A DNA stretch of 64,000 nucleotides from Polyangium spumosum (GTDB lineage Bacteria > Myxococcota_A > Polyangia > Polyangiales > Polyangiaceae), in contig NZ_WJIE01000007.1 in the NCBI RefSeq assembly GCF_009649845.1, positions 248,001 to 312,000 of the forward strand, written 5' to 3'. Position numbers and translations under genes: made by a program. The notes beneath the pieces were generated by a model. That model had not been told where the DNA came from, ran no database searches, and saw only the letters and a list, made by a program, of their open reading frames with translations. Within the stretch, counting starts at the first letter, position 1. Each line of letters opens with the position of its first letter. Below are positions 1 to 64,000 of the stretch, one piece after another.

Positions 1-521
1 GTGCGGGTGAGGCCCTGGCCCATGTTCGTGAGCTTCGAGGCGCCGAAATCGAGGATCTTCAAGAAATCGCCGCCGCCCGCGCCACGCACGAGGAAGAGGT
101 TCGCCGGCTTCAAATCGCGGTGCACGATGCCGAGCGCGTGCGCCATGGAGAGGCCCGCGAGGAGCTGGAGGAGCAGCGACGCAGCCTCCTCGGGCGGGAG
201 CGGGCGGCGGCCCCGCAGGCGATCGGCGAGCGTCGCGCCGTCGAGGTATTCGAGGACGATGAATCGTCCCTCGGGGGCGCTGCCGGCGCCATGGACGAGG
301 ACGATGTGCTCGGAGCCGATGCGGCTCGCCGCCTCCGCCTCGCGCTCGAACCGCTGGACGATCTCATTGTTCTGGGAGAGCTCGCGGTGGAGGAGCTTCA
401 CCGCGACGCGATGGCCCCGCACGTCGTCGGTGGCCTCGTACACGGCGCTGACCGCGCCCTCGCCGAGGAACCGTACGACCCGGAAGCGCCCCGCGATGAG
501 ATGGCCAGGCTGGAGCTCCAT
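1..521 (-). CDS. Ser/Thr protein kinase, Hanks type (C-terminal part outside window)
   Basis: Only the first 173 residues lie in the window; the gene runs off its left edge. Reading from ATG at 521, the kinase core is clear: a Gly-rich loop GEGAVSAVYEA near residue 20, the VAVK lysine, the catalytic loop HRDLKPANLF and the metal-binding DFG in LDFGASK. No signal peptide or membrane segment precedes the kinase, so this part is cytoplasmic; myxobacterial kinases often carry a membrane segment and sensor domain further on, which cannot be seen here. The start lies 6 nt after the stop of the potA-like gene, so it is probably the last gene of the polyamine/GABA operon. Substrates are unknown. A link between polyamine uptake and phosphorylation is inference from position only. 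Confidence 0.9.
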   Translation of the reverse strand, partial: MELQPGHLIAGRFRVVRFLGEGAVSAVYEATDDVRGHRVAVKLLHRELSQNNEIVQRFEREAEAASRIGSEHIVLVHGAGSAPEGRFIVLEYLDGATLADRLRGRRPLPPEEAASLLLQLLAGLSMAHALGIVHRDLKPANLFLVRGAGGGDFLKILDFGASKLTNMGQGLTR

Positions 522-527
522 CGTCCA

Positions 528-1598
528 TCAAGCCTCGAGCACGACGGCGCTCTTGGGCTCCCAGCCGACGACGACCTGCGTGCCCGTCTCGATATGGCCA
601 TGCGAGGCGGGAGGCTCGGTCGCGACGACACGCTCGCCGCTCGAGAGGCGCACGACGGTCTTCCAGACGGAGCCGATGAAGACGGTCTCCTCGACCGTCC
701 CGGGGAGCGATACGCCGAGCGATTCGCCGCCCTCCGCCTTGCGAACCGTGACCATTTCGGGCCGCACGCTCAAGGAGACGCCGCGGCCGGCCTCGAGGAC
801 GGCGTCGGGCTCGATCGGGATCCGCGCATCGCCGAGGGAAAACACGTGGGCGGCGCCGTCGCGCCGGACCTCGCCCGCGAGCAGGTTGGTCTCGCCGATG
901 AAATCGGCGACGAACCGGGTCTTCGGGCGGTTGTAAATGGCGACGGGCGCGTCGATCTGCTCGATCCTCCCGCCGTTCATGACCGCGACGCGATCACTCA
1001 TCGTGAGCGCCTCCTCCTGGTCGTGCGTGACGTAGACGAACGTCATGCCGAGCTTGCGCTGGAGGCTCTTCAGCTCGAATTGCATCTCCTTGCGGAGCTT
1101 GAGGTCGAGGGCGCCGAGGGGCTCGTCGAGCAAGAGCACGGAGGGGCCGTTCACGATGGCGCGGGCCACGGCGACGCGCTGCTGCTGGCCGCCGGAGAGC
1201 TCGCGTGGCTTGCGCGCGGCGAGGCCGTCCATGCGCACCATGGCGAGCACGTCCGAGACCTTGCGCTCGATCTCGGCCTTGGGCAGGCGCTTCTGCTCGA
1301 GGCCATACGCGACGTTCTCGCGCACGGTCATGTGGGGGAAGAGGGCGTAGCTCTGGAAGACCGTGTTGACGTCGCGCTTGTAGGGCGGGAGCGCGCTGAC
1401 CTCACGGCCGCTCAGGAAAATCTCGCCCGAGGTGGGCATCTCGAAGCCGCCGATCATGCGGAGCGTGGTGGTCTTGCCGCAGCCGCTCGGGCCGAGGAAG
1501 GTGAGGAACTCCCCTTTCTCGATGGATAAATCGAGCGATTTGACGACCTCGACGTCGCCGAAGCGCTTCACGACCTTGCGTAGCTCGACGATCCTCAA
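528..1598 (-). CDS. potA: Polyamine ABC transporter ATP-binding protein, PotA type
   Basis: This is the ATPase that powers uptake by the adjacent permeases. The 356-residue length fits PotA. Visible motifs are Walker A GPSGCGKTT at 36-44, the Q-loop region VFQSYALFPHM, the signature LSGGQQQR at 133-140, Walker B VLLLDEP near 153-159 and the H-loop VYVTHDQEEA. A C-terminal TOBE-like domain follows from about residue 270, where PotA/FbpC-type ATPases sense or bind. ATG at 1598 overlaps the stop of the upstream permease gene by 4 bp (ATGA), which indicates translational coupling. The set with two permeases and a periplasmic binding protein is complete. Polyamine specificity is inferred from similarity to PotABCD and from the neighbouring catabolic genes; spermidine versus putrescine cannot be decided. 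Confidence 0.93.
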   Translation of the reverse strand: MRIVELRKVVKRFGDVEVVKSLDLSIEKGEFLTFLGPSGCGKTTTLRMIGGFEMPTSGEIFLSGREVSALPPYKRDVNTVFQSYALFPHMTVRENVAYGLEQKRLPKAEIERKVSDVLAMVRMDGLAARKPRELSGGQQQRVAVARAIVNGPSVLLLDEPLGALDLKLRKEMQFELKSLQRKLGMTFVYVTHDQEEALTMSDRVAVMNGGRIEQIDAPVAIYNRPKTRFVADFIGETNLLAGEVRRDGAAHVFSLGDARIPIEPDAVLEAGRGVSLSVRPEMVTVRKAEGGESLGVSLPGTVEETVFIGSVWKTVVRLSSGERVVATEPPASHGHIETGTQVVVGWEPKSAVVLEA

Positions 1599-2389
1599 TG
1601 TAATGACTCCTTGTCGCGGCCGCCGAGCGCGGTGCCGAGCAGGATGAGGGCGATGGATCCGGCGAAGACGAGGGTCGAGATGGCGTTGACCTCGGGAGAA
1701 ATGCCCCGGCGCATCATGGCCCAGATCTGGATGGGCAACGTGTTGTCGCCCGCGATGAGGAAAAACGTGACCGGAATCTCGTCGAGCGAGAGGGTGAACG
1801 AGAGGAGCGCCGAGCCGATGATCGCCGTCTTGATGTTTGGCAGGACGACCCGCCGGAACGTGGTGAGCGGCGGCGCGCCGAGGTCCGCCGAGGCCTCCTC
1901 GAGCGAAGGATCGAGGCGCTTCAACCGGGCATAGACCTGCGTGAGGGTGATGGCGATGAGGAAGGTGCCGTGGCCGATGAGCACGGCGAGCAGCGAGACG
2001 GGGACGCCGATGAGCGGGAAGAAGCTCAACATGGCGACGCCCGTGACGATGCCGGGCAAGGTGAGCGGCAGGAGGACGACGCGCTCGAGGACACGTTTGC
2101 CCGGAAAATCGTGGCGCGCGAGCGCGATGGCGCCGGGGACGCCGAGCAAGAGGCCGATCGCCGTGCCGCCGAGCGCGATGAGGACGCTGATCCGTAATGC
2201 CGCGAGGAGCTCGTCGTTCTCGAAGAGCTGCTGGTACCAGCGCAGGGAGAAGCCGCGCATCGGGAAGACGTTCACCGACTCGGGGTTGAACGAATACACG
2301 ACGACGACCACCATCGGCAGGTAGATGAACGCGAGGACGGCCGCCGCCGCGCTGCCGACGAGGAAGGTGGGCAGGTCAAAGCGGCGCAC
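1595..2389 (-). CDS. potC: Polyamine ABC transporter permease, PotC type
   Basis: Inner-membrane permease of 264 residues with about six hydrophobic segments, the first at residues 8-32. The cytoplasmic EAA-type loop that docks on the ATPase reads EEASADLGAPPLTTF followed by RVVLP, typical of PotC/PotI. The long periplasmic segment after the first helix, with FPMRGFSLRWYQQLF, is also characteristic. The gene overlaps potA by 4 bp and meets the stop of potB by a single base, so the permeases and ATPase form one translationally coupled block. It would form the channel together with PotB. Confidence 0.92.
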   Translation of the reverse strand: MRRFDLPTFLVGSAAAAVLAFIYLPMVVVVVYSFNPESVNVFPMRGFSLRWYQQLFENDELLAALRISVLIALGGTAIGLLLGVPGAIALARHDFPGKRVLERVVLLPLTLPGIVTGVAMLSFFPLIGVPVSLLAVLIGHGTFLIAITLTQVYARLKRLDPSLEEASADLGAPPLTTFRRVVLPNIKTAIIGSALLSFTLSLDEIPVTFFLIAGDNTLPIQIWAMMRRGISPEVNAISTLVFAGSIALILLGTALGGRDKESLH

Positions 2390-3315
2390 TAGCGCGCTCC
2401 TCCGAACCGGCCGCGGCCCGTCTCGAGGCTCGCGAACGCTCTCTCGGCGCGGGACGTGCTCTCGAGGAGCAGCACGACGACGACGAGCAGGACGATCCCC
2501 ACGACGGAGCCGAGCGGGCGATCGTTCGAGGTGCCGAACAGGTTCTGCACGACGTTCGAGATCATGAGGTTGTTGGTGCCGCCGAGCAGGACGGGCGCGA
2601 GGAAATCACCGAGCGTCAAGACGAACGCGAAGGTGCCGCCGGCGATGAGGCCGGGTAACGAGAGCGGCAGGACGATCCGGAAGAACGTGGTCAGGCGGCC
2701 GGCGCCGAGGTCCTTCGAGGCCTCGACGAGCGGGCGGGGGATCTGCTCGAAGGCGGTGTACACCGGCATGAGCACGAAGGGCGTGTAGATGTGGACGAGG
2801 CCGAGGATGATGGCCCATTCACTGTAGAGAAAGGCCTCGACGGGCGCGTCCGTGATCTTCGCCCATTGCAATGCCGAGTTCAGGATCCCCTCGCGGCCGA
2901 GGATGATCTTCCACGCATACGCGCGGACGATGTAGCTGACCCAGAGCGGGACGATGATGAGGCTGTAGAGCAGCTCCTTGTAGCGGCGCACCTTGAACGC
3001 GATGAAATACGCGAGCGGCACGCTGCAGAGCACGGCGAGGGCCGTGACCATCGCCGCGATCTTGAAGGTGTAGAGCAACGTGTCGCGGTAGAGGTCCTTC
3101 GTGAAGAAGGATTTCCACGGGTCGAGCGTGGGCTCGAGGACGACGTCGCCGATGTCGTTCGTGCTGAGGAAGCTCTGGAAAAACAGCGACAGGTAGGGGA
3201 TGACCAGGAAACAGACGAGCCAGAGCGCGGGGGGGAGGACGAGGAACAGGAGCGCCCGCCTCTTCGGCGGGGTGATCGCTTGATCCGATGCCTTCGCGGC
3301 GGGCGCCGTATCCAT
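2389..3315 (-). CDS. potB: Polyamine ABC transporter permease, PotB type
   Basis: Second inner-membrane permease, 308 residues, with an N-terminal cytoplasmic stretch of about 20 residues and six hydrophobic segments. The EAA loop reads VEASKDLGAGRLTTFFRIVL, matching the PotB/PotH family. It lies 10 nt downstream of the potD stop and shares one base with potC. The C-terminal tail (about 20 residues, Arg-rich) is slightly longer than usual. It pairs with PotC to form the translocation pore for the substrate delivered by PotD. Confidence 0.92.
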   Translation of the reverse strand: MDTAPAAKASDQAITPPKRRALLFLVLPPALWLVCFLVIPYLSLFFQSFLSTNDIGDVVLEPTLDPWKSFFTKDLYRDTLLYTFKIAAMVTALAVLCSVPLAYFIAFKVRRYKELLYSLIIVPLWVSYIVRAYAWKIILGREGILNSALQWAKITDAPVEAFLYSEWAIILGLVHIYTPFVLMPVYTAFEQIPRPLVEASKDLGAGRLTTFFRIVLPLSLPGLIAGGTFAFVLTLGDFLAPVLLGGTNNLMISNVVQNLFGTSNDRPLGSVVGIVLLVVVVLLLESTSRAERAFASLETGRGRFGGAR

Positions 3316-3325
3316 CGCCGAGGAC

Positions 3326-4474
3326 CTACTTCGCGCTCTTCACCTCGTTCCAGAGCTCGTTGTACTTCTTGCGGTCCTTGACCTGCTGCCAGAAATTGAG
3401 GCGCTTGAAGTAGTTGTCCGCCTCGGTCACGCAGGGGCTCTTCTTGAGGTCGTCGGACATGTGCTCCTTGGCCTTCGCGTTCGCCACGCAATACCCGCCC
3501 GTCGCCTCGAAGACGAGCGCCTGGGCCTTCGGCGTGGTGACGTAATCGAGGTACGCGAGCGCGAGGTCCTTGTTCTTCGAGGAGGAGGTGATCATGAGCC
3601 GATCGATCCAGCCCGTCGCGCCCTCCTCGGGGATCACGGCCTTGAGGTTGCCGCCCTCCGCGTTGACGTCCTTGACCGTGAGCGGCCAGCCGACGGCCAG
3701 GGCGATCTCCTTGTTCTTGAAGAGATCCTTGAGCTCACCCGCGGTCGCCCAGTACTTGCGGACCTGGGGCTTGAGCGCGACGAGCTGCTTCTTCGCCTCG
3801 GCGAGCTGCTCGTCCGTCATGTTGTAGAGCGCCGCCTGATCCGTCTTGTCGAGCCCCATCATCTGGCCGACGAGGTAGATGTTGGAGACGTCGTCCCAGA
3901 GGCTGACCTTGCCCTTGTATTGCGGGTCGTTGAAGACCTTCCAGCTCTTCGGCTCCTCCTTCACGACGTTCGCGTCGTAAATGAGGAAATCGGGGCCCCA
4001 CGTGAAAGGCACGCCGTAGACCTTGCCGTCCTTCTTGACGTCGTCGCGGTTCCGGAGCGCCTCGGCGAGCTCGCCGTAGCTCGCGATCTTCGTGGTGTCG
4101 ATCGGATCGACGAGGCCGCCCTGCACGAGGGTCGTCGCGACGTCCGAGGAGGGCGAGATGACGTCGTACACGCCCGGGCTCGACTTGAGCTTCGCCACGA
4201 GCTCGTCGCTCGTGCCGAAATACGTGTACTTGACGGTGACCTTGTACTTCTCCTCGAACCCCTTCGTGAACTTGGGATCGGCATACCCCTCCCACGTGAG
4301 CAGGTTCAGGGTCTGACCCTTCCACTTCTCGGCCGGGTCGGCCGGCTTCTGCGCGGGCGCCGCGCTGCCGGTCGGAGCCGCGCCCTCCGGCTTCTTTTCG
4401 CTCTGGCAGCCGAGCGACACGATCCCGAGCAGGGCGAGGCCCGCCGCCGATACCCACGAAGACAATCGAATCAT
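3326..4474 (-). CDS. potD: Polyamine-binding periplasmic protein, PotD type (probable lipoprotein)
   Basis: Substrate-binding protein for the importer, 382 residues from ATG at 4474. This start is chosen because GGAGG lies 7 nt upstream and because it begins directly with a signal peptide (MIRLSSWVSAAG...). The signal ends in SLGC, a slightly atypical lipobox, so lipid anchoring is likely but not certain. Mature PotD features include NLLTWEGYADP, the KLKSSPGVYDVISPSSD region that lines the ligand pocket, and the WGPDFLIYD segment. A low-complexity Ala/Pro/Lys linker follows the anchor. It is 28 nt downstream of the aldehyde dehydrogenase gene, in the same operon. The ligand is presumed to be putrescine, spermidine or a related amine; the pocket acidic residues were not individually assigned. 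Confidence 0.92.
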   Translation of the reverse strand: MIRLSSWVSAAGLALLGIVSLGCQSEKKPEGAAPTGSAAPAQKPADPAEKWKGQTLNLLTWEGYADPKFTKGFEEKYKVTVKYTYFGTSDELVAKLKSSPGVYDVISPSSDVATTLVQGGLVDPIDTTKIASYGELAEALRNRDDVKKDGKVYGVPFTWGPDFLIYDANVVKEEPKSWKVFNDPQYKGKVSLWDDVSNIYLVGQMMGLDKTDQAALYNMTDEQLAEAKKQLVALKPQVRKYWATAGELKDLFKNKEIALAVGWPLTVKDVNAEGGNLKAVIPEEGATGWIDRLMITSSSKNKDLALAYLDYVTTPKAQALVFEATGGYCVANAKAKEHMSDDLKKSPCVTEADNYFKRLNFWQQVKDRKKYNELWNEVKSAK

Positions 4475-4502
4475 CGCGAATCCTCCAATCCCGCAGACGG
4501 GT

Positions 4503-5954
4503 TCAACCCCGATACGAAATAACGGTCTTCCGCTCGCTGTACTCTTCCATCGCGTAGCGGACGCCCTCACGGCCGAGACCGGACTCCTTCACGCCGCCAT
4601 AAGGCATGTGATCGGCGCGATAGGTGGGGACCTCGTTGATCATGACGCCGCCGACCTCGAGATCCTCGGCAGCGCGACGCGCGACGCGCAGGCTGTCGGT
4701 GAAGACGCCCGCCTGGAGGCCATACTTCGAGCGGTTCACCGCCTCGATGGCCTCCCCCACGTCGCGATACGTGAGCAGGTTGAGCACGGGGCCGAAGACC
4801 TCCTCGCGCACGATCGCGAGCGCCTCGCCCGGTTTGTCGAGGACCGTCGGCGGAAGGACGTTGCCCTCGCGCTTGCCGCCACAAAGCACGGCCACGCCCG
4901 ATTTCTGGGCCTCGTCGATCCACGTCGTGATGCGATCGGCCGCCTTGCCGTCGATCACCGGGCCCACGAGCACGCCCTCGGCGCGCGGATCCCCCGTCTT
5001 GATGCGCGAGACCTCGTCCAGCAGAAAGCCGCGGAACGCCTCCTCGACGCTCTCCTCGACCCAGACGTTTTGCACGGAAATGCAGACCTGCCCCGCGTAC
5101 GCGAAGGCGCCATACGCCACGCGCGAGGCCGCGCGGACGAGGTCGGCACCGCCGTGCACGATGACGGCCGCATTGCCGCCGAGCTCGAGCACGACGCGCT
5201 TGCCACGCGCCATGCTTTGGATCGTCCAGCCGACGGAGGCGCTGCCCGTGAAGCTGACGATCGCGACACGTGGATCACGGATCGCCCGCCCCGTGACCTC
5301 GTTCGGCGCGGTGATCGTCTGGAGCGCGCCGAGCGGGATGGTCTCGCGGCTCTCCGAGACCTCGTTCGCCGCCGCCTCGAAGACCTCGGCGAGCAGGCGC
5401 ACCGCGCCCGGCGCCTGCGGCGCAGGCTTGACGAGCACGGGCGCGCCAATCGCGAGCGCAGGCGCGACCTTGTGCGCGACGAGGTTCAACGGGAAGTTGA
5501 AGGGCGTGATCGCGAGGACGGGCCCACGCGGGACGAAGAGGCTCGTGCCAGGCTCGTACGCGCGGCCGGCCGCGTCGATGTCGATCGGGAAGACCTCGCC
5601 GCCATACCGCTTCGTCTCCTCGGCGGCGACGGTGAAGGTCGTGATCGCGCGGGAGACCTCGGCGTCCGCGAGCGCCGCGGGCTTGCCGGCCTCGTCGACG
5701 ATCGACGCCACGAACTTCGCCCGGTCCTCATCGATCCGCCGCGCCATCGCGGCGAGCAAGCAGCTACGGAGGTACCGGCTCGTCTTGCGGAAGCGCGTCT
5801 GCGCCGCCTTCGCCGCGGCGAGCGCGCGCTCCATGAGCGCGTCGTCGGCCTCCTCGGCGACGGCGACGATGCGGCCGCTGTAGGGCGATTTGATGGTATG
5901 CGTCCGGGTCGACTCCCGCCACGCGCCGTCAATGAAGAGCAGGTGTCGACTCAT
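4503..5954 (-). CDS. NAD(P)-dependent aldehyde dehydrogenase (succinate-semialdehyde dehydrogenase candidate)
   Basis: A 483-residue ALDH superfamily enzyme oxidising an aldehyde to an acid. The catalytic Glu motif ELGGNA and the catalytic Cys in YAGQVCISVQ are present, as are the cofactor segments TPFNFPLN and FTGSASVGW. The YAGQVC-type active site resembles the lactaldehyde/phosphonoacetaldehyde dehydrogenase branch rather than classical GabD. The start overlaps the aminotransferase stop by 4 bp (ATGA). Because the preceding gene would release succinate semialdehyde from GABA, oxidation of that product to succinate is the simplest role, but this is inference from the operon. The alternative is another omega-semialdehyde. 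Confidence 0.88.
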   Translation of the reverse strand: MSRHLLFIDGAWRESTRTHTIKSPYSGRIVAVAEEADDALMERALAAAKAAQTRFRKTSRYLRSCLLAAMARRIDEDRAKFVASIVDEAGKPAALADAEVSRAITTFTVAAEETKRYGGEVFPIDIDAAGRAYEPGTSLFVPRGPVLAITPFNFPLNLVAHKVAPALAIGAPVLVKPAPQAPGAVRLLAEVFEAAANEVSESRETIPLGALQTITAPNEVTGRAIRDPRVAIVSFTGSASVGWTIQSMARGKRVVLELGGNAAVIVHGGADLVRAASRVAYGAFAYAGQVCISVQNVWVEESVEEAFRGFLLDEVSRIKTGDPRAEGVLVGPVIDGKAADRITTWIDEAQKSGVAVLCGGKREGNVLPPTVLDKPGEALAIVREEVFGPVLNLLTYRDVGEAIEAVNRSKYGLQAGVFTDSLRVARRAAEDLEVGGVMINEVPTYRADHMPYGGVKESGLGREGVRYAMEEYSERKTVISYRG

Positions 5955-7330
5955 GTGTTCCTCCCGTCAACAATCGGGGCTCCGGGTCGCCTCTCGGCGC
6001 CCTGCGCCCCGAACCCGAGTTCCACGAGCCCCGCTTCCAGGACCGCGAGCCCCTCGTCGAGCTCGTCGTCTTCCAGGGTGAGCGGCGGGGCCAGGCGAAT
6101 GACGTTGCCGTAGGTCCCGGCGCCGAGGACGACCAGGCCGTGCTGATAACAGTACTTCGCGAGCGCCCCGGCCGCGGCCTTGTCGGGCTCGCGTGTTTCC
6201 CTGTCCCGCACGAGCTCGATGCACCGCATGGGGCCGATGCCGCGCACGTCGCCGACGACCGGGAAGCGCTCTTTCCAGGCCGCGAGGCGCGCGCCGATGC
6301 GCTCGCCCACGGCGCGGATCCGCGCGAGGATCGCGCCGCCGCCTTCCTCGAAGCGGTCGAGCACGGCGAGCGCCGCCGCGCAGGCGAGGGGGTTTCCGCC
6401 GAAGGTGCCGCCGATCCCGCCCTCGACGGGCGCATCCATGATCTCGGCGCGCCCGACGACCGCGGAGATGGGCAGACCCGAGCCGAGCCCCTTCGCGAGC
6501 GTGACGAGGTCGGGCTCGATGCCGTAGTGCTCACACGCGAAGAGCGCGCCGGTGCGGCCGAAGCCCGTCTGGATCTCGTCGACGACGAGGACGATGCCGT
6601 GCTCCTTGCAGAAGCCCGCGAGCTCCTGCACGAACGCCGCGGGCGCGTCGACGAAGCCGCCCTCGCCGAGCACGAGCTCGATCACCACGGCGGCGACGTT
6701 GTTCGCGCCGACGTGGTGCAGGACGAGCTCACGCAGCTCGCGCATGGCCCACGCGGAGGCGTCGGGCTCGGGCGAGCGGTACGTGTACGGGAACGGCGTG
6801 CGGTAGACCTCGGGGCAAAACGGGGCGAAGCCCTGCCGATAGCCGACCTTGCTGGTCATGCTCATCGCGAGGTACGTGCGGCCGTGGAAGGCGTGGTCGA
6901 AGACGACGACGGCCTGCCGCTTCGTGTGCGCGCGGGCGATCTTGATGGCGTTCTCGACGGCCTCGGCGCCGCTGTTCGCGAGGAACGCCTTCTTCGCGAA
7001 GGCGCCCGGCGTGACGCGGCAGAGGCGCTCGCAGAGCGCGACGTAGCCCTCGTAAGGGACGACGTTGAAGCTCGTATGCAAGAACAGCTCGGCCTGCGTT
7101 TGCACGGCCCGGACGACGTCGGCCGGCGTGTGGCCGAGGTTCGTGACGGCGATGCCGGAGGCGAAATCGAGCAGCTTGTTGCCGTCGACGTCCTCGATCA
7201 CGGCGCCGTGCGCCTTCGCGACGAAGATGGGCGTGCCGTGGAACGGCCCCCGGGCGACCGCCGCGCGGCGCTGCTCCATGAGCGCCCGGCTCCGAGGCCC
7301 CGGGATCTCGGTCTTCAATTCGATCCGCAT
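5951..7330 (-). CDS. gabT: Class III aminotransferase, 4-aminobutyrate (GABA) transaminase type
   Basis: PLP enzyme of 459 residues, fold type I, class III. Diagnostic stretches are NSGAEAVENAIKIAR, FDHAFHGRTYLAMS, VDEIQTGFGRTGALFA (Asp binding the pyridine nitrogen) and TLAKGLGSGLP with the Schiff-base lysine. It is expected to move the terminal amino group of GABA, or a similar omega-amino acid or amine, to 2-oxoglutarate. It overlaps the downstream aldehyde dehydrogenase by 4 bp, the usual pairing for GABA degradation. Substrate choice among GABA, 5-aminovalerate and putrescine cannot be decided from sequence alone; its neighbours favour GABA formed from polyamines. Confidence 0.88.
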   Translation of the reverse strand: MRIELKTEIPGPRSRALMEQRRAAVARGPFHGTPIFVAKAHGAVIEDVDGNKLLDFASGIAVTNLGHTPADVVRAVQTQAELFLHTSFNVVPYEGYVALCERLCRVTPGAFAKKAFLANSGAEAVENAIKIARAHTKRQAVVVFDHAFHGRTYLAMSMTSKVGYRQGFAPFCPEVYRTPFPYTYRSPEPDASAWAMRELRELVLHHVGANNVAAVVIELVLGEGGFVDAPAAFVQELAGFCKEHGIVLVVDEIQTGFGRTGALFACEHYGIEPDLVTLAKGLGSGLPISAVVGRAEIMDAPVEGGIGGTFGGNPLACAAALAVLDRFEEGGGAILARIRAVGERIGARLAAWKERFPVVGDVRGIGPMRCIELVRDRETREPDKAAAGALAKYCYQHGLVVLGAGTYGNVIRLAPPLTLEDDELDEGLAVLEAGLVELGFGAQGAERRPGAPIVDGRNT

Positions 7331-7355
7331 GCGGGTCTCTCCCGAAAAACGCCGG

Positions 7356-8822
7356 CTAGTACCAGCCGAGCGGGGCCTCGTCCAGGTTGATGTTGACCTG
7401 CTTGGTCTCGAGATACGCCTCGATCCCGTAGAGCCCGAGCTCGCGCCCGGTGCCGCTCTGCTTGTAGCCGCCCCAGGGCATCTCGTTGAACGTCGGGTGA
7501 TAGGTGTTCACCCAGGTGATGCCGGCGCGCAGCTCGCGGATCACGCGGTGCGCGCGCGTGAGGCTCTTCGTCCAGACCGCGGCGGCGAGGCCGTACTCGG
7601 TGTCGTTCGCGAGCGCGATGGCCTCCTCCTCGGTGTCGAACGGCGTCACCGTGAGCACGGGCCCGAAGATCTCCTCGCGCGCGATGCGCATGGTGGGCTT
7701 GACGTCGACGAAGATCGTGGGCTCGAGGAAGTGCCCGTTCGCGAAGGCCGGATCCGAGGGCCTCTTGCCGCCGCAGACGAGCCGCGCGCCCTCCTCGAGG
7801 CCGATGCGGATGTACGACTCGACCTTGTCGCGGTGCGCCGCCGAGACGAGCGGGCCCATCTTCGTCGCGGGATCGAGGCCATGGCCGACCTTCACGCGCG
7901 GGATCTTCTCGACCATCGCGGCGACGAGTTTGTCGTGCAGCGAGCGCTCGACGAGCAAGCGTGATCCGGCGGAGCAGACCTCGCCCTGGTTGGCGAAGGC
8001 GCCGAAGAGGGCGCCGTCGACGGCGGCCTCGAAATCGGCGTCGGCGAAGACGATGTTCGGGTTCTTGCCGCCGAGCTCGAGCGTGACCTTCTTGAGGTTG
8101 CCCGCGGAGGCCTGGAGGATCTTGCGCCCCGTGACGGTGCCGCCGGTGAAGGCGACCTTGTCGACGCGCGCGCTCTCGGCGAGCTCCTCGCCCGCGCCGG
8201 CGCCGGGGCCCGTGAGGATGTTGACGACGCCGGGCGGAAAGCCGACCTCGCTCATGATGCGGCCAAGCTCGAGGGCGGTGAGGGGCGTGAGCTCGGAGGG
8301 CTTGAGCACGCACGTGTTGCCCGCGGCGAGGGCGGGGGCGAGCTTCCAGGCGGCCATGAGGAGCGGGTAGTTCCAGGGGATGATCTGGCCGCAGACGCCG
8401 AGGGGCTCACGGACGACGAAGCTGACGCTGTTGGCGGGGACGTTCATGGTCTCGCCGGCGATCTTGGTGGCGAGCCCGCCGTAGAACTCGAAGCAGTTGG
8501 CGGCGTCGGCGACGTCGAACTGGGCCTCGGCGAGGGGCTTGCCGCAGCTCTGGACCTCGAGGCGCGCGAGGGCGTCGGCCTCCTTGTTGACGGCGTCGGC
8601 GAGCTTGAAGAGGAGCTTGGCCCGATCGAGGGCGGTGGTCTTGCGCCAGGGCCCACGATCGAAGGCCTCGCGAGCGGCGTCGATGGCGCGGCGCGCGTCG
8701 TCGCGGCCGGCCTCGGGGACGGTGGCGACGAGCTCACCATTGGCCGGGTCGCGAAGCTCACGCGTCTGCCCGGACAGGCTGTCCACCCAATTCCCACCGA
8801 TGAGCATCTGATAGCGTTTCAT
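7356..8822 (-). CDS. Aldehyde dehydrogenase, betaine-aldehyde/aminobutyraldehyde type
   Basis: ALDH of 488 residues, first gene of the operon. Catalytic motifs are ELGGKNPNIVFADAD with the general-base Glu and FANQGEVCSAGSRLLVE with the nucleophilic Cys; PWNYPLLMAAWK and FTGGTVTGR bind the cofactor. This matches the betaine aldehyde/4-aminobutyraldehyde branch (BetB, PatD, PuuC). With a polyamine importer and GABA transaminase downstream, oxidation of 4-aminobutyraldehyde to GABA is the likely step. The enzyme making that aldehyde from putrescine is not in this operon. GGAGG lies about 7 nt before ATG at 8822. The second ALDH in this operon belongs to a different branch, so the two are not a recent duplication. 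Confidence 0.88.
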   Translation of the reverse strand: MKRYQMLIGGNWVDSLSGQTRELRDPANGELVATVPEAGRDDARRAIDAAREAFDRGPWRKTTALDRAKLLFKLADAVNKEADALARLEVQSCGKPLAEAQFDVADAANCFEFYGGLATKIAGETMNVPANSVSFVVREPLGVCGQIIPWNYPLLMAAWKLAPALAAGNTCVLKPSELTPLTALELGRIMSEVGFPPGVVNILTGPGAGAGEELAESARVDKVAFTGGTVTGRKILQASAGNLKKVTLELGGKNPNIVFADADFEAAVDGALFGAFANQGEVCSAGSRLLVERSLHDKLVAAMVEKIPRVKVGHGLDPATKMGPLVSAAHRDKVESYIRIGLEEGARLVCGGKRPSDPAFANGHFLEPTIFVDVKPTMRIAREEIFGPVLTVTPFDTEEEAIALANDTEYGLAAAVWTKSLTRAHRVIRELRAGITWVNTYHPTFNEMPWGGYKQSGTGRELGLYGIEAYLETKQVNINLDEAPLGWY

Positions 8823-8880
8823 TTCGCGGCCTCCTCCTCCCCTCGGAAGGCGGGGAGTCTACCCGGGAAGCCGGCAGCGG

Positions 8881-8980
8881 CGGGAGAAAAAAGGGGGCAG
8901 GGGCGGAGGAGGGGGCGAGGGGGACGGGAGGGGGAGCGGGGGCGGGGGTGGCTGGAGGGCCAAACCGGGGGGGCGGGACA
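8881..8980 (+). repeat. G-rich tract with about ten G-runs, upstream of the polyamine/GABA operon
   Basis: The plus strand holds about ten runs of three to seven Gs in 100 bases, with short A, C or AGC spacers and very little T. This fits several overlapping G-quadruplex patterns. It lies between the operon start at 8822 and the next gene end at 9057, on the strand opposite to the operon transcript. A polypurine/polypyrimidine triplex or simple mutational drift are alternatives. Confidence 0.6.
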
Positions 8981-9026
8981 GAGCCTCCGCTCGGCAGGAG
9001 CACGATTGAGCGCCGGAATGGCGAGC

Positions 9027-9050
9027 TCGCCAGGTTCGATCACCTGGCGA
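9027..9050 (-). terminator. Perfect 9-bp hairpin just after the end of the 9057-9725 gene
   Basis: Arms TCGCCAGGT (9027-9035) and ACCTGGCGA (9042-9050) are perfect complements around a 6-nt loop TCGATC. The hairpin starts 6 nt past the stop of the minus-strand gene. No T-run follows in the direction of transcription, so it may stabilise a 3' end or act with Rho rather than be a full intrinsic terminator. Confidence 0.5.
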
Positions 9051-9056
9051 ATCGGC

Positions 9057-9725
9057 TCAGCCTTCCGCCGTCTCCTCCTCCACCGCCTCCGGCCGGCTCA
9101 CCTTCCGGAAGAACTGACCCGCCCAATCACGCGGCAATCCTCGCTCCCGCGCGCGGGCCGTCAATGCGTCGTGCAGCTCGTCACGCTCGCGCGTGAGGTC
9201 CGCCGCGAGCTCCTCCCGCCCGATCCGAACCTCGCCGCGCACGGTAGACACGGCCGCCGTCTGTGCGATCGCGGCGTCCGCGGCCTTCGCCCAGGGCTCG
9301 AGGTCGGCGCGGTGCTTGTCGAGCACCGGATCCTTCGAATCGAGCCAGCCGATCACCCGCGTGACCTGCTTTGGTAATGCCTGGCGGACGAACTTGCTCA
9401 CCGTACGCGTGCTCGAAAAGAACTGGGTCCACCGCGCCGACGAGCGATTCTTCTTCACGGCGAGGTAAAGATCGTCGCCGAACCGCTCGCACGCCGCGTC
9501 GAGCCGACCGTTGGCGACGATCCGCGCGGCGTCGGCGTCGGCCTGCGCCTCGCGCGCCGCGCGCTCCTTCATTCGCACGACGTCGACCTTGGCGAGCCAG
9601 CCGTCCGTGAGGGGAAGGAGATCGTACGCGTCAGGGTCGGCCTTGAGGCCGGAGCGGGTGAAAAAGACCTCGCCGTCGACCTCGTCGAGGGGCTGGGTGG
9701 GCTGAATCTTGCGGGGATGAGACAT
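9057..9725 (-). CDS. Hypothetical protein, 222 residues
   Basis: I do not recognise a family. The start is well supported: GGAGG sits 5 nt before ATG at 9725. The protein is soluble, charged, with no signal peptide or membrane segment. Residues 50-80 are Ala/Arg/Asp-rich and probably helical; a second helical, charged region lies near 165-200, so a coiled-coil or all-alpha protein is likely. The sequence ends in an acidic tail (EEETAEG). It is the gene immediately downstream, in transcription direction, of the 43-bp palindromic array, which ends about 125 bp before its start. Whether the array controls it is unknown. It is followed by a perfect hairpin. Confidence 0.7.
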   Translation of the reverse strand: MSHPRKIQPTQPLDEVDGEVFFTRSGLKADPDAYDLLPLTDGWLAKVDVVRMKERAAREAQADADAARIVANGRLDAACERFGDDLYLAVKKNRSSARWTQFFSSTRTVSKFVRQALPKQVTRVIGWLDSKDPVLDKHRADLEPWAKAADAAIAQTAAVSTVRGEVRIGREELAADLTRERDELHDALTARARERGLPRDWAGQFFRKVSRPEAVEEETAEG

Positions 9726-9848
9726 GGAAACCTCCAGAATGGGGAGACGTCGGAGACGCCGTGGGGCTCATCACGAACTGCCCCATTAGACGATCCGACC
9801 CAGGCGCCCATGCCCGGAGAGCACACTCCCGACGGAAACTTCCCGAGC

Positions 9849-10100
9849 AAGCGTCACGAGACCCGTTTGCACCGCGTGCAAGGGGGTTTCGAAGCGTCAC
9901 GAGACCCGTCTGCACCGCGTGCAAAGGGGTCTCGGACCGTCACGAGACCCGTCTGCACCGCGTGCAAAGGGGTTTCGAAGCATCACGAGACCCGTCTGCA
10001 CCGCGTGCAAAGGGGTCTCGAAGCATCACGAGACCCGTCTGCACCGCGTGCAAAGGGGTTTCGAAGCGTCACGAGACCCGTTTGCACGCGGTGCACGCGG
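9849..10100. repeat. 43-bp tandem array of composite palindromes, about 5.8 copies
   Basis: Units start at 9849, 9892, 9935, 9978, 10021 and 10064; the last is cut at about 37 bp. Each unit holds a 35-bp imperfect palindrome: outer arms CGAGACCC and GGGTCTCG (or GGGTTTCG) around an inner TGCAC-CGC-GTGCA. Where the right arm reads GGGTTTCG the change is C to T opposite G, so the RNA stem keeps a G-U pair; unit 1 likewise pairs T with G. In the last unit the central triplet is GCG instead of CGC. There are no spacers, so it is not CRISPR. The array fills the largest gene-free gap (9726-10118), starting 18 bp past the Uma2 stop; nothing else is visible in the gap. 43 is not a multiple of 3, so forward reading frames through it are not coding. 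Confidence 0.95.
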
Positions 10101-10118
10101 CAGTCTGCTCGATCGAAG

Positions 10119-11081
10119 TTACTCCGCGAGCACTTCGGCCATCGACCCGACCGTCGCGGCCCGGACGAGCCAGCGCTGGAGCGTCTCGGGTTCGGTGCAG
10201 GACCGGACGCGCTCGCGGTCACCCGCCGAGCAGGAGATCCCCCGGGCCGCGACGATGGCGAGCAGGCTGTCGTGCAGGCTCGTGAGGGCTTGCTCCGCCT
10301 CCGTCCGCGCTTGCTCCGCCTCCGTCCGCGCTTGCTCCGCCTCCGTCCGCGCTTGCTCCGCCTCCGTCCGCGCTTGCTCCGCCTTCGTTTCCAGGCTCTG
10401 CATCATGCCCTGGAGCCGCCCGATGAGGTCCTCGGTCCCGAAGATCGCGGCCATCCCATAAAAAAACTCGAGCCTGCCGTCCACGATCGCCAGGTCGAGA
10501 CCGAGCACGCCCGACGCATGACGGCCGCCCTGCGGCACGATGCGCTGATAACGACGCGCGTCCGGTGACGGGAGGCGATACCCGCGGAGGTCTTGCCTCT
10601 TGCGATCGTAGACGAAATACTCGGGGATCCCGAGGCGCGCATATCGCTCCACGTTGTCCACGAGATCCTTCTTCCGGTTGCCCTCGTAGACGACCTCGAT
10701 CGCGAGGTCGATCCCCCGCCCTTCATCGACGACCACCCACGCCATGCGCTCGTCGTCCTCGGGCTCAGGCACGTCTAGGACGGCAAGGATGTCCGGGCAA
10801 AAGGCTCGCTCGCCGGGGTAGAGGACGTTCATCTCCTCCGCCAGGTAGATGACGCGATGAAGGGCGTCGAAGTGCCTGCGCAGGCGGTCGGTCGCCCGGC
10901 GCTTGGCGTTGAAGTGCGGCCGGCCGTCGCCCATCGTGAGCCGAGGATCGGAGAGCGCGTCGATCACCTCGACGAGGAACTTGTGCCGCGCCTCGGGCGT
11001 CATCCCGCGCCACGCCTCCTCCGACGGCGTCACGGGCGGTTCGGGCAGGACGTCTTCGGGCTTCTCGGCCGGAGGTGCCAT
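10119..11081 (-). CDS. Uma2-family putative restriction endonuclease-like protein with heptad-repeat tail
   Basis: A 320-residue protein with a Uma2 (DUF820) PD-(D/E)XK-like core: the N-terminal EEAWRGMTPEARHKFLVEVI segment, PDILAVLDVPEPEDDERMAW, DEGRGIDLAIEVVYEGNRKKD with the presumed catalytic Asp/Glu...Lys, and YARLGIPEYFVYDRKRQDLRGY. These proteins occur in many copies in myxobacteria and cyanobacteria; their biological role is not established. From about residue 230 the protein becomes a coiled coil made of five near-identical heptads (EAEQART) encoded by a 21-bp tandem repeat, followed by a helical tail. ATG at 11081 is preferred to an upstream in-frame start because the homologous part begins there; no clear Shine-Dalgarno is seen. 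Nuclease activity is unproven. Confidence 0.85.
   Translation of the reverse strand: MAPPAEKPEDVLPEPPVTPSEEAWRGMTPEARHKFLVEVIDALSDPRLTMGDGRPHFNAKRRATDRLRRHFDALHRVIYLAEEMNVLYPGERAFCPDILAVLDVPEPEDDERMAWVVVDEGRGIDLAIEVVYEGNRKKDLVDNVERYARLGIPEYFVYDRKRQDLRGYRLPSPDARRYQRIVPQGGRHASGVLGLDLAIVDGRLEFFYGMAAIFGTEDLIGRLQGMMQSLETKAEQARTEAEQARTEAEQARTEAEQARTEAEQALTSLHDSLLAIVAARGISCSAGDRERVRSCTEPETLQRWLVRAATVGSMAEVLAE
10288..10390 (-). repeat. 21-bp in-frame tandem repeat inside the Uma2 gene
   Basis: Four perfect 21-bp copies begin at 10288, 10309, 10330 and 10351, with a partial fifth from 10372. Each encodes one heptad of the form EAEQART, so copy changes would alter coiled-coil length by whole heptads without a frameshift. 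Confidence 0.9.
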
Positions 11082-11121
11082 GCGCGAGGGTATACCACGT
11101 CCCTCCCCTCGCCGTCGCGAA

Positions 11122-12516
11122 TCACTGCCGCGTCGCGTCCCACCGCCCGCCGTCGGCTTCACTCTGGAGATTGCCCCAGGTCCCGGCGAGGTTCGGGTCC
11201 GACGTGGAGGCGCGCCGGAGCGAGGCGCGGCCGGCGCCGGGGCGCGGGACGAACGTCATCCAGGTGCAGGAGAGCGCGACGCTCCCCGCGTCCTTCACGC
11301 AATCGAGGCGGCCCTGCGCGCCCCCGTCCTGGAAGCTGCAAGCCACCATCGAGGTGTTCTCCGCGCATTGCATCGGCCCGCGCGTGCTCGAATAGGTGCC
11401 CGTGAACGATACCGGCGCGGCCGGGACCGGCGGCGGCGCAGGCGCAGGCGCGGGCGTGGTCGTGGTGGGCAGCGGGAACGAGGTGGGGAAGGGCAGGCTC
11501 GGCAGAGGAAACCCCGCCATCGGGAACGGGAACGAGGTGCCGGGGAAAGGCAGGGTCGGCTGCGGCACGGGCAACGCCGGCCCCCCGCCGTCGCCGTAGA
11601 GCGCCCCGATCGCAGCCCGATCGAGCTGGGAGAGGCCCTCGCGCTGGCCGATCTTCGCATTCGGGTCGCGAGGGACGATCGTCGGCCGGCCGGTCCGGCT
11701 GAAGGCGCGGGCCGAGTAATGCATGATGCTCTGGTAATCGTAGGACCCGATGTCCTGCCCCGCCCCGCCCTTCTTCTCGAAGTTCCACCGATACGAAGGG
11801 TCGATGTCGTCCCACATGACGGTGATGAACTGGTCGCGGTCATTGCGCGATTGCTCGTGATAGAAGCCAGCCGCGTGCAGGACCTCGTGGACGACGCTGC
11901 CGCGCCCGCAGTCGGCGACCTCGATCTCCTGGGGGCCCCCGATGCGGCCGACGTACGAGCTGCACCCGCTGCCCGCGCCGCTGCTGCGGAAAACCACGTA
12001 ATCAGCGTCGCCCGCGTGGGGGCGGAGGCGGAGCTGGGTGGTGTTCAAGTGCGCGACGGCCCAGTGGATCGATTCGACCGTGGAGGGGTGCACGGAGCCG
12101 TCGATCACATAAGGGATCTCACCCCGCGGCCAGAGGTCGGCGCGGCTCGCGACGCCCATCGCGCCCTTGACGTCCCCGGCGGGGCGCTGCGGCATCCCAT
12201 GACGGAAGGGCACGAGCGTCGCCGGGCCGAGCATCATGTCGCCCTCCATGACGGCCAGGCCGTCGACGACGTCAAAACCCACGAGCTGCCTGGACACGTT
12301 GTTGGCGAGGTAGATAAAAGCGCTGCCAATATGCCGCGGCGCGGCAGGACGGTATACCTCGGCCTGCTGGGGAGACGCCTGGGAGGCGCCCGTCCATGTG
12401 CCGGAAGGCTGGCCTGCCGTTCGAGCCGGCGCGTACGAAGGAGAGCTCTTGCCGCACCCCGCGAGGGAGACGAGCACCACGAGCGCACCACAAACGGAAC
12501 GGAGACCCTCGCCCAT
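11122..12516 (-). CDS. Astacin-type zinc metalloprotease (M12A), lipoprotein
   Basis: Secreted protease of 464 residues. The zinc site HEVLHAAGFYHEQ matches the astacin signature HExxHxxGFxHE, and the Met-turn lies in SIMHYSARAFS. PYVIDGSV starts the catalytic domain, preceded by a short propeptide region. The start at 12516 places a signal peptide ending in SLAGC, a clean lipobox, so the enzyme is probably anchored in the envelope. After the catalytic domain comes a Pro/Phe-rich linker of about 60 residues with repeated LPFP/FPLP motifs, then a C-terminal domain with paired Cys. Prey or matrix protein degradation is a plausible role in a predatory bacterium, but this is inference. It is divergent from the DUF4377 lipoprotein gene. 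Confidence 0.92.
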   Translation of the reverse strand: MGEGLRSVCGALVVLVSLAGCGKSSPSYAPARTAGQPSGTWTGASQASPQQAEVYRPAAPRHIGSAFIYLANNVSRQLVGFDVVDGLAVMEGDMMLGPATLVPFRHGMPQRPAGDVKGAMGVASRADLWPRGEIPYVIDGSVHPSTVESIHWAVAHLNTTQLRLRPHAGDADYVVFRSSGAGSGCSSYVGRIGGPQEIEVADCGRGSVVHEVLHAAGFYHEQSRNDRDQFITVMWDDIDPSYRWNFEKKGGAGQDIGSYDYQSIMHYSARAFSRTGRPTIVPRDPNAKIGQREGLSQLDRAAIGALYGDGGGPALPVPQPTLPFPGTSFPFPMAGFPLPSLPFPTSFPLPTTTTPAPAPAPPPVPAAPVSFTGTYSSTRGPMQCAENTSMVACSFQDGGAQGRLDCVKDAGSVALSCTWMTFVPRPGAGRASLRRASTSDPNLAGTWGNLQSEADGGRWDATRQ

Positions 12517-12576
12517 GCTCGAACTATTCCAGGCGTGGCCCGAAGATTCCAGGAAATCCGCGCGGGAGATCGAAGA

Positions 12577-13029
12577 ATGAGGTACGCTCCACGCGCCATG
12601 GCCTCCGCATTGCGTCAAGCGCTCCTGAGCGCCGCCCTCTTCACCGCCGCCTGCGAGCCGAGCGCGACGCAGAGCAGCGCCACCGTCCCCGTCGGCGCGA
12701 CCACGGAGGAGGCGAACCCCGACGCGCCACCCGTCCCGACGAGCGAGGCGAAAGAATCACCCGCGAAACCCGGGCAGAAGACGCTGTTCGTGCGCGAGCA
12801 GCGGGTCGACTGCGAGGGCGAAGGCCCGATGCGGTGCATGCAAGTCCGCGCGTCGGCGGACGCGGAATGGGAGCTCTTTTATGGGAAGATCGAGGGGTTT
12901 TCCTACGAGGAGGGCTACACCTACGAGCTCAGGGTGGCGCCTCTGGCGGCGACGGGGCCGAGGGCGGATGGGCCGTCGGGCAGGCTCGAGCTCGTCGAGA
13001 TCGTGTCGAAGGAGAAGGTCGAGCCGTAA
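12577..13029 (+). CDS. Small lipoprotein with DUF4377 domain
   Basis: A 150-residue exported protein. The signal segment ends at TAAC, a lipobox-like site, followed by a Ser/Thr/Pro/Glu-rich linker. The C-terminal half has the DUF4377 pattern: VREQRVDCEGEGPMRCMQV, then WELFYGKIEGFSYEEGYTYE. Members are often paired with META/HslJ-like domains and have no known activity. ATG at 12577 is preferred because GGAG lies about 9 nt upstream; ATG at 12598 is an alternative. The 60-bp gap to the divergent astacin gene must hold both promoters. The stop is 9 bp from that of the convergent gene. Confidence 0.82.
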   Translation: MRYAPRAMASALRQALLSAALFTAACEPSATQSSATVPVGATTEEANPDAPPVPTSEAKESPAKPGQKTLFVREQRVDCEGEGPMRCMQVRASADAEWELFYGKIEGFSYEEGYTYELRVAPLAATGPRADGPSGRLELVEIVSKEKVEP

Positions 13030-13038
13030 GCGACGAAT

Positions 13039-13344
13039 CTACCGTCGTCCGCGACGGCCTCCGCCCCCACCCCGACGAGCCCCGCCGCCCCCCTTCCCCG
13101 CCGGCTTCTTCTGCGGCGGCGCGGGCGGAGGCTCCTTCGTATACGCGATCAGCACGGCCCGCCCGCCCCGGTATTCAGGCGTGATCTGCGTGTAACCGTT
13201 CTGCTTGCCAAACCCCGCCATGTCCCCCTTGTGCTCGCCCATCCATTCGCTGAAGCGCTTCCAGAGGTCGCGCGCCTGGTCGTCGGGGAGGGCCACGCCG
13301 TCCACGAATGCGGCGAGGTTGCCGGGCTGCTCCTGGGTCGTCAT
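13039..13344 (-). CDS. Small hypothetical protein with Gly/Arg-rich tail
   Basis: 101 residues, no family recognised. The first 70 residues form a compact-looking soluble domain with a Trp-containing helix (LWKRFSEWMGEHKGD) and end in RAVLIAYTKE. From about residue 72 the sequence is Pro-rich, then Lys, then almost only Gly and Arg, resembling RGG-type nucleic-acid-binding tails. Its ATG overlaps the stop of the large kinase-sigma54 gene by 4 bp, so it is translated from that transcript and may work with that regulator. Nucleic-acid binding is inference from composition. Confidence 0.75.
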   Translation of the reverse strand: MTTQEQPGNLAAFVDGVALPDDQARDLWKRFSEWMGEHKGDMAGFGKQNGYTQITPEYRGGRAVLIAYTKEPPPAPPQKKPAGKGGGGARRGGGGGRRGRR

Positions 13345-16300
13345 TGGATTCCGTACTCCTTCAGGCGTCTATAAAACGTGCGGCGCGGCAATCCCACGAG
13401 GCGCGCGGCCTTCACGCGGTTCCAGTTCGATGCCTGGAGCGCCGCGAGGATCCGCTCGCGCTCGTCGGCCTTGTGCGCCTCGAGCGAGCTGAGCTTGCGC
13501 GAGGCCTCGGCAGAAGCGCGCGCAGGGCCGTCACGCAGGCCCTCCGGCGCAGGCGGCGGCGGGCGCTGGCCGAGGCGCGCCTCCGGGAGCTCGAAGTCCT
13601 CGGGCTCGAGCTCCGCTCGATCGGAGAGCACCCACGCATTCAAGAGGACGTTCTCGAGCTGGCGCACGTTGCCCGGCCAGCCATGCGCCATCAGCCGGCG
13701 AAGCGCGGGCCGCGAGACGCTCCGGCGCTCCCGACCATACCGCGCCGCGAAGATGCCGAGGAAATGGTCGATCAAGATCGGGATGTCCTCGATGCGCTCG
13801 CGCAGAGGCGGGACGCGGACCTCGACGACGTGCAGGCGGTAGAGGAGGTCTTCGCGGAAGGTGCCCGCCGCGGTCATCGCCACGAGGTCGCGGTGCGTCG
13901 CGGCGATCACGCGGGTGTTCACGGGCTCCTCACGCGCGCCGCCGACGGGTCGGACGACCTTCTCCTGAAGGACGCGGAGGAGCCCGGCCTGCATCTTCGG
14001 CGGCATCTCGCCGATCTCGTCGAGCAAGATCGTGCCGCCCTCGGCCTCGCGGAAGAGGCCGCGGCGATCGCGGTCGGCGCCGGTGAAGGCGCCACGCACG
14101 TGGCCGAAGAGCTCACTCTCGAGGAGGTGCTCCGGGATCGCGCCGACGTTGATGCCCACGAAGGGCTTCTTGGCGCGAGGGCCCGCGTTGTGAATGGCGC
14201 GGGCCACGACCTCTTTGCCCGTGCCACTCTCGCCGATGACGAGGACGGGGATGTCCGTGTCCTTCACGCGATCGATGAGCGCGTAGACGCGGCGCATGGC
14301 CTCGCTGCGTCCGACGAGGCCCTCGTAGCCGAAGTGGCCCTTGATGACGGCGCGCGCCGAGCGGAGGTCACGCTTCGTGGCCTTGAGCTCCTCGGTGCGC
14401 TGGCCGAGCAGCTCTTCGAGCTCGGCGCGGGCCGCTTCGAGGTCGCGGTTCGCGCGCTCGAGCTCCTCGCTCTTTTTCTCGAGCTCCCGCGCGCGCCGCG
14501 CGTTCTCGCCGACGAGGCGCGCGGTCTCGATCGCGATGGCCACCTGATCGGCGAGCGCGACGAGCGTGGGCAGCTCGTCGGTGAAGCCCATCGCCGGGCG
14601 CAGGCGCGTCTCCAGGTAGAGCGCGCCGATCACCTCGCCGCCACGCGCGCGGATGGGCACACACGCGATCGACTGGAGCATGAGCTGGTGGACCGAGACG
14701 TACCCGGCCATGCGGGCGTCCTCGCGCGCGCTCACCGTGACGATGGGCTCGCCGATGTGCACGACACGCTCGGCGATCGACTGGGAGAAGCGCGCGTGCG
14801 GGTCTTCCCCCTCGCGGCCGCGGAAGGCGTGGACCGAGAGCGCGAAGGGGAGCGCAGCGGAAGGCTCCGCCTCGTCCTTCGGGGCCTGCGCGCTCTTCAA
14901 GATGACGAAGCCACGCTCGGCGCCGAGCAGGGCGATCGCATGATCGGTGACCTTCTCGAGGAGGCGCGCGAGGTCGACCTCGCCCGCGATCGCGCGGTTG
15001 ATCTCGAGGATACGCGCGAGGCGCTCCTCGGTCGGCGCCTTGCGGACCGCGAGCGTGCTCGAAGGTGAGGCGTTCGCCGGGACCACGAGCGGCGCCGAGG
15101 TCTGCGGCGTGTGCACGGAGGGCATGCAGAAGGCGCGCAAGGCGCGGCGGCGGGGGTCGTCCCAGAAGACCTCGCGCAGGTCACGCGGCAAGACCGAGGC
15201 GATCTCCTCGAGCACGGCGAGCGCAGCCTCGCGGTCGCGGCGCGCGAGCATGGGCTTGCCGCCGTCCTCGTGCAGGGCCGCGCGCGCCTCGAGGGCACGG
15301 GCGATGAAGTCCTTCTGGCCGGAGGCGCGCGCCGCCTCGAGCGCCTCCTCGCAGTGCGCCGCGGCTTGCCGTTCGTCGCCGCGCAGCGTCGCCACGCGGG
15401 CGCGCGCGAGCGAGAGCAGCGGGCGATGCGCCGAGCCACCCCCGAGCGCGGCGACCGCACGTTCGATCTCTTCTTCGAGCTCGCCCGCGTCGTCGCCCGG
15501 AGACGCAGGCGCCACGAGCACACGCTCGAGCCGCGCCTCGGCCGCGTCGACGCCTCGGCCGAGGCTCTCCCAGCTCTCGGCGCAGGCGCGGCAGAGGCGC
15601 TCGGCCGCGGCGGGATCACCCGAGCGCGCGGCGTGTTCGGCTTCGAGCGAGAGGAGCTGCGCGCGCTGGCTCGGGCCGAGCTCGCTGCGCTGGAGCGCGA
15701 GCTGATCGATGGAGACGCGCGCCCGCGCGAGCCTGCCGAGGTAGAGCTCGAGGTTCGCGAGGTTCAGGAGCGCCTGGCGAAGCGTGGGGACGCGGCCCGA
15801 GCGGTGGCCCATGTCGACCGCGGCTTCGAGGTGCATGAGCGCAGCGGCGAGGTCACCACGCGCCTTGGCGATGCCCGCGAGGTTCAGGCGCGTGGTCGCC
15901 ACGCTGCCCGCGTCGCCCGCTTGTTCGGCCGCAGCGAGCGCCTCCTCGTAGGCGGCCTTCGCCGGGTCGAGCTGGTCGTCGCGCTGGAGCGCGAACGCGA
16001 GCGAGCCGAGCGCGACCGAGAGGATACGCGGCTCGGCCACGGCACGAGCGAGGCGCACGGCGCGCGCGAGTGTCCTCTTCGCGTCGTCGTGCCGCGAGGA
16101 GAAGCTCTGCGCGAGGCCCGAGACGGCGAGCGCGTCGGCGGCGATGGCGAGCATGGCGAGCGCGCGGCGACCTTCCGCGCGGGGCAAGGGTGCTGCGTCA
16201 TCGGCGGCCGCCGAGAGGCCCGTGCGCTCGGCGGCGGAGCTCGCCTGGGTCTCGGCGCCCGCGTAGTCGCCGGCGCGGAGCAGCGCGCGCGCGGCGTGCA

Positions 16301-17882
16301 GGCAATACGAGGCGGCGATCTCGGCGTCGGCCGCGAGGGCCTCGTCGTGCACGCGCTCGAGCTCGGCGATCGCGCGCATGGCGTCGCCGCGGCTCGTGAA
16401 GAGGCGGGCGCGGGCGATCGCCACGGCCGGCGAGGGGTCGTCTTCGAGGCGCGCGAGCACCTCGGCGGCCTCGTCGACGTGGCCCTTGTCGAGCAGCTCG
16501 ACGACGCGCTCGCGATCGGAGCCGCGCTCGTCCTCCTCGGCGAGCAGGCGATCGACGTCCGCGGCGCTCGCGACGGGGGCACGCGCGATCGCCTCGACGA
16601 TCGCGCGGATCTTGCCAGGCAAATGCCCCGCGCGCCGCGCGACGTGATCCGCGACGACGTCGCCGAGCGAGGGGATCGCCGAGCGCACGAGATCACGCGC
16701 GCGTGACTCTTCGAGCGGCGGGACGGCGAAGAGCTCGAGCGTCGGACCCGGCAAGCTGGGCAGCCGCTCGGGATCGAAGGTCACGACGAGGCGAGCGCCG
16801 GCCTCACGCAGCGCGGCGAGGCGCTCGAGGTCGGGCTTGGCCAGGCGATCGGCGTCGTCGACGAGGACGATCGGATCGTCCGGGTCCTCCGTGCCCGCGA
16901 GCTCGAGGTCCATCGCTTGCCCCGGATCGGGCGCGACCGCGGCCTCGACCCAGGCGACCGCGCGCCCTTTCACCCCGAGCCACCACGCCACGCGCCGGAG
17001 GAGCGTGCTCTTGCCGGCGCCGGGCAAACCCGTGACCACGATGCCGCCGCCCGCGCGCAGGCCCTCGACCTGCGCGTCGAGCGCGGCGGCGTGCTCGTCG
17101 AGGCCGACGATCGGCCAGACGAGCGCGTCACGCGGGGCGAAGGCCTCGGGCATCGGCAAGGAGGCGGCGCGGCGGATGGCGCTCGCGAGCTCGTCCGCGC
17201 TGGGGAAGCGGCTCGTCGGATCGGTCGCGGTGGCGCGACGGCAGACGTCTTCGAGGGCCACGACGACGGCCGGATCGAGCGAAGGTCCCACGGCGGCGAG
17301 GGCCTCGCGCAGGGTGACGCCGAGGGCGTAGATCTCCGCGCGAACGCCGAGCGGCGCGCCCGAGAGCAGCTCCGGAGCGGCGTACCGGGGCGTCAGGCCC
17401 GAGGGCCGCTCGCCGACGTCGCGGAGGTTCGCCGCGAGCCCGAGGTCGACGAGCGTCGCCTTGCCGCCGGCCCCGACGATGATGTTCGCGGGCTTGAGGT
17501 CGCCGTGGAGCAGGAGCGCGCGATGCAGCCGCGTGAGCTGATCGGCGGCCTGCGCGATGGCGCCGAGGATGTCGAGCGGCGCCTCCGGCTCGACGAACCG
17601 ATCGGCCAGGCTCTCGCCGACGACGAGCTCACGCACGAGGTACGCGCGGCGGCTCTTCGGCAGGCGACCGAAGCCGAGGATACGCGGCACGCCGAGGCCT
17701 TCGAGGCCAGAGAGCGCGACGGCCTCGCGCACGAGGGCGAGCATCTCCGGCTCGCTCGCTCCCTCGGCGAGGACCTTCACGGCGACGGTCACGCCGGTGA
17801 TGCGGTCCTTGGCCGACCACACCTCTCCGCCGCCGCCTTTTCCGAGGGGCGCGATGGGCTCGTATCGGGGCGGGAGCTGCAA
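13341..17882 (-). CDS. Giant signalling fusion: Ser/Thr kinase-like + ATPase + helical repeats + GAF + sigma-54 activator
   Basis: A 1513-residue cytoplasmic protein. Residues 7-265 are a kinase-like domain, with HGDLKPAN (126-133) instead of HRD and DLG (146-148) instead of DFG. A second NTPase has Walker [10 protein letters not shown] at 285-293. About 450-900 is Ala/Leu-rich helical repeat, TPR/MalT-like. A GAF-like sensor lies near 960-1140, followed by a coiled coil. Residues 1188-1425 are a sigma-54 AAA+ domain with GESGTGKE (1217-1224) and the loop GAFTGAD (1264-1270) that contacts sigma-54; a Fis-type helix-turn-helix ends the protein (1473-1513). It should activate sigma-54 promoters in response to a GAF ligand. 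Translation appears to start at TTG 17882, just before the kinase fold. It lies 19 nt after the upstream envelope-protein gene. Kinase activity is uncertain given the altered motifs. Confidence 0.92.
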
Positions 17883-17901
17883 CGTTCCCGGGCCTCTTTC
17901 C

Positions 17902-18807
17902 TCAGAGAATGTAGTCGATGCTGGCGCCGAAGTAGACGCCCGAGCTAATGGCGAAGCCCAGGTCGGCGCGCGCTTGCAGCATCTTCATGGGCTTGTAGCG
18001 GAAGCTCACCTGCGGGATCGCGATCCACGGGAAGACCAGCGGCAAAGACCCGCCGCTCGCCCAGCTCGGCTCGCTGTAGTCGCCGAAGTGGCCGTTGTCG
18101 ACCTCGCAATAGGCGCCGTTCGGGACGCCGAACGACGTGCAGTCGTTCCACTGCGACGGGACCGCGGGATCGTTGCCCGAGCCCGGGTAGACCTGCGTCC
18201 GATAGAGGTTACCGATCACGCCGCCGATGCCCACGCCGCCGCCGAAGAGCAAGGAGAAGCGGCTGCGGTCGTCGAGCGGCACCTCGTAGAGGATCTCGAC
18301 CTTCCCGAAAATCACGGCGAGGTCGCTCCGCACACGCTCGTACGAAATGTCGGGCTGGCCCTTGCCTTTGAAGAGCATCTCGCCCGACGAGTAATCCGCG
18401 TACGAGAGCGAGAAGATGTACTCGAGCCGGTCGCGCCGCGTGCCGAACTCGAGGCCCCCCATCGGCACGTGCACCGTGGCGCCGCCGTCGGTGAAGATGT
18501 TCAGGATCGCCTTCGGGACGATGGCGTGGCGGTAGCGGACGCCGACGTACCGGTACGCCTTCGTGGGGTCCTCTTTCGTGTCCCAGATCCCGGACGCGCC
18601 GCCGTCCTCCGCTTTTTTCTCCTTCTCGCCGGGCATCTCGTCGCCGGCCTTCGCCTCCTCCTTGTCGTTCGCCTTTGCGGCCATCGTATCTTCGGGGTCC
18701 TTGTCGAACCCATCCTCGGAGGGCTGGGCGAACGTGGATCCGGCCACGAAGAGGGACGCGCCGAGTGTCAGGAGGGCGACGGGGGAAAGCAGGGCCTTGC
18801 GGGACAT
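17902..18807 (-). CDS. Exported envelope protein, possible outer-membrane beta-barrel
   Basis: 301 residues from ATG at 18807, chosen because it begins with a standard signal peptide (MSRKALLSPVALLTLG, cleavage after TFA near residue 27). A charged, disordered stretch of about 40 residues rich in Asp, Glu and Lys follows. The remainder alternates polar and hydrophobic residues with many Tyr, Phe and Gly, such as VGVRYRHAIV and LFGGGVGIGGVIG, which suggests beta strands of an outer-membrane barrel. It ends in a strand, YFGASIDYIL. No specific family is recognised. It is 19 nt upstream of the kinase-sigma54 gene and may be co-transcribed with it. Confidence 0.8.
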   Translation of the reverse strand: MSRKALLSPVALLTLGASLFVAGSTFAQPSEDGFDKDPEDTMAAKANDKEEAKAGDEMPGEKEKKAEDGGASGIWDTKEDPTKAYRYVGVRYRHAIVPKAILNIFTDGGATVHVPMGGLEFGTRRDRLEYIFSLSYADYSSGEMLFKGKGQPDISYERVRSDLAVIFGKVEILYEVPLDDRSRFSLLFGGGVGIGGVIGNLYRTQVYPGSGNDPAVPSQWNDCTSFGVPNGAYCEVDNGHFGDYSEPSWASGGSLPLVFPWIAIPQVSFRYKPMKMLQARADLGFAISSGVYFGASIDYIL

Positions 18808-19099
18808 GGGCGCTCTTTCGTCCTGTGTTCGAGGAAGGAGAACGCCGAGACAGTACACGAGCCCGCCCGTCTTGAAAGGCCATTCGACGCCCCCACATCA
18901 CCCAGAACCCCGCAGAGACGGCCCGGAGCGTAATACAACCAACACGACAAGAGGCCCGCGCCGGCCATTACGGGCCATCCCTCGCGGGGCTTCCCGGTTT
19001 TCCCGAGAAACGCGCGGCTCGCGCGGGGCAACGAGGGACCGAGGCGTGCTCGGCCCGTTGCATGCTCGGCACATTCTTGTAGGTAATCGGAGGGCACCG

Positions 19100-20143
19100 A
19101 TGATCCTGCACCAGATCCGGGTCGAACAGGCGATCGATCGCGACGCGCGCGGGCGTTTCGTCAAAGAGCTGTGCATCGTGCGGGGCGGAGACTCCGGAGA
19201 CGGGGTCCCGCTGGCGATGGTACGAAAGCGCTCGGCGGAGCTCGGCGGCACGCGGGGGAGCGTGCTCCTCATTCACGGCTACGGGCAGAATCGGTACGCC
19301 TGGCATCTGCCCGCCCGCAGCCTCTCGAACTACCTCGCCCGCGAGGGCTTCGACGTCTTCAACCTGGATTTGCGGGGACACGGGCGTTCCCGGCACCTCG
19401 GCGCGCGGCGGCCCACGGACGTGAGCGAGTTCGTCGAGCAGGACGTCCCCTGGGCGCTCGAGGAGGTGCAGAAGCTCGCAGGACCGAGGCCCGTTTTCCT
19501 CGTGGGACACTCGCTCGGCGGGCTCGTGAGTTACGCGGCGGCGTCGATCGCCGAGGGCGCGGTGGGCGGGGTGGTGACGCTCGGGAGCCCGTACCATTTC
19601 ACGCGCGGCTCGCTCCCACTCACGCTGGCCGGCCACGTCCTCCTGGCCGTGGACCGGCGGATGTCGTTCGGGCACGGCGCCCTCGGCCTGCGCGCCGTCG
19701 GCGAGGTCGTCAGGCTCGCCCGCGTGCTCGTCGAGAGCCCCGTCTTCCCGCTGCCGATCCGCGGCTTCCGGCCCGGATCGATGGAGCCCGTGGTGCTCGC
19801 GCAGCACATGTCGCTGGCGATGGATAGCGGCAGCATCACGGTGCTCCGGAACATGTTCCTCGCGGCGGCCGAGGCGCGGCAGAGCGGGCACCGGCTCGGA
19901 GGTTTGTCCGGATTCGTGGAGGGGTTCGAGGCGGCGGACGTGCCGCTGCTGGTGATCGCCGGCGAGAGCGACGACCTCGCGCCGCCCGCGTCGGTCGAGC
20001 CGGCGTATCGATCGAGCCGCTCGCGGGACAAGACGTACCGCGTATTCCCGCAAGGTCACATCGATCTGATCATGGGGAGCCGCTCGACGCAGACCGTCTG
20101 GCCGCTGCTCACGCGGTGGCTCGGCGCACGCGCCGCCCATTGA
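19100..20143 (+). CDS. Alpha/beta hydrolase
   Basis: A 347-residue serine hydrolase. The oxyanion segment VLLIHGYGQN, the DLRGHGRS motif and the nucleophile elbow GHSLGG are clear; the acid lies in VIAGESDDLAPP and the catalytic His in FPQGHIDLIMG near the C-terminus. An insertion between the elbow and the acid forms a cap. There is no signal peptide, so it is cytoplasmic. GGAGG lies 6 nt before ATG at 19100. Substrate is unknown; lipase, esterase and lactonase members share these motifs. It stands alone, divergent from the envelope protein and meeting the PEGA-like gene within 12 bp. Confidence 0.88.
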   Translation: MILHQIRVEQAIDRDARGRFVKELCIVRGGDSGDGVPLAMVRKRSAELGGTRGSVLLIHGYGQNRYAWHLPARSLSNYLAREGFDVFNLDLRGHGRSRHLGARRPTDVSEFVEQDVPWALEEVQKLAGPRPVFLVGHSLGGLVSYAAASIAEGAVGGVVTLGSPYHFTRGSLPLTLAGHVLLAVDRRMSFGHGALGLRAVGEVVRLARVLVESPVFPLPIRGFRPGSMEPVVLAQHMSLAMDSGSITVLRNMFLAAAEARQSGHRLGGLSGFVEGFEAADVPLLVIAGESDDLAPPASVEPAYRSSRSRDKTYRVFPQGHIDLIMGSRSTQTVWPLLTRWLGARAAH

Positions 20144-20155
20144 AAGAAAATGCAA

Positions 20156-20599
20156 TCACCAGCCGACGGTGATCGCCAGCGGATCGGTGGAGGAAGGGGG
20201 CGCCGAATCCGGCGCGGGCTCCTCCGGCTGGCGGAGGACGACGCGGATCGGGCGCGGCGGCGGCGGCAGCGATTGCGCCTTTCGCCCGAGGGCCACGGCC
20301 ACGGTGATGTCGGTGACCGGCATGATGACCTCGGCCCACGGGACGTACCCCGGCGCGACGGCGCGGAGGATCCGCCAGCGGAGCTCGCAGGGGATACGCC
20401 CGCGATGTGGCCCGACGGAGATCAGCATGTCGTCGAGGTATATCCGGGCGTCCGGGGGCGTGACCTGGACACAAAGCAGGACCGTGGAATCGGACGGCGC
20501 CCCGACGGAACGCGCGGTCGTGGGCTGCGTCGACGGCGGATCGTCCTCGGAATCACGGCCGCCCGGTGCACGGCCGTTGGCGAGGCCCTTCGATTGCAT
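20156..20599 (-). CDS. PEGA-like domain protein
   Basis: 147 residues from ATG at 20599, where GGAGGGGAG lies just upstream; an in-frame ATG at 20683 is possible but lacks this signal. After a disordered Ser/Asp/Pro-rich N-terminus, the stretch from LCVQVTPPDARIYLDDM onwards matches a PEGA-type beta-sandwich repeat (P-x-A-x-I-Y-L-D-D, then the GYVPW position), a surface-adhesion or carbohydrate-associated fold often fused to kinases. The tail is Pro-rich. No signal peptide is visible from this start, so localisation is unclear. Confidence 0.7.
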   Translation of the reverse strand: MQSKGLANGRAPGGRDSEDDPPSTQPTTARSVGAPSDSTVLLCVQVTPPDARIYLDDMLISVGPHRGRIPCELRWRILRAVAPGYVPWAEVIMPVTDITVAVALGRKAQSLPPPPRPIRVVLRQPEEPAPDSAPPSSTDPLAITVGW

Positions 20600-20768
20600 T
20601 CGCTCCCCTCCCCCAGCAGGCGCGCCGTAAATATCCGGCGCGAATGGCTCTGCAGACTCTGACAAACGTAACCACAAACGCAAATCGAACCAACGATTTA
20701 TGGGAGGACGGGGGAGCGGCGCCGCCTCGGCTGCACCCCGGGGGCTCGCCCCGCAACGTTTGATGCTC

Positions 20769-20774
20769 TAGGCT
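20769..20774 (+). promoter_or_regulatory. TAGGCT, candidate -10 element of a leaderless gene
   Basis: TAGGCT lies exactly 6 nt before ATG at 20781 and no Shine-Dalgarno is present. This is the TAnnnT arrangement seen before leaderless genes in other high-G+C bacteria. No convincing -35 is visible. Confidence 0.4.
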
Positions 20775-20780
20775 CCGTCC

Positions 20781-21059
20781 ATGTCCATCAAGGATCGGAT
20801 CGTCTCCGAAGGGATGAAGCTCGCGGGGAGCCCGCAAGTCGCGAAGCTCATGCAGGACGAGCGCTTCATGAAGCTCGTGATGACGGCGATGAGCATGCCC
20901 GGACGGGTCTCGACGTTCACGACGGAGCAAAAAGAAGCGTTCGCCAAGTCGATGGGCCTGGCGACGTCGGACGAGGTGCGGGACCTCAAGCGGATCGTCT
21001 CGTCGCTCGAGCAAAACGTGGCGCGGCTGCGCGCCAGGATCGAAAAAGACGCGGAGTAG
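20781..21059 (+). CDS. Small helical protein with C-terminal coiled coil
   Basis: 92 residues, no family recognised. It is predicted to be almost entirely helical; the last 30 residues (DEVRDLKRIVSSLEQNVARL) form a heptad coiled coil like those of phasin- or UbiK-type small proteins. FTTEQKEAFAKSMGLATSDE just before it may be a hinge. It has no signal peptide. It is a single-gene unit with a leaderless-type start and ends 6 bp from the convergent lipoprotein gene. Confidence 0.75.
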   Translation: MSIKDRIVSEGMKLAGSPQVAKLMQDERFMKLVMTAMSMPGRVSTFTTEQKEAFAKSMGLATSDEVRDLKRIVSSLEQNVARLRARIEKDAE

Positions 21060-21065
21060 CCCCGC

Positions 21066-21491
21066 TCAGGGCTCGGTCTGGCGGACGTTCTGCAGGAGCG
21101 TCCCGTCCTCGGCGGGCTCCTCGCTCGCCTTTGCCTTGTCCTCGGCCTCGACGCTGGCGAGCCGCACCCGCGCCACCTCGAGCTCGCGCTTCTCGTCGGG
21201 CCGCAAGGTGCCGGGCTGCCTGGCCTCGATCTCCTCGGCGAACGCGAGCCAGCGCTCGGCGCCGTCCCGATCCCCGAGCATCAAGAGCGACAGCCCGAGA
21301 TACAGCCCGTAGCTCACCTGCTTGCGCGGCGAGAGCCTGGCGACCTCGCCCTCGTGCTCGCCGAGCTCCTCGGCCACTTCGAGGTAACGGCCGTCCTGAT
21401 ATGCGCGCTGCGCGCTGCCGAGGTATCCCCCGCAGCCGGCCGCGACGAAGAGAAGCAAGGACGAAACAAGGAGCGCGCCGAGGCGTCGCAT
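21066..21491 (-). CDS. TPR-like lipoprotein
   Basis: 141 residues with a lipoprotein signal peptide (cleavage at AAGC, residues 17-20). The mature part reads like two or three TPR helices: AQRAYQDGRYLEVAEELGEH, then VSYGLYLGLSLLMLGDRDGA and RWLAFAEEIEA. It ends in an acidic, likely disordered tail. Such small TPR lipoproteins are common in myxobacterial envelopes and act as assembly factors, but nothing here identifies a partner. Its neighbours are the convergent 92-residue gene and the upstream prkA, from which it is separated by a terminator. Confidence 0.8.
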   Translation of the reverse strand: MRRLGALLVSSLLLFVAAGCGGYLGSAQRAYQDGRYLEVAEELGEHEGEVARLSPRKQVSYGLYLGLSLLMLGDRDGAERWLAFAEEIEARQPGTLRPDEKRELEVARVRLASVEAEDKAKASEEPAEDGTLLQNVRQTEP

Positions 21492-21658
21492 GCCCGATCT
21501 ATAACAGGGGAGCGCGGAGGACCCAATGGGAAGATCCGCGACGATAGGCGCGAAAATGGTTTTGCGCAGCGCGAAGGGGGCTGCGCAGCGCCGTGTTTTG
21601 CGGCGTTTCGCGCGTATTCGAGGGCGGAGGGGCGCTCGCGGCGCAGCGCGGCATGAAT

Positions 21659-21694
21659 AAAAAAGGCCCCCCGCTCGGGAGAGCGAGGAGCCTT
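21659..21694 (-). terminator. Intrinsic terminator of prkA
   Basis: On the minus strand a 14-bp stem (AAGGCTCCTCGCTC against GAGCGGGGGGCCTT, two G-U pairs) with loop TCCC is followed by a run of six Ts. It lies 23 bp past the prkA stop. This is the clearest rho-independent terminator in the window. Confidence 0.9.
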
Positions 21695-21716
21695 CGGGGA
21701 CACGCGGGCGCGCCGG

Positions 21717-23771
<2,055 letters not shown>

Positions 23772-23792
23772 GGGGATACCTTACAACACGGA

Positions 23793-24977
23793 TCACGGTG
23801 ACGCGAACGCCGCCGCACCGTTCAGGAACGCCTTCCATGAGGCCTTTTCCTGACCCTGCTCGGTGTAGAGACCGAGCGAGCATGCGTAAGCTGCGTACGC
23901 GCCGTCCACAGGCTCGCCTAGGACGGCCGCGCGCTCTCCGCACCGGACGGGACCGAGGTCGTGCAGCGCCTCGACGTTCACGAACACGAACCGATCACGC
24001 CGAGGCGCGAGCGCGCCGAAGAAGGTCTCGAGGAAAAGCGCCTGCTTGTCCTGCGATCCCCCGACGACGGACGAGCTCGGATACCCGACCGACTCGAGCA
24101 CGAGAGGCTTGTCCGCGGCGCGCTCGAGGAGCGCGTCGGCATGCGCGGAGAAGTCACTCGCAGGACCGACCTCGACGCCCCCGAGCCGAGGCAAGTACGA
24201 AGCGACCGCGACGTCGCTCGCATCGAGGAGCTGCACGAACGAGGGATCCGGAGCATGCACGCCCTCGAACGAGAAGCCCACGCCCACGCGGACAGAAGGC
24301 GCCGCGAGCGGATGCGCGCGGACGTAGCCGAGCACGTCACTCGCGAAGAGCTCGAAGGCCACGCGCTCGTCAGGGCGCTCGGCGAGGCGGACGTCGACGT
24401 CACGGCCGAGCACGACGAACCGCGCCGCGCCGCCGAGCGCCGAGAACGCCACGTCGATCGCCGCGCGCGTGTACGCGAGGACCTCGGGCGCGTTCCACGG
24501 GAGCTCCACGAGCTCGGGCGGGAGGAACACGACCGAACGATCCACGACGACGAGCGAGAAGCCAACGACGACGCCACGCTGGGTGAAGAAGCCCGTCTCC
24601 TCCACGAGCTTCGCGACGCCACCCTCCGCGGCGAGCTCGAGCGGCGTGCGCCGCACCATGGTGGCCCGCGCGCCGAGGGCGAGCGCTCCGAGGCGCGCCG
24701 CGATGACGTCACCAGGCTTCGGAGGACCATCACCCACGGGGGTCGGCGTGAGGCCAATCAAGACGGGCGAAGAGGCCGCGTCCGTCGCGTCCGCGTCCCC
24801 GCCGTCGACGTCGAGCAGCGCGTCGGGCCCGGCGGCGTCGAACGAAGGACCACCGTCGCCCGAGTTGCCCGGACCCACGATGATCTCGGGGTAGCCGGTG
24901 TCGTCACACGCGAGCGGCGCGAGGGCGACGCCGAGGGGCACGCCGCCGAGGAGGAGCCAACGAAGCAAAGCGCGCAC
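23793..24977 (-). CDS. Lipoprotein, possibly with a TIM-barrel glycosidase-like domain
   Basis: 394 residues starting at GTG 24977. The signal peptide ends in APLAC, a lipobox, followed by an Asp/Gly/Ala-rich linker of about 50 residues typical of myxobacterial surface lipoproteins. The mature domain alternates beta strands and helices ([72 protein letters not shown]), which reads like a TIM barrel related to family 53-type galactanases. The Glu in LVLESVGYP would be a nucleophile candidate. This is fold reasoning, not a confirmed family. It precedes prkA by 21 nt and may share its transcript. Confidence 0.72.
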
Positions 24978-24984
24978 GAGGTGG

Positions 24985-24990
24985 ATCGTA
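24985..24990 (-). promoter_or_regulatory. TACGAT, candidate -10 element of a leaderless gene
   Basis: On the minus strand TACGAT lies 7 nt before the GTG start at 24977, and no Shine-Dalgarno is visible. Confidence 0.4.
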
Positions 24991-25025
24991 ACGAATTCTT
25001 CGCGCCGTGGCTCGCTCGCGGCTCG

Positions 25026-26333
25026 TCAAGGCGGGCCGCCGTACCGCGGCGGCGCAGGCATGCTCGCCCCGGACGGCAGGCGTGAGGACCACTCCACGAC
25101 ACCCGGCGTGGCCTGCGCAGGCGCCCAGGCCATGCCGCCTTTCTCGATCACGCCGGGCCAGGAGTCGACGTACTTCGGAGGCTCGGACGGCCCGGAGGCG
25201 TCGATCCAGAGCGCGTGCCCCGTGCCGGGCCGGCGCACGTCGACATGGACGAATTTGCTGTTCGGATAGAAGCCGCAGCCGACGTCGTCGAGCTTGCGGC
25301 AGATCTGGAAGACGGTCGCGTTCGGGATGCCGTGGATCTGGATGTCCGCCGCGCGCGCCGCCGCGTGCATGCTCTGGTGGCCGGTGCCGGCGACCTTCGC
25401 GCCGGGGCGATAGCCGCTGTAGATGTAGATCGGCCGCCAGGGGAAGGCGTCGGCGATCTTCTGCAGGGCCCAGAGCAGCCGCGGGTGCACGAGGCGCACG
25501 TCGGTGATCCACTCACCCTTGCGCGTGGCCTCGGGATCGGGCTCGTCAGGGAGGAGATCCCCAGGACGCGCGACGTCGGCCGGGCGCATCATGATCGAGA
25601 GGCGATCGAGGGCCTCGGGCGCGACGGACCCGTCACAACGCACGAGCGGAAAGACGTCACGCTCGCCGGTGCCGCGCACGAAGATCACGGGGCGACGACG
25701 GCAACGCCAGTCGCGGACGGGCTTCGGCGGAGGCGCCCAGAGCGAGTCGAAGCCGTTCGAAACGAAGCTCGGCCCGGTCGAGGCGAGCAGCAGCGGCGCG
25801 CGCGCCGGATCGAGGCCGCTGAAGGTCCAGGCAGGCACGACGTCGGGCTCGATGCGAAGGAGCTCTCCGTTCCCGGAGGCCGCGCGAAAGACGGGCAACG
25901 TGCCGGACCCTGGCTCGACGTCGAGGAGGCGGACGCGGCCCGCGCCGAACGCGTGGAGGTCGTCCTCCTCGTCGTGGGGTTCGTCCGCGGCGTCTCCGGC
26001 GGTGTGCACGGGGCGCCACGCGAGCTGCCACCAGGGCTCGTTGCGCCACTGGCCGAAGGGCCCCCAGATGTAGCGGCGCAGCGGGCCAGGGCGCTCGATC
26101 TCGGCGTTCTGGTACGAACGAAGCAAGCCGAGGCGCGGCGCGGACGGGTCGTCGAGCTTGAAGGTGTAGAGCTTGGGCGGCAGATCGAGGAGCCGGCCCG
26201 CGTGGGCCTCGGCCGCGGCGACGGTCGCGAGCGCCGCGAGGCCGAGCGCGGGGAAGAGGGACCGCGTCGAGCCGCGCCTCGTGTGCGCGGGACGGTGCGA
26301 GGTCTTTTCCGAACGAACTACGAGCTTCGTCAT
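25026..26333 (-). CDS. M15-type (DUF882, YcbK-like) peptidoglycan peptidase domain protein, exported
   Basis: 435 residues from ATG at 26333. An Arg/His-rich N-terminus leads into a signal peptide (LFPALGLAALATVAAA, cleavage after AHA). The C-terminal third carries the M15/DUF882 zinc site: YSGYRPGAKVAGTGHQSMHA, ARAADIQIHG and FVHVDVR. Relatives cut peptide cross-links of peptidoglycan in the periplasm. The central 200 residues (Trp/Pro-rich, no family recognised) may bind wall material. The zinc His/Asp/His set appears complete, so activity is plausible. The gene is 48 bp upstream of the lipoprotein gene on the same strand. Confidence 0.85.
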   Translation of the reverse strand: MTKLVVRSEKTSHRPAHTRRGSTRSLFPALGLAALATVAAAEAHAGRLLDLPPKLYTFKLDDPSAPRLGLLRSYQNAEIERPGPLRRYIWGPFGQWRNEPWWQLAWRPVHTAGDAADEPHDEEDDLHAFGAGRVRLLDVEPGSGTLPVFRAASGNGELLRIEPDVVPAWTFSGLDPARAPLLLASTGPSFVSNGFDSLWAPPPKPVRDWRCRRRPVIFVRGTGERDVFPLVRCDGSVAPEALDRLSIMMRPADVARPGDLLPDEPDPEATRKGEWITDVRLVHPRLLWALQKIADAFPWRPIYIYSGYRPGAKVAGTGHQSMHAAARAADIQIHGIPNATVFQICRKLDDVGCGFYPNSKFVHVDVRRPGTGHALWIDASGPSEPPKYVDSWPGVIEKGGMAWAPAQATPGVVEWSSRLPSGASMPAPPRYGGPP

Positions 26334-26393
26334 CCCAGAGAGCCGCTCCCCGTTTTGCCACAACCCGCGAGGGGGCGTCAGCAATTCCCGCGC

Positions 26394-27398
26394 TCAAGCC
26401 GCAGAGGCGCGGCGGAGGCGGTCGTGGACGGCCGCCCACGCAGGCCCCGCCGGAGGCGCTTCGACCACGACGCTGTCGCAGCCCGCGTCGTCGAGGCGAT
26501 GGAGCGCCGCATAAAGCGCGGACGCGTACCCCTCGGGGTCCGCGGGCAAGATCTCGACGGGAGGCTCGAGCAAAGCGCCAGGCGCGCGCAAGACCGCGCC
26601 CGTGACGAGGCGACGCGCGCGGCGGCTCGCGATCTCGGCGAGCGCGTCGTCCGGAGGCACGACGACGAGCGCGGCGCGGGGCGCGTAGTGCCGCGCGGAG
26701 GTGCCCGGCGAAGGCGCGCGTTCGTCGAGAGGCACGGTGATCGCGCCGGGATCGACGATGTCGACGTGCCGGCGGAGCTCGTCGAGCGAGACGGCGCCCG
26801 GGCGCAAGAGGACGAGGGGGCTCCGCGAGACGTCGACGATCGTGGACTCGATGCCGTGCCGGCAAGGGCCGCCGTCGAGCACGAGAGGGATGCGGCCGCC
26901 GAGCGATTTCAGGACGTGCTCGGCCGTCGTGGGAGAGAGCGAGGTCGTGCGGTTGGCGCTCGGCGCGGCGACGGGCACGCGGCACGCTTCGAGGAGCGCG
27001 CGCGCGACGGGAGCCGCTGGCACGCGAAGGGCGACCGTGGGTCCGCCGGCCGCGACCTCGTCGGCGACGGCGCCCGGGCGGCGCGTGACCACGAGCGTGA
27101 GCGGGCCCGGCCAGAAGAGCTCGGCGAGGCGCTCGGCGGCAGGCGGGAAATCGAGGGCGAGCGCGCGCGCCTCGGCGACACCGGCGACGTGGACGATGAG
27201 GGGGTTCGTCGCGGGGCGACCCTTCGCCTCGAAGATGCGACGCACGGCCTCGCTCTCGTCGGCGCGCGCGCCGAGGCCGTAGACGGTCTCGGTCGGGAAC
27301 GCGACGAGGCGCTTGCCGCGGAGGAGCGCGGCCGCGCGCGCGACGGCCGGCGGGTCGAAGGGCAGGAGCTCGGTGCGGATCACGGCGGGCGCGATCAT
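26394..27398 (-). CDS. tsaC: L-threonylcarbamoyladenylate synthase, Sua5/YrdC type
   Basis: Makes threonylcarbamoyl-AMP from threonine, bicarbonate and ATP for the t6A modification of tRNA. The 334-residue protein has the YrdC domain (GKRLVAFPTETVYGLGARAD, KGRPATNPLIVHV, PGPLTLVV, PVAAPSANRT, GIESTIVDV, LRPGAVS) and a C-terminal Sua5 domain joined through SPGTSARHYAPRA. It is therefore the long Sua5 form, not the short TsaC. It lies 19 nt after the cysteine hydrolase gene and is probably co-transcribed with it; no functional link is obvious. Confidence 0.93.
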   Translation of the reverse strand: MIAPAVIRTELLPFDPPAVARAAALLRGKRLVAFPTETVYGLGARADESEAVRRIFEAKGRPATNPLIVHVAGVAEARALALDFPPAAERLAELFWPGPLTLVVTRRPGAVADEVAAGGPTVALRVPAAPVARALLEACRVPVAAPSANRTTSLSPTTAEHVLKSLGGRIPLVLDGGPCRHGIESTIVDVSRSPLVLLRPGAVSLDELRRHVDIVDPGAITVPLDERAPSPGTSARHYAPRAALVVVPPDDALAEIASRRARRLVTGAVLRAPGALLEPPVEILPADPEGYASALYAALHRLDDAGCDSVVVEAPPAGPAWAAVHDRLRRASAA

Positions 27399-27417
27399 GG
27401 AGCAAGGCGGGCGCGCA

Positions 27418-28167
27418 TCAAGCGCGGAGGTAACGCGGCTCGAACGGCGCGAGGGCGGCGAGGGTGACGAGCGTGACCTGCTCGGCGACCGCGCTCATGC
27501 CCGCCTGGCAGTCGGGCGGGATCGTCACGACGTACCCACGCTCGAGCGCGTCCTTCGCGGTGGCGAACATGCCGATCTCGGTGGCGCAGCCCGTGAGGAT
27601 GAGCTGATCGGCGTGGAGCTCGTCGAGCAGGGGCCCGAAGGAGCTGCCGGTGAAGGCGCTGTAGGTCCGCTTGTGCACGACGTGATCGCCGGGCGAAGGC
27701 GCGATCTCGGGCCACACGTCGGCGCCCTCGGTGCCGAGGACGGCGTGGCGCGGCCAGTCGCGGAAGTCTTCGTCGTCGGGCTCGTGCGCGTCGCACACGT
27801 AGATCACGGGCACGTGTCTGTCGCGCGCCCACGTGATGCGTTCCTTCACCGCCGGGACCACCTCTCGCGCACGCGGGACCTCGAGGGGGCGGCCGGGCGT
27901 GAGGTAGTCGTTGATCATGTCGAGCACCACGAGCACCGGCCGCCGGGGGCCGCGCGGACGCGGGCGCGTGGCGAGCAGGCGTTCGCGCAGCCGCTTGGGC
28001 GGCTCGACGGCGGGCGCGGCGAGCGCGAGCGTCGCGAGCTCTTCGCGCAGCAGGGCGAGATCGGCCTGGTCCTCGGGCGAAGCGGCCGTGAGCGACGCGA
28101 GGGCCCTGTCGGGCGTGCCCGCGAGCGCGAGTTCGAGGAGCCGTTCTCTGCCGAGCCGATCCACCAT
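27418..28167 (-). CDS. Isochorismatase-like cysteine hydrolase
   Basis: 249 residues from ATG at 28167. The catalytic triad is visible: Asp in VVLDMINDYL, Lys in VHKRTYSAF and the nucleophilic Cys in LTGCATEIGMFATAKDALE, typical of the nicotinamidase/isochorismatase superfamily. The N-terminal 70 residues are an extra helical region not found in minimal members. Substrate cannot be assigned; nicotinamide, isochorismate and N-carbamoyl compounds are all hydrolysed by relatives. An inverted repeat sits 4 nt upstream of the start. Confidence 0.85.
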   Translation of the reverse strand: MVDRLGRERLLELALAGTPDRALASLTAASPEDQADLALLREELATLALAAPAVEPPKRLRERLLATRPRPRGPRRPVLVVLDMINDYLTPGRPLEVPRAREVVPAVKERITWARDRHVPVIYVCDAHEPDDEDFRDWPRHAVLGTEGADVWPEIAPSPGDHVVHKRTYSAFTGSSFGPLLDELHADQLILTGCATEIGMFATAKDALERGYVVTIPPDCQAGMSAVAEQVTLVTLAALAPFEPRYLRA

Positions 28168-28170
28168 GGA

Positions 28171-28194
28171 ACGTGCTCTTTTTCCGTAGCACGT
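28171..28194. promoter_or_regulatory. Inverted repeat at the start of the cysteine hydrolase gene
   Basis: Arms ACGTGCT (28171-28177) and AGCACGT (28188-28194) are perfect complements with a 10-nt T-rich loop (CTTTTTCCGT). It ends 4 nt before the ATG, so it could be an operator or a leader hairpin hiding the ribosome site. No regulator gene is adjacent. Confidence 0.45.
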
Positions 28195-28266
28195 CCGCGC
28201 GGACGAACCCACGGCGGAGGCGGGCGCGCCGCCAGTTCCTTTCGTCGGGCGTGATCGCCGCCGCGC

Positions 28267-29514
28267 TCAGGGCGCGGGCGTAGCTCCCTCGGGATCAGCC
28301 GCAGCGGGCGCGGGCGAGGCCTCGGGGCCCACGGTGATCGTCGCCTGCGTCACCTCGCCCGAGCGCACCTCGATGGGGACCCGAGCGAGCGAGCGCAGGC
28401 CTTTGCCGCGTAGATCGAGCTCGTACGCGCCCGGAGGCGCCTCGGCCGCGACGCTCGGTTCCGGAACGGAAGGCCCGATCCGGAGGAAGGGCACGAGCGT
28501 ATCCCGCGGGGAAAGGAGATGTACGCGCGCCTCGGGCGGCGGAAGCGGCTTGCCCGCTTCGTCCACAAAACGCAGCTCGATCGCGCCCGGGAGACGCTCC
28601 TCGCGGACGAGGGCGAGCTCGGTGAACACGCCGAGCGTGTCGCTCCGCGGCGCCACCACGAAGAGCCGCTCGTACCGCGCCGAGCCGCCGGGCGGGAGCG
28701 TGACGTCACGGCCAAAGCGGAGGCTCGTGGCCTCGGCCGTGGCTTCGATCCCGAGCGAGGGTCGATCGTCGGCGGGCGCGATCGCATACGCGACGGCGCT
28801 GCCGAGCGCGGCGACGAACGGTGCCTCGGCGACGGCGTTCGCAGGAGGCGCGGGCTCCGTGCCGGCGGCGGACAGCGGCTCGGCCAGTCCCCAGCGGACC
28901 GCGTCGCCGAGGCTCGGGATCACGATCGGCGCGTCGGCCTTCGACGAGACGATCGTCGAGACGAGGAGCACGCGCGCGCCCGGGACGAGCATGTAACGCG
29001 TGGCGATCGTCACGCGTGGATCTCCCTCGGCGTGGCCACGCGCGACGACCGAAGCCGATCCGTCGCGCCCTTGCTCGGCGCGGATCGTCACGCCCGTCAT
29101 GCAGCCGAGCGGCGCGCCGAGGCACGTGGACACGCGCCCGAGCGCGTCCTCGCGGACGAGGGCGTCGGCCGCGTCGACGAGCGCGCCGTCGGCGCCGATC
29201 ACGGCCGCGATCGCGCCGTTGTCGAGGAGGACGTCGCCCTCCTTCGCCTCGACGAGCGCGCCCGTGAACGGTCTCTTGTTCCCGTCGATGCGCGTGATCA
29301 CCACCGCCGCGGGCGCTTCCGTCTCCGGCGCGCAGAAGCCCGCCTTGCCCTCGGCGCCGCGACGGAAGCGGCACATCGCGGCCACGCGCGCGCCTTCGCC
29401 GCCGTACATGACGACGCCGCCGTTCTGCAGGGGCTCGACGCATCCGGCGAGCGCTGCCGCGAGGGCGAGGAGGGTGGGGAGCGGGAGGCGCCTCTGCGTG
29501 GTGCCGGGCGGCAT
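28267..29514 (-). CDS. Lipoprotein of unknown function
   Basis: 415 residues from ATG at 29514. The signal peptide ends in ALAGC, a clean lipobox. The next part contains LVEAKEGDVLLDNGAIAAVI and regular beta-strand patterns similar to the N-terminal beta-sandwich of CehA/McbA-type metallohydrolases, but no metal-binding His/Asp motif of that PHP domain follows, so the enzyme part is absent. The C-terminal quarter (PPGAYELDLRGKGLRSLARV) resembles a carboxypeptidase-regulatory-like beta domain and ends in an Ala/Pro/Glu tail. The gene follows dnaB on the same strand with a 40-bp gap. Confidence 0.72.
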   Translation of the reverse strand: MPPGTTQRRLPLPTLLALAAALAGCVEPLQNGGVVMYGGEGARVAAMCRFRRGAEGKAGFCAPETEAPAAVVITRIDGNKRPFTGALVEAKEGDVLLDNGAIAAVIGADGALVDAADALVREDALGRVSTCLGAPLGCMTGVTIRAEQGRDGSASVVARGHAEGDPRVTIATRYMLVPGARVLLVSTIVSSKADAPIVIPSLGDAVRWGLAEPLSAAGTEPAPPANAVAEAPFVAALGSAVAYAIAPADDRPSLGIEATAEATSLRFGRDVTLPPGGSARYERLFVVAPRSDTLGVFTELALVREERLPGAIELRFVDEAGKPLPPPEARVHLLSPRDTLVPFLRIGPSVPEPSVAAEAPPGAYELDLRGKGLRSLARVPIEVRSGEVTQATITVGPEASPAPAAADPEGATPAP

Positions 29515-29554
29515 GATGGACCAGAGACGCGCGAAGGCGCCGGATCTTGGGAGG

Positions 29555-31057
29555 TTATTCGTCGTCGACCATCTCGGGGTAGTCGCCGGGCGCGAGGTTG
29601 TCGAAGCGCGTGTACGACGAGGCGAAGCGCACGAGCACCTTGCCCGTGGGGCCGTTACGCTGCTTCGCGATGATGATCTCGGCGATGCCCTTCGCGTTCG
29701 TGGTCTCCGGGTTGTAGTACTCGTCGCGGTAGATGAACATGATGGTGTCCGCGTCCTGCTCGATGGCGCCGGACTCGCGCAGATCGCTGAGCTGAGGGCG
29801 CTTGCCGTTGTCCTTGCTCGTGCGGGTCTCGACGGAGCGGTTGAGCTGCGAGAGCGCGATGACGGGGACACGGAGCTCCTTGGCGAGCTGCTTCAAGCCT
29901 CGGGAGATCTCGCTGATCTCCTGCTCGCGGCTGTTCACGCCGTCGCGGCCCTTCATGAGCTGGAGGTAGTCGATGATGACGAGCCCCACGCGCCGCTCGG
30001 GCTGCCCCGGCGCCGCCGCGCGGTTGTACTCGGCCTGGATGCGGCGGACCTTGGCGCGGACCTCGAGCAGCGTGAGCGCGGAGGTGTCGTCGACCCAGAT
30101 CGGGAGCGTCGAGAGGTACGAGGCGCTCTCGGTGAGCCTGCGCCAGTCGTCCGGCTGCAAGAAGCCCTGGCGCAGCTTGCCGAGATCGACGCGGCCCTCG
30201 GTGCAGACCATACGACTCGCGAGCTGCTCGCGGGGCATCTCGAGCGAGAAGACGCAGACGCCGTAGCCGGGCTCCTGCCGCTCGTAGCCATGATCCGGCT
30301 CGTTCGGGCCGGCCGTGACCGTGCGCGGCGAGGCGACGTTGACGGCGATGTTGAGGACGAACGACGTCTTGCCCATGCCGGGGCGCGCCGCGACGATCAT
30401 CAGATCACCGTCGTGCAGGCCCGCGGTCTTCGAATCGAGCCGCTCGTAGCCCGTAGAGATGCCCGTGATGCGATCACCACGCTCGGCGGCGGCCGTGATC
30501 TGCTCGAAGGCCGCCTTCAAGACCTGCGCGATCGGCTGCACGGTCGTCGACTGCGCGGTGCGCGCGAGCGCGTAGATCGACTGCTCGGCGTTGTCGATGA
30601 ACTCCTGCACGGTGCCGACGTCGCCGTACCCCTCGGCCGCGACGCGCTGGCAGGTCGCGATGAGCTGGCGCAACCGCGACTTCTCGTAGACGACCTTGGC
30701 GTGCGCTCCGACGTGCGCGACGGCGGGCGTCGCGTCGGCGAGCTGCGCGAGATAACTGGCGCCGCCGATCTGGGCCAGCCACTCGCGATCCCGTAGCCAG
30801 GAGGCTATGGACACGATGTCGATGGGCGTACCGGAGAGGGCGAGCGCGGTCGCCGCCTCGAAAATGCGGCGGTTCGCGTCGCTGTAGAAATGTTCCGGCT
30901 TCAGGATTTCGAGCACTCGATCGAGCGCGTCACGCTCGAGGAGCACCGCCGAGAGCACCGCCGCCTCGGCGTCGAGGTCATGCGGGGGAACACGACCCGC
31001 GACGGGAGCCGGTTCAGTCGGTTGGGAACGTCCACGACGCTGCTGAGCGATCTGCAT
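29555..31057 (-). CDS. dnaB: Replicative DNA helicase DnaB
   Basis: Hexameric 5'-3' helicase of the replication fork, 500 residues. The N-terminal domain begins at PHDLDAEAAVLSAVL after an Arg/Pro-rich extension. The RecA-like domain has Walker A ARPGMGKTS at 224-232, the Walker B VGLVIIDYLQLM and the arginine-finger region FIYRDEYYNPET; ALSQLNRSVE is the family signature. Between the Walker A helix and VFSLEMPREQL, residues about 242-265 form an extra Pro/Gly/Glu-rich segment that E. coli-type DnaB lacks. It is divergent from the pfkB-like gene. Confidence 0.96.
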   Translation of the reverse strand: MQIAQQRRGRSQPTEPAPVAGRVPPHDLDAEAAVLSAVLLERDALDRVLEILKPEHFYSDANRRIFEAATALALSGTPIDIVSIASWLRDREWLAQIGGASYLAQLADATPAVAHVGAHAKVVYEKSRLRQLIATCQRVAAEGYGDVGTVQEFIDNAEQSIYALARTAQSTTVQPIAQVLKAAFEQITAAAERGDRITGISTGYERLDSKTAGLHDGDLMIVAARPGMGKTSFVLNIAVNVASPRTVTAGPNEPDHGYERQEPGYGVCVFSLEMPREQLASRMVCTEGRVDLGKLRQGFLQPDDWRRLTESASYLSTLPIWVDDTSALTLLEVRAKVRRIQAEYNRAAAPGQPERRVGLVIIDYLQLMKGRDGVNSREQEISEISRGLKQLAKELRVPVIALSQLNRSVETRTSKDNGKRPQLSDLRESGAIEQDADTIMFIYRDEYYNPETTNAKGIAEIIIAKQRNGPTGKVLVRFASSYTRFDNLAPGDYPEMVDDE

Positions 31058-31103
31058 GGCACTTCTTCACCAGATGGCCCCAAGCAATCCCGAAGATATC
31101 CAC

Positions 31104-32123
31104 ATGGTGAGGCCCCAAATGGGAGACGCCCCGGAGGGAGGGCCCTCCGAGGCGTCGGGATTGACCAGCGATCTACCAGGAAACACCCACGCGCGGTACC
31201 CCGATCGGCAGGACGACCGCGAGGAAACGGCGACATCCACCGACGTGGTGTGTGTGGGTGAGGCGCTCTGGGATCTCTCCACCCCAACAGGGATGTCGCT
31301 CGACGACGCGACCGCGCTCTCCCTCTCGCCAGGCGGCGGCGCGGTGAACGTGGCGCTCACGCTCGCAGAGCTCGGCCTGCGCGCGGGGCTCGTGGCGGCG
31401 GTAGGCGACGATCCGGTGGGGCGCGCGCTCATCGCGCATGTGACGAGGCGCGGGGTCGACGTCTCGCGGGTGCGCACGACGAGCGCGATCCGCACGGGGC
31501 TCGTCTTCCTCACGCACGCGCCGCTGCGCGCCGTTTCGTACCGCGCCGTGCTGAAAGAGGCGCTCGCGCTGCGTGACGCCTTGCCGCGCTCCTTCGACAC
31601 GAAGGTCGTCCACATCTCCGGGCTCCTCCCCTCCCGCGCAGGCCTGCTCGCGCTGGAACGAGCGGCGCGGCAGGCGCGGAGCGAGGGGGCGCGGGTCACG
31701 CTGGACGCGAACCTTCGACCACGCCTGTGGGCAGGCGACGCGATCAAACGCGCGGACCCACGGAGGCTCTTCACGGTGGTCGACGTCCTCAAGGTGAGCG
31801 AGGACGATCTGCGCCTGCTCGGCCTCTCCGATCCGCGTGATCTCACGCCCGTGCTCCGCCCCGAGGCGGTCGTGGTCGCGACGTTCGGCGCGGCGAAGAC
31901 GCGCGCGCTCGGGCCCTTCGGCGAGGTGCGCGCGGGCGGCCCGGCGCTCGCGGTGGAGAGCACGATCGGCGCGGGGGACGCCTTCGTCGCGGGGCTGCTC
32001 TCGGTCCTCGCCCGCGAGGAGCGCGGAGAGCACCTGGATCGCGCGACGATCGAGCGCGCGATCCAGCGCGGCAACGAGGTCGCCCGACAATCGCTGTCGG
32101 GGCAATCGTTGGTGGTCAAATGA
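31104..32123 (+). CDS. PfkB-family carbohydrate kinase
   Basis: Sugar or nucleoside kinase of the ribokinase fold, 339 residues. Motifs: VCVGEALWDL at the domain start, SPGGGAVNVALTLAELG (substrate side) and the C-terminal PfkB signature STIGAGDAFVAGLLSVL with the catalytic Asp. VTLDANLRPRLW is typical of fructokinase/2-keto-3-deoxygluconate kinase branches. About 45 residues precede the domain from ATG 31104; a GTG start nearer the domain (around 31239) is possible and would give the usual length. The phosphoryl acceptor is not determined. Confidence 0.88.
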   Translation: MVRPQMGDAPEGGPSEASGLTSDLPGNTHARYPDRQDDREETATSTDVVCVGEALWDLSTPTGMSLDDATALSLSPGGGAVNVALTLAELGLRAGLVAAVGDDPVGRALIAHVTRRGVDVSRVRTTSAIRTGLVFLTHAPLRAVSYRAVLKEALALRDALPRSFDTKVVHISGLLPSRAGLLALERAARQARSEGARVTLDANLRPRLWAGDAIKRADPRRLFTVVDVLKVSEDDLRLLGLSDPRDLTPVLRPEAVVVATFGAAKTRALGPFGEVRAGGPALAVESTIGAGDAFVAGLLSVLAREERGEHLDRATIERAIQRGNEVARQSLSGQSLVVK

Positions 32124-32126
32124 ACG

Positions 32127-32167
32127 CGGCCCGGACCCAGCGGCTCTTCGCCGCGAGGACCGGGCCG
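32127..32167. terminator. Bidirectional terminator-like hairpin between pfkB-like gene and rplI
   Basis: Outer arms CGGCCCGG (32127-32134) and CCGGGCCG (32160-32167) are perfect; an inner GCGGC-TCTTC-GCCGC stem lies between them. It occupies the 63-bp gap between converging genes. T-runs are weak on both sides (CCCTTTGCTT on the plus side). Confidence 0.65.
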
Positions 32168-32186
32168 ACGCCCTTTGCTTGTCCGA

Positions 32187-32642
32187 TCAGGACTTCGCCG
32201 CGACCGTGACGTCGATCGTCGCGGTGACGCTCGTCGCGAGGCGGATCGGGACCTGGTAGGTGCCGAGCGCCTTGATCGTGTCGAGCTCGATGCGACGACG
32301 ATCCACGACGAAGCCCTGCGCCGCGAGCGCCTCTTCGACGTCGCGCGAGGTGACCGAGCCGTAGAGCCGGTCGCCCTCGCCGACGGGCTTCGTGATCGTG
32401 AGCTTCACGCTCGCGAGCTTCTGCGCGAGCTCCTCGGCCGCCTTCTTGCTCTTGGCGGCGCGCGTCTCGGCGACGCGCTTCTCGTGCTCGATGCGCTTGA
32501 CGTTCTCCGCCGTCGCGCCGACCGCGAGGCCGCGGGGGACGAGGAAGTTGCGCGCGAAGCCCGGGCGAACACGGACGAGCTCGCCGCTCTTGCCGACGTT
32601 GGGGAGGTCCTCGGTCAGGACCACGTGGATGTAGTTGGCCAT
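32187..32642 (-). CDS. rplI: 50S ribosomal protein L9
   Basis: 151 residues with the L9 N-terminal motif HVVLTEDLPNVGKSGELVRV and RPGFARNFLVPRGLA, the long connecting helix and the C-terminal rRNA-binding domain. AGGAGG lies 6 nt before ATG at 32642. It is the last gene of the rplY-pth-rpsF-rpsR-rplI run and is followed by a hairpin. L9 binds 23S rRNA near the L1 stalk and limits frameshifting. Confidence 0.97.
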   Translation of the reverse strand: MANYIHVVLTEDLPNVGKSGELVRVRPGFARNFLVPRGLAVGATAENVKRIEHEKRVAETRAAKSKKAAEELAQKLASVKLTITKPVGEGDRLYGSVTSRDVEEALAAQGFVVDRRRIELDTIKALGTYQVPIRLATSVTATIDVTVAAKS

Positions 32643-32655
32643 GACGTCCTCCTGG

Positions 32656-32973
32656 TTACGCCGTCACGGTGAACGGCAAGAGCGCGATGTTGCGCGCCCG
32701 CTTGATGGCGAGCGTGACCTTGCGCTGATGCCGCGCGCAGTTGCCGCTGATGCGGCGCGGAACGACCTTGCCGCGCTCGGAGATGAAGTACTTGAGCGCC
32801 TGCGGGTCCTTGTAGTCGATGAAGAGCGCCTTGTCGGCGCAGTAACGGCAGACCCGCTTGCGACCGGTACGGCGGCGTCCGGGGGCGTCGGCGTTCAGAT
32901 CCGGCGTCCGACCGAAATCGCGGTCGTCCATGTCCATGTTGCGGCTGCCCGAATCCATTCCTCGTTGGTTCAT
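32656..32973 (-). CDS. rpsR: 30S ribosomal protein S18
   Basis: 105 residues, longer than the usual 75-85 because of a charged N-terminal extension of about 30 residues (Met/Asp/Arg-rich). The S18 core is clear: [38 protein letters not shown] and [15 protein letters not shown]. The Cys set (CRYC and NC) matches the zinc-binding form of S18. It starts 3 nt after the rpsF stop, as usual for S6-S18 pairs, with a Shine-Dalgarno inside the end of rpsF. Confidence 0.97.
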
Positions 32974-32976
32974 GGC

Positions 32977-33516
32977 TCAGGCTCCCTCTTCCTCGGTGCC
33001 GGTCATGTCCGCCTCGCCTTCCATGTCGTCGAACTCGCCCGAGGCCGGCGCCTCGCTGGTCCGCTCCTGACGACGCTCCGGCTCGATCAGGCCGAGCTGA
33101 CGCTCCCTCGACTCGTCGCGCTCCTCCTCGATCGGCGGCAGCTCGACGCGCTCGAACTTCACGTCCTCCTCGGCGATCGCGATCCCCGCGACCTCCACGT
33201 CGTTGCGGACGAGGACGGTCTGGTACTTGATCACGGTGTCCATCAGGCGGAGGTTGCGCTCGATCTCGGAGACCACGCGACCCGTGCCGAGGTACTTGAG
33301 GTAGATGTACACGCCGCGGCGGTGCTTGCGGATGTCGTAGGCGAGCCGGCGGCGGCCCCAGTTCTCGACCTTGGTCAGCCGCCCTTGCTCACGGCCGATC
33401 ACGTCGGACAGACGCGAGCCGACACGCTCGGCGGCGTCCGCGTCGATGTCGGGCTTCAGGATGTAGATCGTTTCGTATTCTCTGGCGCGGTTCGGCGCCG
33501 TCACGAGTCGACTCAT
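32977..33516 (-). CDS. rpsF: 30S ribosomal protein S6 with acidic C-terminal extension
   Basis: 179 residues; the S6 fold occupies the first 100 or so (REYETIYILKPDIDADAAER, KVENWGRRRLAYDIRKHRRG, IERNLRLMDTVIKYQTVL). The last 75 residues are an acidic, low-complexity extension rich in Glu and Arg, ending in EADMTGTEEEGA; E. coli S6 also has a glutamate tail, but a shorter one. S6 pairs with S18 on the platform of the small subunit. AGAGGAG precedes ATG at 33516. The leader between pth and rpsF is 70 nt. Confidence 0.96.
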   Translation of the reverse strand: MSRLVTAPNRAREYETIYILKPDIDADAAERVGSRLSDVIGREQGRLTKVENWGRRRLAYDIRKHRRGVYIYLKYLGTGRVVSEIERNLRLMDTVIKYQTVLVRNDVEVAGIAIAEEDVKFERVELPPIEEERDESRERQLGLIEPERRQERTSEAPASGEFDDMEGEADMTGTEEEGA

Positions 33517-33586
33517 GCTTCTCCTCTTGGACGATGGCCCCGGAGACGTCGTGCCCCGGAGCGAGGACGGCGAAGCGCGCTCAGGG

Positions 33587-34276
33587 CTACGACCCCTCGC
33601 GCTCTTCGCCAGGCGAAGGAGGTTTGTCCTCCGTCACCTTCACTTTCGCGGGCTCGGGCGACGTGCGCGCCTCGCTCCGCTCTTTCGCTTGCTTCTTGCC
33701 GGCTTTGGGCCGGCTGTTTCGAACGTTCATCGCGGCGTCGAGGCCGCGGGTCGCGACTTCTAGCACAGTTTCCGTCACGAGCTTCAAGATGTCGGGCAGG
33801 CGCGCTCGTTCGACCGCGTCGAACGGCGACAGCACGTAGTCCGCGACGTCCCCGCGATGCTCCGCCGGGGGCCGCCCGATGCCCACCCGGACCCGCGCGA
33901 AATCGCCCGTGCCGACGTGGGACATGATGGAGCGCAGCCCGTTGTGCCCGGCGTGTCCGCCGCCGAACTTGAGCCGCACGTCCCCGAACGGGAGGTCGAG
34001 CTCGTCGTGCACCACGACGAGCTCCCTGGGCGCGATCTTGAAGAACGCGAGCGCGGGCTGAACGCTGCGGCCCGACTCGTTCATGTACGTCCTCGGCTCG
34101 AGCAACACGCACGGCTCGTCGCCGAGGGTCGCGCGCGACCAGACGCCCGAGAACTTCTCGCGGAAGGCATCCGCCCGCGCGCGCGCCGCGATCTCCTCGA
34201 CGGCCATGAAGCCGACGTTGTGCCGGTGCGACGCGTATTTCTCGCCCGGGTTGCCCAGGCCGACGACGAGCAGCAT
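33587..34276 (-). CDS. pth: Peptidyl-tRNA hydrolase
   Basis: Releases tRNA from stalled peptidyl-tRNA. The protein is 229 residues from ATG at 34276. Motifs: VVGLGNPGEKYASHRHNVGF with the catalytic His, RTYMNESGRSV, VVHDELDLPFGDVRLKFGGG and GHNGLRSI. The last 45 residues are a Lys/Glu/Pro-rich extension not present in E. coli Pth. An upstream in-frame ATG at 34321 would add residues unlike the family, so 34276 is preferred. It lies between rplY and rpsF, a widely conserved order. Confidence 0.95.
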   Translation of the reverse strand: MLLVVGLGNPGEKYASHRHNVGFMAVEEIAARARADAFREKFSGVWSRATLGDEPCVLLEPRTYMNESGRSVQPALAFFKIAPRELVVVHDELDLPFGDVRLKFGGGHAGHNGLRSIMSHVGTGDFARVRVGIGRPPAEHRGDVADYVLSPFDAVERARLPDILKLVTETVLEVATRGLDAAMNVRNSRPKAGKKQAKERSEARTSPEPAKVKVTEDKPPSPGEEREGS

Positions 34277-34375
34277 GACCAGGAAATCGAAGCCCCGAGA
34301 CGAACCTGCCCCGCGGGGCACCTCGCTCGGAGGCGCGCGCCGCGGGGCGGATCCCTCGGATCGTTCGAGCTGAAA

Positions 34376-35095
34376 CTACTTCTTCTTGGCGTCCTTGGCG
34401 GGAGCCGCAGCCTTCGCCGCGGGAGCCGCGCCCTTCGCAGCAGCCGCACCCTTCGCCGCGGGCGCCGCGCCCTTCGCGCCGGCAGCAGCCGCAGGAGCGC
34501 CCGGAGCGCCAGGCGCCGCAGCCGCCTCCTCAGCCTTCTCGGGCACGGCCACGACGACGACCGTCTGCTCCTCGGGAAGGCGCGTCTTCACGCCCTCGGG
34601 GAGCGGGACCGCGCCCGCCTTCACCGTCTCGCCGAGGTCGAGCTCGGTGATGTCGATCTCGACGAGCGCCGGGATCTTCTCGGGCAGGCAGCGGATGGGC
34701 AGCGTGCGGAAGATCTGCTGGAGGATGCCGCCGCCCGCGACGCCCTTCGACTTGCCCACGCAACGAACGGGCACCTCGACGTCGACCGGCTGGTCGAGCT
34801 TGACCTGCAGGAAGTCCGCGTGGACGAGGTCGCGCGAGATCGGGTGGTAGCCGTAGTCGCGCACCATCACCGTGAGCTTCTCGCCGTCCTCGACGGCCAG
34901 CTCGATGACCGAGTTCTTGCCGTGCGCCGACTTGAGCACCTCGAGGAGGGCCTTCGGAGAGACGGCGACCGGGAAGGCCTCGAGGCCCTTGCCGTAGCAG
35001 ATGGCAGGGATGTTCCCCGTGCGGCGGAGCCTGTTCGACGGGCCTTTTCCGCTTTCCTGACGACGGGTGGCGCTGAGCTTGATGATTTCCATCAT
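34376..35095 (-). CDS. rplY: 50S ribosomal protein L25, CTC form, with Ala/Lys-rich tail
   Basis: 239 residues. The 5S rRNA-binding L25 domain (LSATRRQESGKGPSNRLRRT, GNIPAICYGKG) is followed by the TL5/CTC C-terminal domain (HADFLQVKLDQPVDVEVPVR, LPIRCLPEKIPALVEID). The final 45-50 residues consist almost only of Ala, Gly, Pro and Lys with repeated AAPAAKGA units, resembling the tails of histone H1-like proteins. GGAG lies 9 nt before the first of two consecutive ATG codons. Upstream is prs; downstream is pth. Confidence 0.95.
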   Translation of the reverse strand: MMEIIKLSATRRQESGKGPSNRLRRTGNIPAICYGKGLEAFPVAVSPKALLEVLKSAHGKNSVIELAVEDGEKLTVMVRDYGYHPISRDLVHADFLQVKLDQPVDVEVPVRCVGKSKGVAGGGILQQIFRTLPIRCLPEKIPALVEIDITELDLGETVKAGAVPLPEGVKTRLPEEQTVVVVAVPEKAEEAAAAPGAPGAPAAAAGAKGAAPAAKGAAAAKGAAPAAKAAAPAKDAKKK

Positions 35096-35171
35096 GGGAC
35101 GACTCTCCGGTTCCGATCCGAGACGCGGCGCTATAGCAGAGATCGATCGGGTTGTGCGCCTCTTCCGACGA

Positions 35172-35203
35172 TCCTCCGAGGCGAAGCCTCGAACCTTGGA
35201 GGA
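35172..35203 (-). terminator. Hairpin downstream of prs
   Basis: Arms TCCTCC (35172-35177) and GGAGGA (35198-35203) enclose an inner hairpin CGAGGC-GAA-GCCTCG. It lies in the 174-bp gap between the prs stop and the rplY start. No T-run follows, so it may be a processing or attenuation structure rather than a terminator. Confidence 0.4.
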
Positions 35204-35269
35204 AACTGCACGGTTGTCCAGGCGCTGGGGGACGAATAGACGAACGAGAAGGCGAACGAGAAGACGGGC

Positions 35270-36214
35270 CTAGACGAAGAGCGAGCTCACCGAGTCCGAG
35301 TGGTGGATCCGGCGGATGGCCTCCGCGAGCAGGCGCGCCACGGTGACGACCTTGAACTTCCCGCACGCCCGGGCTTCCTCGGAGAGCGGGATCGAGTTGG
35401 AGACGATGACCTCGTGGAGCGGCGACTCCATGATCCGCGACAGCGCCGGGCCCGAGAGCACGGCGTGCGTGGCGCAGGCGGCGACGCTCTTCGCGCCCGC
35501 CTTCATGAGGGCGTTCGCCGCGTTCACGAGCGTGCCCGCCGTGTCGATGATGTCGTCGAGGATGAGGCAACGCTTGCCCTCGACCTCGCCGATGATGTTC
35601 ATCACCTCGCTCTCGTTCGCGCGCTCGCGGCGCTTGTCGATGATGGCAAGGTTGCCGTCGAGCCGCTTCGCATAAGCGCGCGCGCGCTCCACGCCGCCCG
35701 CGTCGGGCGAGACGATCACGCAGTCGCGGCCGTAATGCTCACGAAGGTGCTGATCGAGGAACGCCGGCATCGCGTGGAGATGATCGAAGGGGATGTTGAA
35801 GAACCCCTGGATCTGACCCGCGTGCAGATCGAGCGCGACGATGCGGTGAACGCCCGCGGCGACGAGCAGGTCGGCCACGAGCTTCGCCGTGATCGGCGTG
35901 CGCGGCGCGGCCTTCCGGTCCTGCCGGGCGTAGCCGTAGTACGGGATCACCGCGGTGATGGAGCCCGCGGAGGCGCGCCGGAGCGCGTCCACCATGATGA
36001 GCAGCTCCATCACGCTGTCGTTCACGGGAGAGCACGTCGGCTGCACGACGTACGTGTCCACGCCGCGGACGTTCTCCTGGATCACGCAGAACGTCTCCCC
36101 GTCGGAGAACCGCGAGACGCGGCACTTCCCGAGCGGGAATTCGAGGCACTGGCAAATCTCCTGCGTGAGCGTGGGGTTCGCGTTCCCCGAGAAGATGCTC
36201 ACTCTCTTGAACAT
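35270..36214 (-). CDS. prs: Ribose-phosphate pyrophosphokinase
   Basis: Makes PRPP from ribose 5-phosphate and ATP for nucleotide, His and Trp synthesis. The 314-residue length is standard for class I enzymes. Motifs: [34 protein letters not shown], the catalytic flexible loop region [20 protein letters not shown], the PRPP loop [20 protein letters not shown] and [20 protein letters not shown] lies 8 nt before ATG at 36214. A sigma-70-like promoter is visible about 95 bp upstream. It heads the prs-rplY-pth-rpsF-rpsR-rplI cluster. Confidence 0.97.
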
Positions 36215-36309
36215 CGGCCAGCCTCCCTGCCTGCTGAGGGTTCGTCCGTTGCTCGGCCTGTCCGAGCGACGAAGACAACCCCGAACGCCGAAGGGTTAAC
36301 GGCGGCGCG

Positions 36310-36338
36310 GCTCTACCAGCCACCCCTACCTACGTCAA
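36310..36338 (-). promoter_or_regulatory. Candidate sigma-70 promoter of prs
   Basis: On the minus strand TTGACG (36338-36333), a 17-bp spacer and TAGAGC (36315-36310). The predicted transcript starts near 36303, giving a leader of about 90 nt to the prs ATG. The same TAGAGn -10 form appears before rpsA. Confidence 0.6.
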
Positions 36339-36376
36339 GGATCTTCTGGCCGATGCGTCACGGCACGACCTCGGCT

Positions 36377-36405
36377 TTGCGCTCGGCCTCGGGTTTGGCT
36401 AGGTA
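36377..36405 (+). promoter_or_regulatory. Candidate promoter of ribF
   Basis: TTGCGC (36377-36382), a 17-bp spacer and TAGGTA (36400-36405) lie 8 nt before the GTG start at 36414, so the mRNA would have almost no leader. Confidence 0.4.
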
Positions 36406-36413
36406 GCGCGATC

Positions 36414-37382
36414 GTGGATCGGCAGACGAGCGGACGATCAGGCAGCCTCGTGGTCATCGGTAACTTCGACGGCCTGCACCGCGGCCACCGCGCCGTCCTG
36501 GATGGAGCCGCCCGGATCGCCCGGGAGCGCGAGCTGCGGCCGATCGTGCTGACGTTCGATCCCCACCCGGCCGAGGTCCTCGGCCGGAGAGCGCCGCCCT
36601 TGCTCACGCCGCTCGCGCGCAAGATCGCGCTCTGCGAGCGAGCCGTGCCGGGGCTCGTCGTCTCGGTCGCGCCCTTCGACCGCGCCTTCGCCGCGCAGAG
36701 CCCGCGCGCGTTCGCCGAACGCGTGCTCGGCGGCCTCGACGCGCGCGTGGTGATGGTCGGGCAAAACTTCCGCTTCGGCGCGCAGCGGGCCGGCGACTTC
36801 GCGGAGCTCACCCGGCTCGGCGCGGAGCTCGGCTTCGAGACGCGCTCCCACGAGCTCGTCGGCGACACGAGCGGGCCGTGGTCGAGCACGCGCGCAAGAG
36901 AGGCGATCGCGCGGGGAGACCTCGACGAGGCGCGGCGCATCCTCGGGCGATGGCACGCGCTCTCGGGCGCCGTCGTGGCCGGGGATCAGCGCGGCCGGAC
37001 GATCGGCTTCCCCACGGCGAACATCCTCGACGCGCCCGAGGCGCTGCCCCCGTTCGGCGTGTACGCCGTGCTGATCGATCGTTTGCCCGCGGAGGGCGAG
37101 CGCGGCGCGACGATGCTGGGCAAAGGCGTCGCGAACCTCGGCGTCCGGCCGACGGTGGATCCCGCCGCGGCGCGCCCGCGCCTCGAGGTCCACGTCTTCG
37201 ATCGGGACGAGGATCTCTACGGCGCGCGGCTACGCGTACACCTCGTTCGCGCCATCCGCCCGGAGCAACGCTTCGCGGGGCTCGACGCGCTCAAGGCGCA
37301 GATCGCGCGTGACGCGGAGGAGGCGCGGCGCGCGCTCGAGGGGATCACGCCGGATCCCGAGGCCGGCGCGGCCTGGGCCTGA
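36414..37382 (+). CDS. ribF: Bifunctional riboflavin kinase/FAD synthetase
   Basis: Converts riboflavin to FMN and FMN to FAD. The 322-residue protein starts at GTG. The N-terminal nucleotidyltransferase has VVIGNFDGLHRGHRAVL (HxGH) and LTFDPHPAEVL, with WSSTRAREAIARGD; the C-terminal kinase domain has GFPTANI, FGVYAV, GVANLGVRPTV and LEVHVFD. Both halves look intact. It is a single-gene unit divergent from prs and meets the DUF1566 gene within 8 bp. Confidence 0.95.
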   Translation: MDRQTSGRSGSLVVIGNFDGLHRGHRAVLDGAARIARERELRPIVLTFDPHPAEVLGRRAPPLLTPLARKIALCERAVPGLVVSVAPFDRAFAAQSPRAFAERVLGGLDARVVMVGQNFRFGAQRAGDFAELTRLGAELGFETRSHELVGDTSGPWSSTRAREAIARGDLDEARRILGRWHALSGAVVAGDQRGRTIGFPTANILDAPEALPPFGVYAVLIDRLPAEGERGATMLGKGVANLGVRPTVDPAAARPRLEVHVFDRDEDLYGARLRVHLVRAIRPEQRFAGLDALKAQIARDAEEARRALEGITPDPEAGAAWA

Positions 37383-37390
37383 GGCGCGCT

Positions 37391-38407
37391 TCATCGCACG
37401 CAACGCACGCGCGCCTTCACCGTCGTGGGCTGGTGCTCGATGTGGCCCGTGAGGCCGTCGAGGAACCACGCCTCGTCCGGCGCGGCCGCGACGGGCGTGG
37501 ACGACCAGAAGAGGGCGTCGCCGTCCTCGAAGGGCGGGGCCGGCGACGCAGGTTCCTCGCCGTGGCCGAGGCTCGCGAGCTCCTTGATGCTCGGCAACCG
37601 GAAGCCCGACGCGCCGCCGATCGAGAGCGACGCGCAGAACACGAGCGCGCCTTGCCACGTGGTGAGCTCGGACGTGCTCGACCGTTGCCAGACGAGGCCC
37701 GTGCGCCGGTCGATCATCGTCTCGCCGTCCGCGCCCTCGTGCAGACACGAGCCCCGCGCGGCGCCGACGACGCAGCGGACGCGCGCCGCGAGCGTGGGAT
37801 CGAGCGAGGTCGACCCGCCGTCGACGAAGCCGATCCCCCACACGCCGTCCAGCGACGTCGTCGTGGTCCAGTAGAGATCCGTGGACGACGAGGGAACGGA
37901 GACCTGCGAGGGGTTGATCGCGGGGCCCTCGCGCCCGTAATCGACGAGCGAGACGAGCTCCACGCGCGTCGGGAGCCTCGCGCCTCCGCCGAGCTTCTCG
38001 CAACGCGCGCGCGCATCGTCCCACGACATCGGCGCGGGCGCGGCGTCACGCTCCCACACGAGATCCAGGATCTCGTCGCGCACCCCCTCGCCCTCGTCCT
38101 CGCCGAACGGCACCTCCGCGTAGCTCGGCAGGGCGCCGACCACGTGGCCATCCTGGCCCGCCGCGAGGGACGCGTCCTCGCAGGCGACCACGAACGTTCC
38201 ATCCGAGCAGAGCCGCGTCGCCGAGTCGGGGAAGCCCGTCCCTTCGGCCTCGGCGCACGCGCCGTCGGTGACGGGCGGCGCGGGCGGCGCGAGCGTGCGT
38301 GGCTCGATCCCCGCCACGACCTCGCAGCCGAGCGGGCCCGCGACGAGCAAGGGCCACGCGGCGGCGTACCTGACGAAGGGATGGACGAGCTCGCGTTTGG
38401 TGCTCAA
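37391..38407 (-). CDS. Lipoprotein with two DUF1566 (Lcl-type) domains
   Basis: 338 residues beginning at TTG 38407; no ATG or GTG fits, while GGAGG lies 6 nt before this TTG, which also overlaps the TGA of the upstream gene (TTGA). The signal peptide ends in GPLGC, a lipobox. Two copies of the DUF1566 pattern follow: VWERDAAPAPMSWDDARARC with RLPTRVELVSLVDYG, and LVWQRSSTSELTTWQGALVF with FRLPSIKELASL; each ends in YWTTT/FWSSTP and RVRCV. DUF1566 is a C-type-lectin-like fold found on surface proteins. Ligand is unknown. It is the last gene of the kinase operon. Confidence 0.88.
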   Translation of the reverse strand: MSTKRELVHPFVRYAAAWPLLVAGPLGCEVVAGIEPRTLAPPAPPVTDGACAEAEGTGFPDSATRLCSDGTFVVACEDASLAAGQDGHVVGALPSYAEVPFGEDEGEGVRDEILDLVWERDAAPAPMSWDDARARCEKLGGGARLPTRVELVSLVDYGREGPAINPSQVSVPSSSTDLYWTTTTSLDGVWGIGFVDGGSTSLDPTLAARVRCVVGAARGSCLHEGADGETMIDRRTGLVWQRSSTSELTTWQGALVFCASLSIGGASGFRLPSIKELASLGHGEEPASPAPPFEDGDALFWSSTPVAAAPDEAWFLDGLTGHIEHQPTTVKARVRCVR

Positions 38408-39309
38408 AAGGTTCCTCCGAGGAGCAACGTCGCGCCCGACCCCGCCGCAGGCGCGACCGCGATCGACGTGCCTGCATCCGCCGGGCTCTTCGCGCGCGAG
38501 ATCCAGTAGAGCGTCGCGGACGAGAGCAGGCACGCGGCGCCCAGGCCGAGCGACACGTCGGCGATCTTCGCGGCCCTCCGCCCGTCCTCGGCCACGTCGA
38601 GCGACGTCGCGTCGGGACAAACCGTACCCTCGCACCGCGCGCTCGCCTCGTCCTCCTTCACGAGCGCGCGGATCCCGAAGATCGCCCCCGTGCCGAGCGC
38701 GACCACCGAGAGGCCCGCGGTCACGTGCGCCGCGATGCGCGTGCCCGAAGGACCGCGGGACGGCGCGAGCGGAGGCACGACCACGGTCACTCGCTTGCCG
38801 GGCGAGACACGCACCGTGGTCAGGAAGGGCTCCTTGCCGTCGGCCGTCGCGGTGACCACGTGCTCGCCGGGATCCACCGGCACGGGCGCGCCGAGCGACG
38901 CGTCCGCGATCGTGGTCCCGTCGCGCTCGACCACCATCCCCGCGGCGCGCGCGCCGGGGCCGAGCACGATCACGAGCCGCGCGAGCTTGCCTTCGAGGGC
39001 GTCGAGCTCGGCGTGTGCGATCTCCGCGCGATCGGGCCGCGCGTCCGTGCGAGCCCACGCGAGGGCCTCGCCGAACTCGCGGTAGGCCGTGGCCGTCTTG
39101 CCCTCCGCCTCGTGGCAGAAGGCGAGGTTCAGGATCGTCCCGCCGCCCGGGTCGAGCCGGTGGCTCTCCGCGAGCTTCGGGCAAGCCTCGGCGAAGCGCT
39201 TGTCGGCCATGAGCTGCCTGGCCTCGCGAAAGAGGGCCTCCGCCTCCTCGGCGGCGCTCCCCTCGGCGCGCGCGGTCCCGCTCCCGAGGACGAGGGCGGC
39301 CCACCCCAT
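38404..39309 (-). CDS. TPR/PEGA membrane protein of a kinase-associated module
   Basis: 301 residues from ATG at 39309. Order: short hydrophobic signal (to ARAEG), a TPR pair (EAEALFREARQLMADKRFAE, TILNLAFCHEAEGKTATAY), a PEGA-type beta domain (GTTIADASLGAPVPVDPGEH), a hydrophobic segment near 200-222, a Cys-containing loop, a second hydrophobic segment near 260-280 and a final strand ending in LLLGGTF. The n-region is short for a signal peptide, so translation might begin further upstream at a non-ATG codon. It sits 43 bp after the kinase gene and overlaps the next by 4 bp. The same layout occurs at 58311-59582. Confidence 0.8.
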   Translation of the reverse strand: MGWAALVLGSGTARAEGSAAEEAEALFREARQLMADKRFAEACPKLAESHRLDPGGGTILNLAFCHEAEGKTATAYREFGEALAWARTDARPDRAEIAHAELDALEGKLARLVIVLGPGARAAGMVVERDGTTIADASLGAPVPVDPGEHVVTATADGKEPFLTTVRVSPGKRVTVVVPPLAPSRGPSGTRIAAHVTAGLSVVALGTGAIFGIRALVKEDEASARCEGTVCPDATSLDVAEDGRRAAKIADVSLGLGAACLLSSATLYWISRAKSPADAGTSIAVAPAAGSGATLLLGGTF

Positions 39310-39352
39310 CCAGGGCAGGAGAAATCGTTTGTCGCGCCAAGTGTATCTCTTC

Positions 39353-40756
39353 TCATTTGCGGCTGCCCAGCGGATCAAGGAAGTTCCCTCCTTTGCGGCG
39401 CCCCGAGGGGACGCCAGAGGTTTGATAAGGTGAAGCTGTCTGCGGCTTTGGCTCCTTCGCCTGCGGGCTCGGCGCGGGGGCCGCGGGCGCGGCGGCGGGC
39501 GGGTCGCTCCGAGGGTCGGGCGCCACCACGACCGAGGGCTCTTCGCGCGGCGCGGCGGCCGTCCGAGCTTGTGCGTTCGTGTTCGGCAGATCCTCGGGCG
39601 CGCCTCCCTGGGCGACGACGAGCGCCCCGACCACGAGCAGCGCGACGCCGAGCAGGCCGAGCCCCGCGCGGAGGCGCGTGGAGCGCCGGAGGGCCGCGGG
39701 CAAGAGGGCCGTGGAGAGCGCGCCGCGCGGGCCGTCGTCGTCACGGCACGGGCCGCCATGGGTCGGTAACTTCTCGGGAGGAACCCCCATCACCCGGATG
39801 ACCCGCCGCACGCTGGTCTCGCTGCGCTCGGGCGCGAAAGGCCGGAGCGAAGCGGCGAGCTCGGCCACGTCGGGCGTGCGTTTGTCCGGGTCTTTCTGCA
39901 AACACTGGAGGATCGCCTTCTCGAGCCCCTCGGGTACGTCGGGACGAACATCCCGGATCCGCGCGGGCGGGTCGGCGGCGATGCGGAAATAGAGCGAGGA
40001 GATGGTCTTCGCCTCGAAGGGGCTCTGGCCGCTGAGGAGCTCGTGGAGGACGATACCGAGCGACCAGATGTCGGTGCGAGGATCGACGTTCGTCGGGTCC
40101 CGCAGCCGCTCGGGTGAGGTGTACCGGGGCGAACCCACCACGAATCCATTGCCCGTGAGCGTGACGCAATCCTCGGGCTGGCTCGCGCCGCCCTGGCGGA
40201 GGAGCTTGGCGATGCCGAAATCGAGGACCTTGATGAGCGGCGAGCCGTCGGCGCGGCTCGTGAGGAAGAGGTTCGAGGGCTTGATGTCGCGGTGGACGAT
40301 GCCGAGGGAATGCGCCTCGGCGAGCGCCTCGCAGGCCTGGAGGATGTAATCGACCGCGTCCTCGACGGGCAGCGGGCCGCGGCGGCCGAGCACGCCCCGG
40401 AGATCGACGCCGGTCAGGTATTCCATCACGACGAACGGCGAGCCGCCCGGAAGGGTGCCCATGTCGAGCACGCGCGCCACGTGTTCGCTCTTGATCGCGC
40501 TCGCGGCCCGCGCCTCGCGGAGGAGCCGGGTGACGGAGACCTCGCTCCCCGCCACCTTGGGGTGCAGGAACTTGAGCGCGACCCGCTGCCTGAGGCTCGC
40601 GTGCTCCGCCTCCACCACGACGCCCATTCCCCCGGCGCCGAGGACCCGCAGGGCACGATATTTCCCCGCGATCATGTCGCCCGGGCGCGGCAGCGAGTCT
40701 GCGCCGAGATCGACGGAGACGTCGATCTCACATTCCGCGTTGTTCATACCCCCCAT
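39353..40756 (-). CDS. Membrane-anchored Ser/Thr protein kinase
   Basis: 467 residues. The Hanks kinase domain spans about 32-300: GAGGMG loop (40-45), ALKF lysine at 62, HRDIKPSN (155-162), DFG (179-181), then SPRYTSPERL and DIWSLGIVLHELLSG. One hydrophobic segment at about 363-384 is followed by a Pro/Ala/Lys-rich extracytoplasmic tail of about 80 residues without a known sensor domain. A promoter-like TTGTCA-16-TATCGT lies just upstream. ATG at 40756 is used; ATG at 40747 is possible. It heads an operon with a TPR/PEGA protein and a DUF1566 lipoprotein, which may act as its envelope-side partners (inference). Confidence 0.93.
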   Translation of the reverse strand: MGGMNNAECEIDVSVDLGADSLPRPGDMIAGKYRALRVLGAGGMGVVVEAEHASLRQRVALKFLHPKVAGSEVSVTRLLREARAASAIKSEHVARVLDMGTLPGGSPFVVMEYLTGVDLRGVLGRRGPLPVEDAVDYILQACEALAEAHSLGIVHRDIKPSNLFLTSRADGSPLIKVLDFGIAKLLRQGGASQPEDCVTLTGNGFVVGSPRYTSPERLRDPTNVDPRTDIWSLGIVLHELLSGQSPFEAKTISSLYFRIAADPPARIRDVRPDVPEGLEKAILQCLQKDPDKRTPDVAELAASLRPFAPERSETSVRRVIRVMGVPPEKLPTHGGPCRDDDGPRGALSTALLPAALRRSTRLRAGLGLLGVALLVVGALVVAQGGAPEDLPNTNAQARTAAAPREEPSVVVAPDPRSDPPAAAPAAPAPSPQAKEPKPQTASPYQTSGVPSGRRKGGNFLDPLGSRK

Positions 40757-40770
40757 GATCCCCGTGTTTC

Positions 40771-40798
40771 ACGATAGCGCGCGGGGGCGGAATGACAA
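40771..40798 (-). promoter_or_regulatory. Candidate sigma-70 promoter of the kinase operon
   Basis: On the minus strand TTGTCA (40798-40793), a 16-bp spacer and TATCGT (40776-40771): five and four matches to consensus. The transcript would start about 8 nt before ATG 40756 or 17 nt before ATG 40747. Confidence 0.55.
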
Positions 40799-41043
40799 TC
40801 GATCCCGGGGCGATCCGGCACGTCTCCGCGCCGCGCGCCGTTCGGGCTGGATCCGGTGAAATGGGGACATCCACGGATTGGTTTGTCTCTCTCGCAGAAT
40901 CCACTCGCTGCCCCGGACGGGGAATTCGCCTCCCCTGCCCTCCCGCGAGCGGACCGGGCCGCCCGGGGCGGCCGCTCGGGTGACGTTTCCGTGCGCCCCG
41001 ACTGCCGCGTCTGACAAACATCCCCTCGGCCCTCGGCTTCTGC

Positions 41044-41049
41044 TAGAGC
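41044..41049 (+). promoter_or_regulatory. TAGAGC, candidate -10 element of aroA (leaderless)
   Basis: TAGAGC lies 6 nt before the GTG start of aroA, with no Shine-Dalgarno. The same hexamer serves as candidate -10 for prs. No -35 is seen at the right distance. The rest of the 299-bp gap before aroA holds no gene. Confidence 0.4.
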
Positions 41050-41055
41050 CTGCCC

Positions 41056-42423
41056 GTGACCGACCTCGTCGTCTTTCCATCCGAACGCCCTCTCACAGGC
41101 AGCGTCCCGATCCCGGGCGACAAGAGCATCGCGCACCGGGCCCTCCTCTTCGCCGGCCTCGCCGAAGGACAGAGCCGCATCGTCGGCGGCGCGCTCGGCG
41201 CGGACAACATGTCGACGCTCGCCGCGCTCCGCGCGATGGGCATCACCACCGAGGAGCAGACCGACGCGCTGCTCGTCGGCGGCAAAGGGCTCTACGGCCT
41301 CCGCGCCCCGAGCGCGCCCATCGACTGCGGCAACTCGGGCACCACGATGCGCCTGCTCGCCGGCGTGCTGGTCGCGCAGCGCTTCGCCGCCGTGCTCGTC
41401 GGCGACGAGTCGCTCTCGCGCCGCCCGATGGAGCGCGTCGCCAGGCCCTTGCGCCTGCGCGGCGGTCGCATCGAGGGCAAGCTCGATCCGAAGCGCGTCG
41501 GAGAGATCACGGCGCCGCTCCAGATCGGACCTCTGCCCGAGCCCAACGTGCTCGGGCCGCTCGAGTACGAGATGCCCGTCGCGAGCGCGCAGGTGAAGAG
41601 CGCGATCCTGCTCTCGGGCCTCTACGCCAACGGGCCCACGTACGTGCGCGAGCCGCTCGTGTCGCGGGATCACACCGAGCGGCTCATGCTCGCGCTCGGC
41701 GTGCCGCTGCGCTCGGTCGGCTCGATCATCGAGCTCGACGGCCCCTCGTTCTCGGGCAAACTCCCACCCTTCGAGATCACGGTCCCCGGGGATCCCTCGT
41801 CCGCTTCGTTCCTGGTCACGGCCGCGCAGCTCGTCCCGGGCAGCCGCGTGACCGTGCGGCGCGTGGGCCTGAATCCCACGCGCACCGGGCTCTTCGAGGT
41901 CCTGCGCGACATGGGCGGCGCGCTCGTCCTCGAGCCGAAGGGCGAGGAGATGGGCGAGCCGATCGGCGACCTGCACGCCGGCGCGGCGGACCTGCGTCCC
42001 GGGCGGCTCGGCGGCGAGCTCGTGGCGCGCACGATCGACGAGGTGCCGATCCTCTGCGCGCTCGCGGCCCGCGCGCACGGCACGACGCTCATCGAGGACG
42101 CCGCCGAGCTCCGCGTGAAGGAGAGCGATCGTATCGCCATGATGGCGCGCGTGCTCCGCGCGTTTGGCCTCGACTGCGAGGAGCGGCCGGACGGGCTCGC
42201 GATCGAGGGAAAGCCGGAAGGCAAGCTGAAGGCCGCGGACATCGAGAGCGGCGGTGATCACCGCATCGCCATGGCATCGTGTGTGCTCGGCCTCCTCGCG
42301 GATGGCCCCACGCGCGTGCGCGACGCCGACAACATCGCCACGAGCTTTCCGCGGTTCGTCGGTACGATGCGCGCGCTCGGGGCACGAATCGAGGTAGAAC
42401 CGGGCGCCGGAGGGACGCCATGA
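41056..42423 (+). CDS. aroA: 3-phosphoshikimate 1-carboxyvinyltransferase (EPSP synthase)
   Basis: Sixth step of the shikimate pathway. The protein has 455 residues and begins at GTG. Motifs: PGDKSIAHRAL at 20-30, GNSGTTMRL at 92-100, DESLSRRPMERV, VASAQVKSAILLSGL, VPGDPSSASFLVTAA and the C-terminal KESDRIAMMARVLRAFG with GDHRIAMA. The GNSGTTMRL form resembles the Bacillus/class II-like group rather than the E. coli GNAGTAMRP form; sensitivity to glyphosate was not inferred. Its stop overlaps the cmk start (ATGA), as in the common aroA-cmk-rpsA order. Confidence 0.95.
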   Translation: MTDLVVFPSERPLTGSVPIPGDKSIAHRALLFAGLAEGQSRIVGGALGADNMSTLAALRAMGITTEEQTDALLVGGKGLYGLRAPSAPIDCGNSGTTMRLLAGVLVAQRFAAVLVGDESLSRRPMERVARPLRLRGGRIEGKLDPKRVGEITAPLQIGPLPEPNVLGPLEYEMPVASAQVKSAILLSGLYANGPTYVREPLVSRDHTERLMLALGVPLRSVGSIIELDGPSFSGKLPPFEITVPGDPSSASFLVTAAQLVPGSRVTVRRVGLNPTRTGLFEVLRDMGGALVLEPKGEEMGEPIGDLHAGAADLRPGRLGGELVARTIDEVPILCALAARAHGTTLIEDAAELRVKESDRIAMMARVLRAFGLDCEERPDGLAIEGKPEGKLKAADIESGGDHRIAMASCVLGLLADGPTRVRDADNIATSFPRFVGTMRALGARIEVEPGAGGTP

Positions 42424-43139
42424 CGAGCGGTCGGAGGGCAGTACGCGTCGCGATCGATGGGCCGGCAGGCGCGGGCAAGAGCACGGTCGCGCGGAGGCTC
42501 GCGGAGCGGCTCGGCTACCTGCTCCTCGACACGGGCGCGCTCTACAGGACGGTCGCCCTGGCAGCCGTGCGCGAAAAGCTCCGCTGGGACGAGGCGGAGG
42601 CGCTCGGCGCGCTCGCGGAGGACCTCGTCACGCGGAGGCGCATGGTGATCGAGCGCGTCGAGGGCGCGACCGGCGGCGGCAGCGGCATGCGGGTCGTGCT
42701 CGACGGCGAGGACGTCTCGGCGGCGATCCGCGCCCCCGAGGTGAGCCTCGGCGCGAGCCGCGTCTCGGCCGTGCCCGCGGTGCGCGCGGCGCTGCTCGAC
42801 ATGCAACGCGGGCAAGGCGCCGTGGGCGGCGTGGTGCTCGAAGGGCGCGACATCGGCACCGTGGTCTTCCCCGACGCAGAGGTGAAGTTCTTCCTCACCG
42901 CGTCGCCCGAGGTCCGCGCGCGGAGGCGCTACGAAGAGCTCGTCGCGCAAGGCAAGGACGCCACCTACGAGGCGACGTTCAACGACGTGGAGCGCCGCGA
43001 CAAGGCCGACACCGAGCGCCCCGTGGCGCCGCTCCGTCAGGCCGAGGACGCGATCGTCGTCGACTCGAGCCACAGGGACGTCGCCGAGCTCGTCGAGGAG
43101 ATGGCGCTTGTCGTCGAAGCGCGAGAGCGAGCGGGCTGA
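42420..43139 (+). CDS. cmk: Cytidylate kinase
   Basis: Phosphorylates CMP and dCMP. The 239-residue protein has the P-loop DGPAGAGKST at 13-22, LLDTGALYRTVAL, the NMP-binding insert, LEGRDIGTVVFPDAEVKFFL and the DVERRDKADTERPVAPLRQA lid, ending in VVDSSHRDVAELVEEM. Full length and intact. It overlaps aroA by 4 bp and the next gene by 32 bp. Confidence 0.96.
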   Translation: MTSGRRAVRVAIDGPAGAGKSTVARRLAERLGYLLLDTGALYRTVALAAVREKLRWDEAEALGALAEDLVTRRRMVIERVEGATGGGSGMRVVLDGEDVSAAIRAPEVSLGASRVSAVPAVRAALLDMQRGQGAVGGVVLEGRDIGTVVFPDAEVKFFLTASPEVRARRRYEELVAQGKDATYEATFNDVERRDKADTERPVAPLRQAEDAIVVDSSHRDVAELVEEMALVVEARERAG

Positions 43140-44091
43140 GCCTCGTCCGCGCCGCGCGCTCTTGCTCGGCCTCTTCGCGCTCGGCTCCGCCGCGGCGTGT
43201 GGCGGCGAGGTGCCGGCCCCGAAGAGCCCCCGCAAGCGCAAGGGCAAGCGGGAGAGCCTCGATCCGGCCGAGCTCTTCCCGGCCGATCTGGATCTCGTGG
43301 TCCGCGTGGATCTCGGCCGCATGCGCGCGCAGCTCGGGCCGCTGGCGGAGGTCCTCTCCGCGCGTGTCGAGGACGAGAGCGGCGGCGAGGAGGCGATCGT
43401 CTCGTTGGCGATCACGCGCGCCAAGGTCGTGTGGATCGGCCTGCGCGCCGCGGACGCCGAGGCCGGGGATCGGGTGCTCGTCGTCGAGGGCGACGTCGAG
43501 GATGTGCGCCCCGATCCCGGGATCTTCCGCCTCGTGGATCCTCCGATCGCGGACGACGTCCGGACGTGGGAGCGAAGAGGGCCCCTCGGGCGCGCAACCA
43601 CCGCGCGTATCCACGCCTTCGGGACCCGCATGATCATGTTCGTCACGCCCGTCGAGGCGGACAGCGTCGCTCGTGTGCTCGAGGAGGGCCCGGACGATCG
43701 CCGCCGTGATCCCGCGGCCGAGGGCCTGGTCAGCGTGGACCTCCGCGCCCGGCGCCTGCCGCCCTCGCTCGAGCGACGTTTCCCCTCCATCGCCTCGATC
43801 ATCGGCGGCCTCGACCGCGCCCGCGCGAGCGCGGTGATGGTCGGCGACGCCTTGCGGATCGACGCCGAGATCACGGCCGGCACGGGGCAAGCCGCCGGCA
43901 AGGCCGAGAATTTGCTCCGCGCGCTCCGCGAAGGTGGGCAGGGCAGCCGGTATGCCGCGCTCTTCGAGGACGTGCGGATCGAGCGAATCGATCGCTCCGT
44001 GCGCGTGCGCTGGGACTTCTCGTCGGAGGTGCTGCGGGCGATGCTCGAAGGCAAGCTCGCGGCGCCGGAGGAGATGCAAGGCGAGCGCTGA
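43108..44091 (+). CDS. Lipoprotein of unknown function (first of a pair between cmk and rpsA)
   Basis: 327 residues starting at TTG 43108 inside the end of cmk; GAGGAG lies about 7 nt upstream. The signal peptide ends in SAAAC, a lipobox, followed by a Lys/Arg-rich linker. The domain pattern (LFPADLDLVVRVDLGRMRAQ, a later VVWIGLRAADAEAGDRVLVV and ALFEDVRIERIDRSVRVRWD) resembles the next gene product and proteins that measure small repeated alpha-beta units, but I do not recognise the family. Envelope location is likely. It shares the aroA-cmk transcript. Confidence 0.78.
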   Translation: MSSKRESERAEPRPRRALLLGLFALGSAAACGGEVPAPKSPRKRKGKRESLDPAELFPADLDLVVRVDLGRMRAQLGPLAEVLSARVEDESGGEEAIVSLAITRAKVVWIGLRAADAEAGDRVLVVEGDVEDVRPDPGIFRLVDPPIADDVRTWERRGPLGRATTARIHAFGTRMIMFVTPVEADSVARVLEEGPDDRRRDPAAEGLVSVDLRARRLPPSLERRFPSIASIIGGLDRARASAVMVGDALRIDAEITAGTGQAAGKAENLLRALREGGQGSRYAALFEDVRIERIDRSVRVRWDFSSEVLRAMLEGKLAAPEEMQGER

Positions 44092-44111
44092 GCGTTTTAT
44101 GCTCGGCGGCG

Positions 44112-45296
44112 ATGGCCGACACGCTCGTCGATCCCGTTGACGCTCAGGGGCTCGGCTCGGACGCGCCGAGTGACGCCCCCGATCCCCCCATCGAGCCCGT
44201 CCCGCCCACGCAACGTGATCCCGAGGCGGTCGGGGCCACGCCTCTGGCTGCGCCCAAGCCCGACGTGTTGCCGGAGCCTCCGCCCGAGCCTCGCGCCGAG
44301 TCGCCACGACCGAAGCCGCCGCCCACGCGTGTCTTGCTCGTGATCGCTGCGACGGTCTTCGTGCTCGTCACGCTCGCGGGCCTCGCGTTCTGGAGCTTCT
44401 TCCTGCGGTACCGGCCCACGGCGCGCGCGCACGTCCCCGCGGGGACGAACATCGCGGTCCGGCTCGAAGCCGCGGACATCGTGCTCTTCAAGCCCGTGCG
44501 CGAGCACCTCTTGAAGCTCGCGCTCGATGAAGGCAGCGGGCCCGAGGCCGCCGCGCCCCAGCGGCCCTCGCGCGCGGAGCGCATCCACGATCACACGGGC
44601 GTGCGTTTGCCCGCGGACGTGCGCGAGGTCGTCGTCGCGTCGATGGACGGCCGGAGCTGGGTCGCGCTCTTCGGCGGTCGCATCGAGCGCGGCCGCTTCG
44701 TCGCGGGCCTCGCCGAGGTCGCGAAGGAGGAGGGCTGGGCCGGGTTTCGCCGGGAAGGCGAGCTCCTCGTGGGCCCTTCGATCGTGATCGGACAGGCGGA
44801 CGACGGGACGATCCTCGTCGGCACGGATCGATCGATCGTGGAGGCCGCGCTGCCGGCCACGGAGGAAGGTGAGAAGCTCGGTTTGCCCGAGAAGGGCGCG
44901 GTCACGTTCGCGATCGCGCGGCAGGCGTTCGAGGTCGCGTCGGGGGCGAACACGCTCCTGCCGCGCGCGTCGGTCCTCGGCACGATCGAGCGGGCCACGG
45001 GCTCGCTCGCGCTGAGCGGTTCGCCGGAGCTCGTGGTTCGCCTCGAACCGACGAAGGCCGCGGACGCGCCCAAGCTCGAAGAGGGCGCGCGCTCTCTCCT
45101 GTCGGATCTCGGCCTCGTGCTGCTGCTCGCGCAGGACGTCGCGGGCGAGAAGGAGGCGCTCCGGGCGACCACCGTGAAGCGTGAGGGTGATGTCGTCGTG
45201 CTCCGCGCGCCCTGGCCGTACGAGGGACTGGATCGCGCCGCCGCCGGGCTCGCGGGCAAGCTGCGCGGCGCGGAGATCCCTGGCAAAAAGCCCTGA
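44112..45296 (+). CDS. Single-pass membrane protein of unknown function (second of a pair between cmk and rpsA)
   Basis: 394 residues. A Pro/Glu/Ala-rich cytoplasmic N-terminus of about 70 residues leads to one membrane helix (VLLVIAATVFVLVTLAGLAF), then a large extracytoplasmic domain starting YRPTARAHVPAGTNIAVRLE. That domain parallels the preceding lipoprotein in order: an opening strand with AVRLE/VVRVD, VREVVVASMDGRSWVALFGG and a C-terminal VVLRAPWPYEGLDRAA. The two are probably divergent paralogs. A TATGCT hexamer lies 8 nt before its ATG, so it may also have its own start site. The gap to rpsA is 232 bp and holds a promoter. Confidence 0.78.
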   Translation: MADTLVDPVDAQGLGSDAPSDAPDPPIEPVPPTQRDPEAVGATPLAAPKPDVLPEPPPEPRAESPRPKPPPTRVLLVIAATVFVLVTLAGLAFWSFFLRYRPTARAHVPAGTNIAVRLEAADIVLFKPVREHLLKLALDEGSGPEAAAPQRPSRAERIHDHTGVRLPADVREVVVASMDGRSWVALFGGRIERGRFVAGLAEVAKEEGWAGFRREGELLVGPSIVIGQADDGTILVGTDRSIVEAALPATEEGEKLGLPEKGAVTFAIARQAFEVASGANTLLPRASVLGTIERATGSLALSGSPELVVRLEPTKAADAPKLEEGARSLLSDLGLVLLLAQDVAGEKEALRATTVKREGDVVVLRAPWPYEGLDRAAAGLAGKLRGAEIPGKKP

Positions 45297-45367
45297 TTTT
45301 GCTCGCCCTGGCCGGAGTTTGTCTCGCCGGTGAGGGCGGACAAAACGGAGCCTTTGGGGGCATCACA

Positions 45368-45396
45368 TTGACAAGGCGCTGGCACCGGACTAGAGG
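45368..45396 (+). promoter_or_regulatory. Candidate sigma-70 promoter of rpsA
   Basis: TTGACA (45368-45373, perfect -35), a 17-bp spacer and TAGAGG (45391-45396). The leader to ATG 45529 would be about 125 nt, long enough for the autoregulation known for S1 in other bacteria. Confidence 0.6.
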
Positions 45397-45528
45397 GACC
45401 GCTCTCCCGGATCCGGACCGACGCCCGACGTGTGCCCGAGGCCGGCTCAAAACGAGCCGCACGCCCGCGCGGCGCATCGCAATCCGTGCACCGGGAAATC
45501 CTAGGGAAGGACGGTTTCAAAAGACCAG

Positions 45529-47310
<1,782 letters not shown>

Positions 47311-47392
47311 TCCTGGCCCCTCTCGGGTGACCGTTCGCGGCGCCTTCCCCTCGCGAGCTCGTGAGGGAGAGGCGCCGCGCGCGTTTTGTCCT

Positions 47393-47398
47393 TACGAT
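47393..47398 (+). promoter_or_regulatory. TACGAT, candidate -10 element of a leaderless gene
   Basis: TACGAT lies exactly 6 nt before the ATG at 47405, with no Shine-Dalgarno between. Confidence 0.4.
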
Positions 47399-47404
47399 CG
47401 GCGC

Positions 47405-47806
47405 ATGAAACGCTTGCTCGTCGCGCCCGCGATCGTCCTCGCCGTGATCCTCGCCGCGCTCCCCGTCCGCGCCGATCCGCCCCCGGATCCGGATCCCTTT
47501 TTCGGCCGCGACAAAGCCCTGCACTTCGGCTTCTCGGCCGCGCTCGCGGGAGGCGCATACGGCGCCTCGGCCCTCTACGGCCTCGACGGGCGGGCGAACC
47601 GCGTCGCGGTCGGCATGGCCGTCGCGATCGGCGCCGGGTACAGCAAGGAAATCCTCGACGCTTGCGGGTTCGGCACGCCGTCGTGGAGAGATTTCGCCTG
47701 GGATCTCATGGGGACGGCGGTGGGCATCGGCGTCTCGCTCGCCCTCGATTACGCACTTTCACCTTCCCCGGCCGCGAAAAGCGGCAGCATGGCGCCCGCG
47801 CGTTGA
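47405..47806 (+). CDS. YfiM-like (DUF2279) small exported protein
   Basis: 133 residues. A signal peptide (KRLLVAPAIVLAVILAALP, cleavage near RAD) is followed by FFGRDKALHFGFSAALAGGA, the hallmark of YfiM/DUF2279 proteins, then Gly/Ala-rich hydrophobic helices and KEILDACGFGTPSWRDFAWD. E. coli YfiM is a lipoprotein of unknown function; here the signal is not a clear lipobox. It is probably membrane-associated through two helices. It is a lone gene between rpsA and the HIT gene. Confidence 0.82.
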   Translation: MKRLLVAPAIVLAVILAALPVRADPPPDPDPFFGRDKALHFGFSAALAGGAYGASALYGLDGRANRVAVGMAVAIGAGYSKEILDACGFGTPSWRDFAWDLMGTAVGIGVSLALDYALSPSPAAKSGSMAPAR

Positions 47807-47845
47807 TCGCCACCGGCCGGCGCCGGTGCTAGCGTGCCGCGCTCG

Positions 47846-48382
47846 ATGGGCCATCCGCTCTGGGCGCCGTGGCGCATGGAGTACATCCTTTCAAAAAAGG
47901 GTGGATCCTGCGTGTTTTGTGGCATCGAAGCTGCACCGCCGGAGGAGCTCCGCGAGCGCCTCGTCGTGTGTGATACGCCGCGCGCGTTCGTCGTGCTGAA
48001 CCGCTACCCGTTCGCCGCGGCGCACCTCCTGGTCGTGCCGCACGCGCACGTCGACGCGCTGGAGAAGCTCTCGCGCGAGGATCATCACGCCCTCTTCGAT
48101 CTCGTGCGCGATGCGACGCAGCGCCTGCGCGCCGCGGTCAAGCCCGAGGGGCTCAACGTGGGCTTGAACCTGGGCGCGGCCGCGGGCGCGGGGATCGCCG
48201 AGCACCTGCACGCGCACATCGTCCCGCGCTGGAGCGGCGACACGAACTTCATGCCGGTGCTCGCCGACGTACGCGTCGTGCCCCAGGCCCTCGAGAAGAC
48301 GCGCGACTACCTCGCGCCTTTTTTCGCGGATCTGCCGGGCGCGCGCCTGCCCGCGCCGAGTGATGGAGGCGAGAGCCCGTGA
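47846..48382 (+). CDS. HIT-family hydrolase/phosphorylase (first of two)
   Basis: 178 residues from ATG at 47846 (GTG at 47834 is possible). The opening MGHPLWAPWRMEYI with CVFCGIE and the HIT triad EHLHAHIVPRW match the AP4A-phosphorylase-like HIT branch found in Actinobacteria and myxobacteria. It acts on dinucleoside polyphosphates or nucleotide-phosphoramidates by family; the exact substrate is unknown. Its TGA overlaps the GTG start of the transporter gene. A second, shorter HIT protein is encoded at 51315-51740. Confidence 0.9.
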   Translation: MGHPLWAPWRMEYILSKKGGSCVFCGIEAAPPEELRERLVVCDTPRAFVVLNRYPFAAAHLLVVPHAHVDALEKLSREDHHALFDLVRDATQRLRAAVKPEGLNVGLNLGAAAGAGIAEHLHAHIVPRWSGDTNFMPVLADVRVVPQALEKTRDYLAPFFADLPGARLPAPSDGGESP

Positions 48383-49761
48383 ACGAACCGTCACCGCCCG
48401 TGTCAGCCCATCCGCCGGAGCGCAAGACCGCGCGCCGCGTCTTCCTCGCCACGAGCGCGGTGCTCGTCGTCGCGCTCTGCATCACCGCGCACGCCGTGAT
48501 GCTCCCCTTCGTGCTCGCGCTCGTCGTGGCGTACGTGCTGACGCCCGCGGTCCTGCGCGTCGAGCGCAAACGCGTGCCGCGCTGGGCCGCGATCCTGCTC
48601 GTCTACGCGATGACGCTCGGCGCGATCGGCGGCTTCATCGGGATGATCGTCCCGCGCCTCGTCACCGAGGGGCAGGCCCTCGCATCCGAGTGGCCGAACC
48701 TCACGCGCAAGGTGCGGAGCGAGTGGCTGCCGGCGATCGACTCGCGCCTCGTGCGCTGGGCCGGGCAACGCCCCGCGGAGAGCGCGCCGGAGCCCACGCC
48801 GAACGCGAGCCCCGAGATCAACGCGGGTGAGGCGCAGAAGGCCGAGGCGCAGGAAGCCGAGCGCCCGCCGCTCCGGATCGTCAAGCGTGACGACGGCTCG
48901 TACGACGTCTTCGTGAGCGAGGATCTGCGCCTGCACGAGGTGCAGCACGGCACCTGGGAGGTCGTGAACGAGGAGCCGAAGAACATCTCGAGCGCGGGCC
49001 TCTTGCGCGAGGGGTTCGACAAGGCGCTGCTCTACCTGCGCCAGAACGCGACGCTCGTGCTCCAGGTCGGCCAGAAGATCGCGGGCGCGATCTCGCGCGG
49101 GATCTTCAACCTCTTCATGACGTTGATGCTCGCGGGTTACATCATCCTGACGCACGAGAAGATCCTCGCGTTCTTCCGCGACCTCTGGGATCCGACCTCG
49201 CACCACACCTTCGACAGGTTCATGCGCAGGCTCGATCGAGGCCTGTCCGGCGTCGTGCGTGGGCAGCTCCTCATCTGCCTCGTGAACGGCGTGCTCTCGG
49301 CGATCGGCTTCTGGCTCTTCCACCTGAAGTACTGGCCGATCCTCTCGATCCTCGCGGCCGTGATGTCGCTGATCCCGATCTTCGGCTCGATCCTGAGCTC
49401 GATCCCGGCCGTGCTCATCGGCCTCACGCAGTCGCCGATGACGGCGTTCGGCGTGCTCGCGTGGATCGTGGGCATCCACCAGCTCGAGGCGAACTTCCTG
49501 AACCCGAAGATCATCGGCGACGCGGCCAAGATCCACCCCGTCCTCGTCGTGTTCTCGCTGCTCGTGGGCGAGCACTTCTTCCAGATCACGGGCGCGCTCT
49601 TCGCGGTGCCGTGCATGTCCATCGCCCAGACCATCTTCCTGCACTTCCGCGAGTCGACGATGGGCCTGTCCGATCCCATGTCGACGCACCCGCCCAAGGC
49701 CAAGGTGCGTCCGGACGTGAAGGAGACGCCGTCGACGCCGGAGGCGGGCGCCGCGGGCTGA
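48379..49761 (+). CDS. AI-2E family transporter (PerM/YdiK type)
   Basis: 460-residue integral membrane protein with about eight hydrophobic segments in the usual order: two near the N-terminus, a long soluble loop, then a block from GIFNLFMTLMLAGYIILTHE to the end, with the family motif VRGQLLICLVNGVLSAIGFWLF. The loop after the second pair of helices contains an unusual Pro/Glu/Ala-rich insertion of about 60 residues. Members include AI-2 exporters and Na+/H+ antiporters, so the solute is undecided. It starts at GTG and overlaps the HIT gene by 4 bp. Confidence 0.88.
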   Translation: MNEPSPPVSAHPPERKTARRVFLATSAVLVVALCITAHAVMLPFVLALVVAYVLTPAVLRVERKRVPRWAAILLVYAMTLGAIGGFIGMIVPRLVTEGQALASEWPNLTRKVRSEWLPAIDSRLVRWAGQRPAESAPEPTPNASPEINAGEAQKAEAQEAERPPLRIVKRDDGSYDVFVSEDLRLHEVQHGTWEVVNEEPKNISSAGLLREGFDKALLYLRQNATLVLQVGQKIAGAISRGIFNLFMTLMLAGYIILTHEKILAFFRDLWDPTSHHTFDRFMRRLDRGLSGVVRGQLLICLVNGVLSAIGFWLFHLKYWPILSILAAVMSLIPIFGSILSSIPAVLIGLTQSPMTAFGVLAWIVGIHQLEANFLNPKIIGDAAKIHPVLVVFSLLVGEHFFQITGALFAVPCMSIAQTIFLHFRESTMGLSDPMSTHPPKAKVRPDVKETPSTPEAGAAG

Positions 49762-49819
49762 CGAAGTCGCGAGGGGCCGCGCTACTGTTTCCCGTGGCAC
49801 GTGGTATGAAGCGCTCGCC

Positions 49820-50788
49820 TTGAAGACGTCCGACAAGCCGAAGAACAACACCCCGGAGAAACCGAAGACCGCGGACAAGCCGAAGGCCGCGCGCGAGGCG
49901 CTCATCGCCGCCGCGCGCGACAAACAGGCGGCCGCGCCCGATCCGCTCCAGATGCTCGAGCCGAAGAAGCTCGCGGTCCGGATCGGCATCCCGCTCGCGC
50001 TCGTCTGGTGCATCGCGCTCTTCATCTCGGGCTGGATCTCGAAGGTCGTGGCGCTCGTCGTGACGCTCGGCGTGGCGGCCCTGGTCGTCTGGGTCTTGCG
50101 GTACGCGCAGCGCTCGCGCGCCGTGGCGAACCTCGTGCGCGGCGCGGACACGCCCGAGGCGCGCAAGGAGGCCATCGAGAAGCTCGAGAGCGAGTTCGGC
50201 AAGGACGACACCGCGGCTGTCTTCGCCCGCGCGCAGCTCGAGCTGCAGGAGGATCCGAAGAAGGCGCTGGCGACGCTGGAGAGCATCAAGCTCGAGAAGG
50301 TCATGCCGCCGGTCGCCGACGAGGCGCGGGCGCAACGCGCGATGATCCACCTCGTGCTCGGCGAGACCGAGGCGGCCAAGGGCCTCGTCGACAAGATCGA
50401 CCTCGGCCGGCACAAGGACGCGAAGAGCCGGGCGACGATCGCGGCGATCGTGGGCGAGGCGTGGGCGCGGGCCGGTCAGGCGAAGAAGGCCGTGGAGCTG
50501 CTCGACACGCTCGATCCGAACGACGCGACCTACGCCGACATCAAGCCGCAGCTCCTCCGCTCGCGCGCGTTCGCGTACGCGTGGACGAACGACACGAAGC
50601 GGATGAAGCAGATCCTGCGGCAGCTCTCGGCGCTCAACCCGCAGTACCTCGCGTCGTTCATCACGAAGAAGAAGCTGCCCGGCGGCGTCTCGCCGAAGGG
50701 CGTGCATCCGCTGCTCGAAAAAGAGGCCTTCGAGATGATCTCCAAGAGCGGGATGATCCCGCGCAAGATGGAGTATCGACGGTCCTAG
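49820..50788 (+). CDS. Membrane protein with TPR-like domain
   Basis: 322 residues, probably starting at TTG 49820, because the upstream ATG opens only a six-codon frame. A Lys/Pro-rich N-terminus precedes two close membrane helices (LALVWCIALFISGW, VVALVVTLGVAALVVWVL), then a cytoplasmic helical-repeat domain reading like TPR (DTAAVFARAQLELQEDPKKA, AMIHLVLGETEAAKGLVDKI, EAWARAGQAKKAVELLDTL). A scaffold role is likely; no partner is evident. Its stop codon shares the CTAG bases with the stop of the convergent response-regulator gene. Confidence 0.75.
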   Translation: MKTSDKPKNNTPEKPKTADKPKAAREALIAAARDKQAAAPDPLQMLEPKKLAVRIGIPLALVWCIALFISGWISKVVALVVTLGVAALVVWVLRYAQRSRAVANLVRGADTPEARKEAIEKLESEFGKDDTAAVFARAQLELQEDPKKALATLESIKLEKVMPPVADEARAQRAMIHLVLGETEAAKGLVDKIDLGRHKDAKSRATIAAIVGEAWARAGQAKKAVELLDTLDPNDATYADIKPQLLRSRAFAYAWTNDTKRMKQILRQLSALNPQYLASFITKKKLPGGVSPKGVHPLLEKEAFEMISKSGMIPRKMEYRRS

Positions 50789-51183
50789 GACGACGGCGCC
50801 GGCGGCTTGAGGAATCGCTCGACCGCGTCGAGCAACGTGTCGATGCCGACGGGCTTGCGCAGGTATCCGTTCGCCTGGATCTTCGCGGCCTGCTGCCGGA
50901 GGTTGCCGTCGGCCGAGATCACGATGACGGGGATGTCGGCGATCGTCGGATCCTGTCGTTGCTCGGTCCGGAAGCGCCAGCCGTCCATGACCGGCATCAT
51001 CAGGTCGAGCAGGATGAGCTGCGGGCGAACGCCCTCGTGGAGCAGGTCGAGCGCCTGCTTTCCGTTGCTCGCGCCACGCACCTCGTAGCCCTCTTCCTCG
51101 AGGATCTGCGCGATGGTCTCACGGATGTCCGGATCGTCCTCGACGACGAGGACGCCGCGGCTCCCCTGCTCGATCGTGCCCAT
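50785..51183 (-). CDS. Stand-alone response regulator receiver protein
   Basis: 132 residues from ATG at 51183, one receiver domain and nothing else. The acid pocket VVEDDPDIRE, the phosphoacceptor Asp in ILLDLMMPVMDGW, VIVISADG with the conserved Ser and the Lys in GYLRKPVG are all present. With no output domain it should act by protein contact, like CheY or Spo0F-type relays. No histidine kinase is nearby. GGGGA lies just before the start and a TAGAGT hexamer 25 nt upstream. Confidence 0.92.
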   Translation of the reverse strand: MGTIEQGSRGVLVVEDDPDIRETIAQILEEEGYEVRGASNGKQALDLLHEGVRPQLILLDLMMPVMDGWRFRTEQRQDPTIADIPVIVISADGNLRQQAAKIQANGYLRKPVGIDTLLDAVERFLKPPAPSS

Positions 51184-51208
51184 GGTCCCCGCCCGCAAAG
51201 GCGCGGCC

Positions 51209-51214
51209 ACTCTA
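51209..51214 (-). promoter_or_regulatory. TAGAGT, candidate -10 of the response regulator gene
   Basis: On the minus strand TAGAGT ends 25 nt before ATG 51183, which allows a short leader with GGGGA. The -35 is weak (TGGCGA at 17 bp). Confidence 0.35.
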
Positions 51215-51314
51215 CTGACCCACCCACGGTGTCGCCAGCCCCGGCGCCTCCGTACCGGACAAATCTTGGTGCGTGAGCAAACGCGACCATCGACCTGTGA
51301 CGCGAGTTTCCCCC

Positions 51315-51740
51315 ATGGCCCAGGCATGCACCTTTTGTCGTATTGCGGCAGGTGATCTTCCTGCCCATCTCGTGCTCGACGAGCCCGAGATCCTCGCCTT
51401 CCTCGATCGCAGCCCCTTGTTCGTGGGCCACTGCCTCGTCGTTCCCCGCGCCCACGTGCCGACGCTACTCGATCTACCCGAGCCGTCGATCGGTCCCCTC
51501 TTTGCGGCCGCGCAGCGCGTGGCGCGCGCGATCGAGCCTGCGCTCTCGGCCGAGGGATCGTTCGTGGCGATGAACAACAAGATAAGCCAGAGCGTGCCGC
51601 ACCTGCACGTGCACGTGGTGCCGCGGCGCAAGAAGGATGGCCTGCGGGGCTTCTTCTGGCCGCGCGCGAAGTACACGAGCGACGAGGAGATGGCGCGTGT
51701 CGCCGAGGCGCTACGCGCGGCGCTGCGATCTCCCGCATAA
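51315..51740 (+). CDS. HIT-family protein (second of two)
   Basis: 141 residues from ATG at 51315; a GTG at 51273 would add 14 residues unlike the family. CTFCRIAAGDLPAHLV with the Cys pair, DRSPLFVGHCLVVPRAHV and the triad SVPHLHVHVVPRRKKDG define a classical HIT/Hint-like fold with nucleotide-hydrolase activity. It is shorter than, and only distantly similar to, the HIT protein at 47846. It ends 7 nt before the next gene. Confidence 0.9.
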   Translation: MAQACTFCRIAAGDLPAHLVLDEPEILAFLDRSPLFVGHCLVVPRAHVPTLLDLPEPSIGPLFAAAQRVARAIEPALSAEGSFVAMNNKISQSVPHLHVHVVPRRKKDGLRGFFWPRAKYTSDEEMARVAEALRAALRSPA

Positions 51741-51741
51741 T
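51736..51741 (+). promoter_or_regulatory. CATAAT, candidate -10 element of a leaderless gene
   Basis: CATAAT (five of six matches to TATAAT) lies 6 nt before ATG 51748 and overlaps the HIT stop codon. There is no Shine-Dalgarno. Confidence 0.4.
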
Positions 51742-51747
51742 GTGCGG

Positions 51748-53172
51748 ATGAGTGACTCCCCCCCGCCGTCCCGCCCGCGCACGCCCCTGCGCGAGGTGAC
51801 GAGGCTCTGGTTCGGCCTCGAAGCGCCGGTCGGGCGGCGCGCCTATCTGCTCACGGGCGTGACGCTGATGGCGCTCAAGTACGGCCTCGACGCGCTGCTC
51901 GTGTACCTCGCGTCGGGCGTGCTCTGGTCGCCGCTCGCGTACCTGAGCCCGGCCCTCTCGTTGCGGATGCAGAGCATCCCCGACGCGCCGTCGTGGCTCT
52001 TCGTGACGATGGGGGTCGCGACGCTGCCGTTCTTGTGGATCGGCGTCTCGATGAGCATTCGACGCGCGGCGAACGCGGGTTTGTCGCCGTGGTTCGGCCT
52101 CTCGTTCCTGGTGCCGGCGCTGAACTACCTGGTGATGCTCGTGCTCGCGGCGCTGCCGGAGCGCGCGGACGCGTGGAAGCCGGAGCCGACGTCGCCGTAT
52201 CGCGAGCCGGGGCCGCAGCCGAAGATCCAGCCGAAGATCGAGGGCACGCTGCGGAGCGCGCTGCTCGGCGTGGTGGCAGCCGTCGCGGTGGGGCTCGGGA
52301 TGGCGGGGCTCAGCGTGTACGCGCTGAACCTCTACGGCATGTCGCTCTTCTTCGTGACGCCGTTCGTGATGGGCTCGGTGAGCTCGTTCCTCTTGAACCG
52401 CGAGGCGCCGCAGCCGCTCGGACGTGCAGTCCTGGTCGCGGGTTTGTCCGTCGCGATCACGGGCGGGGCGATGTTGCTCTTCGCGCTGGAGGGCCTCGTC
52501 TGCCTGCTGATGGCCGCGCCGATCGCGGGCGTGGTGGCGGTGATCGGCGCGATCCTGGGCCGCGCGATCGCGCTGCAGGCGAAGACGCCGCGCACGCACG
52601 CCGCGGCGGCGGTGCTGGCGCTGCCGGGGCTCGTGGGCGCGGAGGCGGCGGTGGTGACGCCCGAGCTGCGCGAGGTGAAGACGGTGATCGAGGTGGACGC
52701 GCCGCCGGATCGGGTGTGGGAGAACGTGATCGGCTTCGGCGAGCTCGCGCCGCCCGCGGAATGGTTCTTCCACACGGGGATCGCCTACCCGGTGCGGGCG
52801 CGGCTCGAAGGCGAAGGCGTGGGCGCCGTGCGGTACTGCGAGTTCTCGACGGGCCCGTTCGTCGAGCCGATCACGGTCTGGGACAAACCTCGGAGGCTCG
52901 CGTTCGACGTGGCGAAGCAGCCCCACGCGATGAAGGAGTGGAGCCCGTTCCAGTACGTGCACGCGCCGCACCTCGACGGTAGTTTGAGGTCCAAGCGTGG
53001 TCAGTTCCTGCTGACCGAGCTGCCCGGCGGACGAACGCGCCTCGAAGGGACGACGTGGTACGAGCTCGAGATGTCGCCGAACATGTACTGGGCGTTCTGG
53101 TCGGATGGCGCGATCCACGCGATCCACACGCGCGTGCTCGAGCACGTGAAGCGGCTCAGCGAGGCGAAATGA
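51748..53172 (+). CDS. Membrane protein (DUF805-like) fused to an SRPBCC domain
   Basis: 474 residues. The N-terminal two-thirds contain about eight hydrophobic segments; the first three with SIRRAANAGLSPWFGLSFLV resemble DUF805 inner-membrane proteins. From about residue 320 a soluble SRPBCC/START-type domain begins (VKTVIEVDAPPDRVWENVIG, WDKPRRLAFDVAKQP, LEGTTWYELEMSPNMYW), which usually binds a hydrophobic ligand. The fusion suggests a membrane-coupled lipid or polyketide-like ligand, but this is inference. It lies just after the HIT gene and stops 12 bp from the convergent gene. Confidence 0.8.
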   Translation: MSDSPPPSRPRTPLREVTRLWFGLEAPVGRRAYLLTGVTLMALKYGLDALLVYLASGVLWSPLAYLSPALSLRMQSIPDAPSWLFVTMGVATLPFLWIGVSMSIRRAANAGLSPWFGLSFLVPALNYLVMLVLAALPERADAWKPEPTSPYREPGPQPKIQPKIEGTLRSALLGVVAAVAVGLGMAGLSVYALNLYGMSLFFVTPFVMGSVSSFLLNREAPQPLGRAVLVAGLSVAITGGAMLLFALEGLVCLLMAAPIAGVVAVIGAILGRAIALQAKTPRTHAAAAVLALPGLVGAEAAVVTPELREVKTVIEVDAPPDRVWENVIGFGELAPPAEWFFHTGIAYPVRARLEGEGVGAVRYCEFSTGPFVEPITVWDKPRRLAFDVAKQPHAMKEWSPFQYVHAPHLDGSLRSKRGQFLLTELPGGRTRLEGTTWYELEMSPNMYWAFWSDGAIHAIHTRVLEHVKRLSEAK

Positions 53173-53184
53173 CGAGCGGGCGGG

Positions 53185-55842
53185 CTACGCGGTGACGACC
53201 CGGCCCGCCCCACCATCGACGGTGATGACCTGCCCCGTCGTGATCCGCGCCGTCGCGCCGGCGACGCCGACGACGGCCGGGATCCCGTACTCGCGCGCCA
53301 CCACCGCGCCGTGCGACATGCTCCCGCCCATCTCCATCACGAGCCCTCCGGCCGTCAGGAAGAGCGGGGTCCAGCCGGGATCCGTCGACGGCGCGACCAG
53401 GATCTCGCCGGGCTCGATCTTCGCGCCCACCGGATCCAGCACCACGCGCGCCTTGCCCGTGACACGCCCCGCGCAGGCGGGCGTACCCGACAAACCATGC
53501 TCGTCCGACGCGGCCGCGGCCATCACCTCGGGCTCCGTGCCGTCCGAGAGCAGGATCCGCGGCACGTGCTTGCGGCCGAGCTCCTGCGTGATCATGCGCC
53601 GGCGCTCGGCCACGAGCGCGCGGAGATCGTCGCCCGCGACGACCGCGCGCAGCTCGCGCAGGTCGAGGAGGAACACGTCGTCCTCGGCCGCGAGGTTCCC
53701 TTCGCGCACGAGCAGCCGGCCGGCCTCGAGCAAGAGCGCGCGGGCGTGCGCGATGATGCGCACGACCCCGAACTTCGGCGCCTCGCGTACGCCCATGAGC
53801 CTGCGCACGCGGTCCGCCGCGAAACGAACCGCCGCGCCGCGCAGCATGCCCTTCGCGCGCGCCCGGGACGCGAGCTCCTCCGCCATCCGCTCCGCCTCGC
53901 GCGCGCCACGCTCGAACGCCACGTCCGGCGGCGCCACGTCGTCGCCGAGCGCGAGGTAGTTCGCGAGGCTGCCGAGGATGTGCGTCGGGTCGTCGCGCCA
54001 CCGAGGCACGCCGATGTCGATCTCCGCGACGCCACGCGCGCCCCAGCGCGCGAGGAACGCTTCGAGCTCACGCTGGAGCACGGCCGGCAGCGCTCGCTCG
54101 GCGTGACGCTCGGCGAGCGCGGCGGGGGTCTCCTCGCGCAGAGCGCTTCGCGAGGCAGGATCGGCGCCGACGCGGCGCGAGAGCGACCAGAGCTCGAGGT
54201 CCATCTCGGTCGTCGGGTTGTTCGGCAGCGAGCGCAAGAGCGTGTGGACCTCGGCCTCGTCGAGGTCCTCTCCGAGCAAGCCGCGCAGCACGCGCAGCGC
54301 GACGAAGCCAACCGCCACGCTCGGCATGTGCAGGAAGACGGCGCTGAAGCCGGGGAGCATGCGCTCGACGGCGTCGAGATAGGCCGACGGCGGGGAGCCA
54401 TCGGGCACCTGGGCGAGCGCGATCGCCGCCTCGACGTCGGCCTCGATGTGCGCAGGGACCTCGTCCGGCGACACGAGCCCGCGAAGGACCCTCCGCGGCG
54501 CGCGCATCGACGAGGCCGCGCGGGCGACGCCACGCGCGATCTTCCAGGCAGGCGTGCGCACGAGACCGAGGCGCGGTTCTTCGAGGAGCGCGCGCAGCAC
54601 GGCGCCCGTCCGCGCTTCCATCCGCGCCGACACGAAGACCAGGAGGCGGTGGCCGAGCGGATTGCGGATGACGTCCGTGATGTCGAGGAACAACCGACTC
54701 GCGGAGACGGCCACGAAGGGCGCGCCCTCGATGGGATCGCCGTCCCAGAGGCTCGTCACCCTCGCGACGTTGCCGAAGAAGGCCCGCCAGAGCTGCACGC
54801 CCATCGGCGAGAACGGGCGGAAGACACCCTGCGCCACGTTGAAGCTGAAGAGGACGCGCAGATCGCCCTCCTTCGACCAGGGACCTACCGGGATCGGGAA
54901 GAGCGTGGTGATCGGGCGCGACTGCACGAGGAGGATCTCTCCTTCGGGATCGATCGCCCACTCGATGTCCTGCGGCGCGCCGAAATGCGCCTCGACCCGC
55001 GCGCCCATCTTCGCGAGCGCGCGCGCCTCCGCGTCGGAGATACAAGGCCCCGTCGAGCCGTCTGCGCGTTGCTCGTGGCGCGTCCCCCCGCCTGGCAGGG
55101 CCTCGATCACCACCCGTTTGTCCCCGAGGCGGCGGGCGACGATCTCGCCCGTGTCCACGCGGATCTCGAGGTGATCGGGGTTCGTCGCGCCACTCACGAC
55201 GGCCTCGCCGAGGCCCGGCGCCGCGTCGATCACGGCCTCGCGGCGCCGGCCCGTCACGGGGTTCGCCGTGAAGAGCACGCCCGCCGCGCGCGCGAACACG
55301 AGGCGCTGCACGACGACCGCGAGGGAGACCTCGCGAGGATCGATCGCGCGATCCGCGCGGTACACGACGGCGCGCTCGGTGAAGAGCGAAGCCCAGCAGC
55401 GGCGAACCGCGTCGAGCAGCGCGTCCTTGCCGAGGACACCGAGGTAGGTGTCCTGCTGTCCGGCAAAACTCGCGTCCGGCAGATCCTCGGCCGTGGCCGA
55501 CGAACGCACGGCGACGGTCGCGCCGCCGAGATCGTCCTCGTAGGCGCGAACGCACGCCTCGGCGATCACGTCGGGCACGGGCGCGGACGAGAGCGCGGCG
55601 CGGATGTCGGCCGCGAGCGCGGCGAGGCGGGCGCGATCGCTCGGATCGGCCTTCGCGAGCGCGTCGAGGGAGGGGCCGATCTTCGCCGCCTCCGCCGCGA
55701 CGCGGAAGGCGGAGGTCGTCGCGACGAACCCGGGCGGGACCGGGACACCCGCGCGGATCATCTCGCCGAGGTTCGCGGCTTTGCCGCCGGCGATGGGGAG
55801 GGAAGAGCGATCGAGCGCGGCGAGCGGACGTACGAAGGTCAC
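53185..55842 (-). CDS. PEP-utilising phosphotransferase, rifampicin phosphotransferase-like
   Basis: 885 residues, close to the length of rifampicin phosphotransferases (about 870) and longer than PEP synthase. The N-terminal ATP-binding domain has VAVRSSATAEDLPDASFAGQ, AAGVLFTANPVTGRR and DIEWAIDPEGEILLVQSRPI; a large helical middle domain (330-750, with FSPMGVQLW) takes the place of the PEP-synthase TIM barrel; the C-terminal swivelling domain carries the catalytic His in GGSMSHGAVVAREYGIPAVV. No PEP/pyruvate barrel is present. It probably phosphorylates an organic acceptor at the expense of ATP; rifamycin is one possibility, an endogenous metabolite another. GTG start at 55842. Confidence 0.85.
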   Translation of the reverse strand: MTFVRPLAALDRSSLPIAGGKAANLGEMIRAGVPVPPGFVATTSAFRVAAEAAKIGPSLDALAKADPSDRARLAALAADIRAALSSAPVPDVIAEACVRAYEDDLGGATVAVRSSATAEDLPDASFAGQQDTYLGVLGKDALLDAVRRCWASLFTERAVVYRADRAIDPREVSLAVVVQRLVFARAAGVLFTANPVTGRRREAVIDAAPGLGEAVVSGATNPDHLEIRVDTGEIVARRLGDKRVVIEALPGGGTRHEQRADGSTGPCISDAEARALAKMGARVEAHFGAPQDIEWAIDPEGEILLVQSRPITTLFPIPVGPWSKEGDLRVLFSFNVAQGVFRPFSPMGVQLWRAFFGNVARVTSLWDGDPIEGAPFVAVSASRLFLDITDVIRNPLGHRLLVFVSARMEARTGAVLRALLEEPRLGLVRTPAWKIARGVARAASSMRAPRRVLRGLVSPDEVPAHIEADVEAAIALAQVPDGSPPSAYLDAVERMLPGFSAVFLHMPSVAVGFVALRVLRGLLGEDLDEAEVHTLLRSLPNNPTTEMDLELWSLSRRVGADPASRSALREETPAALAERHAERALPAVLQRELEAFLARWGARGVAEIDIGVPRWRDDPTHILGSLANYLALGDDVAPPDVAFERGAREAERMAEELASRARAKGMLRGAAVRFAADRVRRLMGVREAPKFGVVRIIAHARALLLEAGRLLVREGNLAAEDDVFLLDLRELRAVVAGDDLRALVAERRRMITQELGRKHVPRILLSDGTEPEVMAAAASDEHGLSGTPACAGRVTGKARVVLDPVGAKIEPGEILVAPSTDPGWTPLFLTAGGLVMEMGGSMSHGAVVAREYGIPAVVGVAGATARITTGQVITVDGGAGRVVTA

Positions 55843-55897
55843 GCTCGACGCGTAGGGGACGCGGCACGCGGGAACAAGGTCTCGCGCGCCTCCCGGC

Positions 55898-57289
<1,392 letters not shown>

Positions 57290-57304
57290 GGCCAATACCT
57301 CTCG

Positions 57305-57404
57305 TCGACGCTTGGGGCTACGGATCGCCTACGGCGTCCTACGCCCCAAACCCCTCGACGCTTGGGGCTACGGATCGCCTACGGCGTCCTACGCCCCAAA
57401 CCCC
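57305..57404. repeat. Perfect 50-bp tandem duplication of a hairpin element
   Basis: 57305-57354 and 57355-57404 are identical. Each holds outer arms TTGGGGC and GCCCCAA, a TAC/TAC internal loop, an inner GGATCGCC/GGCGTCC stem with one bulged T, and a TAC apical loop. The pair sits between sseA and asnS, 10 bp beyond the asnS start region. Perfect identity indicates a recent duplication or strong homogenisation. Confidence 0.95.
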
Positions 57405-57449
57405 AAAGCACCGGACCTCGCGCGGCGCAAGGGGCTTCCGGATCGAGGC

Positions 57450-58301
57450 TCAGCCCGTCTCGATCGGCAGCGTCGCGTCCCGCGACCAATCACTCCAGGA
57501 GCCCTCGTACAGAGCGACGTCCTCGCGGCCGAGCAGCACGAGCGCGAGCAGCGCGTGGCACGCCGTGACGCCGGAGCCGCAGTAACAGACGACGCTCTCC
57601 GCATCGAGCGCGCCGAGCGCCCGGTACCGCGCCTCGAGCGCCTCGCGCGGCAGGAAGGCCCCGCCGGGGGCCACGAGGTTCTCCACGAAAGGCGCGCTCC
57701 GAGCCCCAGGGACGTGCCCGGCGCGCGCGTCGATCGGCTCGACGCGGCCCTCGTAGCGCTCGCGAGCCCGCGCATCGAGGAGGACGGCAGCCTCCGGCCC
57801 CAGCGCGGCGAGGCGAGCGACGTCGGCTTTGCCCACGACGGGAGCGCTGCCAGGTCGGAGCGCGGGGGTCGGCGCGACCGCTCGCCGAGGACGGCCCGTG
57901 TCGAGCGGGTGGCCCGCCGCGATCCACGCGCCGATCCCGCCGTCGAGGACACGCCCGCCGCGAAACCCGAAGTAGCGGAGCAGCCACCACATACGCGCCG
58001 CGATCGCACCACCCGCGTCGTCGTAGGCGACGACGATCGAGTCCTCGGTGACGCCGAGGCGCGCGTGCAAAGCGGCGAAGTCATCAGGCGCGGGGAGAGG
58101 ATGACGGCCCGGGCCGCGCGCATGATCCCCGGCGAGCTCGCGGTCGAGATCCACGAACGAAGCGCCCGGGATGTGGCCCGCGTCGTACGCGTCCACGCCA
58201 CGCTTGCCCGAGAGGTACCAGCGCACGTCGACGACGACGACGCGTGGATCGGACACACGCGCCGCGAGCCAATCCACCGTGACGAGCGGACCTTCGGACA
58301 T
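57450..58301 (-). CDS. sseA: Sulfurtransferase with two rhodanese domains
   Basis: 283 residues, two rhodanese domains in tandem. The first (about 1-140) is inactive, lacking the Cys loop; the second carries the active loop CYCGSGVTA, the form typical of thiosulfate/3-mercaptopyruvate sulfurtransferases (SseA). HIPGASFVDLD and GHVPGARSAPF are the family signature segments. It moves sulfane sulfur to cyanide or thiols in the cytoplasm. AGGAGG lies 6 nt before ATG at 58301. It lies 9 nt after the TPR/PEGA gene and is probably in the same operon, without an obvious functional link. Confidence 0.92.
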   Translation of the reverse strand: MSEGPLVTVDWLAARVSDPRVVVVDVRWYLSGKRGVDAYDAGHIPGASFVDLDRELAGDHARGPGRHPLPAPDDFAALHARLGVTEDSIVVAYDDAGGAIAARMWWLLRYFGFRGGRVLDGGIGAWIAAGHPLDTGRPRRAVAPTPALRPGSAPVVGKADVARLAALGPEAAVLLDARARERYEGRVEPIDARAGHVPGARSAPFVENLVAPGGAFLPREALEARYRALGALDAESVVCYCGSGVTACHALLALVLLGREDVALYEGSWSDWSRDATLPIETG

Positions 58302-58310
58302 CGACGCCTC

Positions 58311-59582
58311 CTAGAACGTACCGGACAAACCCACGCTCCCCGGCCCGATGAGAGGCATGATCCGGGGCGCGAGGTGCGCGTCCTTCTTCGTCGGTTTCTT
58401 CCCACCACCCGAGGGCAAGAGCCAGAACGTCAGCGCGAGCGCGCCCATCACGCCGCCGCCGATGGCGAGGCCGAGGCCCACCGTCTGGAACGTCCGCCGC
58501 TCATCGTCCCTCGCCTTGATGTCGGCGTAGTCCGTCGCAGGCAGGCTCGTGCCCGGCTCGCGTATCGCCGCGAGGTCCTCGATCTCGCTCGTGCGCGACG
58601 CCGCCGTGTAGAGGAACACGCCCGAGGCGGCGCCGAGGCCGACCGTCAAACCCGTCGCGATCCAGGCGAACGTCCGACCTCCGCCGCGCGACGGCGACAG
58701 CGCCACGCGCGCCACGCTGCCGCGCTGCACGTTGACGGTCGTGCTCGACGTCGCGCCGTCCACCTGCATCTCGACCTCGTGTTTGCCCGGCTCCACGGCG
58801 ACGCGCCCGTCATCGTCGGGCTCCACCGCCTTGTCGTCGACGAGCACCGACGCCGAGCCCGGCACGTCGCCGAGCGCGACCATCGCCTCCTGCGCCGGCA
58901 CTGAGATCGTCTTCGTGAGCGCCGTCGTCGCGAGATCGCCGAACTTGTCCTGCGCGACGATCGTGACGTCGATCTTGGCCTTCGGGCGGATGAACGACGG
59001 ATCGAGCGTGCCGCGCAGCGGGCCGTCGGGCGAAGGCGCGAGCGGCAGATCGAACGAGCCCTCGAGCGCGCTCGATCGAACCCGCGCGACGACCCGGAGC
59101 CACGGCGGCGTGGCGCTCGCCGTCGCCGAGATCCGCACCGGCGCCCAGGCGACCTCGGGCGCTCCGACCTCGAGGTCCGAGAGCTTCACGCCCGCCTTCT
59201 CGATCCGATCCTTGCGCGCCGTCTCCGCAGCCGTGCGACAAGCCGCGCGCACCTTCGGCGACTGATCCCGGGCGACCTCGGGATCGTAACCCGCCGCCAC
59301 GATCGCCTTCGCGCACGCCTGCGCGCCCGCGCCCTCGCCACGCGTCACGAGCGCCGCTTGTGTCTCGAGCAGGCCCGCCTCCACGGCGAGCGTCGGCGGG
59401 AGCTCCGACTTCGACAGCGAGTTCAGCGTACGAAGCGCGTCCGCGAACGCGCCGTTCTCCACCTGCTCGCGCGCCCGCGCCACGACGCTCGCGAGGTCCT
59501 GACCTCGCGCCTCCGTGCCCGCGGCGCCGAGGACCAGCCCCACCAAAACGGTCACCGCGACCCGCCCGCGCCGAGCGCCCAT
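58311..59582 (-). CDS. TPR/PEGA membrane protein of a kinase-associated module (second copy)
   Basis: 423 residues from ATG at 59582, chosen because GGAGG is 6 nt upstream; ATG at 59603 is an alternative. Order: signal peptide (VTVLVGLVLGAAG, to EARGQ), helical TPR-like region (LASVVARAREQVENGAFADA), a middle beta domain, a PEGA-type domain (VPGSASVLVDDKAVEPDDDG), two hydrophobic segments near 302-322 and 372-390, and a C-terminal strand ending VGLSGTF. The arrangement repeats that of 38404-39309, also directly after a kinase gene. It lies 28 nt after the kinase stop. Confidence 0.82.
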   Translation of the reverse strand: MGARRGRVAVTVLVGLVLGAAGTEARGQDLASVVARAREQVENGAFADALRTLNSLSKSELPPTLAVEAGLLETQAALVTRGEGAGAQACAKAIVAAGYDPEVARDQSPKVRAACRTAAETARKDRIEKAGVKLSDLEVGAPEVAWAPVRISATASATPPWLRVVARVRSSALEGSFDLPLAPSPDGPLRGTLDPSFIRPKAKIDVTIVAQDKFGDLATTALTKTISVPAQEAMVALGDVPGSASVLVDDKAVEPDDDGRVAVEPGKHEVEMQVDGATSSTTVNVQRGSVARVALSPSRGGGRTFAWIATGLTVGLGAASGVFLYTAASRTSEIEDLAAIREPGTSLPATDYADIKARDDERRTFQTVGLGLAIGGGVMGALALTFWLLPSGGGKKPTKKDAHLAPRIMPLIGPGSVGLSGTF

Positions 59583-59610
59583 GCAACGCCTCCCGTTCTT
59601 CATGGCAAAC

Positions 59611-61455
59611 CTACTCCGACCTGCGCAGATCCACTCGAATCGACGACGGTTTGCCCGGCTTGATCGTGACCGACATGCTGCGCGACGCGCCGAGCTCGCT
59701 GTTGCGCAGGATCACCGAGTGCGGGCCCGGCGCGAGCGAGAGCGGCGCGAGCGGCGTGGTCCCGACCGAGCGCCCGTCCACGGTCACGTCGGCCCACGGC
59801 GAGACCGACACGACGAGCGTGCCCGGCTCGTTCGACGGCGCCTCGGCCGCGGACGCCGACGCGGTCGGCGCCAGAGAACCTCCGCCCGTGCGCCGCGGAT
59901 CGACGGGCCGCGGGCCCGTCCCCTGCGCGACCTTCTCGGTCGGCGCGGACGAAGGCGCGCTCGAAGGCGCGGTCGCGGGCTCGACCTCGATGGCCGTCGC
60001 GCTCGGCGCAGCCGCGATCGAAGCCGACGGCGCGACCACGGCCGCGCTCGGCGCCGCCGACGTGGCGGCTTGATCTGCGCGTGGCGACGACGCGCTCTGC
60101 GACAGCACGAAAAACGCCGTCACGCCGCCGAGGATCGTGAAGCCCGCGAGCGCGATGATGGGCAGCACCATCGAGCGTCGCCCGCTCGTCCCCAGGCTCG
60201 ACGGCGCGCCCGCGTCCGCGAAGCTCGACACGTTGGTCACGCCGAGGCCGCCGCTCGTCGGATTCGAACCGGGCGCGGACCCCGGCGTCCCCGCCATCGA
60301 GGGGTGATACGCGGGCGTCGAGATCCGCCCGGCGCCCGTCCCCGGCTGCCCCGCGTGCCCGTACGAGCCGTACGAGGCTTGCCCCGGCGCGTCGGACGAT
60401 CGCGTGTTCTCCTGCGGAAAAGCGCTCGGCCGCTGCGCGCCCGTGCCGAGCTGCATGCTCCACTCCTGCGGCCGCTTCGCTTGCCCCGTGCCCGGCGCGT
60501 TCGAACCTCCCGCGGGCGCGCCCGCCACCTGCTCGACGCGCGCGCGGAGCTCGGCTTGTGCTTCCTTCACCGCGCTCGGCCCGAGCGCGCGCAGCGCCTC
60601 GTCCATGAGATACGCGAGCTCGCTGCCGTCGGCGATGCGCCTCCGTGGGTCGAGCTCCGTCGAGCGATCGATCGCATGCGCGAGCGCGGGCGGCACGCCC
60701 GGCACGAGCTCGTGCACGCGCGCGACGGGCTCGCTCGCGATCATCATGAGGAGCTGCGTCTGCGTCTCCGCCTTGCGCAACCTGCGCCCGAGCAGCCCTT
60801 CGAAGAGCGTGACGCCGAGCGCGAAGACGTCGGCCCGACCGTCGAAGGGCTCGCCGCGCGCCTGCTCGGGCGGCATGTACGGGAGTTTGCCCTTGAACAC
60901 GCCGGTCTCGGTCTTCTCACCGCCGAGGCCCGAGATCCGCGCCACGCCGAAGTCCGAGAGCCGCACGCGGCCGTCCCGCGCGACGAGGATGTTCGACGGC
61001 GTGACGTCGCGATGAACGACGCCGCAGTTGTGGCCGTTCTCGTCGCACATGCCGTGCACCGCCTCGAGCGCGCGCGCGACCTCGCGGCCGATGTACGCGA
61101 CCGTCGCGGGCGCGAGCGCGCCCGTGCGCTTGAAGATGCGATCGAGCGCGGCGCCGTCGACGAACTCGAGCACGAGGTAGAGGCCCCCCTCGGCGTTGCC
61201 GAGCTCGATCAGGCGGACGACGTTCGGGTGGTCGAGGCGCGCGATCACCTGCGCCTCGGCGACGAACGAGTCGGTCGCGACGTCGCCGATGTCCCCCGCG
61301 GTGAGCAGGCGCTTGACGGCGACGCGGCGGCGGAAGTTGCGCGGCCCCTCCTCCTCGGCGAGCCAGACCTCGCCCATCGCGCCCTTGCCGAGCATGCGGA
61401 TGAGGCGGTACTTGCCCGCGAAGAGAGGCTGGGAGCTCATGGAGCCGGTGGTCAT
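59611..61455 (-). CDS. Ser/Thr protein kinase with C-terminal PEGA domain
   Basis: 614 residues. The kinase domain (about 14-285) has GKGAMGEV (23-30), VAVKRL, HRDVTPSN at 148-155 and DFG at 168-170. The catalytic loop has Thr where Lys is usual (HRDxK), a variant common in myxobacterial kinases that may lower or alter activity. A Gly/Ser/Pro-rich linker leads to one membrane helix (about 455-478), a Ser/Ala-rich spacer and a PEGA domain (VSVSPWADVTVDGRSVGTTP) outside the membrane, a likely surface- or wall-sensing part. It is 7 nt downstream of the lipoprotein gene and upstream of the TPR/PEGA gene. Confidence 0.93.
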   Translation of the reverse strand: MTTGSMSSQPLFAGKYRLIRMLGKGAMGEVWLAEEEGPRNFRRRVAVKRLLTAGDIGDVATDSFVAEAQVIARLDHPNVVRLIELGNAEGGLYLVLEFVDGAALDRIFKRTGALAPATVAYIGREVARALEAVHGMCDENGHNCGVVHRDVTPSNILVARDGRVRLSDFGVARISGLGGEKTETGVFKGKLPYMPPEQARGEPFDGRADVFALGVTLFEGLLGRRLRKAETQTQLLMMIASEPVARVHELVPGVPPALAHAIDRSTELDPRRRIADGSELAYLMDEALRALGPSAVKEAQAELRARVEQVAGAPAGGSNAPGTGQAKRPQEWSMQLGTGAQRPSAFPQENTRSSDAPGQASYGSYGHAGQPGTGAGRISTPAYHPSMAGTPGSAPGSNPTSGGLGVTNVSSFADAGAPSSLGTSGRRSMVLPIIALAGFTILGGVTAFFVLSQSASSPRADQAATSAAPSAAVVAPSASIAAAPSATAIEVEPATAPSSAPSSAPTEKVAQGTGPRPVDPRRTGGGSLAPTASASAAEAPSNEPGTLVVSVSPWADVTVDGRSVGTTPLAPLSLAPGPHSVILRNSELGASRSMSVTIKPGKPSSIRVDLRRSE

Positions 61456-61462
61456 GCGCGCC

Positions 61463-62842
61463 TCAAGGTGCCGCCGGGGGCTCGGGTAGGATGGCCATCC
61501 GGATCGTGGCCGACGCTTCGTCCGTCTCGAGCCAGCCGACGAAGAGCCTGCCCGAGGTGAGGACCGCATGCACCGCGCTGATGTTGCGCGTCGAGAGCCG
61601 CGGGATCGAGGCCACGCGTGACACCGAGGCGCTCGCCGGATCGACGAGGTAGACCACGAGCTCCGGCGCGTCGAACGCCTCGCCGGGCGTGACGAGGATC
61701 GGCAAGGCGCCCTCGCGGCCGATCCACGCCGGGCGCGGCGTGTCGCGCAATCCCGGCAGCGCGCCGATCGCCGTCTCGACCGGCGGCATGGGATCACCCA
61801 CGACGGGCGCTCCGACCCTGCGCAGCTCGGCCGGGCCCGAGACGGGATCGGTCGGCTGCTTGTCGCCCTGACGCGCCGAGGGCTCGATGTACGTGAGCGA
61901 CGTGTCGTCGGCCGCGACGGGGATCGCGAGGCGACCGAGCTTCACCTCCGCCTCGCCGCCGCCCTCGGGCAAGAGCACCGCGCTCGGCCGCTCGTTGTCG
62001 AGGATCCACCACGCGCCGTCGTTCACGGCGAACGCGCCGAGAACGCCCACGGCGACGGGCAACTGCGCGCGCGCCGGGTGATACGTGGGCTCGGGCGTGA
62101 GGAGCGTCCCGTCCTCCTGCATCGCGTAGATCGCGAGCTCCGCGATCGTCTCGAGGTTGCCGTCCACGACCGTCGTCCGCGATCGCACGTAGCCGAGCTC
62201 GACCTGACTGCCGCGGCGAAGGAGCTTCGGGAAGCTCACGGCGCCGTACCCCACGGTGGCGAGGCGCTCCTCCTTGGGCCACGCGGGCTCGAACGAGGCC
62301 GGCTGATCCTCGCGCCCCTCCGGCGGGAGATCGACGCGGTACGTGACGAGCCGCGGCTCGACCGTGGGCTCGTCGGGCAACGATGGCGCGCTGACCGCCA
62401 CGAGCACACGATCGCCGCTCACGGGCAGGATGTCGAAGTAGGGCTCGAGCGAGTCGGCGTCGGCGACGAAGCTACCCACGAGGTCGAGGCGCGGGCTCAC
62501 GCCGCCCTCGGGCGTCACGCGCGCGCCCACGAAGCGTTGCCCCTCGTCGGAGTACGCATACGTCTCCCACGCGACGAGCACGCCCGAGGCTTGTGGCACG
62601 ATCCGCACGTCCGATCCACGCAGGTACGGCGTGGCGGCGACGGTGATCGGCACGGGCGTACCCGGCAGCGCGCAGACGCCACGAATGCAGTCGTATCCCT
62701 CGGGGCAAGCGCCGCCCTCCGCGCAGAGCGCTGGCATGTCCCCGAACGAAGGCCCTCCGCAGCCCACCCCGAACGTCGCGAGCGCGGCGATCATCACGCG
62801 CGCCGATCGCGGATCCAGAACCCGTCCCCTCGATCCCCTCAA
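61463..62842 (-). CDS. Cys-motif lipoprotein with beta-propeller-like repeats
   Basis: About 459 residues if translation begins at TTG 62842, which overlaps the upstream TGA (TTGA) and supplies an Arg-rich n-region before the hydrophobic MIAALATFGVGC lipobox. ATG at 62794 is the alternative. Next comes CAEGGACPEGYDCIRGVCAL, a six-Cys EGF-like cluster typical of myxobacterial surface lipoproteins. The rest is a series of beta-strand units with VAWETY, VGARVTPEGG and similar patterns, suggestive of a beta-propeller. No enzyme motif is seen. It precedes the PEGA kinase by 7 nt. Confidence 0.78.
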   Translation of the reverse strand: MRGSRGRVLDPRSARVMIAALATFGVGCGGPSFGDMPALCAEGGACPEGYDCIRGVCALPGTPVPITVAATPYLRGSDVRIVPQASGVLVAWETYAYSDEGQRFVGARVTPEGGVSPRLDLVGSFVADADSLEPYFDILPVSGDRVLVAVSAPSLPDEPTVEPRLVTYRVDLPPEGREDQPASFEPAWPKEERLATVGYGAVSFPKLLRRGSQVELGYVRSRTTVVDGNLETIAELAIYAMQEDGTLLTPEPTYHPARAQLPVAVGVLGAFAVNDGAWWILDNERPSAVLLPEGGGEAEVKLGRLAIPVAADDTSLTYIEPSARQGDKQPTDPVSGPAELRRVGAPVVGDPMPPVETAIGALPGLRDTPRPAWIGREGALPILVTPGEAFDAPELVVYLVDPASASVSRVASIPRLSTRNISAVHAVLTSGRLFVGWLETDEASATIRMAILPEPPAAP

Positions 62843-64000
62843 GGTGCCCCCATGCCCTCGCGACGCAGATCCGACACGCCGATCCAGAGATCCATGTTCG
62901 ACTCGTAGAACTCGGTCCACGCGACGTACACCTTGTCGCCGAGGCCAAACGCGCGCGCCGTGTAGAGCGAACCGGTGCTCGTCCGCGGCACGCTCGCCAC
63001 GATCCGCATGGGCTCCGTCGCCGAGCGCCAAGCGACGTCGATCGTGGGCAGGCTCGGATCTCGCGACACCGGCGCGACGAGCGCGCCCCCTTCGAAGGGC
63101 GTGCCCACGAAGGGCGACGCCGTGTCGGGCAGCGCGAAGCCCTCGTCCACCGTCGGCGTGCCCATCGAAGGCGTGAACACGTAGCTCACCGCGCACGTCG
63201 CCTTCGCCGGATCGCAGTCGCCGCGCCGCATCGAGAAGACGCCGTCTCTCCAGCCGAAGAGCGGCTCGTCCGTGGTCGACGCGAAGGCCGTCATCGTGTT
63301 CGCGCCGCCCATCGCGGCCGCGGGATCCACCGTCGAGAGCGCGTAACTCTCGAAGCCCACGCGCACCGTGAGCAGACCCGCGTCGTCGCGGAAGAGCTGG
63401 CAGTCGCCGGAGAGCGGCGGCACCTCGGGCGGCAGGCTCGCCGAGGCCGTCCAGGTGGTGTTCCAGAGCGAGCCGTTTCGCTCGAGGTGCAAGACCTCCA
63501 CGCGCCCGCCGCCGGAAGGCACGGTCCAGGCGATGTTCACCGTGGTCCCGTCGATCGCGGCGCCGACGTACGCCGGCTCCACGCCGCCGAGGAAGGGCGT
63601 CGTCGTGGAGAAGAGCTTCCCGACCGCGGTCGTCGTGCCGCTCGCCGACGTGCGCTCGATCCCGAGCAGCTCGAGCGTCGTCTCGTCGCCGTCGACGTTC
63701 GGGAACCTCACGAGGACCACGCCGTAACGACCGTCGGGCAGCGGCACCACGGCCGAGGAGATCGTCGTGCCGCCGTACGCGTAAATCGCGCGTGGCTCCG
63801 AGACGCTCCCGTCGGGCGCGACGTGGATCTCGTAGATCCCCTTCGCGCCCGGGGTGAAGCCGTCGTTGACGATCAGCGTCGCGCCCTCGCCCTCGGCCGA
63901 GAGCCAGAACATCTCGGGCGGGTTGATCCAGGCGACACGTTTCGGCCGGCGGCTCGTGGGGTTCTCGCCGTCGCGCACGCAGACCGTGGCCTGGCACGAG
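62839..64000 (-). CDS. Surface lipoprotein-like protein, start outside the window
   Basis: The frame stays open to the right edge of the window; upstream of the possible GTG at 63978 it continues with residues ...CQATVCVRDGENP, so the true start is outside. At least 387 residues are seen. The sequence is a run of beta-strand units (PEMFWLSAEGEGATLIVNDG, VAWRSATEPMRIVASVP, KVYVAWTEFYESNMDLWIGV), similar in style to the downstream lipoprotein, so a beta-propeller or sialidase-like fold is possible. The Cys pair near the open end resembles the EGF-like cluster. It is probably the first known gene of the run leading to the PEGA kinase. Confidence 0.75.
   Translation of the reverse strand, partial: SCQATVCVRDGENPTSRRPKRVAWINPPEMFWLSAEGEGATLIVNDGFTPGAKGIYEIHVAPDGSVSEPRAIYAYGGTTISSAVVPLPDGRYGVVLVRFPNVDGDETTLELLGIERTSASGTTTAVGKLFSTTTPFLGGVEPAYVGAAIDGTTVNIAWTVPSGGGRVEVLHLERNGSLWNTTWTASASLPPEVPPLSGDCQLFRDDAGLLTVRVGFESYALSTVDPAAAMGGANTMTAFASTTDEPLFGWRDGVFSMRRGDCDPAKATCAVSYVFTPSMGTPTVDEGFALPDTASPFVGTPFEGGALVAPVSRDPSLPTIDVAWRSATEPMRIVASVPRTSTGSLYTARAFGLGDKVYVAWTEFYESNMDLWIGVSDLRREGMGAP

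Follow-up and report, generated by a model that had tools for sequence, protein, structure and literature searches.

Tandem 43-bp palindrome arrays at conserved chromosomal positions in Polyangium and their possible role as DNA platforms

The window array and its neighbouring genes

The window analysed here is a 64,000-nucleotide stretch of the soil myxobacterium Polyangium spumosum, whose assembly (G000) comprises 10.76 Mb in 61 contigs. Two minus-strand genes, one for a 222-aa product with no assigned family (9057..9725) and one for a Uma2-type nuclease with a C-terminal coiled coil (10119..11162; Pfam PF05685, E 1.4e-18), flank a tandem array at 9849..10095, which is assigned to neither strand. 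TRF reports a period of 43 bp, 5.7 copies and a 92% match over 9849-10095, and TRF, a unit listing and shuffles together define six TGCA-N5-TGCA cores at 43-bp spacing, starting at 9868, 9911, 9954, 9997, 10040 and 10083. The stop codon of the Uma2 gene lies 23 bp beyond the last core. The coiled-coil tail of that gene holds a coding 21-bp repeat of 4.8 copies (10288-10388), which ranges from 2.0 to 4.9 copies among the four orthologues where TRF detected it, and a perfect 50-bp x 2 tandem duplication is found elsewhere in the window (57305-57404).

The first unit (9857..9891, strandless) is a full 35-bp palindrome with outer arms CGAGACCC and GGGTTTCG around the core TGCACCGCGTGCA, and the general layout is CGAGACCC-GTC-TGCAC-CGC-GTGCA-AAG-GGGTCTCG. 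Five units are full, and each forms 13 or 14 Watson-Crick pairs out of 19 (mean 13.4) in a 39-bp span about the core centre. No shuffle of one unit, out of 20,000, exceeded 13 pairs over the same span (mean 5.4), a value that every full unit reaches or passes. The sixth unit (10083..10110, also strandless) reaches 10 of 19 pairs; its core is flipped to TGCACGCGGTGCA and its right outer arm is degenerate, with CGCGGCAGTC where GGGTCTCG is expected. The array of 43-bp palindromes described in the original prediction is therefore real, and our reading of the units agrees with it on the 35-bp palindrome with an inner TGCAC-CGC-GTGCA, on the swap of CGC for GCG in the last unit, and on the exclusion of CRISPR, since the units are contiguous and have no spacers. 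Its description of the arms is accurate for the five full units and overlooks the lost right outer arm of the sixth. The variants were placed in the outer arm, where a change of C to T opposite G is seen in three of the five full units, but the inner arms vary too, reading TCTGCA/TGCAAA in four of the five.

The array was also described as filling the gap between a Uma2 gene and an unknown gene. The 222-aa gene adjoins it in all six genus genomes, but the Uma2 gene abuts it directly in only four (W, L249, L254 and L267). An astacin gene stands between the two in G004 (L263), and the called neighbours in G003 (L260) do not include a Uma2 gene. A Uma2 neighbour is thus dispensable to the array context.

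The 222-aa product, which shows 73-83% identity between the window copy and those of the other five genus genomes, had been suggested as the binder of the array, a role for which we found no support. It gave nothing above the curated Pfam cut-off, no PDB sequence match and no convincing match in PHROGs (best E 0.22). Its gene, with 2-6 matches per genus genome, adjoins one of several arrays in each. Among five other array-bearing genomes searched, relatives occur in three (G012, G215 and G233), where they lie neither on array contigs nor near array positions, and they were not found in G008 and G130. None were found in G324 or in four genomes picked as array-free, namely G101, G103, G088 and G062, the first two of which were so counted despite one isolated two-core match each. 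These are too few genomes for the pattern of presence to be used. The gene would best be taken as a context marker for the window array, with binding as a candidate role only.

Arrays across Polyangium and beyond

The window array is not a case of local slippage. A DNA search of the genome and its relatives, as originally proposed, found arrays in six of six genus genomes, so the unit is neither absent from close relatives nor peculiar to this locus; the matches listed also include Polyangium fumosum and Polyangium sp. 15x6, 6x1 and y55x31. P. spumosum itself has two further clear arrays (C7:61.2 kb and C1:297.8 kb) and a diverged one (C1:613.4 kb). A pattern of two cores at 42-44 bp spacing gave 15-30 matches in each genus genome, where its reversed control gave none (that control had nine forward matches in all, spread over 8 of 108 genomes with no more than two in each). 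Overall the pattern matched in 12 of the 108 family genomes, and outside the genus only G008 (eight) and G012 (three) had more than one match. In G002, which is nearly one contig, it marks seven arrays, at 2.76, 2.90, 2.96, 4.56, 5.89, 7.05 and 10.36 Mb, three of them within 200 kb of one another.

Positions are conserved as well. By crude gene calls and protein clustering, the window locus is occupied in all six genomes, always beside the 222-aa gene. A second locus, by UvrD-type helicase/nuclease and EAL-CBS genes, also holds an array in all six, with the EAL gene called in five. A third adjoins a gene that we take, from its sequence, to encode tryptophanyl-tRNA synthetase; it is occupied in four genomes by gene clustering and in G002 (L416) by flank similarity. 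In P. spumosum the array at this third locus has, at a distance of 1.1-2.4 kb (L010 3372-5701, contig C1), an adjacent pair of genes for a ParA-like ATPase and a Schlafen/AlbA-RecG-type protein, and this pair has no equivalent among the neighbour clusters of the locus in other species. The arrays are a real and conserved family, apparently one that is undescribed. We found no account of them in the literature covered, which lay mainly outside subscription journals and included larger result sets in part, and the text of PMC12306157 (RepRanger) contains none of the strings Polyangi, Myxococc, Sorangium, Prevotella or tandem. The plasmid and phage collections gave no match to the arrays; viral contigs with pattern matches are present among the matches listed.

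Between neighbouring perfect cores at the genus loci, 113 spacings of up to 120 bp were measured: 82 of 43 bp, 26 of 42 bp and five of 86 bp, with no other value. With one mismatch tolerated across the eight TGCA letters, core number is six in 13 arrays, seven in 11 and four in one. These 25 are the Polyangium arrays fetched, a set complete for G002 only (G004 and G005 hold further arrays); outside it stand the L011 array, which has a diverged core, and a two-core remnant in G001. The latter is a family copy (L253 7750-7920, contig C160) at a locus where G002 (L257) has seven cores, so not every array is kept.

The symmetrised profile has 1.8-2.0 bits over TGCA, followed on each side by R, R, C and G (0.62, 0.83, 1.50 and 1.25 bits), which gives the extended consensus CGYYTGCA-N5-TGCARRCG. 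The invariance of TGCA is partly circular, since the arrays were found by TGCA, but the outer letters played no part in finding them, and the two positions that flank TGCA hold a pyrimidine-purine pair in 49 of 50 consensus cases. With the TGCA letters left out, the Watson-Crick fraction at array-consensus level is 0.56, against 0.21-0.33 at slid centres. In a dyad scan that took in four cores of G012, this fraction is 0.69 at the core centre and 0.44 at +21.5, with most other centres at 0.2-0.3; centres at 4.5 bp score 0.46-0.48 because TGCA is itself palindromic, so the +21.5 dyad is not unique. By the script's labels, N5 occurs in both orientations in 13 of the 25 arrays, as a dyad site would allow, and in one orientation only in the other 12.

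Whole arrays of ~315-380 bp are common to loci II and V, and to loci I and VIII. Flank matches span 0-80 bp in most of these pairs and 643 bp in one II-V2 pair; loci V and V2 resemble a segmental duplication. With arrays shared entire while the flanks mostly differ, copying en bloc is probably possible. This sharing, and an intergenic position mainly near stop codons (by crude gene calls a stop codon lies no more than 64 bp from the start of 20 of 25 arrays, each taken as its cores with 15 bp added), would suit a palindromic element of REP/BIME-like or MITE-like kind, present in low copy number, spreading as a complete array and persisting passively. We nevertheless regard such an element as unlikely. 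REP, BIME and REPIN sequences are likewise short intergenic palindromes, at times in arrays, but they carry a GTAG or CGTC tag at the stem foot and have a linked RAYT transposase (PMC3733652), and REP elements usually exceed 100 copies per genome (PMC2817692), against seven array loci in G002. CGTC precedes the palindrome in four of six window units, but GTAG/CGTC stands at no fixed offset overall (at best GACG in 35, CGTC in 21 and GTAG in three of 159 units). A Y1-transposase search of G000 alone gave two Y1_Tnp matches (C42 and C35), one on a 152-aa frame and the other with an internal stop, and none on the array contigs C1 and C7, so that no linked RAYT was found there. All 14 zero-mismatch matches to the window unit are confined to three arrays (at up to two mismatches the pattern has 150 matches, not above the 201 of its reversed control), and positions are kept in six of six species. 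On tag, copy number and linkage, a REP/BIME identity is a poor fit.

It is harder still to see the arrays as neutral tandem repeats that owe their symmetry to hairpin-driven replication errors. Within-array homogenisation does differ (TRF copies run from 2.5 to 5.7 at locus I) and one locus has two cores only, both of which would fit such repeats. However, two loci are kept in all six species despite the divergence of the neighbouring 222-aa product, spacing is confined to 42/43, and core number is nearly fixed whereas the 21-bp Uma2 repeat varies, although this last comparison is a loose one between differently counted repeats. We consider neutrality very improbable. Gene orientation shows no bias: 2 of the 25 Polyangium arrays and 2 of 11 in Prevotellaceae occupy divergent gaps, and among 50 control gaps 9 are divergent. 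The idea that arrays avoid divergent promoters was dropped.

Searches beyond the genus fixed the core and mostly the spacing. A scan of the collection for three cores at 42-44 bp, run without a control and with runs mostly at 42 bp dropped as probably coding, gave at least 19 arrays at 43 bp in six rumen Prevotellaceae MAGs and at least four in one Fibrobacter MAG. A period of 43 bp is not divisible by three, and arrays with this period were therefore counted as non-coding. A Deltaproteobacterium MAG with a 43-bp array, among the matches listed, is the same contig as G130 C19. Gene context is missing at contig edges for 8 of the 19 Prevotellaceae and two of the four Fibrobacter loci, and L156 is too short. 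Palindromes of CCC-N-GGG type without a TGCA core appear to extend the arrays outward in the flanks of four Prevotellaceae loci (L126, L137, L138 and L116), and the Prevotellaceae arrays may be longer mosaics.

Among 282 phylum genomes, the exact 43-bp three-core pattern had 35 matches in four genomes, against two in two genomes for the reversed control. When the period was left free between 28 and 58 bp, 48 forward matches in 12 genomes faced 56 in seven genomes for the reversed control, so the match count on its own is no evidence. The periods recovered were 43 bp in G000, G008, G130 and G215 and 42 bp in G233; spacings in G324 were 36, 36, 39 and 42, and the matches in the remaining six genomes (G007, G041, G197, G226, G321 and G329) were excluded on visual inspection, as repeats of cysteine codons or simple repeats. 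A half-period dyad is present in the eight groups examined, at 21.5 in 43-bp units and at 21.0 in the 42-bp units of G233, standing 1.5-4.4 SD above other centres. Since a fully palindromic unit must show both dyads, this second dyad and the first count as one observation. In Fibrobacter the arms adjoining the core are not symmetric (0.18). Either common descent or convergence could account for the arrays across these lineages.

Two other repeats came to light in G002. A chromosome sample drawn for GC skew (L433, G002:C1:12,000,001-12,020,000) contains dyads of the form GACCTC-N6-GAGGTC at 21/22-bp spacing, half of 43, over 5568-5702 by TRF and more weakly to ~6000, which suggests other dyad-array families with two-turn phasing. 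At L423 (G002:C1:3,800,001-3,820,000), ~5 kb (7412-12585) show a 42-bp periodicity with identity up to 1.0, possibly a coding repeat.

Mismatch types on the two strands

The original prediction saw selection on structure in the outer-arm change of C to T opposite G, which would keep pairing in RNA. If selection acted on RNA, G-T mismatches should outlast A-C mismatches on the transcribed strand, and retention of G-T without A-C offers a general test for an RNA stem as opposed to a DNA dyad. In the window array, the outer-arm variant pairs on the plus strand only, whereas the inner-arm variant makes a C-A mismatch on the plus strand and pairs on the minus strand only. Because the outer arm wobbles on one strand and the inner arm on the other, no single strand is wobble-preserved throughout, and the six units together have nine G-T and nine A-C mismatches.

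The same holds for the wider family. With locus groups oriented by their neighbouring genes, 207 G-T pairs were observed against ~275 in slid controls, 181 A-C pairs against ~265, and 996 Watson-Crick pairs against ~531. At array-consensus level the G-T and A-C fractions are 0.068 and 0.080, both under every slid value. Individual groups are uneven, with G-T:A-C counts of 55:13 at locus IV and 41:66 at locus I, but this largely reflects base composition, since the slid counts are 62:25 and 66:79. To allow for transcription of either strand, we also chose the better strand for each array (n=25). The chosen strand keeps on average 1.00 of the slid value, whereas slid centres treated alike keep 1.27 (1.01-1.64), and 5 of 25 arrays exceed 1.2.

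These counts bear on the possibility that the array works as RNA. Its tandem hairpins would then form a 3' UTR or a small RNA, which would stabilise or terminate the transcript upstream or tie up a protein that binds RNA. The nearness of most arrays to a stop codon would suit such a role, as would the outer-arm G-U variant and the few single arrays that keep G-T or A-C above the slid value on their better strand. Compared with shuffles, both strands also form much more stable folds (z -11.9 and -8.9), although strong folding is expected from any palindrome. The array has no T-run terminator, the sole match in 9000-10900 lying outside it at 10620-10634, and Rfam at gathering score gave no match in the 43,255 bases of four own-genome array loci. 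Above all, G-T mismatches are kept no better than A-C, even when the strand is left free, and the two variable arm positions of the window array require opposite strands for wobble. We therefore rejected the RNA-level reading as the favoured explanation on mismatch type per strand, per locus, at consensus level and with the strand free, and hold it unlikely.

What survives of the original argument is, in kind, the protein-binding site; the G-U-preserving change does not serve as evidence for RNA. The proposed count of stem covariation likewise returned strong Watson-Crick symmetry with no better retention of G-T than of A-C. We favour reading the palindromes as DNA dyads, although template-switch repair of quasi-palindromes could give a like pattern.

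A candidate DNA platform and its relation to known systems

The constant four-turn spacing leads us to favour a DNA platform for a dimeric protein, a reading to which we give an even chance. From the observed family, its conserved positions, spacing, core count and dyads and the lack of a G-U preference, we infer a protein, its cooperativity and an outcome. The window array would be one of several chromosomal platforms per Polyangium genome, each core of the consensus given above being occupied by a putative dimeric DNA-binding protein. Recurrence every 42 or 43 bp, or about four helical turns, would place the bound dimers on one face of the helix, where cooperative binding could assemble six or seven of them into a single complex, with the weaker half-phase dyads perhaps serving as second contacts. 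The likely outcome would be a chromosome anchor, an insulator or a local silencing platform. The recurrence of 42/43-bp units with half-phase dyads in other lineages supports this proposal.

Several points count against a platform. Template-switch correction of quasi-palindromes can also yield symmetric changes without wobble bias and needs no function, constant spacing within one array follows from tandem duplication, and the Polyangium arrays may share an ancestor. We also weigh against it the partly circular invariance of TGCA, the 12 arrays with N5 in one orientation only, the +21.5 dyad that is not unique, the two-core locus, the unbiased gene orientation and the free-period scan, in which forward matches did not exceed the reversed control. 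If the arrays are protein platforms, they would point to a so far undescribed system that organises or insulates DNA in large bacterial genomes, and a six-core DNA of ~260 bp would be a defined ligand ready for pull-down.

Variation in the cores between species is pertinent to such a protein. In G000, 16 of 17 cores at three loci read TGCAC-N3-GTGCA. This form is found in none of 22 cores in G001, 39 in G002 (where the form is TGCAACGCGTGCA), 17 in G004 and 18 in G005, nor in the six of a strain 6x1 array, which is perhaps G004 itself; G003 has it in 9 of 24. A change in one trans-acting binding protein would explain the concerted change in G000, and interlocus gene conversion would explain it likewise. 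If the arrays are protein platforms, this concerted core change in one species would offer a natural specificity switch for testing candidate proteins.

A broader and more speculative reading extends the platform to a widespread, apparently undescribed class of elements in Myxococcota, Prevotellaceae and Fibrobacter. Tandem dyads at 42/43 bp with a half-period dyad, at several loci per genome, would each be read by a co-evolving, lineage-specific dimeric protein and would form chromosome-organising platforms analogous to a plasmid centromere. We think this rather doubtful.

Among known systems, CRISPR and type III toxin-antitoxin RNA arrays have tandem repeats whose unit length and copy number are similar, but the Polyangium arrays have no spacers and no common linked gene across loci. 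CdbA of Myxococcus xanthus also recognises sequence-specific, GC-rich chromosomal sites, bends DNA and affects organisation more than transcription; its sites, however, are direct repeats spaced by 4 bp at more than 500 positions (PMC7156744), unlike the dyads in few phased arrays described here.

A chromosomal centromere of parS/sopC type, loaded by a ParB-family protein, would account for tandem dyads at this period, yet the surroundings of the arrays make it very unlikely. Pfam identified no ParB among 14 neighbour proteins from representative Polyangium genomes at loci I, II, IV, V, V2, VI and VII, and one ParA-like ATPase, 2.4 kb from the array at G000 locus IV. Chromosomal parS sites cluster near the replication origin, but the seven G002 arrays lie at least 1.3 Mb from dnaA (11.65 Mb) and at least ~2.4 Mb from the GC-skew sign change between 12.8 and 0.3 Mb, an approximate origin drawn from 24 noisy samples of this one genome. 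Neither origin nor terminus shows convincing enrichment of arrays in G002. With no ParB among the 14 neighbours and no origin clustering in G002, we do not file the arrays as centromeres.

The closest architecture is nevertheless that of sopC (parS-F) of plasmid F, which is bound by SopB/ParB-F and published as twelve 43-bp repeats with ten 16-bp ParB-binding inverted repeats (PMC6238139). In the F-plasmid sequence we found 11 motif matches with up to three mismatches, and ten spacings of exactly 43. The half-phase dyad of sopC scores 0.49, and other offsets score higher (0.56 and 0.54). The Polyangium arrays differ in having a 13-bp odd core instead of a 16-bp even dyad, and in occupying several chromosomal loci with no parAB found, whereas sopC is one plasmid locus beside sopAB. 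The likeness, tandem 43-bp units with one strong dyad each, is architectural.
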